From positions 5,974,292-6,038,291 of the forward strand of contig OZ005697.1 in NCBI GenBank assembly GCA_963930775.1: 64,000 bases of DNA, written 5' to 3'. Origin of the DNA: Cliona cf. orientalis (lineage: Eukaryota; Porifera; Demospongiae; Clionaida; Clionaidae). Below the pieces are notes generated by a model. That model had not been told where the DNA came from. It was given only the letters and a program-made list of their open reading frames with translations, and searched no databases. Made by a program: the position numbers and the translations under genes. Position 1 is the first letter of the stretch; every line of letters begins with the position of its first letter. Shown here in pieces: positions 1-64,000 of this stretch.

Positions 1-1496
1 CTATGAGGCACACATGTAGCGGTTTCATGACGTGACGACCCTTTCCAACACAGTACTTGAGCATGCGCAGTCGCATCCGCATACTATTATTAGGCATATT
101 ACATCAAAATTTTAGATTATCCCTTACACTTTCTTTGCTACACATAATAATAAAGGAGGCTTCAAGATACAATTTAGTCTTTCTTCCGTAAAATTTCATT
201 GAGTGGTTGCGGAGATATGGCTGTTTTAATACTTCTAAACATCACAATTATTTTTCTGCCAGGCTTGTGTATACTATTCCAATAGGGGAATGGCACGTAA
301 CATGTTGATTGCTTTAGAGGCCTATAACTAAAAAAAAAATACACAACTTCCATAGATTGACTCCAAACTTGAAATATAGCATGTAAGTACCTCTCTGCTT
401 ATTGTATTGATGAATTTAACATGCATCAGTGAATAAAAAAATTCGGTGTGCATACCTGTTTGACTGCTATTGTAGCTAATACTTCACTGCCTCAGAATTC
501 CAGAAGCTGACTTTATGCATGATTTTTTGAAATTTCTAGTTTAGATGTCCACTCAAACATAATACATAAACTCTCACAGTGGTACACACACATGTTCACA
601 CATGTATATGCACATTATGCACATATTAATATTGTTTTCTGAAGTGGAATATATTCTTAAAGTGTAAGACAAGCCCCGAGTTCCTTAGAAGCAACAAAGA
701 GTTTAAAGTGCGTGCACTTTCTATGTAGCATATTTTTTTGGCAGAAATAGTCTAGCTAGGGGTAGTTTGAGCCAAAAATTTCATTTTTCGTATTTTCAAC
801 GCATTTTCTCATGTGTACACATGTTATTTTACACAAAGTAAAATACTGATTAAGCTCTTTTCGACCGAACACTTCAAAAATGGTTGAAACTACTGAAAAA
901 TTTGAAATCAGCACCTTGAAGTACCCCTAGAAGCATAAAATGCCCTGGAGAAGTGAGCAGCATGGAGCAAGTTGAAGTTATCCATTAGCAATATTTGTGT
1001 GCCGCAGTAGTTAAGTATGTGGTATTAGGGAGTTTTCCTGAAGCCCTGCAATGCCGGAAGTGGTTACAACCCAACACTTTGGATACTGCAGTGTAGTGCT
1101 ATCTTTGCTGAAGCCTGTGGTGCAAGTTTGGTGTTTGTAGCACATTATAGTGAGTAGTTATGATCCCTGAAACTTCATAATATTTAAATGTGTGCAGGTT
1201 TTTTATAGGAAAATTTTTGTGATTCTGACATGCCTACTATTATGCTAAAAGAGTGGGTGTGGTCGATAAACCACAGGCATGCTGAACAGAAAATGCACGA
1301 TTTGTAGCACTAGTAAGCCTTTTTGAGAAATTCGAAGCGCGTACAAACCATTTTTTCACCGATATCTATCGATTGGTTGTGCTTATAGCACACACAGACG
1401 CCTAGAACTCGAGATCTGGCGATTTTCGTGCCGACGACAACAACAGACGTATAAACCGATTGCTTTACCCCTTGCGCATGCGCGCGGGGTAATTAT
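1..1496 (+). repeat. Interspersed repeat family A, copy 1, split by a nested insertion
   Basis: Positions 1-90 and 1237-1496 match, in order, the continuous copy at 57850-58223: the same run of motifs (TTTCATGACGTGACGACCC, then AAAGAGTGGGTGTGGTCGAT, ending in TTGCGCATGCGCGCGGGG). The two halves are separated by 1146 bp absent from the other copy. Family ends also occur at 6412-7125, 30178-30793 and 50173-50457. No coding potential was seen. The class is unknown; it behaves like a non-autonomous element. Confidence 0.7.
91..1236. mobile_element. 1146-bp nested TIR element with 7-bp target duplication
   Basis: The insert starts TAGGCAT and ends ATGCCTA, with imperfect inverted similarity extending inward (an AAAATTTT block near both ends). 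It is flanked by the direct repeat CTATTAT at 84-90 and 1237-1243. The homologous uninterrupted repeat near 57985-58000 carries that heptamer once, so the empty site is visible within this window. No long ORF is present, so it is non-autonomous. The duplication could be read as up to 9 bp if the termini are set differently. Confidence 0.6.
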
Positions 1497-1647
1497 GCAT
1501 CTCAGACTCAGCACGATAATAATAACGACATTGTTAGCTTCGAATTGTACATACTATTGCATGCCTTTAATTATTAACTATTATAAATAGACAAAACGTA
1601 TGATAATGTCAGATTCATAACCATAACTATAGTAATAATTATAAAAC

Positions 1648-1653
1648 TTTATT
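1648..1653 (-). terminator. Polyadenylation signal AATAAA of acyltransferase copy 1
   Basis: TTTATT on the plus strand reads AATAAA on the minus strand. It lies about 20 bases downstream of the stop codon of the acyltransferase gene ending at 1673, a plausible place for its 3' end signal. Confidence 0.5.
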
Positions 1654-1672
1654 CCACCACAGTGCAAAAGCT

Positions 1673-4600
1673 TTAAGTGCTAATTAGCCGACAGGAAGCT
1701 TTGACCAGCATTGCTTGCATCTCTCTCATACTCTCCATAACCTTAGCTCCAAACACCTGGCTGTCAGTTTCAGGACAACTTCTCAAACTGGACACGGCAA
1801 ATGTCACTCTGTTGTTTTGAGGGTTGTAGCAGATACCATAGCCGTTAGGAACTTTAGCGCCAAAGAATAGGAAGATTTCGTGTTCAGCCAAAGCTACCTG
1901 TAGTGCCCATACTAAAATTACACTATTTTTCCACAATGGTAATACACAAAAAGGTATATATCTGATCTCAAAATTAATGTGGACACATGCAAGATACTGC
2001 AAGTTATATATCAGTCAGGACGGTAAAAATGCAATATAGGTACTTGTTTGATGGTTTGATACACTCTCTAGACGTGTGCATTTCATCTACAGTCTAAATC
2101 TATTTACACAGAGATGAAACCAGCACTAGCGTGCGCCTGTTGATGACCATTACCTACACATTAATTTTTGCCAGGCTGTGTGCATGAGCAGAAAGCATGC
2201 ATAATATGGCCTGCAGTGGGAAGTGTCGATAGGCGTGGGCAATAAAATGCGACGCTCACGAGTCGTGGGCCTTAATTTCCAAAATTAATAATTCGAAGCA
2301 TAATCAAGCCAGTTTATCAATAAATGTATTGTGCTTACGAGTTGTTCAGTGCATATATCTCAATGCACTCTGTTATTAGTCAGAATTATAGTGCCATGTG
2401 CATAAAATTTAATGAGGGTGGCCATAGAGACACATTCTCAAGCCACGTATTTCGAGAGGCCTGTTCAGCAGGCCACCGAGCCTCGAGCTAAGTAAGAGAT
2501 GAGATCTGTTCTTTGTCATAGCCTGGTGGTAAGATTCGATATTCAATCAGAGTGAGGACGTCACCATTATAATATTATACACGGTGAGTTAGAGCAGCTG
2601 CTCTTGAGGGATGTGGTCTACGCCCAGGTTCAAACTTCAGTGCTGCTTTCATCTGCGCATGCATACTATACTAACTGGCAATCTTAGATCATATATACCA
2701 TGCTGTTAGTAGCTCATGCATATTAGCCACATTATCCCACGATTGTGACATCAAACAATGTCATACTTGTAGTAGAAGATCAACTTCCATGATATATGCA
2801 TTTGTGCACATACATGTACCATGGATACCATAATATTTTGTAAACATGCACATAACCTACCTGGCTAGTGAACAAACAATAATGTGAACTTCTTGAGTAA
2901 ACTTCATCCTTGAAGAAGTCTGGTATCTCCATTCCAGCTTCCTGTGCTATTAGCCTCAGCCCTAAGAGATGACGATCAATACCTTGACCACTAACGATCT
3001 GAATACATGAAGGGTATGGGCGATTCAAGTTCCGATTGTTCTACATCTAGTACAAGCCTAAAGCTCTATCATTATTGACTCACGTCCACAGTATAATCAA
3101 AGTGTGCCTTGATTGCTGCCAAAAGAGCCTTGGCCTTCTCTTCAACCTGCTGGCATATAATTAAAAAACAGCATGAAAAAGAAACGCTTCATTTAGCGGA
3201 CACGATAAAAATCAGGGAGCATGAGGAGAATCCTAGCTAGCTACTGTTATACGAGACCTGGATAAAAAGTAATTTTACCAGGGTCATTTAATTTTTTGCT
3301 TCTTTTGAGGGGGCAGACATGCATAAAAAATCATGTGTACATCCATGTACATGTACTGCTAAGTTATAGTGTGTATAATACAGGTTATAGTTTCCTCACA
3401 GCTGTCGTTGGATCAGCCATAGTTTGGATAAAGGTGTGAGCAGCGTTGGTACAGGAGCGGATGGTATCAGTCCTGCCTCGATGGAACCACCTGGTATTAC
3501 CACTCTCATGTGTGGCAGTTGGGTGTCCATAGAGTCTGTAATAAAAGGGGTTTCAAAATTGATCATAATACTATGCACATGTATTATATACTTCAAGGTT
3601 GTCTACCTGATGATATTTTCAAAATTTCTACTGGGTGGACCGCAAAAAAAAACAACACAACCTTGCGTATAGCACCAAACTAAGATGGCTTACACCATAG
3701 CTACATAGGGAATTGAGAATTGCAATTTCTTATGTGTTTTGGCTACTTATAGCGATCACTTCTGATGTGGTAAGAGGTAGAGCTTAGAGCATTATTAAAG
3801 ACAATAATATTTTGTTTGGTGATGGTTGAGGCACCCCCCCCCCCCCCCCCAATAGGCTCCTTGCAATGGTTACTATGCCAGGCTTAGCTTTGTGCCCAGG
3901 CCCTCCCAGCCTTTCAGTAGTACACATATAAGAAGGTGTATAGAGATGAGGCTATACTAGCCTAGTATCCAGGCCATCCCATGTTTTTTCAATGCGAGCA
4001 AACATGGGATGGCCTGGATACAAGGCTAAAGGCTATACCAGTTAGAAGGCCATATAATGAAAGTTCTATTTCACAATATTGTGTATAACCAGTTTATCAT
4101 GCTTAGCCATAATATCAGCATACTTGTAGTAGGCCAGCTGTATGGCCATCTGTATGAACCCATCTGGAGACAGCTTGAACATCTTTAGAACTTCTTTTCC
4201 GAAATCACTGAAGGTCATCAGCTGAAGGTCGACATCTTCAACCAGGCTACACAATTATAACATTAATAATTAGCAATAAAATTATTTCGCCCATGCACTT
4301 TTGTGATTATTAATGGTATTTAATTACATACTCATCAAGGTTTTTCTTGGCTGTCAGAATATCGTTAGTTATTTCTGTTGAAAGGTTCCACTGGAGTTTC
4401 TCTGCTGGACACAATACCTTGCTTGGTACAGGGGAGGACTCACCAAGGATGTCATAACCAACCTTCCTAGAAGGAACAAAAATAGATAATATTATTATGA
4501 CCACAATAATGATCCATCTGAGTGGCTCAAGGGCATGCATGGTTGTAATTGACATAGTTTATTTCTCTCTTCTTACATCAAATTAAGGATGAACATGGCA

Positions 4601-7600
4601 CCCACGGTGGCAGAGGGTCCATCAGCAGCAGAGTGCTCCAATAAAAGACCAACAAAACCATCTTCACCAACAAACAACTGCAACAAAGATTTATATCCAA
4701 ACTTACGACATTAGTACATACATGTACATGTAGCTGGATAATTCTGCCAGGAGACAAATTTTGCCTATCCCTCCACCAGCTATCATTGGTATGTATTTCC
4801 TCAGCAATGGCATACATGCACATGTACCACATATGTTTTGCACCCCCCCCCCCCCAAAAATATTTTGGTATTACCCATTAGCTTTTTGAATTGTCGTATT
4901 ATTATGTAATGTGTGATGATGACAATGACATTAACAATGCCAGAAGGACACTTTGTTTTTCCCTTTGAACATGCATACTTTTGAACATTTTGGTTCACCT
5001 GCACGGCAGTGTCAAACCATCTATTGGAGCTATTCTGCTTGGATCCATTGCCATGGAGAACACGGTTAGCCAGGATGCTTTTCTGGTAGTCTTGAATTCC
5101 ATCATAGCCAGTGAACTGGAGCTGGGAGGTGTTGGGGTGGGACTGGTCAAGACACACTATGAACTGTGCTCTTTCAATCACATCCAGGGAGCGCTCGTTA
5201 GTTGGATCTGAATGAATTAATTAGTAGTATTACAATATGTACCACAGTGACAGTAATACTTACTTCTCTAGATCTATGAATGCAGCTAAATCTGCAGTCT
5301 TTCACATAGTGATATGCCATACTACAACACCAAGTACATAATACTTAGACTAGTGGATTCCATGATAAAGGACATTCCCCACTACACATGACTGCAGAAA
5401 CACCACTTATTAAAGACATCCCATTTTATATCAGTGGCGGAGGAAGACGGCTGTGACTGGGGGGGGGGGGGGGGGGGGGCACAGTGGGTGTATCGCATGT
5501 CTACCCCAATAGAGATGTATTGAAGGACTGTCAAGCAAGGGGGGGGGGGCACGTGCCCCTGGTGCCCCCCTGGTTCCGCCACCTATGTATATTACTATAG
5601 CAATCTGAGAGAAATACATTTAATTTAGTCTCGTCCCTAGAACCCACCATCGAAGAGGGAAAGGGTGTGGTAGTACACAGGATGCAGTATGACATGTGAT
5701 TGTCATAACGCATCGTTTTGGCATGGCAATGCATCAATGGCTCTCATGTGCAGCAATAGTTGGCTATAGCATGGTATCACGTGATAATCACATGTATGCC
5801 ACATGGCATGCATGAAACTAATTGGCGCATCAGTATTATTATTATTATTGAAACAAGCCCAGAAGCGCTGGATGTGTACCAGAAGCTTCTCCTCCTTTGA
5901 GGAGGGTGGGGTCTGGGAATGAGACTACAAGTTTGTATATATGTAACCTACAGTGTCTGAAGCAATCCTCTTACTGCTGGAGTTCAGAGGAGGTCAAAAG
6001 GTCACAATTAGCTAATCACATGCTCCCATATGTTTGTATGGGAGTACTAATTTCACTGCTGTAACATTAATGGAACTCAATATTACAGGCCTAACAACTG
6101 TCATGAAAGTATTTCCCTTATCCATGAATTATATTGGGCATGCAATCACTGACCTGCTATCAGCTTCATCCTGCTCTTAGACCAGATGTCCCTGTGCTCA
6201 GCTGTCAAGATACCCAATGGATATTCACAGGGGTCAGAGGACATTTTAAAAATGCAATAAAGTTGTTCAATAATGTGAGAGGAAGGAGCCACAGCCAGAG
6301 TCCCATCCGGACACTCATAGAGAACATCCAGGCAGAAGATCTATACAGCAAATGCATACAACACATTTATTATACAGTAGCTGAAAGTGTGCACACAGCC
6401 ATGTGCAGGAATACCGTAATTCGTATTAATTATCCCACGCGCATGTGCAAGGGGGTAAAGTAATCGGTCGTGTCATCGTCATTGTTGTTGTCGTTAGCAC
6501 AAAATTCGCCATATCTCGAGGTCTAGGCACCTGAGCGACTAGTAAGTACAATGAATCAGTCGTATTTGGCGAAAAACGGGCTTCAGCGTGGCTTTGAATC
6601 AAGGAACATGGTCCACGAGCATCACAAATAGTGCCTTTTTGTTAACCTTCGTAACCACACCTATTGATAGTGCCCACTCAATGCAGTATGCATGCAGACC
6701 TTGTGCTTTCTGCTCATACGCATAACATTGAATATTATGGACGGGTAAAGGTAGTCAATAATGCTAGGCTTACTATCCATAGACTGGAATGCAAGAGAGA
6801 GAGAGAGTCATGAGTGGTTTTTTGGCTGATATTACCAGGAGCCCTATATACAACCAAGGGCTTATGGGGTCTATTAGCCCTTGATACAACCAAGCAGCAT
6901 TTCTACTCAATAGTTTCCCATACACACAACTATAGATTGCGCAATGTGTGCATGGGTATGTGCTCTATAGAGCTCTAGTTTAGATTTTTGTGTTAGAAAT
7001 TTTCGTTTTCATCAATTTTAAGTGAATGCCATAATATAGTACAGGTAAACTATTTTCATGTAAAAACTTTTTGTCACTTTGCATAAATATTTAACAGGTT
7101 AACAAAAATTTCGTGAATTACGGTATAAAATGCACTTCATGATGTTACATTGTGTATGCTGCCTCTTACATGTCCATTCTTCATCACAATGACGTGTTTT
7201 GACTCAGAGATGGGGGTGTATCTGATCTTGTCCTCTTCAGGGTAAGGGATACGGCACTTGGAGAATATGGAATACTGTGACATGCACATTGGCTTCTTTC
7301 GGTAGACATCTGGAGGAACAGCCTCACTGTTGAAAAGTGTGAGTCAACGTTACATGCATGCATTGTCAGAGTACATGTACTGCTAACATTTATATCTCTA
7401 TAATAATGATTCTTACTGTTGAAAAAGAAGATTCCACTTCACTACTGCTAGAGTCATCTTTGCCATTAGCCTATAACAGTTAAAAAGTGAGAGCAATATG
7501 CAAAGATTTAGTCTACACTCAGTGGCATATCCACGATTTTTCTCATGTGCATTGAAGATTAGGAAGCCTATGGATGAGAGTACATGTACAGACAGTGTAC

Positions 7601-9505
7601 ATACACACACGTACATGTGCATAGCTACATGTAATTTACAACAATAATCCGCAGAGTATCACATATGTACCTGATGAGCTCATGAGTGTCCTTGGCTTGC
7701 ATGATGGGAAACCACATGCCAGGGTTGGAGTGATACACAATCGGTCGCCTGATACGGTGATACATCACTTGGTTCCACCAATCAAATAGCTATAAAGAAA
7801 GTTCATGCATTAGGGGAATAATTGTATCCCAGATTAACTGTACATCTACAATCATACCCAATTGTCTTTCTCCTCTGCTCTTTTCTCTAGCAGTTTCTGT
7901 AGCTTCTCTCCAACTCCTCCCGGTCTACCAAACTCAGCAGCAAGAGCCTTAGTTCGCTCAAGCTCAATTTTTGATACCAAAGGCTGTAAAGGAAGAAATT
8001 AACGTATGTATTTCATTATACATAAATACAAGTTTAACACTGAAGGGTAATGGCAGGTCAAAAGTATGCATACAAGGAACTGCTATGTCTCTACAGCTTT
8101 TTAAGTATTGCGTTGTGATAATATTAAGTGTACATGTATATGTACGTCCAGCATACTTGCATGTTATAAAACTTTTTCTGATAAGTTATGACTCACTGAG
8201 TTCTCTGTGCTGACGTAAGCTTGTGTGGTATAGCACTACATGTAGCACACGTGCAAAGTATTCACGTAGTACACGTGCTTTTAGCTCACCACAACAGTAC
8301 TGTGCTGTCACTATGATTAAAGTATTAACGCTTGTCACTATCCGTCTCAGGCCCCACCAAGTTCAAAATGAAGACGTGTATGTATGCACTATATTGATGA
8401 CCTTTTACCACATGCACCATAATAACTACTGGATCCGGAGATAAGGTGAAGCATTTCATACTACATAGCTAAACTGTAATTACTATACTACTGTTGACAT
8501 GTGCATATAATAGCAATTAAGAAGTAATGCAAAAGGTTTAACTACTGATCCTCATTAATTAAGGCAGGGTTTCATCCAGCTAGAAAAATTTGGGGTGGAA
8601 GCGTGATAAATGAGTGGGCGTATTCAGCATGCCAAGTTCTTGGGACGTATTTTTTAATTCCTTCAGATTGCTTCGGGTAATTTTTGATCAAAAACAAGTG
8701 CTAGTGGTTTAATTTGGTGACTTATTGTGATATTACTGTATTTATTCGAATAGTAGCAGTGGCTACTATTAATTTCAGCCTTGCTGGAGTGCGGCTACTA
8801 ATCGAGGGCGGCTCTTATTCGAGGGCGGCTTTTATTTATTTTGGAGGGATACCTTGTGCCGATCTGGTGATATCTTGTTGTGATAGACTAGTTTTTCTGG
8901 ACTACTTTTCGAATAGTTGAGATATTATGATCGAAAAATAGCAGAACCAAACCAGAACGTCTAGCCCTGTCACGCTTTTTGCCTCAAAATGACGATCGTT
9001 CATGGCGAGCAAACATAGCCACGCGCCCACTTAATCATCAGTGTGTTCACGCATGCATGCGGCTACTATTCGAGGGCGGCTACTATTTCTTTGGCGGAGC
9101 TCTAGGTGCGGCTACTATTTGGGGTGCGGCTTCTATTCGTATAAATATGGTATTTATTATGATGCTTAGTTTAAATTTTTAGTGGGGGGGGGGGGGGAAG
9201 CTAGGGAGTTTGGAGGGGAAGCTTCCCTCCTGTCCCCCCACTGTAAGGCTGGAAGTTTAGTTATGATTGCATAATAATAATATTATACATACCTCAACAC
9301 TAGCAATATATTTGTGTAGTGTCTGGTGCAGAGGTGGTACTGGTAGTTTAGGTAGAGAGGCCTGGTACTTGAACATCTGTCCAGGGACATATCTGTCCTT
9401 CCACTCCTGAGGCAGGGGAGGGAACTGGAGCTTTACATCATCCACTCCCTCACTCAGTGTTATGTCTGACAACTGGTTAGTTGTGGTTCTCTTAGTAAGT
9501 GGCAT
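1673..9505 (-). CDS. CRAT: Carnitine O-acetyltransferase-like, tandem copy 1 (14 exons)
   Basis: Predicted to transfer short acyl groups between CoA and carnitine. Exons, 5' to 3': 9293-9505, 7858-7983, 7671-7789, 7417-7470, 7170-7326, 6154-6340, 4999-5207, 4577-4677, 4332-4466, 4124-4246, 3400-3535, 3084-3146, 2861-2998, 1673-1897. All junctions are GT-AG, phases agree, and the sum is 1986 nt (661 aa). Family marks: LPKLPVPPLHQTL near the N-terminus, FGRPGGVGEKLQ, SNRWFD, catalytic His370 in LLLEHSAADGP, GRTDTIRS, DRHLLGL and FTSQ. RTDT rather than the choline-type VDN supports carnitine. Oddities: the family Tyr before Glu-Ser in exon 11 is His (ATHESG), and the C-terminus reads CRLIST instead of the AKI of copies 2 and 3. 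No presequence exon was found; the upstream ATG is unresolved, so the start could lie further 5'. Repeats fill introns 1, 5, 6 and 13. Confidence 0.85.
2175..2690. repeat. Interspersed repeat (family C plus an A-like part) in the last intron of copy 1
   Basis: The stretch from about 2447 to 2680 matches 39612-39840 (shared TTCGAGAGGC, TGAG.TCTGTT.TTTGTCATA, GAGAACGTC/GAGGACGTC blocks). The stretch from about 2180 resembles the family A copy near 30494 (GAGCAGAAAGCA, GTCGATAGGCGTGG). No ORF. Confidence 0.5.
5434..5582. mobile_element. G/C-run MITE with GTGGCGGA termini
   Basis: Left end GTGGCGGAGG and right end TTCCGCCAC are inverted. The interior is dominated by two poly(G) runs. The element at about 30819-30908 has a similar layout with CCACCACC at its right end. 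It lies in intron 6 of acyltransferase copy 1. Confidence 0.5.
5626..5927. mobile_element. MULE-like MITE, diverged second member
   Basis: Termini TAGTCTCGTCCC and GGGAATGAGACTA resemble those of the 12887-13521 element (TAGTCTCGTGCCCAGACC), with a following AGAGGGAAAGGG block on the left and GGGTGGGGTCTGGG on the right. No clear target duplication remains, so it is older. It lies in intron 6 of copy 1. Confidence 0.5.
6412..7125 (-). mobile_element. Inverted-repeat unit with TACCGTAATTC ends, containing family A repeat
   Basis: TACCGTAATTCG at 6412 is inverted as GAATTACGGTA at about 7115-7125. Inside, family A is present in reverse (GCATGTGCAAGGGGGTAAAG at the left; TATGTGCTCTATAGAGCTC near 6958). 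It fills most of intron 5 of acyltransferase copy 1 without touching the exons at 6154-6340 and 7170-7326. Confidence 0.55.
8734..9152. mobile_element. MITE with TACTGTATTTATTCGAATAG termini
   Basis: The left end is inverted as CTATTCGTATAAATATGGTA on the right. Subterminal GCGGCTACTA(T) and CGAGGGCGGCT motifs repeat several times near both ends. It sits in intron 1 of acyltransferase copy 1, between the exons at 7858-7983 and 9293-9505. Confidence 0.6.
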
Positions 9506-10085
9506 CTTCACAATCTGATCTAGTTCTGCATAATCCAGAGATAAGCAAGGTGTAAATCATGGTGTAAATAGATACTGGTGCAGCAAGGATGGTCCCTATC
9601 AGTCTCACATGACCCAGCCCTGGTCTGCTGTCAAACTTCTGTGGCTCATGGTTTGTACTGGGAGGTTTTAATGTGGAGGTGTAAACCAATTTTAATGAGA
9701 TGCAATGATATTTCCTCAGAGGCTGGGCACTAGGGTAATTCCACTACATATACCATGTATGGGATGCTTGTGGGAATGGAGAGCCCTGCAGGCAGGTGGT
9801 CACACCTTAAAGTTCCCCAGTGAATAGTAATTTGAGCTTGCATGTAGCTGCTTTGTTGATACTACAATATGGAGCAAAGATCTGTCTCTTCATGCTACTT
9901 GCATAGCCACAACATTATGTACCTCTCAGAGACAATCTTGCAAGCCACAATTCATAAGAAAAAGAGGGTCTCTGCCAATGCCTTAGGCTGGGGAGAGGGG
10001 GTGCATGTGCACCCCCTGGATATGCCACTGGACTATCAGGAATGTTGTAGCATGCAAAACTAATTTACTCTCGGCTACTACATTT

Positions 10086-10390
10086 AGGGGGGCGGATCCA
10101 GGATTTGAGGAATGGGGGAGCACAATGAAGACGCACGAAATTTAGGCCACACCCCCTTATTTGTTGCGATTGCCTGCTTTCAGGTAGTCTACTTTCAAGA
10201 AGTAAAATGCTCCGTTTCAATAAAATTTTGAACTTCTAGTACGTATGTTTTATAAAAGAACAAGTAGTATACACAATAAAAATTAATATTGAAGTTTACA
10301 GATCAATTGTGTTGAATGGGAAGCTCACAGCTGAAGGGAGGGAGGAGGGAGGAACTGGCCCCCTGTTCCCTCCCCCTGGATCCACCCCTG
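10086..10390. mobile_element. TIR element with GGATCCAGG ends and ACATTT duplication
   Basis: The left end AGGGGGGCGGATCCAGG is matched by an inverted right end CCTGGATCCACCCCTG. The direct repeat ACATTT flanks it at 10080-10085 and 10391-10396. The interior is AT-rich and non-coding, so it is a non-autonomous DNA element. Confidence 0.6.
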
Positions 10391-10436
10391 ACATTTCACT
10401 TAGTGGTCAGTTCACCAACCACAAGCCTCGTCCTTA

Positions 10437-10707
10437 TGCACCTATCAATATAATGCCCCACTACCCCCCTCCCGGGCGCTATAGGGGGCAACACAGGGGG
10501 ATTGACATAGAAAACCAAGCCCCAGACAGGGGCATTTGTATTCGATATTTGTCAAATCCCCTATCATTTCCCCACCCTGGAAGTGGGGATTTGACAGATG
10601 AGGCTGGCCCCACCTTACGGGAAGTTGACGAGTTCATTAGTCAAATCCCCACCTAGCCCCTATGGTGCCCGGGAGGGAGGTAGTGGGGCATTACATTGAT
10701 AGGTGCA
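10437..10707. mobile_element. Harbinger-like MITE, copy 1
   Basis: Termini TGCACCTATCAATATAATGC and its near-complement ending GATAGGTGCA enclose 271 bp rich in GGGGATTTGAC/GTCAAATCCCC motifs. A TTA target duplication flanks it (10434-10436 and 10708-10710). TWA 3-bp duplications are typical of the PIF/Harbinger superfamily, which is the basis of the name. Related copies lie at 22570-22819 and 58375-58630. Confidence 0.7.
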
Positions 10708-12359
10708 TTATACTCCTCCAAATTTAACATGGGAGAGCTGTAACAATGAACTGCACTTTATAAGGGGTTATTATATTTGCACTGTAATGACTGTGATCAA
10801 GTTGCTATATATTTGAAGCCTTGACTGCTCCCTGATAGCTTGATTTCCGCTAGAAATCAAGCGAGCTTAGAAAATCGTTGATTGAATTATACAAGTAGTT
10901 TTATATGGAGTGAACCCTTCTACATAGTAATATGCAGAGGGGGATGGGTCAAAACTATCAGTCATGAGTATTCGAGTGTGAGTATACAAGGCATGGTAGC
11001 TCTAATTGTAACAGTGACCCCAGAAAGTATGGCGGTATAATAATATGTAAATCAAATTTACCCTTGCCATCTTAGAAGAGCTCCCTGTGGGGGAGGAAAA
11101 GCAGAGGAGCTAGGGCCAGCTAGGATGTGAAGCCAGATTCAATTACACCTGTAAGCCATGTGCACTAACCACAAGAATGCACACTTGTACTACTCCATTG
11201 ATATCGCGCCACCCCATACATACACGTGTGATTTTTCCCTACCGTGCATACATTACAGAACTATGCCGTCACTAAGAATTTCAGTATTTCGACAGTAGGT
11301 CTAAATACATCGATATAGGGCTAGTATCCAAGCATTAAACTTTATATGCACAGTATAATACTCGCAAGATGCGCCACTGCTGTCTGTCGTTGACTCTCCA
11401 GGGGAGTGGCATGGTATGTGGCAGTCAGGTGGCAAATTTTGCCACGTACAGCATAGCTCTATAATAATTATGATACGCCGGCGAACAAATCCAGCTAGGC
11501 TGTGAAAACCCTTTAACACGGTAAATATTAAACATAATATACCTCACCTTAAATAAGATGTTTAATATAGTAGCACACACACAGCTGAGACTGGTCTCGC
11601 ATGCATGCAAGTTGCTAGTCAGCGATCAATACCTTGCTGGTGTCCTGCGCATGCGCAAAGGTTATGCACATCGTGGTTAATCACATGATCCAAATTAAAG
11701 TTTGGTGCACGTGGAGCCATGCATATCGTATTATCATGACAAAAAATTAATTATTAATCTTATGGTGACAACCATGCAACCTGTACAATATAAGTTATAA
11801 CATTGATATCGGTGGTGCATATTTTTTATAATTACAACGACACGTATTCATCACGTGTCCTGGCTTGTTATAAACGATGTAAACTTACTGGTATTATAAT
11901 ATTATTAATAATAATATTATTCTGTTTGTCATTGTCATAAACTTGTACTTGTTTGTTTGATTGCAATAATACATAATTGCATGACATTATTTATTAAATC
12001 ACTATCATAATAATAAAAGGTACCCAACCTGCATGTGTGTTTATTTCTCTGCATTATCAGTGGAATGCCTTAATTATCCTATAGCCCAGTGAATGACATT
12101 GTGCATATGGCCCTAGGAATAATAATAAACAGAATGTACTATACACCTGTACAATGTCATTAATTAGTAGGAAGCTACATGTCTCCAGTGCATTTTTATT
12201 ATTATGACATTGTGCAGACATGGAGTGTACATAAAATACACCATATCCAACAAAATAATAATATTATTATTATTAAATTTTTTCCAGGAGAAATTTGTAT
12301 TAAATATTTGGCTACTGCTACAAAACATTCAACACTAAAGTGTACGCATTGTCCCGGAT

Positions 12360-15300
12360 TCATATCTTAGCCGAGAGTCCTTTGGCTTTGACCAGCACTG
12401 CCTGCATCTCTCTCATACTCTCCATCAGCTTAGCTCCAAACACCTGGCTGTCAGTTTCAGGACAACTTCTGAAACAGGACACGGCAAACGCCACTCTGTT
12501 GTTTTGAGGGTTGTAGCAGACACCATAGCCATTGGGAACTACTGCCCCAAAGCAAAGGAAGATGTCATGTTCTGCTGTAGGCACCTACAGTCAAGAGAAA
12601 ATTCGTGCACAATGTCATAATAATTATTATTATGCAAGCACTGCAATATGAGCACAGGGCGCTATGCAGAGGCACAACGAATCGGTGCATTTGGCATAAT
12701 AATGTTTCCTGGAGCTGGGCTAGAAACTTGTCAACAGTGCCGCTGGTGAGATGTTGGCATCCAAAGTCCAACTGGAAACCCACCATGGTCAGGTCATGGT
12801 TCTAGATCTGTCGATGGGATGAATGTGTTTGTCCTTTTTGCCACCCTAACTGAAGCCAGGTTCCTATTTTACAGCTAGGTACGCCATAGTCTCGTGCCCA
12901 GACCCCACCCCCAAAAAGAGGGAAAGGGTCTGGCGCACTTCGAGCCATTTCTTGTATTTGCTGACTCGACAGTTCAGGATCCTGGACTACCAATCAGATT
13001 ACAGGCATGTGATTTTGTCATGTGACTTGTAGACTACCGTACGTGCACGTATATACGATATTATATCGATAGACGTGTGCACGAAGCTAACTAGAGCACT
13101 TGCGTGTAGCGCAGCTAGCGGAGATGAACCAGGTGCAGGACGTCGCGACTGTATTTGTTCCTCGTTTGAAGTTTACTGTGACCCTTGTTTCAGTTCAGCA
13201 AGCTATTACCCAGAGCGAAAGAACTTGGATACGATCAACCGACAGATGATCAAGCAGAGGCTCTTCAGAAGTTTGTACTGAGTGGTCGCGATGTATTCGT
13301 ATCCGAGTCTGCCCACCGGGAGCGGCAAAAGTCTGTGTTCTGCCTGCGTTTCTTTAGTATTTGACAATTTCCCACCTGCTTAGCGGCTTTTTTTAATTGG
13401 ATTTCTGCTTTGCGCACGTGATCGACATTCCAAAATCACATGATCTGCAGTGTCAGCAAATACAAGAAATGGCTCGAGACCCTTTCCCTCTTTTTGGGGG
13501 TGGGGTCTGGGCACGAGACTAGGTACGCCAGAGCAATGGGGATGAAGGCCCAGGTGGGATTCGAATTCCCAACCCTAGGATTTGGAGCCCAAGACTGGAC
13601 CAAGCCGCATACACACACATCAGGTTCTAATCCCTAGCCACCCGCCCACATCCTCTTTACGCTGAACTATATTATTATAGGTAGTGTGCTGTTGATAGTA
13701 CATGTATATAATATAGCCTCATTCCCAGGCCTTTGTGCATACACGTACATTGTAGATTGAAAAGATCAGGGAGCCTAGGGATGAGGCTAGAAACATGTAC
13801 ACACAGGTACACAGGCACACACATTGTACCTGGCTAGTTGACAAACAAAAATGTAGACTTCTTGAGTAAGCTTCATCCTTAAAGAAGTCCGGTATCTCCA
13901 TTCCAGCTTCTTGTGCTATTAGCCTCAGCCCTAAAAGGTGACGATCCACAGCCTGACCACTGATGGCCTGTACACACATACATGTATAATATAGGAGTAT
14001 AAATATTATTATGTGACGTGGCACAGCAAAAGGATCTCATTAACTCATGAAAGAAATGACAAAAATATTATACATGTAGTTTAAGTAATTCCAGTGCTGT
14101 CATTATCTTTTGATTAGAAATCCTAAGAAAATCTGGCAAATGTATTGGCTTTAATAATAAGCAATGTACTTCATTTACATAGTTTCCGAGTACCGTAGTT
14201 AATCAAATACAACACATGAGCCAATTTAATGCAAGAAATTAGCATTTTACGAATTCTCATAACGTTTATATACAGAGCGATTGACGACCTTTACTAGAAA
14301 AATGCGTGTTTTTCAAAAGTGAAATTATTTTTTTCCATACGTAGTATTAGGTACTTTTAATTTACAGCGCTGTAATTCATAAAGGTACGCAGTTGGAGTA
14401 AACTACACAACTCAAAGCCGCATGAAAGGAAACCTCCATTCATCCAAGCTGTTAATGACACCTCTAGGTCTAGGTCACCATTTCCTATGCCCCCTCATAC
14501 ACGAATAGGTAAAGCTTAATGGATTATTCATGTACACTCACATCCATGGTGTAGTCAGAGTGTGACTTGATAGCTGCTACGAGGGACTCGGCCTTCTCTT
14601 CCACCTATTGCAGAGACAGAATTGTATCACATGTATTGCACATACATTTACATGTACATTAATAAGGCAATGCTAGTACATTGCATGTACATGTACATGA
14701 ATGTAGTTGCTTGTGGCCATCAACACACTGTGTGAACTCAAGCATATTATTATACTCTATATGATAATTATTTTGTTGGTAGTTGCCTAGCAACCGAAGT
14801 TTTATAGGCAATTTGCTGGCTATGGGAAGGGGATGGGTCATGCCAATGATGAACAGAGGTCAACTACCAACAAAATAGTTATCTGACAGTAATTGGGGTG
14901 CATTCGACCATGCATCTCATGCACCCCAATTACTATCAGATACTACTATGTGCAGTGTGTATTCATATGCTACCCGTACAATCAATTGTACGTGTACATG
15001 CTGTAGTGTCCTGGGTAAGCGCCCATGTACCATATACGTTTCAGGGTAAGTGCCCAGGCGGGCCAAAATCGTGAGTTATGTTTAAGCATCCATGAGTGCT
15101 TATCCACGGTAGTTAATGTTGTGTTCATTGATTGGTAATGGTTGCCACACAAAAACGGTGCATGAGCTCCTTCCCAAAGGGGCAGGGGCATAATAGTGGG
15201 ATTCTATCATATCATAATATCTTGCTGATACATTGTCTGCTCCAGGATGCATGGACAATGTACATGTATTATTACGTCAAATTATATACAAAATCTAAGG

Positions 15301-18300
15301 AATGGGCATGCCAGAAAACAATATTATAATATTATACATGTACATGTGTATACACCCCAAATAGATTCGTGATATCGATATACGTATATCAGACCTTTTG
15401 CTGGGAATTAAGGATCTGGAACATGACTATAATGATTTCACTTACAGTAGCCATGGGATCAGCCATTTTGATAACAAAGGTGTGAGCAGCGTTGGTACAG
15501 GAGCGGATGGTGTCAGTCCTGCCTCGATGGAACCACCTCGTCCCACCACTCTCGTACGTGGCAGTCGGGTGACTGTACAGCCTGTGATATAATACAATGT
15601 AAGTATTTTTGAACTTTGTAGCCTAATTGGTGAAAACTTCAGAGTACATACATGTATGTTTCATTTACCGGGGGGGGGGGGGGGGGGGGGGAGGGGAAGG
15701 AATGGGGAAGCAATCACACAAATATGACAAGTTACCTCCCCCCATGATACTGGTATCTACTAAAAAATACAAAAATTTGGTAGTACGAGCATACTTGTAG
15801 TAGGCCAGCTGTATGGCCATCTGTATGAATCCATCTGGAGACAGCTTGAACATCTTTGGAACATCTTTCCCAAACTCATTGAAGGTCATCAGTTGAAGGT
15901 CAACATCTTCGATCAGCCTGACAATGAGAAAGCAAAAATTAATAATAGGTACAGAACCGTGCTCCTTATATTCTATTCCACGTACTCATCGATGTTTTTC
16001 TTTGCTGTTTGTATATCCTGAGCTGTTTGAGGTGAGATCTTCCACTGGAGTTTCTCTGCTGGACACAGAGCACTGCTTGGTACAGGGGAGGACTCACCAA
16101 GGATGTCATAGCCAAGCTTCCTGATGCACAAAATAGATATTATTATACATGCGCAGATAATTATTAATAATTATTGCAAATCAAAATTCACTATAGTTCT
16201 ACATGTACAAGGTCGTACATGTAGATGTGTACATGCAGTGTATGTTGAGTGTCTTACATCAAATCCAGTGTGAATACGTCGATCATGATAGCAGGAGGTC
16301 CATCAGCAGCAGAGTGCTCCAACACAGAACCAACAAAACCATCATCACCAACAAACAACTGCAGGTGATGGAAATGAAGTGTATATAGTAGCCAGTTGTT
16401 TTGGCTAGATCTGCTTCATCAGTGCAGTAATGGTACATACATGTACATGTAGCATACTGGTTAGCTACCTCAAAAGTACATGTACATGCAGATTTAAGGT
16501 GCCAAAGGGAAGTAGTGAGCATGACTACATACATGTGCACATGTACATGTACAAGCATCATGTATAATAATATTATGTTGAGTATAAAAGTATCGCCGCC
16601 TACCTGCACAGCATGATCGAACCATCTATTGGAGCTGTTCTGCTTGGATCCGTTGCCATGGAGAACCCGGTTAGCCAGGATGCTCTTCTCGTAGTCTTGA
16701 ATGGCTCCAGAGTCTGAGGACTGTAGCTGGGAGGTGTGCGGGTGGGACTGGTCAAGACACACCACTAGCTGGGCCCTCTCTATTACGTCCAATGACTGGC
16801 TGTTGATGGGTTCTGTGTGATGGTTTAAACAAGGCCATGTGTCAATACCCGACAATTATACACTTCCAGCTAAATACTGCTAGTGGGAAAATTCGATGAG
16901 GTTTTCTAATGCAGGTAAATTGGGTAAAGATGGTCAAAATTGTCTATTTAAACACAACACATCTACGCCTATGGCGCTGGTCATTCAATTGGCTGAAATT
17001 TCAGCATAAAAATGATGTATGGATATCAAAGGCAAAAAATTTTCCGCATGCAGAACTTTTTCCCCCTCCAACATATAAAAATCTGATACGCACACATGCA
17101 ATGGTGTACCAGACAAGCACTCACTCCCTGGTAAGTGCCCATGCACATACCACATTTCACCGATGTAGCTACATGTATTTTACCAAATCTAAAGATTGGT
17201 ACTCATTGCAAAATACAGAGTGAAACATGTACGTGTAGAATAATAGATCTACTATATTATAGTGACCTGCTATCAGTCTCTCTCTGCTCTTAGCCCAATT
17301 ATCCCGGTGGTCTGACGTCAGGACACCAACGGGACTCTCAGAGGGCTCAGGGGACATCTTGATAATGTTGTGTAGCTGTTCAATAATGTGAGAGGAAGGA
17401 GCCACAGCCAGAGTCCCATCTGGACACTCGTATAGAACATCCAGGCGGAAGAACTGTACATGTAAGTTAAATATAGCATATCGTGCATGAAATAGACATG
17501 TAGTTGAGGTCGGTTCACAATAATAATATTTTTATGACAGAAGGGCTTGTTTCGTGATTTGTCACACTCATAACAATGCTAAAATTAATTTCTTTTGTGC
17601 TAAATTTAAATAATGTGCTTAGTTCTCATGTTTCACCTTAAATGTACGTCATATTCTGAACCAGGCCTTACACGTAATACATGTACACACATACACACGT
17701 ATGCTATACCAGTACAATTAAGTATCTGATTCTTACATTTCCATTCCTAATAACAATGATGTGCTTTGACTCAGAGATGGGGGTGTGTCTGACCCTGTCC
17801 ACCTCAGGGTAAGGGATACGACACTTGGAGTACATGTCGTACTGTGACATGCACATTGGCTTCTTTCGGTAGACATCTGGAGGAACAGCCTCACTGTGAA
17901 GAGTAAATATATGTGTGTGTGTACATATACATGATATGTACATTGTAGATGTACATGTAGGCACATGCACAAGTATAATGTATAGCGAATGTGCATGAAT
18001 GAATGGCTGTGTGTGTGGATATTAGACAATTGAATAAACATGAAGGATGAAGTAGGGATGGCAGGGCCAAAAACAAACAAGATTTGCAGGGATAATCATA
18101 TCCACTACATGTATACATCCCTACGCTTGCTTTTCTCTGTTATCATGCACCTATTAATGTTAGTTTGTTCGTTAAGTGTTCTTGACTTGCATGTGGAAGA
18201 CATTATTGGTTATTTTTGTACCCCTCAAAAAGCAATGCAATGAAAATGCTCGAGCATTACTATTAATATGTATCATGTCTCAGCTGCTATGCAATCTTTT

Positions 18301-19031
18301 ACCATTGACTAGTAGTACATGACTTATTAGTTGATTTAACTATGAGCTATATACATGTACACATCGTACACGATATACATTGCAAATGAGGCAAAGGATT
18401 TGTGATGCTCGAGTACAGTTTAGTTGCTATCAACACCGACATGAATAAAATCAATATGAAGGCCTCCATCTACATGATTGTATATTAGGCTGCGCCTAAA
18501 CTATCATGTACAATGTCATAGTATTGCCCACAGTCTATGTTTCTACCCAAAAGGGAGGAAGACAATAATATTCAGGGGCATAGCTAGGAATAAATTCTTA
18601 GTGAAGCAGTTAGGATAACCCGGCATAAAGTGCAGGTGGTGAAAACTTAGACCATGCCCACATTTGAGTTAGCCGACGATCACGGTGCTTTGTTTTGGCC
18701 ACCTTTCTTGGAGAAATGTCACTAATGGCTGCATAATTACGTGTTTTTCAACCATCCACATCATTTCCATACTAGCTAGGCTATAATTTAGAATATAAAG
18801 CCCCGTTTAAGTTGCTCTGCCCAGGCTCTGAGATTTTATACGAGCTGCCCCTAAGGCAGCTACACCTCTGATATTATGTTAATTCTTGTACACAAAGTAG
18901 TAATGGTAGCTCAATCTCACTGCTGAATAAGCAAATTCCACTTCAATATACTGAGAATCAACTTTGTTGTTAGCCTGCAGCAAACAGAAGGAAACAATGC
19001 TAATACACATTGTAGTTCAATACAGGTATTT

Positions 19032-19068
<37 letters not shown>

Positions 19069-22000
19069 GGTGGTGTTGGGGACACTAAGATTTTAGTGAG
19101 GGAAGACGTACATGAATGCACTTGCTCATATTACTACACTGTAAAAGATATTTGCCCTTCATATTAATCTTATTGATGAGAGCAGCTGGCTAACTGTCAT
19201 ATACATGTACATTATACCTTGTGAGCTGATGGGTGTCCTTGGCCGACATGAGAGGGAACCCAATACCAGGACTGGAGTGAACTACCACAGGAGGCCTGAA
19301 ACCGAGGTAGGCCACTCGGTTCCACCACTCAAACAGCTGCACAGACACAAGTTAATTAAAGGAAATAACAGCTTGCTTCTAAAGGGGAATGTGGCATGCA
19401 TGGTTGATTAATATTGCAAGGCCCTGCCCAGTAGTATCTGAATAGTGTCCTTTCCCTGATCAATATGAGTGTTGTATGTTACACGAACATACATGCAGCA
19501 CCAGAGGAGGTTGGACATGACATACATTTATGCTAGAGTCACATGACCTTGGTATGCAATTATGCTGCCATGCGTTCAAAAGAGAATGCCATTTACAAGT
19601 GTAGCTGGTAGCTAATTTAAAATGTTTGCGTTCGAGAACTATGGCCAAATCTGAAGCTGAAACGGAGATGAATCGTGTAGATCTAATGTTATAACAGCGA
19701 AAGAAGCCAACTGCAATCGATAAAATTAATACTGTTTTTGGTGTTGCCATTCTGAGAAATGAATTTTCTCGATTTGCAAGGGTGGACGGGTGGGATATGG
19801 TGCTGAATCTTCTGGAATTCAACTTGCTTTCACATTTAAAACTGTCTTCAATGCTTTAGATCGTGACTTACATTTTGTATAGTGTTATTATATATGGGGC
19901 AATATGCCCATGATCGTGTCCAACCACCTCTGATGCAGCACGTTAGTGTTTACAAAACATTCGGGCAGATTATTGAGAACTGAGGAATGCTGGTATATAA
20001 TTTTAATGCAGGCTATTATGATATCATTAGAGGATCGGAGGAGCCAACACCATCCAACCAATAGAGATAATGACAGATCCATACCCAACTGTCTTTCTCC
20101 TCTGCTCTTTTCTCCAGCAGTTTCTGTAGCTTCTCTCCAACTCCTCCCGGTCTACCAAACTCAGCAGCAAGAGCCTTAGTTCGCTCAAGCTCAACTTCTG
20201 ATAGTAAGGGCTGTGGTCAAGTGTACATGTACACACATGTAATACACTATACATGAACTACAATAATTAGCAATTGTTAGCAACCAAGGTTTTTATAGGC
20301 ACATTATATTTACCAGCTATATTATTATACCAAAGGGGTGTGGGTGATCATTGAGTATGCATGCAAATATGGTGAGAGTGGTCACACATATTCAACCACT
20401 ACTAATATCCCTGTGGATGCCAAAAAGTGCCTACAAACAGGATGGGCGTGACTCTAAATCAGAAATTATGTAAGTATTTAGAACTACCATGATAGTTCTT
20501 TCAAAACCAAGGCACAAATTAAGTAGCCTGCCTATTTTTTTGAGGCAAATACACATTGTTCAAAACTCCAACTTTCGAGGGAGAAAATCTTCATGAATTT
20601 CGCAATTAATTTTACAATCACCTGCGAAAATTTTCTCCATGAAATTTTAGGCACGCCACACCCATTATGCGATCAGTTTAACATTCCACGAAAGTTTTCT
20701 CCCTTGAGAGTTTCCCGCTATACAGTAATTTTTTATGTCTGTTCGATGTACATGAACATGTAAGACCTTTGCCAAATTAGAAATTATTTTTGCACCATTA
20801 AACTTTGGTAAAGGTAGCAATAATTAGGGGGCTGAATCTTATAGAAGTGCTACAGTATCAAGAGTATATGGATGAGAATAACTGTACATGTGTATAGTGA
20901 CCCCAATAGGGAATCAAAACTGATGCATTGCTAGTATAGTGCTCCTGAGATAAACGTTCTACATGTATATGGGATTTCAATGCCCCACTCTTGCACTGCT
21001 CAAATAAAACATTTATATGGACATGCCGCTGCAACATAATAGTTACTGAATTTAATAACAAATGATTCAGCACCTGTATACTGGTAATATACTTGTGTAG
21101 TGTCTGGTGCAGAGGTGGTACTGGTAGTTTAGGTAGAGAGGCCTGGTACTTGAACATCTGTCCAGGGACATATCTGTCCTTCCACTCCTGAGGCAGAGGA
21201 GGGAACTGGAGCTTTAGGTCATCCACTCCCTCACTCAGCGGTCGCCATGGCAATTGATTAGGGGTCACCCTCTTGGTTGGAGGCATCTGTGCATTAACCT
21301 TTAGGAATGAGTTCTGCATTGATTTTGACAATGAAACTGGTTAGATGGAGCAGCAAATTCACAGTATGACTGAAAAGTGGAATTCCCACAAACATACAGT
21401 GTATCAGCCCTCAATTACATGTACATACATGTAGTCTGAATTTCTACCCCCAGCCCCAATTATCTCCCCCCCATAAACTTTAAAATTTGTGTACACATTG
21501 AGAGTCTTAGCATGACTATCTGATCTACACATACATGTGTAAAACACCAATATTAATTTTATATAACACCTTGTAGCTCCAGGAGACTGTGGCTAGATCA
21601 GTTATTATTATGCATATACGATGTCAGACGGAAGGGGAGATGCCCCCAAGCTCCTCTAGATTCCATGCACGGTACCATGTACGTGCTGACCACACCCACA
21701 TACTGCCCCACAAACTTCTCCCTCCCCCCCCCCCACCACCAAAAATTCTGCATAAACCCTGATAAGGCCATGCTTTGTATTCCTTGTTTCCTGTCACCCG
21801 CGCATCCTTTCTAGGCTACCACATCTACAGCATTTTGTGCTATGAATCTCATTAGCAGATGGGCCCTTAATGATATTCATGCAGGAAGCAGCAGCACAAT
21901 GTCTATAGTACAGTTGGACTACTAATAATTTTTTTAGTCAATAACATATTATTATAATAACCGTCCGCCCCAACATCCTCTTGGCATACTGATGGGGACC

Positions 22001-22950
22001 AGAAACAAGAATAATATTATATTATTATACTGTTGGGCCTAAACTGAAAGCAGAGGTCACACGTAAAATTATGTACATACATGTACATGTAGGCCTACTG
22101 GGCCTCCAAGTCATGTGCCCCTGAGTATGAAACAGCTAGCCTGCTTTGGGGAATGGTAGAAAGAGCCACGAGCCTTTTATTGCACACATTGACCGCAGAA
22201 GGTATCGTATTACCGTAAAAGTTCTAATTACATGTAGAGTGCTGCTCTAATGTAAGTGCCACTTGGTATTGGATAAGGCCATGCAAAGTAAAATTTCTGT
22301 TTCTCGTCCCCGCCTGCACGTACATCAAATCCCCCCCCCCTCCCAGTGTGTACTTTTGATATTCAGATTTCGGCTGGATGACATCATCAAGCTATAACTA
22401 ATTAATCAATTATTAACCATTATGGGGGTGTGGTCTCGTAGTCGCTCAAGGCCCGGCGCCCCGCTATAAACGATGAGCGCTTTTTGGTGCTGTCATTAAT
22501 TAGAATTTTACGGTACACGCTTACTTGAATCCGGACCCACTTCCTAAATTTTCTACGACCATACACTTATGCACGTATCAATGTATATATTGCCCCAGGT
22601 ACCACCCCATGGGCAAGGGTGGGGGATTTGACCCATATGAAATCAATTGCCTCTCCCCTGAAGCGAATGTTAGGATCGACTGCCCCCATTAAGACTGTAT
22701 ATTTCCCCCTATTATCGGTAAATATTGATCAAATCCCCCTGATCCGGGGCATGTTTATTGGTCAAATTCCCACCTTTTGCCAGTGGGGTGGTAGGTGGGG
22801 CAATACATTGACAGGTGCATATTTAGAAAACTCTAAGGCTATAACGTATATACTGAGCTTCATAAATTATAATACTATTAGACATACCTGACCAAGCTTC
22901 AAGGACCTCGAAAGAGAAGCGGCACGCCTCCGGGCGCGGGAGAGGAACAT
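12360..22950 (-). CDS. CRAT: Carnitine O-acetyltransferase-like, tandem copy 2, with presequence exon
   Basis: Exons: 22888-22950 (leader), 21074-21286, 20085-20210, 19218-19336, 18921-18974, 17737-17893, 17267-17453, 16604-16812, 16258-16358, 15986-16120, 15795-15917, 15446-15581, 14542-14604, 13830-13967, 12360-12584. The core totals 1986 nt; with the leader the protein is 682 aa. The leader reads MFLSRARRRAASLSRSLKLG, Arg-rich with no acidic residue, typical of a mitochondrial targeting peptide, and joins in phase to MPPTKRV. That second ATG (21286) would give a form without it. Catalytic His lies in VLEHSAADGPP, the carnitine-site Tyr is kept (ATYESG), followed by GRTDTIRS and DRHLLGL. 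The C-terminus is SAKI, a PTS1-like tail. Dual mitochondrial/peroxisomal products from one gene are known for yeast CAT2 and mammalian CrAT; here it is inference. Confidence 0.88.
12887..13521. mobile_element. MULE-like TIR element with 9-bp target duplication
   Basis: The termini are long near-perfect inverted repeats: TAGTCTCGTGCCCAGACCCC continues for roughly 85-90 bases (including AAGAGGGAAAGGGTCT and CCATTTCTTGTATTTGCTGA) and returns inverted at about 13440-13521. The 9-mer GGTACGCCA flanks it at 12878-12886 and 13522-13530. Long TIRs plus a 9-bp duplication are the signature of Mutator-like elements. The 635-bp body holds no intact ORF but does hold a helicase-like remnant. It lies in the last intron of acyltransferase copy 2. 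Confidence 0.75.
13240..13400 (+). pseudogene. RecQ-like helicase P-loop fragment inside the MULE-like element
   Basis: Plus-strand translation gives a segment like the start of a RecQ/SF2 helicase core: LSGRDVFVS, then, after a one-base slip near 13305, LPTGSGKSLCSACVSLVFD. PTGSGKS is a Walker A motif and LPTGSGKS is its usual form in this superfamily. The frame break and short length mean it is not functional here. It is either a captured host fragment or a relic of a larger parent element. Confidence 0.5.
13531..13670 (-). repeat. tRNA-derived SINE-like sequence, interrupted by the MULE-like element
   Basis: On the minus strand a box-A-like TGGCTAGGGATTAGA is followed about 75 bases later by a T-arm-like hairpin TGGGAATTCGAATCCCA (5-bp stem, 7-nt loop), a box B candidate. 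The sequence continues across the 9-bp duplication into 12830-12886, so the element at 12887-13521 appears to have landed inside this repeat. The tRNA of origin was not identified. Confidence 0.4.
14762..14945. repeat. Two nested/adjacent inverted repeats in intron
   Basis: ATTTTGTTGGTAGTTG near 14770 is inverted as CAACTACCAACAAAAT at about 14861. Immediately after it, 14880-14943 is a near-perfect hairpin with arms around TAATTGGGGTGCA and TGCACCCCAATTA. Probably remnants of foldback MITEs in an intron of copy 2. Confidence 0.45.
19034..19067. repeat. 34-nt poly(G) tract
   Basis: An uninterrupted run of G followed by TGGTGGTGTTGGGG. It is one of about 18 G or C homopolymers of 12 nt or more in the window (others include 5459-5479, 15670-15692, 24853-24878, 37868-37894 and 57048-57077). 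It lies in an intron of acyltransferase copy 2. Run length may be inexact because of sequencing. Confidence 0.8.
20540..20730. mobile_element. Decayed MITE of the AGCGGGAAA/TTTCGAGGG family
   Basis: ACTTTCGAGGGAGAAAATCTTC at the left is inverted as GAAAGTTTTCTCCC and then GAGAGTTTCCCGCTATACAGTA at the right. This is the same family as 25703-25913, with the outer left end missing. It lies in the intron between the exons at 20085-20210 and 21074-21286. Confidence 0.45.
21287..22569. other. Intron 1 of acyltransferase copy 2, no other gene seen
   Basis: AT-rich sequence with short poly(C) runs and scattered TACATGTA palindromes. I see no exon or RNA gene in it. The Harbinger-like MITE at 22570-22819 lies at its upstream end, between the leader exon and the core exons. 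Confidence 0.5.
22570..22819. mobile_element. Harbinger-like MITE, copy 2
   Basis: Starts TGCACGTATCAATG and ends ATTGACAGGTGCA, with interior CCCACCCTTGCC/GGTGGGG and GGGGATTTGA-type motifs like the 58375-58630 copy. TTA flanks the left side; the right side reads TAT, so the duplication has mutated. It sits in the first intron of acyltransferase copy 2, about 70 bp downstream of the presequence exon. Confidence 0.65.
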
Positions 22951-23448
22951 CGCTAGCTGTGAATTGTCAACGACCCTTACCAGGTTTTTGACAAACCCAA
23001 CCAATTACACCCACGCGTTACGATCGGTGCACCGGTGAAGAGGTCACTCGTGCGCGTGCGCATATTATAAACGATGATCTCTACTAAACACTTGCCATGC
23101 AACAATGTCTGCTTGCATGGGTAAAAGGCATGCACCTTCTAGCTAGCTAGCTACTGCCTAGCTACTAATTTTTTGAGGGAGGATCCGGGAACGAGTACGA
23201 CTTGAAAAGGCTATAATAATAATAGTAGATCAATAGTATGCATATGGAGTATACGTTGTAGTTTGCCTCCAATAGCTAGGTAGTTGGATTGATCAATTCA
23301 TGTACCCGTGTTCACCTACATGTTGTAGTATCTCACATGCATAATGATAATATAGTATATATGTGGTGTGTATGATAAATATTGATCTTGGTATGCTAAA
23401 GCATGTCACTATTTCCAGATGGCAAAGAAAGATTAGTAATACTATGGC
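22951..23448. other. CpG-containing upstream region of copy 2
   Basis: The segment 22900-23075 is unusually rich in CG dinucleotides (around the leader exon and then ACGCGTTACGATCGG, GTGCGCGTGCGCA) compared with the AT-rich surroundings. As it lies directly upstream of the presequence exon it probably holds the promoter of copy 2. No specific factor sites are claimed. The rest, up to the stop of copy 3, shows no gene. Confidence 0.35.
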
Positions 23449-26400
23449 TCATATTTTAGCCAAGAGTCCTTTGGCTTTGACCAGCACTGCCTGCATCTCT
23501 CTCATACTCTCCATCAGCTTAGCTCCAAACACCTGGCTGTCAGTTTCAGGACAACTTCTGAAACTACTCACTATAAAAACAGTTCTATAGTCCTGGGGGC
23601 AGTAGCAGACACCATAGCCTTCAGGTACCACTGCTCCAAAGCACAGAATCACATCATGGTTGAAGGTGGGCAACTGTAAGAGAGAGGAAGACGTTTATTG
23701 GGAATTATCATGGTGTACTAGTGTAGATACTAGCAGGGCCGTAGGAAGCAAAAATGTAGTGGTCAGGCTCATAATCTATGATGATGAGAGAATTAGATAA
23801 AGTAGATAGTACAAGGAGTTTGGTGGAAGACAAGAATCAAAATCACTTATAAAATAGTCAAGATTTGATGGGAAAAGCTACTGTGCATGCGCACAAGGAA
23901 GTTATGACGATCTTTACCTAAAAATCGATCAAAAAAAAGTGGCCAGGCGGCTCCTATGGCCCTGACTAGGAAGCAGATGAATTCATTGCACAGTATTAGT
24001 ACTCTCAGTGGTATTTGCAGTGGCGTCCACTTTCAATCAAAAACTCCACCCATTGTGCATAGTGTTGAACGATTAATCAAGCAGGGACCTCAACGTAGCT
24101 ACTATGTTAGGTTACATTATAATATGATAACTTGTAGCTAGTCAGGCCTGGGCAAGATGGGAAGGCACCAGCCATGGAGCCACTCCCTTCCAGTATGCCA
24201 CTGTAACCCTTGGGTGTGTCTTGCTTTGCCAGCACTAGCACCCGGCACAACTATGGTTCTAATATTGTGATGTGGAGGAGCTGACTTCCGGTTGGTATGA
24301 TCAGAGCCACACTTGCTCTGCCATACCCCTATCTATGTACCTGCCTATGCCACTGCCATTCCTAGGCTTCACGTGAAACCAGAACTCATCGTGGTTCCAA
24401 ATTCCAAACTCAGAACTACCTATACTGAGAGTAACCATGCGCATGCACTTAATAATATTATCATGTCAGCAGATATCAGGGAAAGTAACTGACCTGGCTG
24501 GTGGAGAGTCGATAATACATGCTTTTTGAATAAGCTTCGTCCTTGAAGAAGTCTGGTATCTCCATTCCAGCTTCCTGTGCTATTAGCCTCAGCCCTAAAA
24601 GGTGACGATCCACAGCCTGACCATTGACACCCTGCATGAATACATATTATTATTCTCTATAGTCATCTATTTACATGTAGGACCACATTCAGTATTATTT
24701 AACTCACATCTATTATCAAGTTAGAGTGTGCCTTGATGGCTGCTCCCATACTGCTCCCCTTCTCTTCTACCTGCATACATGAATGGTCTCTTAAACCTCC
24801 CTTCTTTTATTTCCCAATAGTATGACATTCTGATATCAGGGTTCTATCTATTGGGGGGGGGGGGGGGGGGGGGGGGGGCAGGGGGGAAGCTTCTCCCCCC
24901 CCCCCCCCCAAAGCACCCAGCTTCTTCCCTAAAAGGGTACCAAAAGAAGAGTAGCAAGAGAAAAAGAGAGAGGAGGTGGGGAATGTATACTATTTGGGTG
25001 CTATGATAATAGTACTAGCATTCCTCTAAATTAACATCAAAGAGTATACCTAAAACCCACAATTACCTATTAATGATTTGGAGGAGGGGACTATGCGTGG
25101 AAGTATCACGCCCCCTTCCACCCCAAACCAAAATTTCTAGATAGAGCCAGGATGTTAGGTAAGGATGTACTATATAATGCGTGTGCGCACAATTTTAGCC
25201 ACACCCACTAATAAACTGGAAAGGTTGAACTTTGAAACTTTCAGATACAGCTCTTAGCTAGCTAGCTTTCCAACCAAATCTTGAATACTAGCTGGTTGAT
25301 GAGTAGCTAATGGGGTAATGAGACTGACCATTCTATGGACAATGTCAGAACTAGAATATTTGTTCTAAGAGGAGGTGCTCGAGCACCCAAAGCACATTAA
25401 TTTTGGAGACTATCATTCCATTACTTACTGTAGCTGCAGGATTGACCATGGTCTTGACGAAAGCCAGAGCAGCACTGGTACAGGAACGGACTGTGTCAGT
25501 CCTGCCCATATAAAAGCCTCTTGTACTAGCACTCTCATACGTGGCAGTAGGACAGTTGTGGAGCCTGCAACAATACAGTTGTCCAATATTATACATTATA
25601 CCATAAACGTTTCATAGTCCACTGCAGTTGATCTGACAAGAATGCATGTGTACCAAGCCTTAATTTTAGAATTCGCCTCAGAGTGGACACCAAATTAGTG
25701 CATACCGTATAGCAGGAAACTTTCGAGGGAAAAAACTTTCACGAATTTCGCGATTTTTCCGCCATCTGCGAAAGTTTTCTCCACGAAATTGTAGGCATGC
25801 CACACCTATTATGTGACCAGTTTTAACATTCCGCGAAAGTTTTCTCCGCGAAATGCTCCTTTCCTACCGATCCGCGAAAGTTTTCTCCCTTGAAAATTTC
25901 TCGCTATACGGTATGACCATTTTGGGGGGGGGGGGAGGGGGTGAGGGCATTAGGAAATGCTAAAATGTGTTGATGCTAGCTTGGACCCAAGGGGGGGTGG
26001 GGAAAGAGTCTATCAGGGAGTGATCGAGGTGAGTGACCTCCCCCAAACCAAATGAAGCACTGCATAGCTACTATTAATATTATTTACATGATGGGGTCAT
26101 TCCTATGAAACATTTTCGACATGGAAATTTATCATAGAAATATGCAGACCTATGGTACTTTTTTTATTTACTTGTAGTAAGCCAGCTGGACGGCATTCTG
26201 GATGAAACTGTCTGGTGACACATTGAACTCTTTCAAGGCACTCTTTCCAAAATCTCCAAATGTCACAACTAGAAGATCTATGTCTTCCACCAAACTAGAT
26301 TGATAGAGTGTAGTGCTGAATGCTTACAATTACAATATTATTATTAGGACAATCCATACCTGTCAATGTTTTTCTTTGCTGTTTGTATATCCTGAGCTGT

Positions 26401-29400
26401 TTGAGGTGAGATCTTCCACTGGAGTTTCTCTGCTGGACACAGAGCACTGCTTGGTACAGGGGAGGACTCACCAAGGATGTCATAGCCAAGCTTCCTGCAT
26501 TAATTATAGTAGTGAAGAGGGTTAGAAGATTTAGGACTATACAGCACCGTTTACACATACCAAACCAGTTTAAACTGAACGCATTCATACACACTGCTCA
26601 ACCCACTTCTAATCCACATCAGGATATGGGTTACAACCTGGGTTAACTAATTCGGTTTACAAGTGGATTAGCGCATTTACACATACATGTAAGCAAGTTT
26701 GTTTAACCCTATCCTGACCTAGTTAAGCCCTACGTGTAAATGGGGCTCATTATAATAGGTTCTCTTGAGAAATTAGTTAACTGTGCACCACAGACTGCAT
26801 GATTATAATAATATACATGAAGTGGCTACATTTCTAAGTTTAAATACTTACAGCATACTTAGGATGAACATGTGCATATTTAGAGTAGATCCATCAGCAG
26901 TTGAGTGTTCCAGTAGAGACCCAACAGCACCCTCCTCACTAACAAAAAGCTATTATACAACAGATGAAGCATAAAAATCCAATTCGTTATAGTATTATAG
27001 TTACGAGTTAAATTGGCATAGATATAAATATACTCACAGATAACGTTTCAGAGAACTTCTTGATTGGGTAGTCATAATAATAATTATTGATAGCTACGAG
27101 CTACATCTTGTTACACCAATCTGGCATTATTTATGATGAATTATTATTATTTTTCATTGAGAGAAATAATGCCAGATTGGTGTAACAAGATCTAGCTCGT
27201 AGCTATCAACAATTATACTCACAGAATCATAATTATTATAATTACCTGAAAAGCATGATCAAACCATCTGTTGGCACTATTATATTGAGTTCCATTGCCA
27301 TGGAGAACGTTGTTGGCTAGGATGGTCCTGTGATGGTCGTCTTCAGAGGAAGAGCTGAGCAGCTGGGAGGTGTGAGGATGGGGCTGGTCAAGACACACAA
27401 TGAATGATGCTCTCTCTATCACATCCAGGCTCTGCTGATTGGCTGGATCTGGGTATAAAATTATATGCAGGAGCCAAATAAATTGCTGGCAAAGTGGACA
27501 GTTGAGAATCCCATAAAGTTTAAATTTGAATAGTGATGGATTGTGGTCACACCATTAAATACATGTACCAGTACTATATTACACTGTTACGGTTACGAAA
27601 TTGCTATGTTCGGATGCCACAGGTAGTCTGGTGCTGAGAAGCATTGCAGGATGCAAAGAACGCCAGACAATATAGCAAATAAAACTGACATTAGTGCCCT
27701 TATTTTATAGGAGGGCTACAACAAACTGTGCAAGGGCTGGAGCAGACATGAATTAGGGTGACATATTATTAGGGAATACGGACATAAGTTATTGTTAAAA
27801 TTGTAAGCATGAATTATTGCTGTTTACATAAACAAGATCATGAAATTTAATTCTGCCAATAAAAACTGTGAACTAACTATAAAACTTTCCACTGTATTGT
27901 AGCTGTCTGAAGGCTGACCTTTATTGTTAGCCAAATTGAAACCACTATTGAAGATTCCTGCTAAACCATGGGAGAAGTACATGTACATACCTTGAATGCT
28001 TGGGCGGACAAAATCCTCATTATACTGTATGCACTCACTGACCCATAATGAGTGTCTCTCTGCTCTTGGCCCAAGTGTCCCTGTGCTCAGTGGTCAATGC
28101 TCCAACTGGACTCTTGGAGGGGTCAGGGGACATCTTGATAATGTTGTGTAGCTGTTCAATAATGTGAGAGGAAGGCGCCACAGCCAGAGTCCCATCTGGA
28201 CACTCGTACAGAACATCCAGGCGGAAGAACTACAACATTGTATGTGTACACATGACCACCATGAGCAAACTGCTATAATATAATAATATAATGTGTTGGA
28301 ATTTGAGCCTTACGTGTCCATTCCTGATAACAACAATGTGTTTTGACTCAGAGATGGGGGTGCATCTGATCTTGTCCACCTCGGGGTAAGGGATACGACA
28401 CTTGCCATAGATATCCAGTTGAGACATACACAGCGGCTTCCTCCACACATCTGTTGGAATAGCTTCACTGCATGTGTGTGTTGGGAGTATGCAGTCAGTC
28501 ATAAAACCAAAATAATAATACCCCAGGTAAGCAACAGCATAATATATACATGGCAGTAGGATCTGGGCTGGGCGCTTATCTGAGAAGTGGGTGCTCTCCA
28601 CTCATGTAGCTGAAACAAGTACCAGGGCACATACCCGGGAGTGGGAACTTGCCTGAACACTACAGTATGTACAGTAATGACATATTATTTGAATTTATAT
28701 CCGAAGTTTGTGCGTTATATTACAAATCACCTTTTATAAGACTTACTGTTTGAGTAGCAAATTCCACTTCATTGAATAGAGGATCATACTGGTAGCCAAT
28801 CTGACAGGTGAAGGAATGAGCTCCTGATAAAAGTCACACTAGTTGTATATACCTGGCAAACTGATCAACGTTTTCCGTTGGCATGAATGGGTAGCCAATG
28901 CCAGGGCTTGAATGAACCACAACTGGCAGTCTGTAGCCAAGATAAGCCACCCGACCCCACCAGTCAGAAAGCTATTAAAATGATAGCAATAACAACTATC
29001 AATAATATTATCGCTAAATTACTAACCCAATTATCTTTCTCCTCTGCTCGTCTCTCCAGCAGTTTTTGTAGCTTTTCTCCCACTCCTCCTGGTCTACCAA
29101 ACTCAGCAGTGATACGCTTAGTCCGATCAAGCTCGTCCACAGTTGACAAAGGCTATGGAGTATTGTAATGAATTTGTAGTCTAAGCTACCCATGGTCATT
29201 CACTATTAAATAGTGTGACCAGGGGCTTGCCTGACTTACTAAGGATACCAACTCATACTATACAACTAGAGCTCTCTCGAGCACAAAACCCTCGGCGTGC
29301 TACATGGCATTAGCTAAATGCTTCAACAGCTGCATGCAGAAAGGAGGTAGCTAGCTAAAGGGCTGGGGCCAGGGCGAGACAGGGATCATCGGAGGCTAAT

Positions 29401-31365
29401 GTTATACTTGCACAGCAGTGTTATTCAAGGTGCAACGGCTCATAGCAGCAACAACCCTAATGTGTTGTATCGAACTCCACATTGTGGTGTAGTTGCGTGC
29501 GGAGATTGAAGGGTGTGGCTTGTGAGACTAACTGTGGTGTAGAGATCAACTCAACTTCCCTCACTGTATAGCCTAACCTCCAATTCTTGGGGGCTTAGCT
29601 GGAAGACTGAAGTACACTGAGCAATATGATTGCACGTCCAATATTATCGCAACTCACTTGCCAGGTTCAAGCACTGTAATCCCATGCATGCATACAAGCC
29701 AGAGAGTCAAAGGGTGCCATAAGAATACAGGAAGCTTAGCGTGGGATGACAGTAGCTTCTTTTCAACTCTAAGGCTTAGGAAGTAGGTAAAGGTCGTCGG
29801 GAGAAAAAAGGGGTCTAGCTTGATAGACTGTACTAGCGAGTGGTGAGCGGTGGGATTGATACAACCGCACATGCGCTGAGGGGTAATAGACGTATATACC
29901 GTATATAGCGCGCAACCTATTTATACGTTAAGTCATGCTATCGCTAGCTCAGGCAAAGTCAAGAAGCTTAGAATCAGCAAATGACGCCAAAACTGGCGAA
30001 CAAAGCGTTTTCGGAGAAATCCACACAAATCATGGGTTTGGAACGCCATAAGGAACCTTATAACACTGCAAATTGGACTCGCAAACGAGGTATGTAGCAG
30101 CTAGCATGGTAATAGACAGACAGACAGACAGACACACAAACCAACTACAGTAACCCTCGCGCATGCGCCGAGGGTTAACTAGAGCTCTGTAGAGCACATA
30201 CCCCGCGCGCACATTGCACAATCTATAGATTTACTTTCGGTGCACGGCTATAATTTTGTGAACTAATGGAAATGCTGCTTAGTTGTACTGGGGATTCCCG
30301 TGACACTTGAAAAAGTGCTCTCTGCACCCAGACTAGGAACATATGAACTTCTATCAGATTCTATATTTGTTGTAACAATAGTAGTATAGCTTTCTTACAT
30401 GATGATTGGTTCCATAGGGCATGGCGCCATGGCAGTCACTATAGATATCACGAGCATTATTTAGAACATCGATGATCTTTACGAGTCACACGCTTGGCCA
30501 CTTATGCGCATGAGCAGAAAGCACAATATTATGGTATGCATATGCATTGATGGGCACTGTCGATAGGCGTGGCTATGGTGGCCAAGAAAAAGGCACTATT
30601 TGTGACGCTCGTGGACCGTATCCCTCGATTTAACGCACATTGAAGCCAGTTTTTTGCCGAATTAGATTGATTCGTTGTGATTACGAGTCGCATAGACGCC
30701 TATATCTCGAGATATGGCGATTTTTGTGCTAACGACAACAACGACGACACGACCGATTACTTTACCCCTTGCGCATGCGCGCGGAGTAATTATAGACATA
30801 GTATATGATATAAGCATGGCTTGGCTCCGGAAGGGGGGGGGGGGGGGTACTGCCCCCACTTCAGACTGGGTGGGCACATTCTCCAGGTGCCCCCCTGTTT
30901 CCACCACCTATGGATAGATAGTATTACATGTACATATCCACCTTCAAGAAATTCTATCCAGCATAGCTACATGTACGTAGTTGTTCAATGAATGATAGTC
31001 ACATACATGTACCTCAATACTAGCAATATACTTGTGTAGTGTCTGGTGCAGAGGTGGTACTGGTAGTTTAGGTAGAGAGGCCTGGTACTTGAACATCTGT
31101 CCAGGGACATATCTGTCCTTCCACTCCTGAGGCAGAGGAGGGAACTGGAGCTTTAGAGCATCCACTCCCTCACCCATACTCAATGATCGCCCTGATAGCT
31201 GGTTAGGGGTAACCCTCTTGGTTGGAGGCATCACCAACAAACTCCTGCCTACTGAAATCTGTATTGTGTGGTAGATCTCAACACTTAAAGATTCCGTACA
31301 GTATTAATTAAGTGACAAACCTGTAAAGACCTGTTGCTGCTCGAGGTGAAACAAAACAAGCTCAT
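23449..31365 (-). CDS. CRAT: Carnitine O-acetyltransferase-like, tandem copy 3
   Basis: Core exons: 31013-31231, 29027-29152, 28853-28971, 28747-28800, 28314-28467, 28043-28229, 27246-27448, 26852-26949, 26360-26494, 26172-26294, 25429-25564, 24708-24770, 24494-24631, 23449-23673 (1980 nt, 659 aa from the ATG at 31231). Phases match copies 1 and 2. A short leader is possible: ATG at 31365 (MSLFCFTSSSNR, 31331-31365) spliced to 31244 adds 16 residues rich in Ser with little acid; this junction is less certain than that of copy 2. Catalytic His369 lies in SLLEHSTADGS; ATYESAS, GRTDTVRS and DRHLLGL are present, and the C-terminus is LAKI. It is the most diverged copy in the middle (LFVSEEGAVG; Gly, Lys and Ser changes in exons 10-12), yet exon 9 is almost identical to copy 2. 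Confidence 0.85.
25703..25913. mobile_element. MITE with TACCGTATAGC termini
   Basis: TACCGTATAGCAGGAAACTT is inverted as AAATTTCTCGCTATACGGTA. Internal GCGAAAGTTTTCTCC motifs repeat. Same family as the decayed copy at 20540-20730. It lies in an intron of acyltransferase copy 3. Confidence 0.65.
26543..26746. mobile_element. MITE with GCACCGTTTACACA termini
   Basis: The left end AGCACCGTTTACACATAC is matched by an inverted right end TACGTGTAAATGGGGCT. Interior blocks around GGTTAACTAA and GTGGATTAG repeat in both orientations. Non-coding, in an intron of acyltransferase copy 3. Confidence 0.5.
27081..27215. repeat. Long perfect-arm palindrome (foldback MITE)
   Basis: Arms of about 50 bases (from TTGATAGCTACGAGCTA through TGCCAGATTGG and its inverse) flank a spacer of about 25 bases near 27130-27160. 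The arms are almost identical, so the element is young or maintained. It lies in the intron between the exons at 26852-26949 and 27246-27448 of copy 3, ending only about 30 bp from an exon. Confidence 0.7.
29269..30177 (+). repeat. Interspersed repeat family B, copy 1
   Basis: Begins ACTAGAGCTCTCTCGAGC followed by AAAACCCTCGGC, and ends with CCCTCGCGCATGCGCCGAGGG. Matching blocks occur in order at 36497-38873 (TAATGTTATACTTGCACA, CAGTGTTATTCAA, AGTCAAAGGGTGCCA/GGTCAAAGGGTACCA). Non-coding, in an intron of acyltransferase copy 3. Confidence 0.6.
30178..30793 (+). repeat. Interspersed repeat family A, copy 3
   Basis: Starts CTAGAGCTCTGTAGAGCACA and ends TTGCGCATGCGCGCGGAGTA, directly abutting the family B copy. 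Internal blocks GTCGATAGGCGTGG and GACGCTCGTGG match other family members. Non-coding, within the intron of copy 3. Confidence 0.6.
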
Positions 31366-32843
31366 TTTGACCTTTCGGTGGGCGGAGATCATTGAGTGGG
31401 TGGGGCTGATTATTTCTTGCCGTTTACAATAGAAGCATGCAGGCAATAATTTATAGCTCTCTCTCTCTCTCTCTCTCTTGCATGCGCAGGCCATGCAGAT
31501 CGTTTATTACTGAAGTTCTAAGGCACCAAGGTTCTAACTAACTTTAAGCAATTGTGCAATTTGTGGGTTTGGAAAAAGTATCTTTATAATATTCAGCCCA
31601 AAATTAATCAAGCTGTGTTAAGGTTCAATGGAATTGTTCAAGCCACCCACAAGTCCAGCAAACAACCAGGCCTAAATACCCAAAGCATGCCATAGTACAA
31701 GAGTTTTATCATAATATCTAGGTGGCTCTTATACCCGGTAGTATCATATCGCTCTGTCAATTGTCTTAAAATGATTAATTGTTCCAGGTGTGTTTAATTC
31801 ATGTGCCCTTCAACCTACTCACTGAGGGAAATCTTTCAGTTTTCAGTTTCTCTATGAGCTATGGTTTATGCAATAACTATTATTAAATTAATAAAGTAAA
31901 TTGCTACTGGGATACTAGTGCAATGCAATGCCCATTTAATATTAATTTTTCAGTCGTGTGAATTGCTACTGGGATACTAGTGCAATGCAATGCCCATTGA
32001 ATATTATTAATTTTTCAGTCGTGTGAATAATTCAGAAGCAAGCCTTCCGAGACTATAAATTTAATTTTTTAGGCCCCTTACTTCCCATGTTTAATTTGGG
32101 TGTTGCCACATGCTATGATTCTCTTCCTCTTTGAATCATCAATGATCTTAGTATAATCCTTTCAAACTAATTAATTTTATTGTGACATTAACTTAATTTA
32201 CTATTGTTGATATTTACAGATGAATCATATGCAATCATGACACCACCACCACTTGAACTGTTCGTAAAACACTGTTAGTAATATTAGATAATGAATCATA
32301 TAATATTATTATGTACCAATGATACCACCACCATTACTTCCATTTAGATATCAATATGTCTTGATCACTCACAAAATCAGGGTCATCATGATGTTCAAAA
32401 TTTAATGGTATGCTACCAAGTGTATTTGAAAGAAAAGAAGGTGGATCTGATTCAGTCACTTAATTCATTCAGCACTAAATTGAATGCTGTGCCTCTGCCT
32501 TCCAAGCCCTCAAAGATGGTGTCTTTACTATAGTGCAGCAGCTGCCTAATTTTATCACCACCGTGCATAGATGACCCAACAGCTATAAGGTATAGTACTG
32601 CTATTAGTATCTCTATGATCTTAGAATGATTGACGTACTAATAGCCTCTAGATCTCTAGATCTGTAGACTAGCTTCTGAAATAATGTCCATACCACTAAT
32701 ATAAAAGGCCATGAGGCATTAATGATCAAGTTTGTGTGGTGTAGCAAGATTTATTATAGTATTGACAATGAGCTCGAGTATAGTCATATCAAAATTTAGT
32801 TGTCAACTCCTTATTATACATTATCTTAATGCTAAGGTTCAAG
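31366..32843. other. Upstream region of copy 3; no gene seen
   Basis: It contains a (CT)n microsatellite at 31454-31479, a tandem duplication at 31899-32027, and AT-rich sequence. The promoter of acyltransferase copy 3 should lie in the first few hundred bases. No exon supported. Confidence 0.5.
31899..32027. repeat. Tandem duplication, unit about 62-65 bp
   Basis: AATTGCTACTGGGATACTAG starts two units at 31899 and 31961. Both continue through GTGCAATGCAATGCCCATT and end TTTTTCAGTCGTGTGAA, differing by a few bases. A recent duplication of non-coding DNA. Confidence 0.8.
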
Positions 32844-33618
32844 TTACTGATACACAGAAGTTTCAGCACAAACCAATTCCCTAACGTCAACCTTGTCATC
32901 GACATCATAATCTTCTGGCCGTGGAGACTGATCACAAGGCTTGGGGATTTCATAAGTTACTTCAGCTGTAGCAGATTGAACTGGAGCCAGTTGGAGATAC
33001 TCATGCTCCTCTTCTCTCCGGCGCCGATCCTTTCTAACTAGCAAATACATGTGATAGATAATCACCCCAATCAGAAGAATGAAGGTTATGATGGTAGAGG
33101 TGTAGGCCACAGCTGTCTGTTTCATGAAGTCAGCTTTTGAACTGGTACAAACTAAAACCAGACAATGCAAGAAGATTAAAGAACAGCATACCCCAACAAT
33201 GTTCAAGAATGAATTTTTGTACACCCTTGCTCCTGTGATTTCTTTTATAAGAGAGAGGTTCACATGGTATTAAACTGAAGCAGAGACATACAAGACCACT
33301 CTCACAAGCAGAAGCAAGCCAGTCCAGTAGCGATATGTACTATTGTATGGAGCTTGGTGAACAGAGAGAAAACCATTGAGTTTAGTGTTTCTTGTCCACT
33401 TAAAAGCCTTCCACTGTGGAGCATGAACAAGCCACTGCCAAGAAAATAGAAAAACCATGCATGTAAGGAACACCAATTAGAACAATCAATAGGGCAATGA
33501 GGGCAAGAGCTACGTGCTTTCCTTGAAAATATTATGGCAAATTTCCGTCAGGAAGCCATACTGTCACTCGTGAGCCATCAGAATAATTAAGAATGATTGA
33601 CCTCCTGGCCTTCATACT
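32844..33618 (-). pseudogene. C-terminal exon of a large multi-pass membrane receptor, inactivated
   Basis: From an acceptor at 33618 the minus strand encodes, in order, ILNYSDGSRVTVWLPDGN, a hydrophobic span (ALIALLIVLIGV), SWQWLVHAPQWKAFKWT, APYNSTYRYWTGLLLLVRV, YKNSFLNIV and a last membrane span (TIITFILLIGVIIYHMYLL), then a cytoplasmic tail ending ETSVYQ at 32844. This order (YPDGSRV..., then PYK.KYRYW.GL.LL.R, then YKN..L) is, from memory, the C-terminal membrane module of very large receptor-like proteins in sponges, corals and lancelets. The reading frame is broken by stop codons at 33532-33534 and 33270-33272 and by a frameshift near 33478. No upstream exon was recognised. Likely a truncated duplicate; the cytoplasmic tail itself is intact. 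Confidence 0.6.
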
Positions 33619-35246
33619 CTATAAAAATAGTATAAAAATTATTTTAACTTTTGCACGATTTTCAGATTCTGGTAGCTAGAGGTTGTCACCGTCTACACTA
33701 TAAAAAGTCCTAGAACGTGAATTTTCTTGCTAATTAGAAATTATAGCGCATTTTACTAATATAAACATGGTAGATTGGGAAATAGGAGCAGGGAGGGTAC
33801 ATAGTATGTGGCTCCAGGGGTCATTAGGGAGAGGCACTATAAATTTGCTGAAAGATGGGTTCTACTTCAGCATCAAAACTGATGGCCTGAAAGTGCAGGG
33901 GAGGTCGAAGGCAAGTGCTTAAGCTCCACACACAATTGTGTGCTGCTGTGCACCTGCCACAGGCAGCAATGCAGCAATTTTTTAATTGTGTACTTATTCT
34001 GTTAGGATAAGACACTAATTTTGCGCACCTTCTCCCTAAGACATTTGTTGATCTCGGCAATTCATAGAAAATTAATTATTATAATAATATTCTCACTGAT
34101 TATTGAACATGGTATGCTAGCACTTGGTGCGATGTCAAGGTAATAAAGTCAACCTCCGCATATTCTGTGCAATTATTTTGCAAAAGTGGAGTCCCGTCAC
34201 ATATTTTAGCCTCTCACTAAAGGTGTGCATGCATCATGCATCATGCGATATTGGACACATTTCTCAATTGGGATAAATTGGGTAATTGTGGGGCAATGAA
34301 CAGCGAGCAGAGAAACGTAAAACACACAGAGTCTGTCACACAACATACAGGACACCCAAACAGCTTTGACAGAAACTGACAGAACTCAATAGCTCAACAG
34401 GTATACGTAGCACAATACACACGTACAGTAACAGGGCTACACTGGGATGAGCCAACTTAAAACATAATTTATTTAGGACATGTGGCCAACATGTCCACGG
34501 AAAAAAAAACCCTCTTAAAAAACCTCTGTGAGGAAAAATTGTGAGGGGAAAAAACCAACTTAAAATAACATCCCAGGGCTAGCTATGTTGATCTTCGTCC
34601 GGAGTCTCCATAGTGGGGAGTTTGCCTAGGTGGGACGTCATTTGCACAGGTCCTGGACTGGGGTGGGACTTGCAAGGGTAGAAGGGGAGCATGTGAGAAA
34701 TGCACTATAGTCTAGGTATACCACAATACAGGTAATACTACGCTTGGCAACTTGCGTTTTCCATTTTGAAATTTGAAATTCACAGGTAGCAGACGTTGCT
34801 GTTCTTGCTTGAGAGGACTACCATCACGCAGTTCCCGCTTTAAATAGCCACTATCCTTGTACCTGACAACTCAGGAATGCACAACATGTACATGCGCCCT
34901 CACGAGCCCCACCCCCATTTCTGCATGCAGAGCCCTAGCGCTAGAGAGCTTATTTTCCGTCTAATTCACTGCGTTCAAACGACAGAAAATACACATCTCT
35001 GATGAATACTTCATAGCTAAATGTTCCATGTGATCCTGCACTGTCATAAAAGCTAATTATTGCTACATACAGATAACCAAACTGACAAACGATTAATTCT
35101 CTCAAGTGAACCGGCATATCAAAGTTATGGATGAAGTATTGAAGTGTCTTCTTATTTCTGCACAGGGGAGGCATGTTACGACGCAAATGCGATCTATCAA
35201 CACTTAGAAAAATTCGACAGGGAAAAAAAAAGAAAAAAGTCAAAGT

Positions 35247-35316
35247 GTACGGCAAGATTCGAACCCGCTCTATTCCGTCCCATACATAAGAGCTCAACCA
35301 CTCGGCCACCATCGTT
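35247..35316 (-). repeat. tRNA-like (Ser/Leu type) sequence, SINE-like, with T-rich tail
   Basis: On the minus strand box A (TGGCCGAGTGGTTGAGC) and box B (GGTTCGAATC) are both close to the RNA polymerase III consensus, spaced as in a tRNA gene. The T arm folds (GCGGG/CTTGC with wobble pairs), but the acceptor stem does not pair well, so a functional tRNA is unlikely. About 10 bases downstream runs TTTTTTCTTTTTTTTT, a strong Pol III stop. Best read as a tRNA-derived promoter unit inside the TIR element. Confidence 0.5.
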
Positions 35317-35359
35317 GTTGCTGCCAACAGCCGTTATTTCAACTATTTTATAGACAAAC

Positions 35360-35575
35360 CCTACACAACCCAGTCCCTCTCACACTAACCCTGCTAACCA
35401 TTCACAACCCAGCCCCAGACCTCCCAGCCCCTCCAGTCCACGTATACGCAAACCCTAGAGACTAACCCTGCTAACCATTCGCAACCCATCCCCAGACCTC
35501 CCAGCCCCTCCCACACTAACCCTGATAACCATTCGCAACCCATCCCCTGACCTCCCAGCCCCTCCCATCCATATC
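35360..35575. repeat. Minisatellite inside the 472-bp element
   Basis: Roughly three to four imperfect units built from CACTAACCCTGCTAACCATT, CGCAACCCATCCCC and GACCTCCCAGCCCCTCC, with one interruption (TCCACGTATACGCAAACCC). C-rich on the plus strand. Confidence 0.7.
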
Positions 35576-36071
35576 GTCCAGCAATCGCGGCGGCGTACGT
35601 ACCGGCGTATCGCGAACGGGTCGGGATCGCATTTGCGTCGTAACAAGGCAAAACAAGGTGGGGGGCAGCCGCCCCGCCCCAAAGTGGAAGGCTACTATAA
35701 TTATTGTAGTAATAATATAGTACGATCAATGTACGTACTAGCTTGTGGGTGTCTATTTGACTGACTTTGCCCCCCACCCCCCCCCCCCCCCCCCCCCCCA
35801 AACTGAACTACCCTCAGCCGCCTCTGCTGCATCACATTTCAGTAGCTCCACTTGGCTCTATATAGCTACTTTGTTTGATACATGCATGCACTGTTTGGCA
35901 ATATTAATTGTTTTTTTTTTAACTTTGGCCCGTATGAGAGAATGTACAGAAAATGTGGTCCCTACTGTACATAGCATCACATTCATAACATTATGTATTT
36001 TAGTTATGGTACTTGTTACTTACAGTCATTAATATCAAAGTAGTTAGCGACATTCAATGAGGTGGTCATAG

Positions 36072-39000
36072 TTAGAGCCTCAATTTCTGTAGAAGCAATT
36101 GAGCAGCATTCATTTCAGCCTCCCACTTTGTTTTCATCAAGTATCCAGTGAGGCGCCCACATGTCTTGGCCACGTATACAGTAGCTCTGTACTTTCCATT
36201 AACCTTTTCAACATGGTAGGAAGGCTTGGGTTTCCCCTGGTCTCTGCAGTACTGCTCTAGCTTCTCTTTTGGGCTCTTTGGTGTTGGGCTTGCATGTGAT
36301 ACCGGGGGTACTACATGTATACTGCGAGTAATACTGACCGGTGAATGAGCATTCCCAAGCAATGATTCATTTACGCTGGGACTCCGAGGCTTGCCACCAA
36401 TTCTGAAGGCTTTCTGTAACACTCTTTGCACTGTAGATATGTGTATTCAGTGCATAACATTGCACACTATGTAAAATGATAATAGCTATAACAATACTAG
36501 AGCTCTCTAGAGCATAAAACCCTCGGCACATTTCATGGCAATAGCTACTGTTTCAGTGTTGCACGGTAAAGGGCAGGGTGAGGCTGCAGTACAGTATGGG
36601 CTGGGACGAGCCTAATGTTATACTTGCACAACAGTGTTATTCAACGTTCAATGACTCACAGCAACGACAACCCTGGTGTGTTTATTGAGTGCCATACTGT
36701 GGTGCCGACATCAAGTCAACTTCCTCACAGTAGCCTCTGATTCTTAAGGACATTAGCTGGCTTCTCTACGGTGGCCCTGGAGGTCACGCGTCACGCCAGT
36801 AGCTATCACGTATCACTCCAGTATCCTCTCCTCCTACCGTCGTCACGTCACCGCCGTCCGTAACGCTGATGTCCGTACCGTTCAGTCTCCGTACCGTCGC
36901 CATTCCAGTCCGTAACGCTGATGTCCGTACCGTTCAGTCTCCGTACCGTCGCCATTCCAGTCCGTAACGCTGATGTCCGTACCGTTCATTCTCCGTACCG
37001 TCGCCATTCCAGTACACATGACAACCAGTCCTAGGGGTGTGGCTATCAAGTGTTCACCGCCACACCCCCCGCCCCCCCCCCCCCCCGAGTATTATAGGGT
37101 GCGATGTGAGCGTAGCTAAGGTCAACAAATAAATTATTTTATGATATTAAAAATCAACGAGTATGTTACCCTTGATTTGTTGCTGTGTTCTTATTGTCAG
37201 TGATAGATACCTCAGTGTGTTAGCTATAGGCTAATTTGTTCTCTCAAGCATTGAAGGGATGATCCAGAAGTTGATAATGAATTTATTAACTGATAGTACC
37301 ATCAGTACCAATGATATAGATGATAGTACGGACGCACCACCGTGTAATCCACACACTCCGTCATCTTGTTACGTTTTTGACCCTATGTCCCAAGAACAGG
37401 TCACCCTGGAAACTTCTATGATGCCACATTTATTAAGTATGGCGAAAAACCGTATGTACTATAATATAATATCTTGACTGTATTATGAGCCATTTACATC
37501 TATGCTGTAAATGATTGAAAGAGCAACAACACACAATATACTCAAGAACGGGGACGAGGCTACACTCTGCTTCTTCAGGCTACGCGCGTATCGTACCCTA
37601 CTGAGCCATGGGGGTGTGGCGGTAAGCGTCGATAACCACACCCGGTCGTATTATTAGCATGTGTACTGGAATGGCGACGGTACGGAGACTGAACGGTACG
37701 GACATCAGCGTTACGGACGAATTCGTTACGGACGGCGGTGACGTGACGACGGGAGGAGAGGATACTGGAGTGATACGTGATAGCCACTGGCGTGACGCGT
37801 GACCTCCAGGGCCACCGTACTTCTCTTGAAGTACTATGATGCATACCATGCATATGGATGTAGACACGGGGGGGGGGGGGGGGGGGGGGGGGGGTGCGCT
37901 TTGGGGGCTCAAGCCCCCCCCCCCCCAGATTTCAGATTCTACATCATATTTATTTGTTGACGTGTATAAATGTTGGCTTTTATCAGTCTAAACACTACCA
38001 AATTGATGAGAATTTCTCCTCGAAGGCCCATTTTATGACATTTTTAATAACATGGCAGAAACTTTTCGTGTGCTTCGCATGCGAAGATTATCAAGCCCCT
38101 CCACATTACTAATTGCATGTGTCTACATCCATGCATGATGATACATGTACAAGCTTAACTAGCCAGAAGGTCAAAGGGTACCACAAAAATGCACATGGCA
38201 TGGCAGCAAACGTCTATGCTTCGAGTTGAAAAGAATCCACTAACGTCAAAAGCTTGCCAGTGCATTATCATGCAAACTTGCAAACTATCCAGCCTTAGTC
38301 TGCATAGGTGAAGGAGCTGGCAACTACATGTAGCTACAACATAATAATAATACTAGTCCAGCCTATGCATATATATAGCAGCCTGAATCAGTGATGGTCT
38401 TGTGCACTAGACATGAATAACCACAAGAATGCACATGCACATGTGCTTATGATTGCATACAGTTATGCAGCATGACCATAATATTATGCACATGTGCGTA
38501 TAATAATATTATTATGCTTGATTAGCAGTTTTGTTACACACAAAGAATGTACAAGCCAAGAAGCGTTATTGATTGTCTACCATGATCAATGATGAGTCAG
38601 TCAAGTTATAGGAACTATTGCTACACCTACATACTATAAAGAAGCCATCGCTGTCTTTTTTGTTCATTGTGAGCTGAAGCAAAGAAGGCCGTGATGGTCG
38701 GCAAACGTCGCCAGAACTTCTGAACAAAGCGTTTTCAATGAAATCCACACAATGCATACGTTGAAATCAGCATAGAAAGCCTAATGATGTAGCAGCTAGC
38801 TTATAATAGACAGACAGACACACACACAATATATATGACTACCGTAACCCTCCAACACATGCACGGAGGGTTAATTATGCTTCACTTACCAGTTGATCCC
38901 GTGGAAGCACTTCTTGGCCTTTGCAGTGATACGGATGGATCTAATGGAAACAACAGTTAATAACTGCATAGAATGCAGTGCTCATGTGAAAATTAAACTC

Positions 39001-42000
39001 ATGCATATCAGTGGTCACCCAGAGTGGGGAGGGAGCTCATTTTCGAATGTGCATATTGCGCCTCAAATACCCTTGCAGTAGACAGCCTTATTTTTCTCCA
39101 CCTACATGTATACTAGCTATAGCCCTATCTATCTATGGAGTCTACCATTCATATTTTGAGAGCTAGTTGAAACAGTGGCAAGTTTTACCAAAAAGTTAAG
39201 TTGTCTGCAGAGAGAATCTTGGTGGAGCTACATTGAAATTGTTAATTCAATTGGCGATCATTATCCAATTCTCCAGTATAATGATTATTATGGCATATCC
39301 GGGCCATCCCTACTTCTAGAGTCTACTGGCTCCCTCTCTCTATCGCACTCTCTATGATACATGAGGGCATGGAGATGTGTTGAGTTATCAGCAGTGATCG
39401 CTAAAATGTCATGGATACACGTCCAGTTGCTATGAACTCACAGCATTGCCTGTGCGAGTGGAGAGAAAGCCTGCACTACAAGGCTCAGGATCGGTCAGAA
39501 TGTTGGGCTGTGTCATCGTGCACAAAGAAGGGTGGCCTTAATGTATTAGACCATAGAACTAGCTAGCTAGAGAGCCGCATTGTTGAATGATCAGTGCGAA
39601 GCGCCGCACGTTTCGAGAGGCATGCGGGCGCTAGCCACCGAGTGAAGCAAGAGGTGAGGTCTGTTATTTGTCATACGGCCTGTCAATAGATTCGATGCGT
39701 TCGAAGAGAGCGAGAACGTCGCCATTGCAGTGAGTTTGAGTGGCAGCTGTTGACATGCAGAGAGATGTATGGCCTATGCAATACTAGGTTCAAAGTTCGT
39801 TCCACTTCCATCTGTGCATGTGCACTGTACTAATAAGCACTCTTGCACAGGTAGGATATATTGTGTGAGCATGTACTGCTAGTAGATGATCATGCACACT
39901 AGCCACATTATTCTATAATTGTGACATTATATTCGTCTATCACAAAATTAATGATATTTGAAGGTTAACAATGAAAATTAATCTGATTTTGGCTTATTAT
40001 ACTTTTCAAATCATCAAAATAATTTTTGCTGATAATTATGTGCATTGTGCCTTGTTCTAAACTTAGTAACGTGACTACTGTGGGAAATTTTAATCTTTCA
40101 CGCGGGCGCTTCGCACTTCTTCCCATTCCCTCCTCCTCTTCATTATTATTATGTGCTCCTGGTAATACTTAATATGCATCATGTGTGTGGATCCTTGAAT
40201 ACGCAGTACTGTTCAGTGCATTTGCACCGAGTATTCTTGCAGCATGATAATGATCAGCTGGGCTAGGCTAGCCAGCATGACATGAACTGGAGAACCACAG
40301 GAATGTGCATAGCTACTGTATAGCCAGAAATATTGGCGGGAATTAAATTTGGCGGTTGAGCCCCAAATTGCTATTGCAAGAATATTAGCGGATTTAAATT
40401 TGGTGGTTCGGTACGGGATCGCCATACATAAAATATGCGAGTAGGAAATTTTGGTGAATTTTAATTTGGTGGTTGTGATATAGACCGCCAAATTTAATTC
40501 CCCACCACATTTTCTGGCTATACGGTAGTTCAACAGTATGATACCACTCCCAACATGTATCATGGCCTACATGTAGCTGAACAAAGAGGTGTACTGATCT
40601 CATTATCATGACTCAGCTCAAGCCTAGTCAAAGATAGTCCCTCTAAATTCAGACAGTCATCGGTTTTAGCATAATTATACGGTGCCATTTGTAGTTGTGC
40701 AACTATCAGTATATTTTCTGTCACTGATCATCATGATAAACAAATAGTGCACTGTAAACTTTTCCAGACAATTAAGAGAAGAGGTCATGCAAACCAGCTC
40801 TTGCTTGCTTATTTAACCCTACAAAAACTCAGCAAGGGGCCAGTGTGATGCCAGTGTTTAGTAGTTGTGCCTAGTAGCTGTGTTCAGTTCTACCAGTCTC
40901 AGTGTATATCGGAAGATGAAGCTATTTGTCTAGCTTATTCTGTGGTGACATGGAGCCAGCTGATTTGAAAGTGATGATGGCTGGTCATTCAAAACACTAG
41001 AACCTAGTGTGCAGAATCACTAATGCTATATATATGGGCTCTTAATCTGCAGCTATGTCCCGGATCACTAGTTGGCTATCTACTAGGATCCTCTACATGC
41101 ATATTATGGTCACACTAATCTTAAGGCCAACATGCAGATTTGCAGACTAGCTGCATGAATACCATGGCAAATTAGGCACACATGGCAGGCCCCTGAGTCC
41201 CTACCATGTACACAAGTGCCTATGCTTATAGTCTGGTATATTAAAAACTGTCTTGGTAGCTATTTTGCTTATAATTTTTGTGGATAGGTAGCTGTTTTGG
41301 AGCTTTCTCTGATCTTTCAACAATCCATGACTTTAAAAAAAATTAGGCCTATAATTTCTACTCTGTGGCTGTAATCATTACTACTGTAAATCGCGAATAT
41401 TTCGTGTCTGAAATATTTCATGCAATAAATTTTCACGTTAAATAATTTTCGGATAAACGACCCTGTACCTCATTATCGTTAATATTGCACATATGTATTT
41501 TCGTGTGTTTAATTTTCGCACAAGCCAGGCTGTCCGAAAATATTTTTACATCGAAATATTCGCGAATTGCGGTACTTCAATGTAGCTACTGCCTAAAATT
41601 CAATTCTGTGAAACTAATCAGCAAACTAGCTGTAGATAGGCTAACAAAACCACAAAGAATGTGAGGTATAAATTATAGTTGCTAGGCAAAACCACCATAA
41701 ATGCACAGTATAAATTGTAGTTGCTAAGCAACACCACAAAGCATGCACTGTATAAGTAGAGGTTAATTAGTACTTACTCTCGCCTGGTTCTAGAGCTACC
41801 AGCACTATAAGTGTTTATTGCACTGGTATGGCTTCAGTGGTAGAATTAAACTGCTTCATCATATAAATCATTAATTTTATGCAATCTATTACATAGTACT
41901 TTCCAAATAATGTGACTAATAATGGGAGTAGCATAAATGACCACAACATGTTATGGTTGGCAAGCTTAGAAAACTGCCATTATTATTGTAAATTATGGAA

Positions 42001-44418
42001 GGTTTTGAACATTAACCAATAACTTGTGGTTACAGTGTTCATGGCACATTACGCTATTCTTGGTATAGTATAGTACCCACTACGATTATCTCTAGGTGTA
42101 GTTAGATTTATTTGTTGAGGCTATCACAAGATATTGATATAATTTACTTTATTTTTTGATAATTTCCACTCCTTCTCTTCATGTGCTATTACAAAATTTT
42201 AGTCAAAATGTTTCTACCTGCTTTGCATTAGCAGGAATGAGAATCTGCCAGTGTTACTTTATTTTTTGATATTACCACCGCATAATATATTATGTGACTT
42301 ATACACTCCTTCTCTTCATGTGCTCCTGGTTAAATTAATCTCTGTTCAGGGGTACTACACACTTGTATTAGCTTTAAATTGCTATTGTGTGTTCATTGCA
42401 TAAACAGTATTATCTGACACATTCCAGTTTGCCACAGTGTGGAGAAAGGAGGCCACATAGGCATTTGGATAATCTGCCTTAGCCTTAGCCTCGAGCCTGC
42501 GTTCGAGCATACGTTGGCCTAATCCCTCAGTTGTACAGTTATGGTTAATGAAATCCGAGTCTCAATTTGATGCCCAACATCCTGAGGAGATGTACCTCAC
42601 CGATTCTCCAAAGGAAATAATCAGCTCTGCCTCTAGCCATGTGCTTACAAGCAGCTCCTATAGTACAATCCGAAGTCTCTGGCCTGTAAGGGAATTTATT
42701 GTTGGAAATGGCCGTCATTGAATGGAGCATCAGTCCAAAATCGAGTCCAAATCTCAGTCCACAGTCCAGTCCATGAGTCCAGTCCGGAGTCCAGAGTCCA
42801 GGTTTTACACTAACCCTGCTAGCTATCACCATGAACGCTGCACAATGCATAAACCAAGTGCGTAGCTACCATTGAGGCAACCGAGGCAGCTGCCTCGGTC
42901 ATCAATTCAGCCAGCTATATACTTAAATACACAACAACACTCACCAAGCCACGTGCATGCCATGACAAGTTTGTTTGCTGACTAAGCACTCGAACTTTCA
43001 CTGTATAGCTCCGTCTCTAAGAGAGCAAGACGGATGTCTCTCTGAGATGATGTAAGTAACGTCGACAAAACGGCTTTGCGCACCGTTCTAGACTCGAGAA
43101 GACTTTCTAGGTTGTTACGATCGCGGTAGACACCCGAAAATGGGCGTGGTTTGTCCACCAAGGGGGCGTGGCTAAAAATTCACGCGCAACCTTTATTACC
43201 TGCCTCGGTATAAAAAAATTTCTGGCTACGCCCTTGTAAACCCAGATACAAGGTGCTATACCTCATATGATTGTAGCCTAGCTGAAGACCTCCCCTTCAG
43301 AGTAAGAGCCAGCTTCCTATGTTACTCACAACAGGAGTTTCATATCGGGGAAATAAGGGGTCGAAGGTTACGCTACCCAAGTACAGAGTAGCTACACTGT
43401 AGCTATGAATAAAAGTCTGTTGTAATTTATTATATTTTACCCTTTCCCTCTCTCCCTCCTCCTTCAATAACTAGTGAGTATAATCTTAAGGCTTACCATT
43501 TATGACGGCAATCTTTGGGTCTACAAGTACATAACCCATTTCCTCAGCATCCTCATCATCATCTGTACACGTAATATTACAATCATTGTTGGTACATTAT
43601 AATATACTTTATGATTCACCTGAGTCAATCTCTGACAGGAAATTTTTGGTGGCTTCTTGAGCTTCTCTCAACAGATTGACGGGTTCATTCAGACGAGAAA
43701 TGAATTCTGGCTGTTGTACAAACGCTGCATATGAAGGCTTCTGGTACTTGTTCACAAGTTCCCTGTTCACTTCTGAAAGGACATCATGGACAGAAGCATC
43801 TTTCCTGCATAGCTTATCGGCCAGAGCACCGATCCAAATCCCACCCTTAGCCCGCTCTTCATAAGATAAATGATCTGGTATGGTAGAGTATGCCACCAGG
43901 AAATTCCCATGCTTGGGTATGGTCAGGGTTTCAATTTCTCTCCCACTCCTTGGTACGATCACCCCAGGATTAGCTTCTTTCCCTCGACAGGCATCAATGA
44001 AAAACAGCTTTGCAAGGTTTCCATTTAGTGGAGCCCTCTCAGGAAAAAATGCACTCAAAATGTCCGAAACCTTCACAGTCTGGCCCTCACCAGTGTATAG
44101 CATGTGATCGGCACACCCATGACCAGAAAACACAAACACAATTCGTCTGTATGAGGGTGGGAATTTCTTGTAATTTGCCACACTGTAGAGTAATTGCATG
44201 GTGGGACCTTTGGGGAGATTATGCTCATGAAGTGTGGAGAAGTTCAATACCTGGAAGGAATGCTTCATCCTCTCCCCATCAGCCTTAGTTCCAGATAACT
44301 TCTCCAGCCCAGTTGAACAGGTCTCATAGCTATTTGTGATGATCACAGCTAGCCCATTTGCTGTTTGGTTGTCTTCAATCACTCGTGTCACGCTCGTCTG
44401 CCTTTGAACACACGCCAT
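36072..44418 (-). CDS. Caspase-dsRBD fusion protein (4 exons)
   Basis: Exons: 43620-44418, 43497-43562, 38890-38940, 36072-36430; all junctions GT-AG in phase 1, giving about 426 aa. Residues 20-250 are a C14 caspase-like peptidase: AVIITNSYE, FSGHG with catalytic His100, FFIDACRG with Cys144, and a small-subunit segment FLVAYSTIPDH...GGIWIGALADKL. Exon 2 is acidic (DDDEDAEEMG), exon 3 Ser/Pro-rich (QRPRSASTGST). The last exon, after a Ser/Pro stretch, ends in a dsRBD: LEQYCRDQGKPKPSYHV, KYRATVYV, then WEAEMNAAQLLLQKL. The caspase would cleave after Asp; the dsRBD would bind RNA duplexes, so activation by dsRNA is a reasonable inference. There is no N-terminal CARD or death domain, and the first ATG is in the caspase exon (AGCTATGGCG context). 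The pentapeptide has Asp where animal caspases usually have Gln. Intron 2 (4.6 kb) and intron 3 (2.5 kb) hold transposons; extra exons there cannot be excluded. Confidence 0.8.
36856..37011. repeat. Three 52-bp tandem units in the left TIR arm
   Basis: Units start at 36856, 36908 and 36960 with GTCCGTAACGCTGATGTCCG, almost identical (CAGTCTCC versus CATTCTCC in the third). The right arm of the same element has a single unit, so expansion happened in one arm only. Confidence 0.85.
37259..37477 (+). CDS. Unidentified ORF inside the 1053-bp element
   Basis: A 72-codon plus-strand ORF starting MIQKLIMNLLTDSTIS, with an acidic Asp/Ser/Thr-rich middle (NDIDDSTDAPP) and FDPMSQEQVTLE near the end. 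A GTATGT donor-like site lies at about 37452, so it may be an exon. No family recognised. It may be the remnant of an element-encoded protein or a captured exon. Confidence 0.25.
   Translation: MIQKLIMNLLTDSTISTNDIDDSTDAPPCNPHTPSSCYVFDPMSQEQVTLETSMMPHLLSMAKNRMYYNIIS
37856..38130. mobile_element. Inverted-repeat unit with GGATGTAGACAC ends
   Basis: GGATGTAGACAC at 37856-37867 is inverted as GTGTCTACATCC at 38119-38130. A 27-nt poly(G) run follows the left end and a poly(C) run lies at about 37914-37926. Nested in the family B repeat. Confidence 0.5.
39590..39850 (+). repeat. Interspersed repeat family C, copy 2
   Basis: Matches 2447-2680 in block order (TTTCGAGAGGC, GTGAGGTCTGTTATTTGTCATA, GAGAACGTCGCCATT, ACTAGGTTCAAAGTTC). 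Non-coding; in the second intron of the caspase-dsRBD gene. Confidence 0.5.
40314..40526. mobile_element. MITE with TACTGTATAGCCAGAAA termini
   Basis: The left end is inverted as TTTTCTGGCTATACGGTA. Internal AATTTGGTGGTT/AAATTTGGCGGTT repeats occur. In an intron of the caspase-dsRBD gene. Confidence 0.65.
41392..41574. mobile_element. MITE with TACTGTAAATCGCGAATATT termini, copy 1
   Basis: The left end is inverted as AATATTCGCGAATTGCGGTA. A near-identical sister copy is at 48314-48503 (shared ATAATTTTCGGA, GACCCTGTACC, GCACAAGCCA). In an intron of the caspase-dsRBD gene. Confidence 0.7.
42735..42802. repeat. Imperfect GAGTCCA/CAGTCCA short tandem repeat
   Basis: About nine copies of AGTCC with 2-6-base spacers. 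Non-coding, intronic. Confidence 0.6.
42856..43236. mobile_element. MITE with AAGTGCGTAGCTACC termini
   Basis: The left end AAGTGCGTAGCTACCATTG and the adjacent block AACCGAGGCAGCTGCCTCGG are inverted at the right (GCCTCGGTATAAAA, TTCTGGCTACGCCCTTG). It is 381 bp and lies about 260 bp from exon 2 of the caspase-dsRBD gene. Confidence 0.6.
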
Positions 44419-47400
44419 AGCTATACTGGCACTCTCCTGTAGATCTTGATTCTGGGACTCCGAATTTAATTTGAACCGTTAATTAAGTTAGCAAAATTAG
44501 CGCAGGAAACTTGTCTACAGACTACGCTGAATGTCAACTTCTATGTCGGTAAAAATATTATTAGCTATAGTAGCTCATTGCATCTATGCAGCTGTGCATG
44601 TTCATTTTTCTCAGAAGTATAATTATTTATAGTATTACTATGTACCAGGCTTGGAAATTCCCTTAATGTTTATATTCATTAGGTTTACCACAGAGATTCA
44701 GTGCTATTGCACAGTATTCCCAGAAAGGCTGGCTTACTGGTAGTACAAATTATGCATGACATTGTATTATTATTATTGGTATCAGGCCTAGCTGAGGTGA
44801 GTGGTCACACCTCGACCATGGTGCATGCATGCATGATATTATGGCACTGATTTCCCATTATGCCACCTTATCTTTACTCAGAAAGGCAGCCTTAAATTTT
44901 TTGGCTCTTCCAGTAGTAGGGGTAGCTTTATAATTCCCTAGCCTGCTGCCTTCAGCCTGTGGGGTGTTTTTTTTAGTACCCAATCTCTTCAGAGATTTAA
45001 GTTGAATATATAGTGAAAATTTATGTGAGTGGTCAATAGCTAGTATGCATGTTCTTGCTTTAATTTAGCCATGCAGGCCACCAGCTGCAGGCACCATCTC
45101 AGTGTTGCACATTGAACAGACTGGGGAGCCTTGAGGATATAAGACTAGACATGTATAATTATAAATTATAATGTCATGTATTATAAGTACACATAGGCTA
45201 AATATTTTTAGCAGCTATAGACATGTAAATAAATTAGGTTTGGTACTTCTAATAAAAAGACAAAAAATGCTATTGCTTTATGGTACTGAGTGCCAAAAAA
45301 TGTTGCAGGAGAACCACACCAACTTGTAGTCTCACTACTATAGCCACACTCTTCAATCTCAAGAGAAAGAGGGTCGACCCGGAGTGACTGCATACCAGTC
45401 CAAGTGTTGTATTGATAATAATTATTCAGGCTTGCTTGTTGATGGAAGCATGGTTTATGAACACTAGCTGTGTTTTTTGTATCTTATAGGAGGAAAGGTA
45501 TCAATAGTTATGCAAAATTCTAAACACAGTGACTGGCTTGTCAGAGGACCACCTAACAAGAGGTGCACATGCGCAATATCACATTGCATGTGCAAACAAC
45601 CTGTCTGCCTCACTAATACTATTTGAACTTCTTTCGTATATTTTTCAGACAATTAAAGCGCATTCAATGGTTGTGATGTCGGTTCTTGAGCATCTTCCCA
45701 TACTGGGTGTGGCATGCATAAATTAAATATTTTATGGTACCAGTGGCCACATGAGTGCCATACATATCTGTCGTGCAGCACTATAACAACACCTAGTACT
45801 ATAGTACACTCAGCTGGTTTGAACAAAGTTAAATCTGATGCCAATATGAATCATTGCACAGCCTTAATGTCCAGAATTTTCACACATGCTTCACGTTCCC
45901 TAGTCTTTAAATCTCTGCATGGAATACTTACAAAATTGTATTGAGGCAATATTATCCTGGTACCTGATGCTTAATAATAATTTTGTGGAAACTTGTTTGT
46001 AAGAATGATGTTATCAATCTTGATGGTGCACATGATAAATAATAAAATAATAATGGTTAAAAGAATGTAGTGGTTCCTGAGAACTCAAAGCACTATAACA
46101 AGGTTCCATAGAATCCAGAATAGTGTTGCAGTATCAGACATACTTCCATACAAAAGAGTTACTGTATTTGTGAAGTAGCCTTCATTCCACTCAATGACAG
46201 AGCACTTGCAACAACACCTCTGTCTTCTTATGAATAGCTATAATAATATATATTCAGTTTAACCTCATCCCTGCATGTTAGAGGACATACCATAATTAAT
46301 TGAATACAATGCATGATCGTAAGAAATTAGCATGTTTATAAATTCTCTACAATGAAAAAACTTGACCACATCCCCAGTAGCTGCATAGTTCTAGTGGTTC
46401 ATATGGTAAAAAGTCGTCAATACAGTGCATACACAGTCCAAGCCACAACGATACTGGCGCCACAATCGCAGAGATGGAGTCTGAGACCGACTCTCGACCT
46501 CGACAATGACAAATTTCAATCACAAGAGACAAACTCGACAGCGCCATACAGCTTCCAAACATCAGATTGGTCGCAGCATGGTACACAGCGTGCGTGCTAT
46601 ATATAGCACAAGGCTAGCTTTATTATATTTAGCTACGGGATTACGTCAGCCAAGAGAATGGGTGAAGTTTGGCTGGCGGTATAATATTATACTTGTCAGA
46701 GAAAGTAGCACTCAGCTTATTAATTTATTCGCTGGATACATGCGTCAGATACTCGACATATAATAATACTGATTTTCAAGTCTCAGAAAGGCTCCACGTA
46801 GGCCCTGAATTTTCAGGCAATTACCTTATAGATTATGTCATTAATACCTGAAAAGTAAATCGCTACTGGGGAAATAATAAAAAAACTTAGACTACATCCC
46901 TCGTCCCTCATTCACTGCGCCTACTGTATGCCGCCATTATGGACCTCAGAATCATCGACAAACTGCGCATGCTACATATACGCCTATAAAATTATTAGGG
47001 CGCACGGTTTGAGCTGGTTGACCTGGACGTAACCTCCACTTGTCATGTGCTGGACAGAATGGGGAAATCCCTCAAGTTTTTGTGGAGAGGTAATCTTTAT
47101 CATTAACATTAAATTTTTTTGTTGACATGTGCGATCATACCCATTATGCATTGCACAATTGTGCTTATTTTGGGTCGATTATCCATGGGAACTGTGAAAT
47201 TGGACCCTATGAAAACTTCCCACTATACCTTATAGTGGATAATTTTTGTGGGGTGCTAATTTCGTGACTGCTCTAACAGTCACAAAATTTAGTGCCCATA
47301 AAATTTGCCACAGCAGGTAAAGGTCATCTGACAAAAGTTGCTGTGAGTGTGCACGCAATCGTGATCAAAGGCATGGTATCCGCCTCCAACCTCTTGAGTA

Positions 47401-47764
47401 CGTACGACCATTGAATGCTGTATGAATCTGAAAAATCTCTGTTTGGTGAGTCATTGGTAGGTTTGCTTGATGATGGGGCCAACGGGGCATGGCAAGTGCG
47501 ATCGTCAAGAGCCATGAAACTTAGAACCATGAAAATTAATTCTGGAGGCTAAATCTTACTTAAATTCACAAAAATTTGCATCCCCGAAAATTAGCTATTA
47601 TATAGTATTATAGTCAGAGAAGAAGGGGCTTATACACAAAAAAATTACACGTGTGCTTGAGCTGAAAGTGGGGTGGGGGGGGGGGGGGGATACATATTAT
47701 GTGTAAGAGTGGGGTATAAAATTATGACCATAGTTAACGTGGCAATTAAATTCAATGTACATAC
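44419..47764. other. Region between the caspase gene and the PUB-domain gene
   Basis: Mostly AT-rich DNA with one recognisable element (46371-46872). It should contain the caspase promoter and the unseen 3' exon(s) of the PUB-domain gene. I found no exon that continues the PUB gene in phase 0 with confidence. Confidence 0.4.
46371..46872. mobile_element. TIR element with TCCCCAGTAGC termini, copy 1
   Basis: TCCCCAGTAGC is inverted as GCTACTGGGGA at 46862-46872. Interior shares long blocks with 60140-60665 (GTCGTCAATA, GACCGACTCTC/GATCGACTCTC, GTAGCACTCAGCTT/GTAGCGATCAGCTT, CAGAAAGGCTCCA). No transposase ORF. Confidence 0.65.
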
Positions 47765-50700
47765 CCCAGCATTGAGGTCCACTCCAATGTCCTCAAATCT
47801 GTTCAAATTAGCTCCAAAAGTGAGCTGCCGCGCTCGCTGCAAGGGAAAACATGATTATGAGGGCCAAGAACATGTGTAACAGCCCACAGCCACAGATGGA
47901 ACTGCATGGTAGTGGAATTTGGCATCCAACTGCAAATATTATACCGTACCCTTGTGAAAAAGGGCCTATGGGCCTAGACTGGGGGATGGCCGATACTCAA
48001 GGAATCAGTGTCGCAGTTATACACGAATGAATACCCAGGTAAATTACCCATAATTCTAATATTGATTTCAGTCTTATTCAAGTACATTTACCAATTGAGA
48101 GCGAGGACGGCCAGCTATTGGGTCGATACTGCATCGTGTGCCGTTGATGGCAGCTGTATTAAGTGGGTGTGGTTATGATAGCTTACCGTGCATGATCGTT
48201 CTGAAACACGGCATAAGGTTAACCAGGCTTAGTTCTATGGCTGTTTAGCAGATTACTTACCAATCTTACTTCAATTATTTTAAGTTCAGTCCTCATAAAC
48301 CAGCCATTTGAGCTACCATAAATCGCGAATATTTCATGTCTAAAATATTTCATGCGATAATTTTTCGCATTAAATAATTTTCGGACAAATGACCCTGTAC
48401 CGCATTGTTGTTAATATTGCGCATGTATTTCGTGCGTTTAATTATCGCACAAGCCATGCTATCTGAAAATATTTTAACATCGAAATATTCACGATTTACG
48501 GTACTTTTTTCTAGGGCAGATACACATGGGTGCACATTCATTAGACCTTAACAGGAAATTGAGGCCAAAGTAGGGGGTGGGGTGGGGTGGGTGGGCTGAT
48601 ATTCCGTAGTTGGCCGGCCCTCTTTTGTGAGGGTACAGTACTAATAATTCTGACCTGACACAATAGTGCACAGATATTACATGTATACGAAAGGGGGGGG
48701 GGGGGGGGGAGATCTATAGATTATCCCGCCTCCCTCCCCCCCCCCCCCGGCACTTTGTAGAGGAGAAAAATGATGCATACAGAAAATATTTATACTCACA
48801 GACGGTCTTGATTCATTAGTCACTGTCTCTTGGCGATCTGCTTTTATCTGATGGGCAACACCAGTAATAAAGAATGGATTCCTTTTCATAATTATGCTAG
48901 CTTATATACCTGCTCTGCTATGCGTTTCTTTTCTGCATCAGTCTTCTTCTGTAGCTCCCTCATCTTGGCCATTCGCTCCATATACTCTTTGTCCTTTCCA
49001 CTTTGTCTTCCATCAGCAGAGCCACGAGAGATTCCACTCTATAAATACCGTAGAAACTGGTTGTTAAGCGCTGCTCGCTGTTAAGCGCATACTTTTTATT
49101 AAGCGCATAGTTCTGTGCGAGCCTTACCGCTCTTTGTTAGGCGCATATGCCCAGCAAGCCACCTGAACGACAAGCGGTCGGTTACATGAGCCCAGAAAGA
49201 AGGCTAGAAGTAGGCTGGAGAAGAAAACGTCGAGAATTACGCTCTCCGGTCGCTTCTTGGCCACACTGTAGGCCTTTCTACTCTCGACATGCTCTTTACG
49301 CACACCCCACCTACCGTGTTTTAGCACTTTTAATTAAGCGCATACTTTTTGTTAAGCGGATATTTTCTTGCTGCCGCGTGTTATAAGCGCATGCGCTTAA
49401 TAACCAGTTTCTACGGTAGTTGACAGGGAGTTAAGAGTGTGCTTGTATGCATTTGGTCAATCTTTAGCTGCCCTTCCCCCACTGTTTCAATGTCACATGC
49501 AAAAAGTGCTAAATAGATCCAGGAAACCTGGAGGTGAGGATAAAGTTGATGATCTTACCGTAGATGAGTCAGTAGATACTGCACTAGACACCTGGTCTTC
49601 CAATAGGCTGTGAAGAAAAATGTTTCTACAATAATAAACAGGTGCTATAAATCAATGTTTATGATACTATTAGTAATAGTTTACACACTCTAAGCCAAGA
49701 TGAATGCACATTATCATAAACATAATCTCGCTATTCCCCCTGCACTCTCGCATTGGGAAAACAGGAGTCCCAGCACATTTGCTCCTACATCTATAGGTTA
49801 TGTATATGTATAAGCCCCTTCCTATCCTGACTCAAAGTATAGAAAGAGTAGCTACAGCAAATGCTTGGTTGCTGTAGACAAGACATTCGTTGGTGTGTAA
49901 TGATTAGCATGCAGAAATATCATGATCCCATACATAAGCTCCTCACCTTTTACACTTTGTGATTTCAACTAACGCAATTTGCAGGAAGTCATCATTCAAC
50001 AAGACCACAGTGTCGTCCACCTGCACATGTGGGTAGTCACTTTGAAGTAACAGAAGCATAATACCATGCTCCTGGCAACGATACTGGCATAATAAGGAAG
50101 GAAGGAAGGCACATTTGGAAAGATTCAACACAGTCAAACTTGTCGATACAAACTATGGCCAACTCAGTATAATACTAGAGCTCTGTAGAGCACATACCCC
50201 GTGTGAACATTGCGTAATCTACTTTTGTGTGTATGGGTAAAAAGTACTGAGTAGAAATGCTGCTTGGTTGTATATAGGGCTCCCAGTGATATCAGCCAAA
50301 AAACCACTGAGCCTGTTTTTCGCCAATGCAGCTGTTTTGTTGTGCTTATGAGTCGCTTAGGTGCCTAGGCATCAAGAGATGGTGATTTTTGTGCTAATGA
50401 CAACAATAACGACGACATGACCAATTACTTTACCCCTTGCGCATGTGCGCGGGGTAAATATATACAACACATGAATGCACACACACATGCACATGCATAC
50501 ACAGTTTTGTGGATTGTACATGTACATACCTCTGTCCATCCCACCATTGCCAAGAAGTCTCTGGCTGGCTGATGAGACCACACTCGCTGACTGAACGTCT
50601 TGTTAGCTATTCGAAGTCGTCTGTACTTCTCCTCTCCAGGATGGCCCAGGGCATTCCTACACCAGAATAATAATTATTAATCCCTTATCCTACTTAACAT

Positions 50701-51825
50701 AATAATAATTATTATTAATGTAAGTTGGGACCAATTATCGCAGATTTGCAATCAAAACTTCATATTAGGGAGCAATGTGGATGTCATGCTAGAAAGTTTA
50801 CCAATGTCATGTGGTTATCAATAGTAGTGCCTGCACTTTCAGGATTCATTGTATATTTTCACCTTACTATCAATGAAATCAAATCCCCACCTTTAGCAGG
50901 GGCTGGGGGAGGGGGGGGGGCACTTTTATGCAGCACATAATGTCATATCTACCAATATTAAGGCCACTCCAATTAAATTTTGATGTATTGTTTCACAAGT
51001 ACGGCGACTCAATATTTTGCCAATTTGATTCATAAATGTAAATTTCTGGGTGTGGTTTAAAAGTGCGCATGCGCATTTGCTGCCATATACATTTACTAGT
51101 CGTGGGCACAGATTTCATGTAAATTCTTGTGGGAGATGACAGATCAGCTGTGGGTCAGTGCTGAAGTAAAGCGGGGGAGTGTTGTGCTGGATTCACCTAC
51201 CGTTTTGCCAGTCACAGTCAAGGATACGTTTGGCTCACTAGTGATAGCAGCAAAAAAATGAAATTCATAATTCTTATAATGATATTCATAACTTTATAAT
51301 GAGATTCATATAATTTTATTATGACGTTTACAAATTTATTCCTACCTATCGACTCACTCTTTCTGGCTATCCTACTCGTGAAACAATATATCAAATTGGA
51401 GTGGCCTAACCAGCCCTCCTTGCACCAGTACAGTTTACTATGGGTAGCCACCCCATCAATCACCTTCCATGCAAAATTTCTGGATCAGCACCTAAAACTT
51501 GATAAAGTGGTAGGGTGTTGCCAACGTAATCTGTCGGGCTCTTGGTCACAACCAAAACAATTTGTGTCAAGTTGAACCATATTATTTACTGGGTGATCCA
51601 AAGGTCAGGAGCCCCATACAAGATGAGTTCTCTATTCTATTAAAAGCTGCACCTGCAATTAAAACTTTTGCAGGGTACACCGAGTACCTAGATTCAGTAT
51701 CATATTTAAAACCAGTGACCTTACTGTGTAATGGTTGATAGAGTATCCAGCGCGACCAGAGCATCATCACGAGACAAAGAGCAGCAGAGAACCTGAAGCT
51801 GACCGTCAAATGAATCCAAACTCAT
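47765..51825 (-). CDS. PUB-domain and coiled-coil protein, 3' end missing
   Basis: Exons: 51725-51825 (start MSLDSFDGQLQV), 50530-50656, 49947-50020, 49559-49607, 48910-49038, 48800-48847, 47765-47836; phases agree and sum to 600 nt (200 aa, no stop yet). Residues about 20-100 form a PUB domain: ALDTLSTITQNALGHPGEEK, KYRRLRIANKTFSQRVW, DFLAMVGWTE, VVLLNDDFLQIALVEI. The family pattern is HP.EEKYR.IR..N..F..R. PUB domains bind the C-terminus of p97/VCP in ER-associated degradation and similar pathways. Exons 5-6 give a charged helix (EYMERMAKMRELQKK...KKRIAEQIKADRQE), exon 7 LTFGANLNRFEDIGVDL. It is not a close match to UBXN6 or NGLY1 as I remember them; no transglutaminase core or UBX domain is seen. 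The remaining C-terminal exon(s) probably lie below 47765. Confidence 0.65.
48314..48503. mobile_element. MITE with TACCATAAATCGCGAATATT termini, copy 2
   Basis: The right end is the inverse (AATATTCACGATTTACGGTA). Sister of 41392-41574, about 85 percent alike by eye. In an intron of the PUB-domain gene. Confidence 0.7.
49046..49418. mobile_element. Palindromic MITE with TACCGTAGAAACTGGTTGTT ends
   Basis: The left end is inverted as AACCAGTTTCTACGGTA at the right. TTAAGCGC(AT) motifs repeat about eight times near both ends. It starts 8 bases upstream of the acceptor side of the exon at 48910-49038, so it replaces most of that intron's 3' end. Confidence 0.75.
50173..50457 (+). repeat. Interspersed repeat family A, short copy
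   Basis: Begins ACTAGAGCTCTGTAGAGCAC and ends TTTACCCCTTGCGCATGTGC followed by GCGGGG. About 285 bp, internally deleted compared with 30178-30793. In an intron of the PUB-domain gene. Confidence 0.6.
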
Positions 51826-52840
51826 CTCTTTACTTTGCGTCCAGTGTTCTTTGATCCTAATTTTGACACGTCATATTAGTAGGTAAGGGTCGACTCCATC
51901 ACAAGCGCGGTGCTCCAACGACCCCTTACCGTATATTTTCAATGTAAGAGTATTATTGTGCCTTCTTTACAATGTTCTCACTCCCTCTCCCTCCCCTTAC
52001 TAGTATTGCAGTACAAATTAAGAATCAGTCACTGATGGTTACCATCCTAGGCCTACCCCAGGTGGTGAGTCAAAACGGTCATGTGGTGAGGGCCCATCAT
52101 TTGATCTGAGTCATGTGAGTGTGTAGCCACATCATGCTCTTGTATACTGACATGTTATTATTATGGTCATACAGTTTGAGTCTGTGACAGCTATGGGGAG
52201 CCAGGATTTAGAGCAGCCAAATTGTATTACAGCATAACAGATCAGTGATTAGCTATTCGAATACAGAGATTAGAGCACAACAGACACTACCATTCACACA
52301 ACAGTGCATGATGTTTATCTCAGTGTAGAGCCAAAGAGATAGAAAAACTGTTGACCACTTGGGAGTTGCTTTTGATATGAAGCACTGATCCGTGAACAAA
52401 GGTTCAAAGCTAGTCTCTTATTGTGATTGATATGATACGGTAGATGTGGAAGCTTCAGCAAGATGATCACAACTCCTAGTACCAGTAGCTAGTGCTCTAG
52501 TACAAGTACACAATTCAATTAGGATCTGGTGCTCTGTATCCTATATAGTTATAGCTAGCTACAGCTTGGCCCCATTAGCTAATTAGCTATGTTTTATATA
52601 GAGCCACAACTGCAGATGTTACAGTACTAGAGTTGAGTTACATGTTGTTTGTTCTAAAACACTACATAACTGTTTATGACATACCAGATGTGTAGCTACT
52701 AGCTACTGATTGTAAATGGAACAGATAATAATAAACAATACACATAACATGGTTATAAGATAGCTAGGTATATCACTATTGTACATGTCTGACTTGGTAT
52801 TTTACTATTTGAATGTTACAGTGAAGCTAGCTATGTGTGG
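51826..52840. other. Spacer between PUB gene start and transporter stop; no gene seen
   Basis: AT-rich sequence without recognisable repeats or ORFs. It should hold the PUB gene promoter and the transporter 3' untranslated region. No AATAAA close to the stop at 52841 was found. Confidence 0.5.
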
Positions 52841-54742
52841 CTACTGTGCACAAGTTGGGTCGTTGGGGCTATGAATTTGGTACGTATTCCGTCCAACAGT
52901 TCTAGCAAAAACTTCCTCTACAATTGCTTGGTCATAGGGTGGGTCGTCTCTTTCCCTGTATTGATATCGTTTGGCTGCCACTGAGAATAGGATAAGTCCA
53001 ATTATTGCTAGTACAGAGACAATAAAAAAGTAGCCAAAGTCACAATTAAGTGCTCTGGGGTTTTTTCTAAACGTTCCATCTTCCCAAGATTGAGGTATGG
53101 AGAAGGGAAGGAGAAGGATAGCACTAGAGAGCTGAAAGAGTCCTCTGATAGCAAAGAACACTCCAACCAGGAGACCTTTCATAGAGTGAGGGCTTTGGGC
53201 CGATATGAATTCAAAGGCAGTGGTTGTGATCAACATTGGACTAAATCCAATGAGAAGATTTGGTAGGATATGGAATCCCCAGTGTAAGCGTAGTGCCTTA
53301 ACATATTTACTGGTCACATTAATCTTGAACATACAATAGCTGGATGATCCATTTATATAATATGAAGGAATACCTGGGTCATTGACGTTCAATAGGAGAT
53401 GACCTAGCAAATCAGTTCCAAACATAGTGAGTACACCAAGTAAAAGCAAAGTTCCTCCCACAAACAAACGCTTGAAAATCTTTGGAATACACCGACGAAG
53501 GAAAGAAAAAATTATCCAAATATACACAGGGAATGCGATCACTGATAGCACCTGACCCAGACTCCCACTCTCTAAAACAAGCCATCTGGTGGTACAATGA
53601 CTCTTAAATTCTGGTCCATACCCAGTGTGCAATGTAAACGAAGGGAAAATAAAATAGGATACAGGGACTTCTAGTAAAAATATAGGCGCTAAGGCCATTA
53701 AGATGACAAGAATTCTTAGAAAGGATTTTACGTCTTCCACTTGTTCTGTAGTGAAGGGTCCACCATACCTTTCCTTAGCGAAATCTATCCTGGTTGGAAT
53801 TTCATTGCCATAATAAGTAAAAGCACTCCGTCTGAGTGCGTATTTGTGTTTCCTGGCAAAATGAAGCACTTTAAAGACAGTTTTGTATGGGTTGACTTGA
53901 CCTGGTTCGGAATAAAACCAGTGGTTCTTCCGACAACTGAATACAAGCAGTGAGAAGAGCACCACAAAAAACACCGGAGGTAATGAAAAAATGATGTAGA
54001 GAAAATTATTACTACTTTGAGCAGTGCAGGCATATGCTGCAAATATCAGATGTATAACTGGTGTGGTAATGCTACCAATCCAAATTGCCCAGTGCACAAA
54101 CAAACCCAAGTACTCACTTGGAGCTTCATGAAGCTGGTCAAGTCCAAGCTGGATGAAATTAGCCTGGAATCCTGATAATCCAATTACGAACAAAACAAAT
54201 GCGATAATCCCAATCAGTGCCAATAGATATTTTCCAATTTCATGCCAGTGGTCAAGAATTTCCCTCTGGTGGTCGATAGAAGCCATTGCTAGGGTACTAC
54301 CGACAGTAAAGAAGCCCATGGAGCAAACGAGAATACACAAACTACCTATGACTGTCTTGTATCTTCCACAGCATACATCAGCCATGAAGCCACTTAGTGG
54401 ATAGATAAGAAGTACCAGAGCAAGACAAGTGTACGGGATGAGAACATTGATGAAAATGTTAAGGTGATGTTTGTGTCCATGAATTTTGAGTGTCTTGCCA
54501 GCAACTCCAAGAGCTACAGATGAGTCCATGGCAAATGTATAGGTTGATCCAACAATGGCTGACCACACCAGGATGAGAGCAGCAGCCTTTGATGGAGGGC
54601 AAAGGTGTCTAGGGAAGGCACACGCATGACCAAGTCTCTTTCGATAGGATAACTGTGGCAGTGGTGAGCCAAGCAGAGGCTGTGCTTCTGGTGTACTCAC
54701 AGGCTCAATCATAGGACTACCAGTTGAACTCTTGGACTCCAT
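52841..54742 (-). CDS. POT/SLC15-type proton-coupled peptide/histidine transporter-like
   Basis: Single-exon, 633 aa, about 12 hydrophobic segments. POT-family marks: GFMADVCCGRYKTV (118-131, the classic G..AD...GRYKTI signature), RIDFAKERYGGPFTTEQVED (318-337, as in SLC15A3/A4 relatives), and FISAQSPHSMKGLLVGVFF late in the protein. Expected to move small peptides or histidine with protons across a membrane. The N-terminal tail has an acidic dileucine (E19-A-Q-P-L-L24), the type of signal that sends SLC15A4-like proteins to endolysosomes. The start is the first ATG, with A at -3 and G at +4. A dead duplicate lies 3.5 kb upstream at 58284-60925. Substrate cannot be read from sequence. Confidence 0.85.
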   Translation of the reverse strand: MESKSSTGSPMIEPVSTPEAQPLLGSPLPQLSYRKRLGHACAFPRHLCPPSKAAALILVWSAIVGSTYTFAMDSSVALGVAGKTLKIHGHKHHLNIFINVLIPYTCLALVLLIYPLSGFMADVCCGRYKTVIGSLCILVCSMGFFTVGSTLAMASIDHQREILDHWHEIGKYLLALIGIIAFVLFVIGLSGFQANFIQLGLDQLHEAPSEYLGLFVHWAIWIGSITTPVIHLIFAAYACTAQSSNNFLYIIFSLPPVFFVVLFSLLVFSCRKNHWFYSEPGQVNPYKTVFKVLHFARKHKYALRRSAFTYYGNEIPTRIDFAKERYGGPFTTEQVEDVKSFLRILVILMALAPIFLLEVPVSYFIFPSFTLHTGYGPEFKSHCTTRWLVLESGSLGQVLSVIAFPVYIWIIFSFLRRCIPKIFKRLFVGGTLLLLGVLTMFGTDLLGHLLLNVNDPGIPSYYINGSSSYCMFKINVTSKYVKALRLHWGFHILPNLLIGFSPMLITTTAFEFISAQSPHSMKGLLVGVFFAIRGLFQLSSAILLLPFSIPQSWEDGTFRKNPRALNCDFGYFFIVSVLAIIGLILFSVAAKRYQYRERDDPPYDQAIVEEVFARTVGRNTYQIHSPNDPTCAQ

Positions 54743-57046
54743 TTTATAGTAACTATTGATAGCTAGCTACATATAGGTATCTAGCTAGCTAGTTATGAGA
54801 ACTGGTGTGTACTCTTGATAGATTCAAAGCTGACAATTTAATGCATAGGCACTAGTACTGTCACACTTGACTCAATGTACCTATAGAGGAAACAGGTTAT
54901 GAAAACTTATACCGTATGTAGTAAAAGTTGACCACTTCCTTATAGTGAAACCACAAATGTTTACATTAGTGGAATGTTTACCGTAGTTACCTTGCTTCAT
55001 GTATGTAATGTCCACTAGCATAATATTATTTAAGATTTATAAGAACATCCATAGTATGAATGTGATACATACAGTATAAGCTAGAATGTATACGTATCCA
55101 TCCCTTGCATTACCAAGCTAACACTCAATGCAAACTCAAGCACTTGGGCAAGGATCTAAGTTGCTATGTTTCATCCATAGAAATTAATTAATTGCAACCT
55201 CACCATGATATCTAAGGGAGCAGACCTCATTATTGTGTCATCTTAGAATAAACATTACCCAGAAGCATGCAGCATTAATTGAAGTGCCATGAGGGCTAGC
55301 TTGCCATTGCACATCATGATAGTATATTAAGGATGTTCAATCCAATTATTCTGATCAGGGTAATACTGTACTTCACACTGAACTAAAAGCAAGATTTCCT
55401 TTATGCCATGCTTACCAAAACATGAGCTTTCCGACACATATTTGGCAGAGGAGAGAGCAGAGTTCTTGTAAAATAAACGAAATGTGTAGAAAACTTTGCC
55501 CTATCCTATACATTTCCTACAATGTCATGCATGAAATCCGAGTAACTGTTTTTGTCTAGTGTCATGCAGGTAGCTATACGTATAAGGTTTTAACTGACAT
55601 GATAGATGGTGACCACACAGATGCATACAGCTAATAATCTATTCCATATGCCGGCATACTCAATAATATCGGGCACACAATTATCAAGGTACAGGTAGCC
55701 TAAAGGTTCTAGTATCCATGTGTGATAAATGGTTGGCCGGAGTCAGGCATACTTAGATTGTTATAGTACATGGTTGCATAATTATATTCTGTATTATAAT
55801 ATCGTGAGAGCTAGGTTTGTAACATAAGACACTCTTGGGACTGACCTAGCTGGCATACTAACTTATTAAACAGCCACGCAGAGGTTAATATTATTATAGT
55901 GCATGCATGGATGCATTAAAAGGATGTTTGTCTTGACTACAATGCTGTTATGGTTTTTATGAAAAGAAACAAGGCATTGTATACATAAACTCTCAACCTG
56001 AGCAGTGTTTCCATTTCATGGCTACAGCAGCTACGTACAATCATGTAGCTACTGGCATCTAGAGTTGATCCCCCCCTGCCCCCCCCCCCCCCCCCCCCCG
56101 AGAGCAGCCACCATTCCTAACAATTGAGTTTGTCTATCTTTCCCAAAGATTTCAATAATAATAATGGTCCCTTTTCTCAGCATGCAGGTCACGACAATGC
56201 CTGACTTATCCACTTCTACACAATTAATTGATGTAGTTTTAGTGAGTATGCTAGCTATACTATAGCTATAGATACAAACAACCTACATACTGTACACTGT
56301 CAGGTGGTTGTTGCTCTGGCCACACAGCTCTCAGTGTGGTCAAGTAGCTAGCTATGATAGAATTAGACGTTGTGTGCATTTTGACAAGGCTGGCCCTGAG
56401 GAAGTTATAATGTGTTTTTGTGGGCTTGAAGGTTCTCTTTTCGCTGTGGAGCTATAGGTATCTAAATTAAGCTCTGCAGTGCAGAAATGTAAATATTGTT
56501 CACAGCTTCCATACGGTTGTGGCTAGTCATGAATACTTGGCTGAGGATTGCTATCGTTCAGTGATACTGGTTTATTAAACATTCTGCATGGGTAATACCA
56601 TCTTAGACTGCATGATAAACACTGTAAAATGCATGTGCAGGTGCACTATCAGAGAGGTGCATGTCCTGTTGCTTTGTTGTAAACGATGTATAGTACATAG
56701 GAAATTATCTATTATTATTAGCTATTAGCTATAAGCTTACGTATGGACTATAGGTAGATATAGCGATCGGTATTAACAAATGAACCTTTCAATTTGTGGC
56801 TGAAGCCACTAAACATACAAAAGCTCTCATTTTTGCCTGTGCTTTGGGCCACGGTAGTTGGTGTGCTTGATAGGCAGTGCCAGTAAAACCAAGACGTTTC
56901 TACGGGTGGAGCAATTTCTCTCCATTGCACCTCATTATAGAGCCTCTAAAATTAATGTGCATTTTAAATGAAAATCTATCACTCGATCCAGTAGCTAGTC
57001 CAATGGGAGCCTGAGGGAAAGAGAGCCAGGCAGGCCACCACCTCTA

Positions 57047-57078
<32 letters not shown>

Positions 57079-57467
57079 GTTGGGGGTCAGAGGTTGAGTT
57101 TTGGGTAAACTTGTTATTAGGGTTAGTTAGCATATAGCTATGGCATGGTTACTTTTCAGGGCTAACTTAGTTTCTAGGGTTTAAGTAGCTATGGCAGGGT
57201 TAGTAGCTAGTCTCCAGCGTTAGTAGCTACGTGGAGTTGCTATTCCATATTGAGTCTGGCTGGGGAAATGTTACAACTGATTTAATCGGTTCTAGTCATA
57301 TAGGCAACTATCATATTTGCTGGCTAAATGTAACCTCTACTGCACCTTTTCATGTCTTAGTTTAGAGCCTCAAGATTTTTTGAAGCATTCAGTCCACTAA
57401 TTGATTGTAGGTGAGTAAGTTACTAAGACGTTTTTGACAATGATCTACATGTAAACTTTAACTTCAG
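54743..57467. other. Spacer upstream of the transporter; no gene seen
   Basis: AT-rich DNA with scattered G/C homopolymers (poly(C) at about 56076-56099, poly(G) at 57048-57077). No recognisable transposon ends. The transporter promoter should lie in its first few hundred bases. Confidence 0.5.
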
Positions 57468-57545
57468 ATACTTGCGCGTCAGAAGCAAGAGCTGGCAAAG
57501 GGAAACAAGCCTGTGAAGGGCTCCAAGTACTCCATCCACAGCTAA
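57468..57545 (+). other. Possible terminal exon on the plus strand
   Basis: After a good acceptor (TTTAACTTCAG) the sequence reads ILARQKQELAKGNKPVKGSK then YSIHS and a stop at 57545. The composition is coding-like. A possible upstream exon (57364-57410, ending at GTGAGTAAG) joins in a different frame, so the gene model is not resolved and may be a fragment. Confidence 0.2.
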
Positions 57546-57849
57546 GGCTGAAATCTTACATTCAGTGGCAAGCTCTAGTGAACCCTTACCTATGTGCTTG
57601 AATTTTCAAAGTGCATGTTTCTGCATTGGTTGATGCATGCAGAAGCATGTTTTCAAGGGAATAGCTATATATTACACTTGGTTATTATATTATTATAATA
57701 TAGCCTCGAGAGCCTAGTCACGGTGAGGCTATACGTATACCTTTGTCACCCCCCACTCTTAATTATTCAATGATCATTGCTTTTAATTTCCTCCCCCTTG
57801 ACAAATTAAAATGCTGAATGAAATTTAATCCTGATTGAAACACAATAAA

Positions 57850-58223
57850 ACTAGAGCTCTATAGAGCACATACCCCGCGCGCTCTGTAGCCACTGTAGTA
57901 CATTGTCTGAGGCATACATATGTAGCTGTTTCATGACGTGACGACCCTTTCCAACACCGTGCTTGAGCATGCGCAGTTGCATCTGCATACTATTATGCTA
58001 AAAGAGTGGGTGTGGTCGATAAACCACAGGCATGCCAAACAGAAAATGCACGATTTGTAGCACTAGTAAGCGTTTTTGAGAAATTTGAAGCGCGTATAAG
58101 CCAGTTTTTCACCGATATCTACCGATTGGTTGTGCTTACAGCACGCACAGACGCCTAGAACTCGAGATCTGGCGATTTTCGTGCCGACAACAGACGGACA
58201 AACCGATTGCGCGCGGGGTAATT
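57850..58223 (+). repeat. Interspersed repeat family A, uninterrupted reference copy
   Basis: Begins ACTAGAGCTCTATAGAGCAC, passes through TTTCATGACGTGACGACCC and AAAGAGTGGGTGTGGTCGAT, and ends GCGCGCGGGGTAATTAT. It supplies the empty-site comparison for the insertion at 91-1236. It lies just downstream of the transporter pseudogene. Confidence 0.7.
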
Positions 58224-58374
58224 ATCACAAGGGAATCAATAACTGAATCAGTATAATATATATTATCACTAGCTAATAATAGTTTATGACTCGCTGCATG
58301 ATCCTGCAAACACCCTTTCCACATGCATGCAGTTGTATGGTGGGTCATCCCTCTCCCTATACTTGTAATGCTTA

Positions 58375-58630
58375 TGCACCTATCAATGTATTGCCCCACC
58401 TACCACCCCACTGGCAAAAGGTGGGGATTTGATCGTATTTGACCAATAAACATGCCCCGGATCAGGGGGATTTGATCAATATTTATGGATAGCAGGGGGA
58501 AATATACAGTCCTAATGGGGGGATTTGATCCAAGCATTCGCTCCAGGAGAGAGGCAATTGATTTCACATAGGTCAAATCCCCCACCCTTGCCCGTGGGGT
58601 GGTACCTGGGGCAATACATTGATAGGTGCA
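58375..58630. mobile_element. Harbinger-like MITE, copy 3, inserted in the transporter pseudogene
   Basis: 256 bp from TGCACCTATCAATGTATTGC to the inverse ending GATAGGTGCA, with TTA at 58372-58374 and 58631-58633. On the coding strand the gene reads ...ATTGTTGCTAA, element, TAAGCATTACAAG; removing the element and one TAA restores the codons Val-Ala-Lys-His-Tyr-Lys, aligned with Val-Ala-Ala-Lys-Arg-Tyr in the intact paralogue. Confidence 0.85.
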
Positions 58631-60139
58631 TTAGCAACAATAGTGAAGGCAATCAGACTCAGTAATCCCACAAGAAAGACAAAAATAAGGTAGCCAGAGT
58701 CACAGTTGATTACTGATTGCTGATGTCTCCAGAAAACATCAAGGGAGAAGAAAGGGAACAAGATAATTGAGCTGATGAACTGAAACAGACCTCTTGTTGC
58801 AAAGAAGAGCCCAACAAGGAAGCCTTTCATAGAGTGAGGACTTTGAGCTGAGATAAACTCGAGTGTAGAGGACATGATTAGCGATGGAGCAATTCCCAGC
58901 AATATATTTGGCAGAAACAGCACCGCCCAATGCATTCCAAGAGCCATTGTAGAAGTTCTCTGGATTGTTGAAAGAAACATGCAAGCAAGGCCTTCGTGGT
59001 GTCTGTAGTAGTCACTGACATGTCCAATAACATCGATTAGTAACATGCTTCCTGCACCCAATAGAAAAATGAAAATACCTATCCACAGCCGAATAAGCGT
59101 GCGTGGAATGCAATTTCTGAGCAGTGAATAAATAATCCAGATGTACATGTATATGGGGAAGAGAACTACCCGGCACAGTCAAACTTTCATTGTTCCTGTG
59201 TCAAAAATGGCCCATGTAAGGGTGCAGTTGTGAAAGTAAACTTCTTTATTGTTGGTTGTAAAATGCTGAGCAAATGTCGAAAACACTGCAACTGATGGAA
59301 CTTTTATCACAAACACTGGCCCAAGAGACAGAAATATTGTCAGTATCCTCAAGAATGTCTTGACATCCTCCACTTGCTCAGTTGTAAACGGTCCTCCATA
59401 TCTCTCCTTGGCAAAGTCAATTCTAGATGGCACTTCATCATCTGTGTAGGTAAAAGCACTACGTCGAAGTGGATGTTTATGCTTCCTGGCAAAATTGAGG
59501 ACCTTAAAAATAACTTTGTACGAATTGCGTTTTGCCTTGCCCTTATTACAGAACCAGTGGCATTTGCAATAGGCAATGATCCCCATGAACAATAGTATGA
59601 CCAAACAAAAGGATATGACTAAAGGCAAACAGATTACGACTCTCTTAGCATGAGATTCATGTTCACAGGTATACCATGTGTAGAGGATGTCAACTAGTGC
59701 AGCTCCTACCTCAGTTACCCACTCCATCCAGTGCACAAATAATCCACTATACTCATTTGGAAACTCAAACAACTGATCTAGCCCAAGCTGAGTGATATTA
59801 GCCTGGTATCCAGCAAGACCACTGACACTCAAAACATATCCAATCGCTCCAAATACACCAAACACAACTGCATGTGTTTTATCAATTAGAACTAGCTGAT
59901 GCGTAAAGAATTTTACCAGGTACAAAATGGAATCAAGTGATGTGCTTATAAATCCAATTAAAAGAATGGCAACACTTGCAATAATTGTCCAATGTGCACA
60001 TCAGCCAAAAATCCTGCCAAAGGATAAAAGAGAAACACAACTGCAAAGCCAAGATAAAGAAAAAAATGCTCTCTCGTTCAGCCAGATGGTATCACCAAAT
60101 TGAATGTGCAGTTTATCACTCAATGAACCCTTGACCATC

Positions 60140-60665
60140 TCCCCAGTAATGGTGCATGTGGTAAAAGGTCGTCAATAGAATGCGTACACATCGATCGATG
60201 CTGGTCCCAGAAATCATGGAGATGGCGTCTAAGATCGACTCTCAACCGTGATAGCGACAAGTTTCGATGCTTCGATCACAGAGACGAACTCGAGAGTACA
60301 GTATTCCTTCCGAACTTCAGGTTGGTCGCGCTGCTGCAGTCTCGCGCAGGCCAGCCCCTTGTGACAATGATGCGTGCTATATATAGCGCAAGGCTATCCA
60401 CCGCATTACGTAAGCCAAGAAAACACGTGAAGTTCAACCAACAGTGCTTCTCAGAGAAAGTAGCGATCAGCTTGTAATCTATTCGCTGGATACACGCGTA
60501 AGATACTCTACATATTTACTGACTTTCAAGTCCCAGAAAGGCTCCAGCGAGGCCCTGGATTTTTTCATAATTACCTCATAGGTTGCATCATAATTTCATC
60601 ATAATTTCATCATAGATTACACCACAATTACCTATAACCACAGAAAAGTAAATTGCTACTGGGGA
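60140..60665. mobile_element. TIR element with TCCCCAGTA termini, copy 2, in the transporter pseudogene
   Basis: TCCCCAGTA at the left and TACTGGGGA at the right, 526 bp, homologous to 46371-46872. It lies between the codons for GTGIAAQ and VKGSLSDKL of the pseudogene. The target duplication is not clear. Confidence 0.65.
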
Positions 60666-61039
60666 GATAATAACTGTGCAGCAATTCCTGTTCCTTTCAT
60701 GATCAGAGTAAAGCTTGCACTCACCACTGCCGTTAGAATTAGGATGAGGAGAGCAGCTTTGGATTGTAGACATGCGATGGTAGAACTCGAGCACGACCGA
60801 GCCTCTCCCAAAATGAAGTATTAGGTAGCTAGTGATATAGAAGAGAGTAAGGGCTCACAATCTGAACTTACGATAATAGCTGGCTGAGGTGCGCGACTGT
60901 TTTGACATAAACTGTCCTGATCCATTTTAGCTAGTACCGGAGCAGCTAGTCCTGTAGCTTTCAAGTTTGTTCATAATAATGTAGTCATGGCAAGCAATGA
61001 TGACAGAAAAACAATCCTACAATTGTTCCCAAGTGACTA

Positions 61040-63353
61040 CACTGGAAAAAATGCATACTAAAATTAATGTTAGTAGAAAAACTACCAATTTTTAGTGTTT
61101 TTGCTGCTCACTGTCACAAGCCATGGTTTGTCTAGATTTTAGTATGCCTTTTCTAAATTTTAGGAGCCATGTTCTTACTCTTAGTGGTCGATACACATAA
61201 CTTTGTCCCACTAATTCTTGGATACACAGTACTTAATTATAGTAGATTGTATCTCATTATTAGTTGTCTCTGCTACAGTTTCATTAGCAGAATCCACTCT
61301 CAAAATTAGAAAAATGATCTTATTTTTAGTTATTATAAACTAGTACATAGATTATATACACCACTTAGTCTAAGTGTCACATACTTAAGTATAGCAATTT
61401 TTACCTCTAACAATTAGAAATAAACAACTCAACACTACAATGCAAAGATAACGGACAAAGAATAACTGTCAGTAGACTATGGTCCATAAATAACAGCAAA
61501 TAAAGCACTGAAGGTCAGTATTAATAGCAAGCTGTTCAACAAGATCCAGTTTGTTCTATCCTCACCAATTATTTCTCTCCCTCTGCGAATAATTTAAAAG
61601 TTCAGATGGTTTATCCCGTTCAATCGATGAAACTGTTGAATAATCATATTGTTTGCCTTAATAGGGAACTGGTGGAAAATAATAAGTGTGTCAAAGAGAG
61701 CTATTAGCCATGACAATAAAATTATCTTACCTATATAATTTTCGTTCCCTTATAAGTTCATATGCAGTCAACTTGACATGAATGGCATGTGGAAAAGGTT
61801 GATCAAATTTTGCCGAAATTCGGTGCCTTGATGAGAAACTGCAACATCAAATCTGTCAAATAAGTGCTACTAGAAATGAAGATGAATCTACCTTATCAAG
61901 GAATCAACTGTTACTGTTGATATCTGTGCCGTGTGCAAATGAAAACAATTAATTTTAAATTTGATAAACAACACATTGGGCTTAAACATAATTGTCTAAC
62001 CTTTTCTTTTGTCTTAGCCTTTTACAAAGAAAATTTCAGATGATGTGCTGCCAGCCAAGTAGTCAAAATTCCATGGTCAACTGTTTGGAGAGTAAAATAC
62101 CACTGAGGGCCCGGGATTCCAGGCTAGTTATCAGAGTATCTAAGCTTACCAGGACCAGAAATAGCAGGTGTAGACTCTAGCTTCACTGCATAAAGCCCAA
62201 CAGGAGGAGGGATCCACTACTACCTGAGGCATCACAACCCATAGGTTAAACTCCACGGGTTCAAACCGTGCCAAGTTTTGTCTCAATAAACTCACTTTTG
62301 GCGCGTGCACATCCAATTGCTTCATGTATCACTTCTAGATTCACATCCATGATCACCAAAAGCCTTCCTTTTCTGAAGTAAAAGCCTTCTAGCCCGAGCT
62401 GGAGTCCATTAGCAGCCATGGCAGCAGCAGCCAACACAAGCGCACCCAGCTGCATGTTTCTGAATTTCTGTCACATGTATATCACGTGCATGCGTACCGC
62501 CGTTTTGGCCCCGCCCACTAGATTAGTGCAAGATACTAGGATTTAGTGTCTAGCTCTAATAATAGTATACTTGCACTACACTTTAGTATGCATGCACTGG
62601 AGTCTGTAGTGGGAGTGGTACTTGATTATAGTTTGTGATATCATGTACTCTAGCTCTTAGTGCAGTGGAACTACATTTCTGTGCAAGTTAACTCTTAATA
62701 CTAGTACATAGCACAGCATACACTTCTAAATTTTAGTACCTAGAATGCTTTAGTAAACATGTACTGCAATTTAGCACACATACACTACTGTCTAGTAGGA
62801 ACAGTACTTACTTTAAGTATGCTGTAACTAGTGAAGTCAAACATTCAGTATACACGTACTATACATAAGTATACATGTACTATAATCTAGTAAGAAAGAT
62901 GCTTAAATTTAAAGCATATGGAAGTGAACACTAAAGCATAGTGCCTGCAATCTAAGAATAAGTAGGTACAGAATAGTATTAATTTAAGATACTAAATATT
63001 AGTGTGAAGCTCTAATTTAGAGGCTTATAAGCTACTATTTAGATGTTAGATTTCTACTAGTTTTTAGAAGAATATCCTACTTTTAGACTCTAGCTACTAA
63101 TTTTAATATTATACACTTCTAATAAGCATGTACACGTCTAAAGAATAGTCCAAGTCGCTTTAATTTAGATTTGTACAGTCTTAAAAAAAGTACACTTGTC
63201 CTTAAAAAAGTATGCATGTCTTAATACTAGTGTGGTATAATCTATGTCCAGGTCGTATTGCACTTGAGTTAAGTGCATGCTACTAATTTCTAGAAGATAC
63301 TTGTCTGTTTTTAGTGCGATTAGCATGTTTTTAGTGCTGCATTTTTTCCAGTG
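61040..63353. mobile_element. 2.3-kb TIR element built of degenerate TAGTA/TACTA repeats
   Basis: Ends CACTGGAAAAAATGCA and TGCATTTTTTCCAGTG are perfect inverted repeats flanked by TA on both sides (61038-61039, 63354-63355). The outer 400 bp on the left and 800 bp on the right consist of dense degenerate motifs of the form TTTAGTA, TACTAAA, TAGTATAC in both orientations. The centre (about 61450-62520) is different, less repetitive sequence holding a possible spliced ORF. No transposase recognised. Confidence 0.65.
62022..62455 (-). CDS. Possible three-exon small gene inside the 2.3-kb element
   Basis: Exon 1 62296-62455 (MQLGALVLAAAAMAANGLQL start, ending CARAK at GTGAGT), exon 2 62150-62176 (27 nt, STPAISGP, ending at GTAAGC), exon 3 62022-62080 (VDHGILTTWLAAHHLKFSL, stop TAA). 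Phases 1-1 agree and the model gives 81 aa. The N-terminus is Ala-rich and hydrophobic, like a signal or membrane segment. Sequence just upstream is CpG-containing (ACCGCCGTTTTGGCCCCGCC). No family recognised. It could be a captured host gene fragment or coincidence. Confidence 0.3.
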
Positions 63354-63904
63354 TAGTGTAATGTTACCACTGAAAATATGGAAGCTATAGCTATCACTAT
63401 CAATACTCTTGGGCATTTCTGTTTGTGTAATATCGAAGTGAAAACCACTAAGATGTACATCATCTACAGAAAACATCACCGATTTGGGTGTTGAATTTGA
63501 CATCATAAATATAGTCTGATGTTTTGCAAATTCATGGCTCTTGGATCCGTTCCAACTAACTAGTATTAAATCACCAAATGAATTTTTAATGCAATAATAT
63601 TATTATAGGCTTGCATGATGATCCTATTAGGGATTGTTAGTAATCATTCCCTCACTATTGTCATTGACAGTGTCTTAATCCATCCCTCAGTTCCTTAATA
63701 ATATTATATTAACATTAACAATACAATGACACTCATATAATAATATCCCAATGCATTATATAGAAGTCGATAGACAATGTAAGCTTCCATGTATGGAATG
63801 ATCTAACCAATAATATTGAATATACTCAGCTGCGTCAAGCACAAAATTTATTATAGAACCACAAGCATGACAAGATTGCAACATAATAAGCATATACTTA
63901 TACC
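63354..63904. other. Spacer before the right-edge gene; no gene seen
   Basis: AT-rich DNA; a 113-codon open frame crossing the element border has no coding features beyond length. Confidence 0.4.
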
Positions 63905-64000
63905 TCAAATGGCATTATCCACAGCTAGTTTGAGTTCAGTGGCTACTTGACCGAGTTCACTGTCATCAAGGAGCTCATAGAGACCCTCCCAGGTGGCAGG
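63905..64000 (-). CDS. Last codons of a probable death-domain-fold protein (partial)
   Basis: Reading into the window from the right edge, the minus strand encodes PATWEGLYELLDDSELGQVA, then TELKLAVDNAI and a TGA stop at 63905. P.TW..L...L.D..L..LA..L is the usual last helix of death domains and related folds in adaptor and receptor proteins. The rest lies outside the window, so the assignment rests on about 30 residues. Confidence 0.4.
   Translation of the reverse strand, partial: PATWEGLYELLDDSELGQVATELKLAVDNAI

Follow-up and report, generated by a model that had tools for sequence, protein, structure and literature searches.

The window, that is, the whole stretch of 64,000 nucleotides of Cliona cf. 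orientalis that was analysed, carries on its minus strand four exons whose splicing gives a coding sequence of 1275 nucleotides, encoding 424 amino acids and a stop codon, with no inner stops. Exon 1 (43620..44418, 799 nt) holds the start codon and the whole C14 protease domain, corresponding to residues 1-266 plus one base. Exon 2 (43497..43562, 66 nt, phase 1) holds the acidic start of a linker, which runs through a short Ser/Pro exon 3 (38890..38940, 51 nt, phase 1) into exon 4 (36072..36430, 359 nt), where the Ser/Pro linker is followed by a double-stranded-RNA-binding domain (dsRBD) and the stop codon. The three introns are all GT-AG and every junction is in phase 1. In the spliced protein, Pfam places a Peptidase_C14 domain (PF00656) at residues 22-243 (43690..44355, minus strand; E 2.2e-29, 103.3 bits against a cut-off of 21.4) and a dsrm domain (PF00035) at residues 359-422 (36081..36272, minus strand; E 7.6e-6, 26.9 bits against a cut-off of 23), separated by a linker of 92 residues (267-358) that contains 14 Ser and 10 Pro. 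Nothing but C14 and dsrm exceeded the Pfam cut-offs within the 424 amino acids of the model: no kinase, helicase, death or Ig domain was found, nor any CARD or DED. A sequence-only reading of this DNA had proposed a four-exon minus-strand gene with GT-AG introns in phase 1, a Ser/Pro-rich linker and a dsRBD at about residues 355-426. Our analysis agrees with the linker and very probably with the gene, as the exons join in frame and the layout recurs in two paralogues (C7a and C7c), and profile searches with Peptidase_C14 and dsrm recover both domains; the dsRBD is also there, but its proposed range overruns the end of the protein.

The exons were chosen to keep the frame, and therefore in-frame splicing alone is weak evidence of one gene. 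Introns 2 and 3 measure 4.6 kb and 2.5 kb, and the length of intron 3 is partly explained by a mobile-element-like stretch of about 1.05 kb (36767..37819) that sits inside it and is bounded on both sides by inverted repeats of 75 nt (95% complementary). This element also contains internal 52-nt tandem units. Exon 3 is the weakest part of the gene model, and the frame survives without it. If intron 1 were retained, an in-frame stop (43609..43611, minus strand) would end a possible caspase-only product in GES. About 20 residues separate the start methionine from the protease domain, as in C7a and C7c; the reading frame is open 5' of the start at 44418, up to 44478, and a further 5' exon is possible.

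The window also contains, on the minus strand, four carnitine/choline acyltransferase-type ORFs (4801-28601), two of which map to one and the same portion of the profile, as well as POT-family (PTR2) transporter sequence (52841-60000), where the ORF at 52841-54766 passes the cut-off and two others (58573-60000) fall below it. No immune link was seen among these neighbour genes.

Paralogues of the gene in the same genome

The genome surveyed (217 Mb in 149 contigs) yielded 47 C14 matches and 15 dsrm matches, including that of the window. Two paralogues on contig C7 are compact versions of the same arrangement, with the caspase domain followed by short linker exons and by a C-terminal exon that encodes a divergent domain resembling a dsRBD. 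C7a has four exons of 898/108/81/230 bases separated by introns of 239/90/165 bases, and C7c has four exons of 817/105/108/about 220 bases (the last measured to one base short of the stop codon) separated by introns of 129/78/230 bases, all in phase 1, as compared with exons of 799/66/51/359 bases in the window gene. Because C7a and C7c share the four-exon phase-1 layout, the fusion very likely represents a single gene belonging to a small family, and we hold it to be highly probable, judging from the gene models, that the protease exon and the dsRBD exon of the window belong to a single gene with this architecture.

The relationship of the C7-type domain to dsRBDs is borderline at the sequence level. 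It was neither listed by Pfam dsrm, even at E 10, nor found by a leave-out profile, and the lysine pair at the place of the KKxAK motif is missing in the C7 paralogues. When aligned with hhalign to a dsRBD profile, it obtained a probability of 30% over 40 of 71 columns with a score of 21.7, which beat all 200 column shuffles (best shuffle 16.5); against a profile without the window and C17 sequences, the probability was 19% and the score 20.3. The local dsRBD profile contains C7a, making its C7 matches circular, and it is the leave-out profile and the hhalign comparisons that count. A third copy, C7b, is broken, with a stop in the dsRBD-type exon and a protease frame that ends early.

Another paralogue, C17, is far more extended. 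Its caspase exon has a phase-1 donor, and the same strand carries two phase-1 exons at distances of about 20 and 24 kb downstream; the first is dsRBD-like by eye with no Pfam match, and the second matches dsrm clearly (E 2.9e-8). A near-canonical TKSAAE motif is kept in this paralogue. These exons likely belong together with the C17 caspase. At C1:232437 (L054/L060), we observed a C7-type dsRBD-like exon preceded by a linker-like exon, with no C14 match nearby, which is likely a duplicated fragment.

For the C7-type C-terminal exon, dN/dS estimates (NG86) were 0.27 between C7a and C7c and 0.22 between C7a and the C1 fragment, at high dS (1.3-1.5), and 0.58 for the young pair C7c-C1. The caspase exons gave 0.28 for C7b-C7c and 0.64 for the two C2 copies. 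Several of the dS values are high or at saturation, and the frames compared for the dsRBD-type exon start a few codons within the intron. These values, which concern paralogues and not the window gene, suggest that the C7 architecture was kept by selection for some time.

The protease domain and its substrate pocket

The catalytic residues that the sequence-only reading had named, His100 in FSGHG (44119..44121) and Cys144 in DACRG (43987..43989, both on the minus strand), are both present in the spliced protein and align with those of the family. Among the matches listed, the best in the PDB are caspase-3/7 (E 2.3e-16 with the single sequence and 1.6e-31 with a family profile), and the best 60 of 187 and the best 60 of 201 matches are all of caspase-3/7 type. 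A single-sequence structure model of the protease domain was set aside (mean pLDDT 40.8).

The Asp-pocket residues R64, Q161 and R207 of caspase-3, which we take to occupy the same places as Arg87, Gln184 and Arg233 of caspase-7, are all three replaced in the window protein, two of them by acids. In the phmmer alignment to caspase-3 and in the family alignment, their places are taken by L41 (44296..44298), D142 (43993..43995) and E187 (43858..43860; coordinates worked out from exon 1), all encoded on the minus strand. According to the part of the MALT1 literature that describes these pockets (PMC4357240), Arg87, Gln184 and Arg233 form the basic pocket for Asp in caspase-7, and in MALT1 (C14B), which cuts after Arg, positions similar to these are held by Asp365, Asp462 and Glu500. 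The window protein is like MALT1 in having Asp at the place of Gln184 and Glu at that of Arg233, thus matching it in two of three places and the caspases in none; Leu41 differs from Asp365 of MALT1.

The inter-subunit linker of the window protein contains no Asp, one Lys and two Arg among the 24 residues counted, as compared with five Asp in the corresponding segment of caspase-3. The Asp-free linker is not a family trait, since the other four dsRBD-linked copies (C7a, C7b, C7c and C17) carry one to three Asp each; among the 13 genomic sequences with Gln at the Q161 place, the number is between two and eight in seven, one in five and zero in the last. Because the pocket residues are all replaced and the linker lacks Asp, ordinary cleavage after Asp together with self-processing at Asp is unlikely. 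The caspase effector put forward with the sequence-only reading is, in the usual sense of the term, not supported by these two features. We consider it rather likely that the protease has a P1 preference other than Asp, probably a basic one. We therefore describe it as a C14 protease with caspase kinship and a paracaspase-like pocket, and assign it neither to the caspases proper nor to the paracaspases.

The pocket residues were compared in 24 of the 47 C14 matches of the genome through the family alignment. The Q161 place is occupied by Gln in 13 and by Asp in 11, and the R207 place is acidic in five, with Glu in the window protein, C17, C7b and C7c and Asp in C7a. These five are the same five for which a dsRBD-type exon was found; as the sequences are related, this coincidence should be read as a pattern rather than as an independent statistic. 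Within the clade of the window gene, four further members have Met, Met, a gap and Cys at the R207 place and no dsRBD found nearby, two of them being nested beside the C7 copies, and therefore pocket and dsRBD are not strictly tied. The dsRBD exon search covered 1.5 kb around most caspases and, for three C2 members, about 6-7 kb on the downstream side; given that the window gene needs 7 kb and C17 needs 24 kb, other caspases may have a dsRBD exon beyond these distances. Both Q161 and R207 are kept in seven of the 24 sequences (R64 too in six, and one of these without the catalytic Cys), so that caspases of the ordinary kind are probably encoded at other places in this genome.

In a tree of 25 sequences with an arbitrary root and long branches, nine of the eleven Asp-type sequences were split from the caspase-3 group with 100/100 support, and the remaining two grouped with caspase-3. 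These two correspond to an uninterrupted ORF of 531 amino acids (L007:1441-3033, plus strand; contig C2 near 14317860), in which a Peptidase_C14 domain of the DACRG type (residues 21-244, E 4e-46) is combined with an Apolipoprotein L domain (residues 300-520, E 3.5e-14), and to C2:14314902, a close relative of its protease part. Other variants of the C14 family were also observed. Five very similar tandem caspases (C11:2528238-2620843) have an R-Q-Q instead of an R-Q-R Asp pocket, and C2:8374408 and C9:274158 are pseudo-protease-like, with the catalytic Cys replaced by Ser (DASRG) and Asp (QADRG), respectively. Scans with short conserved patterns recovered nine candidate stretches in genome contigs, of which one was a relative (a Saprospiraceae MAG, 24% over residues 20-145), and 47 candidates in viral contigs, with no relative among them; these counts speak weakly against the idea that this protease type came recently from bacteria or viruses, which is unsupported.

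The dsRBD and its RNA-contact features

The leave-out profile, built from the dsRBDs of other genes of the same genome, detected exon 4 of the window gene with an E-value of 9.6e-8 among 8378 translated frames. The best AlphaFold2 model of exon 4 alone, from the single sequence, shows a helix, three strands and a helix, with block pLDDT of 78-91 over the domain; the five models ranged in mean pLDDT from 70.4 to 44.5, three of them being poor (44-51). In a Foldseek search of the PDB with the exon 4 model, two matches reached E-values up to 0.001, both of them DHX29 complexes, followed by the first dsRBD of TARBP2 (E 2.0e-3 and 5.0e-3; TM 0.82-0.84 by target length), and the other 48 matches listed, those to TARBP2 among them, were mostly named dsRBDs or belonged to dsRBD-bearing proteins. 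A chance match to dsRBDs is ruled out by the agreement of the leave-out profile, the model and the fold search.

Canonical dsRBDs contact RNA through a Glu in helix 1, a GPxH loop and a KKxAK motif. The window dsRBD is basic (pI 9.7, charge about +8) and keeps E364 in helix 1 and one Lys of the second-helix motif. The GPxH loop is absent, strands 1 and 2 being joined by NG only, and KTKWEAE stands at the place of KKxAK, with Trp instead of the second Lys. The proposal of a dsRNA sensor is thus sustained as regards the dsRBD fold, through the model and Foldseek, but not as regards the RNA contacts, with the loop missing and the lysine motif incomplete. As judged from these residues, binding of dsRNA by this domain is possible, not assured.

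Proposed working, alternatives and known systems

The reading that we tentatively prefer, although as a whole chain it falls somewhat short of an even chance, is that of a C14 protease recruited by dsRNA and activated by proximity, with a probable basic specificity. In this working, the dsRBD would gather several copies of the protein on dsRNA or on a dsRNA-protein complex, and the crowding would favour dimerisation of the protease domains and activation by proximity, as in initiator caspases and MALT1. The acidic pocket formed by D142 and E187 would then direct cleavage after Arg or Lys, giving the enzyme its own set of substrates, and the first cut could perhaps fall in the protein's own linker. 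The purpose may be an antiviral or anti-transposon alarm; dsRNA-triggered apoptosis has been described in a sea anemone (in the portion of PMC11251625 that bears on it). Taken by itself, the dependence of the protease on RNA for its activation seems to us nearly an even question. Joining this gating by dsRNA to a change of specificity from Asp to Arg/Lys that arose apart from MALT1, in a sponge family carrying its dsRBD in cis, makes a compound claim that we regard as rather unlikely. If true, a dsRNA-gated protease of basic specificity would connect foreign RNA, within one protein, to cell death or to signalling of the paracaspase type, beside the RIG-I-like receptors of the same animal.

The dsRBD could also be degenerate and bind protein, in which case it would dimerise the protease or dock on TRBP-, Staufen- or ADAR-like partners and the partner would set the activation. 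Indeed, dsRBDs can mediate protein contacts, and such a role would fit the lost GPxH loop, the Trp at the second Lys of KKxAK, the C7 paralogues without the lysine pair, and a genome with 15 dsrm matches, the window's included, of which the two checked resemble TARBP2 and ADAR. Nevertheless, the strong basicity of the window domain (pI 9.7), its conserved helix-1 Glu and remaining motif Lys, and the near-canonical TKSAAE motif kept in C17 argue for RNA, and we think a purely protein-binding role somewhat unlikely. That the protein is an executioner caspase, translating dsRNA into cleavage after Asp and apoptosis, appears improbable to us; the best 60 solved relatives in each search are all caspase-3/7 entries and the sea anemone offers a precedent (PMC11251625, for the portion cited above), but the three Asp-pocket residues are replaced, two by acids, the self-processing linker has no Asp, and the seven of 24 sequences keeping Q161 and R207 make it probable that other loci of the genome encode ordinary caspases.

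The two remaining alternatives concern the integrity of the gene. A caspase-only gene that terminates at the intron 1 stop, next to a separate dsRBD gene, would accord with the introns of 4.6 kb and 2.5 kb, the tiny exon 3 and the in-frame stop met on retention of intron 1. The compact C7a and C7c, with their common four-exon phase-1 layout, oppose it, as do the start of exon 4 in phase 1 behind an AG acceptor and the inverted-repeat element filling part of intron 3, so that we give it very little probability. We are equally disinclined to regard the window gene as a copy in decay, or a pseudo-enzyme, that has no protease function: decay has occurred in the family, as in C7b (stop and short frame), C2_8374408 (Cys to Ser) and C9_274158 (Cys to Asp), but the window copy retains both His100 and Cys144, its frame is open and its splice sites are GT-AG.

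The preferred reading, a protease recruited by dsRNA, can be set beside several known systems. Animals mostly connect RNA sensing to proteolysis via adaptor chains, and a single sponge chain with both parts would be a compact, testable system for the origin of such links. In PKR and the RIG-I-like receptors, the RNA-binding part lies in one chain with, or upstream of, the effector; the kinase or helicase domain of these proteins is absent from the window protein according to Pfam. The genome has ten matches to the RIG-I C-terminal domain on C11, C1, C12 and C13, five of them clustered at C11:6936179-7011786, and therefore RNA sensing in this sponge need not rest on the window gene. MALT1, to which the window protein was likened through published pocket residues, carries a death domain and Ig domains, neither of which Pfam found in the 424 amino acids, and the sequence search places the window protein nearest to caspase-3/7 among the matches listed. 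Activation by dimerisation and cleavage after Arg, both described for MALT1 (PMC4357240, in its account of that enzyme), are for the window protein only predictions. With caspase-3/7 (C14A) it has the His/Cys dyad in common, and it differs in the pocket, the Asp-free linker and the C-terminal dsRBD. The reversal of the pocket charge in paralogues with an RNA-binding-type tail leads to the prediction that the enzyme cuts after Arg/Lys, not after Asp.

The closest architectural precedents come from bivalves. The relevant part of an oyster study describes two caspases, Cg3C-like A and B, whose N-terminal prodomain holds two DSRMs, and its authors considered the DSRM previously unreported for any caspase and suggested a detector of viral pathogens; these caspases fall with the bivalve 3C group, whose Cg3C is said there to cut DXXD-like substrates (PMC7836458). 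The window protein, known from a gene model, resembles these oyster proteins in combining a caspase domain and dsRBD in one chain, and differs from them, as they are described in that part, by its single C-terminal dsRBD and its changed pocket. In Mytilus coruscus, DSRM is named in the abbreviation list and in the legend to a figure that shows how caspase domains are combined in different species, these two places giving neither layout nor function (PMC10967218). Among the matches listed in the open-licence literature, there was no sponge caspase with a dsRBD, and term look-ups for dsRBD or DSRM gave nothing in the main text of PMC4715348, PMC6040629, PMC11797021, PMC8195603 and PMC3196919. 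The pairing of caspase and dsRBD is thus already known as an annotation, and the present case departs from it in the C-terminal position of the dsRBD, in the altered pocket and in belonging to a sponge family. Together with the oyster cases, our results suggest that a caspase and a dsRBD were joined more than once, or very early and then rearranged.

Papain-family loci were also seen in the same genome, and silicatein-like exons among them speak for a siliceous sponge. The first three are ordinary cathepsins, and at two of eight further loci the catalytic Cys is replaced by Ser within CGASYAF, which we take to be the signature of silicateins.
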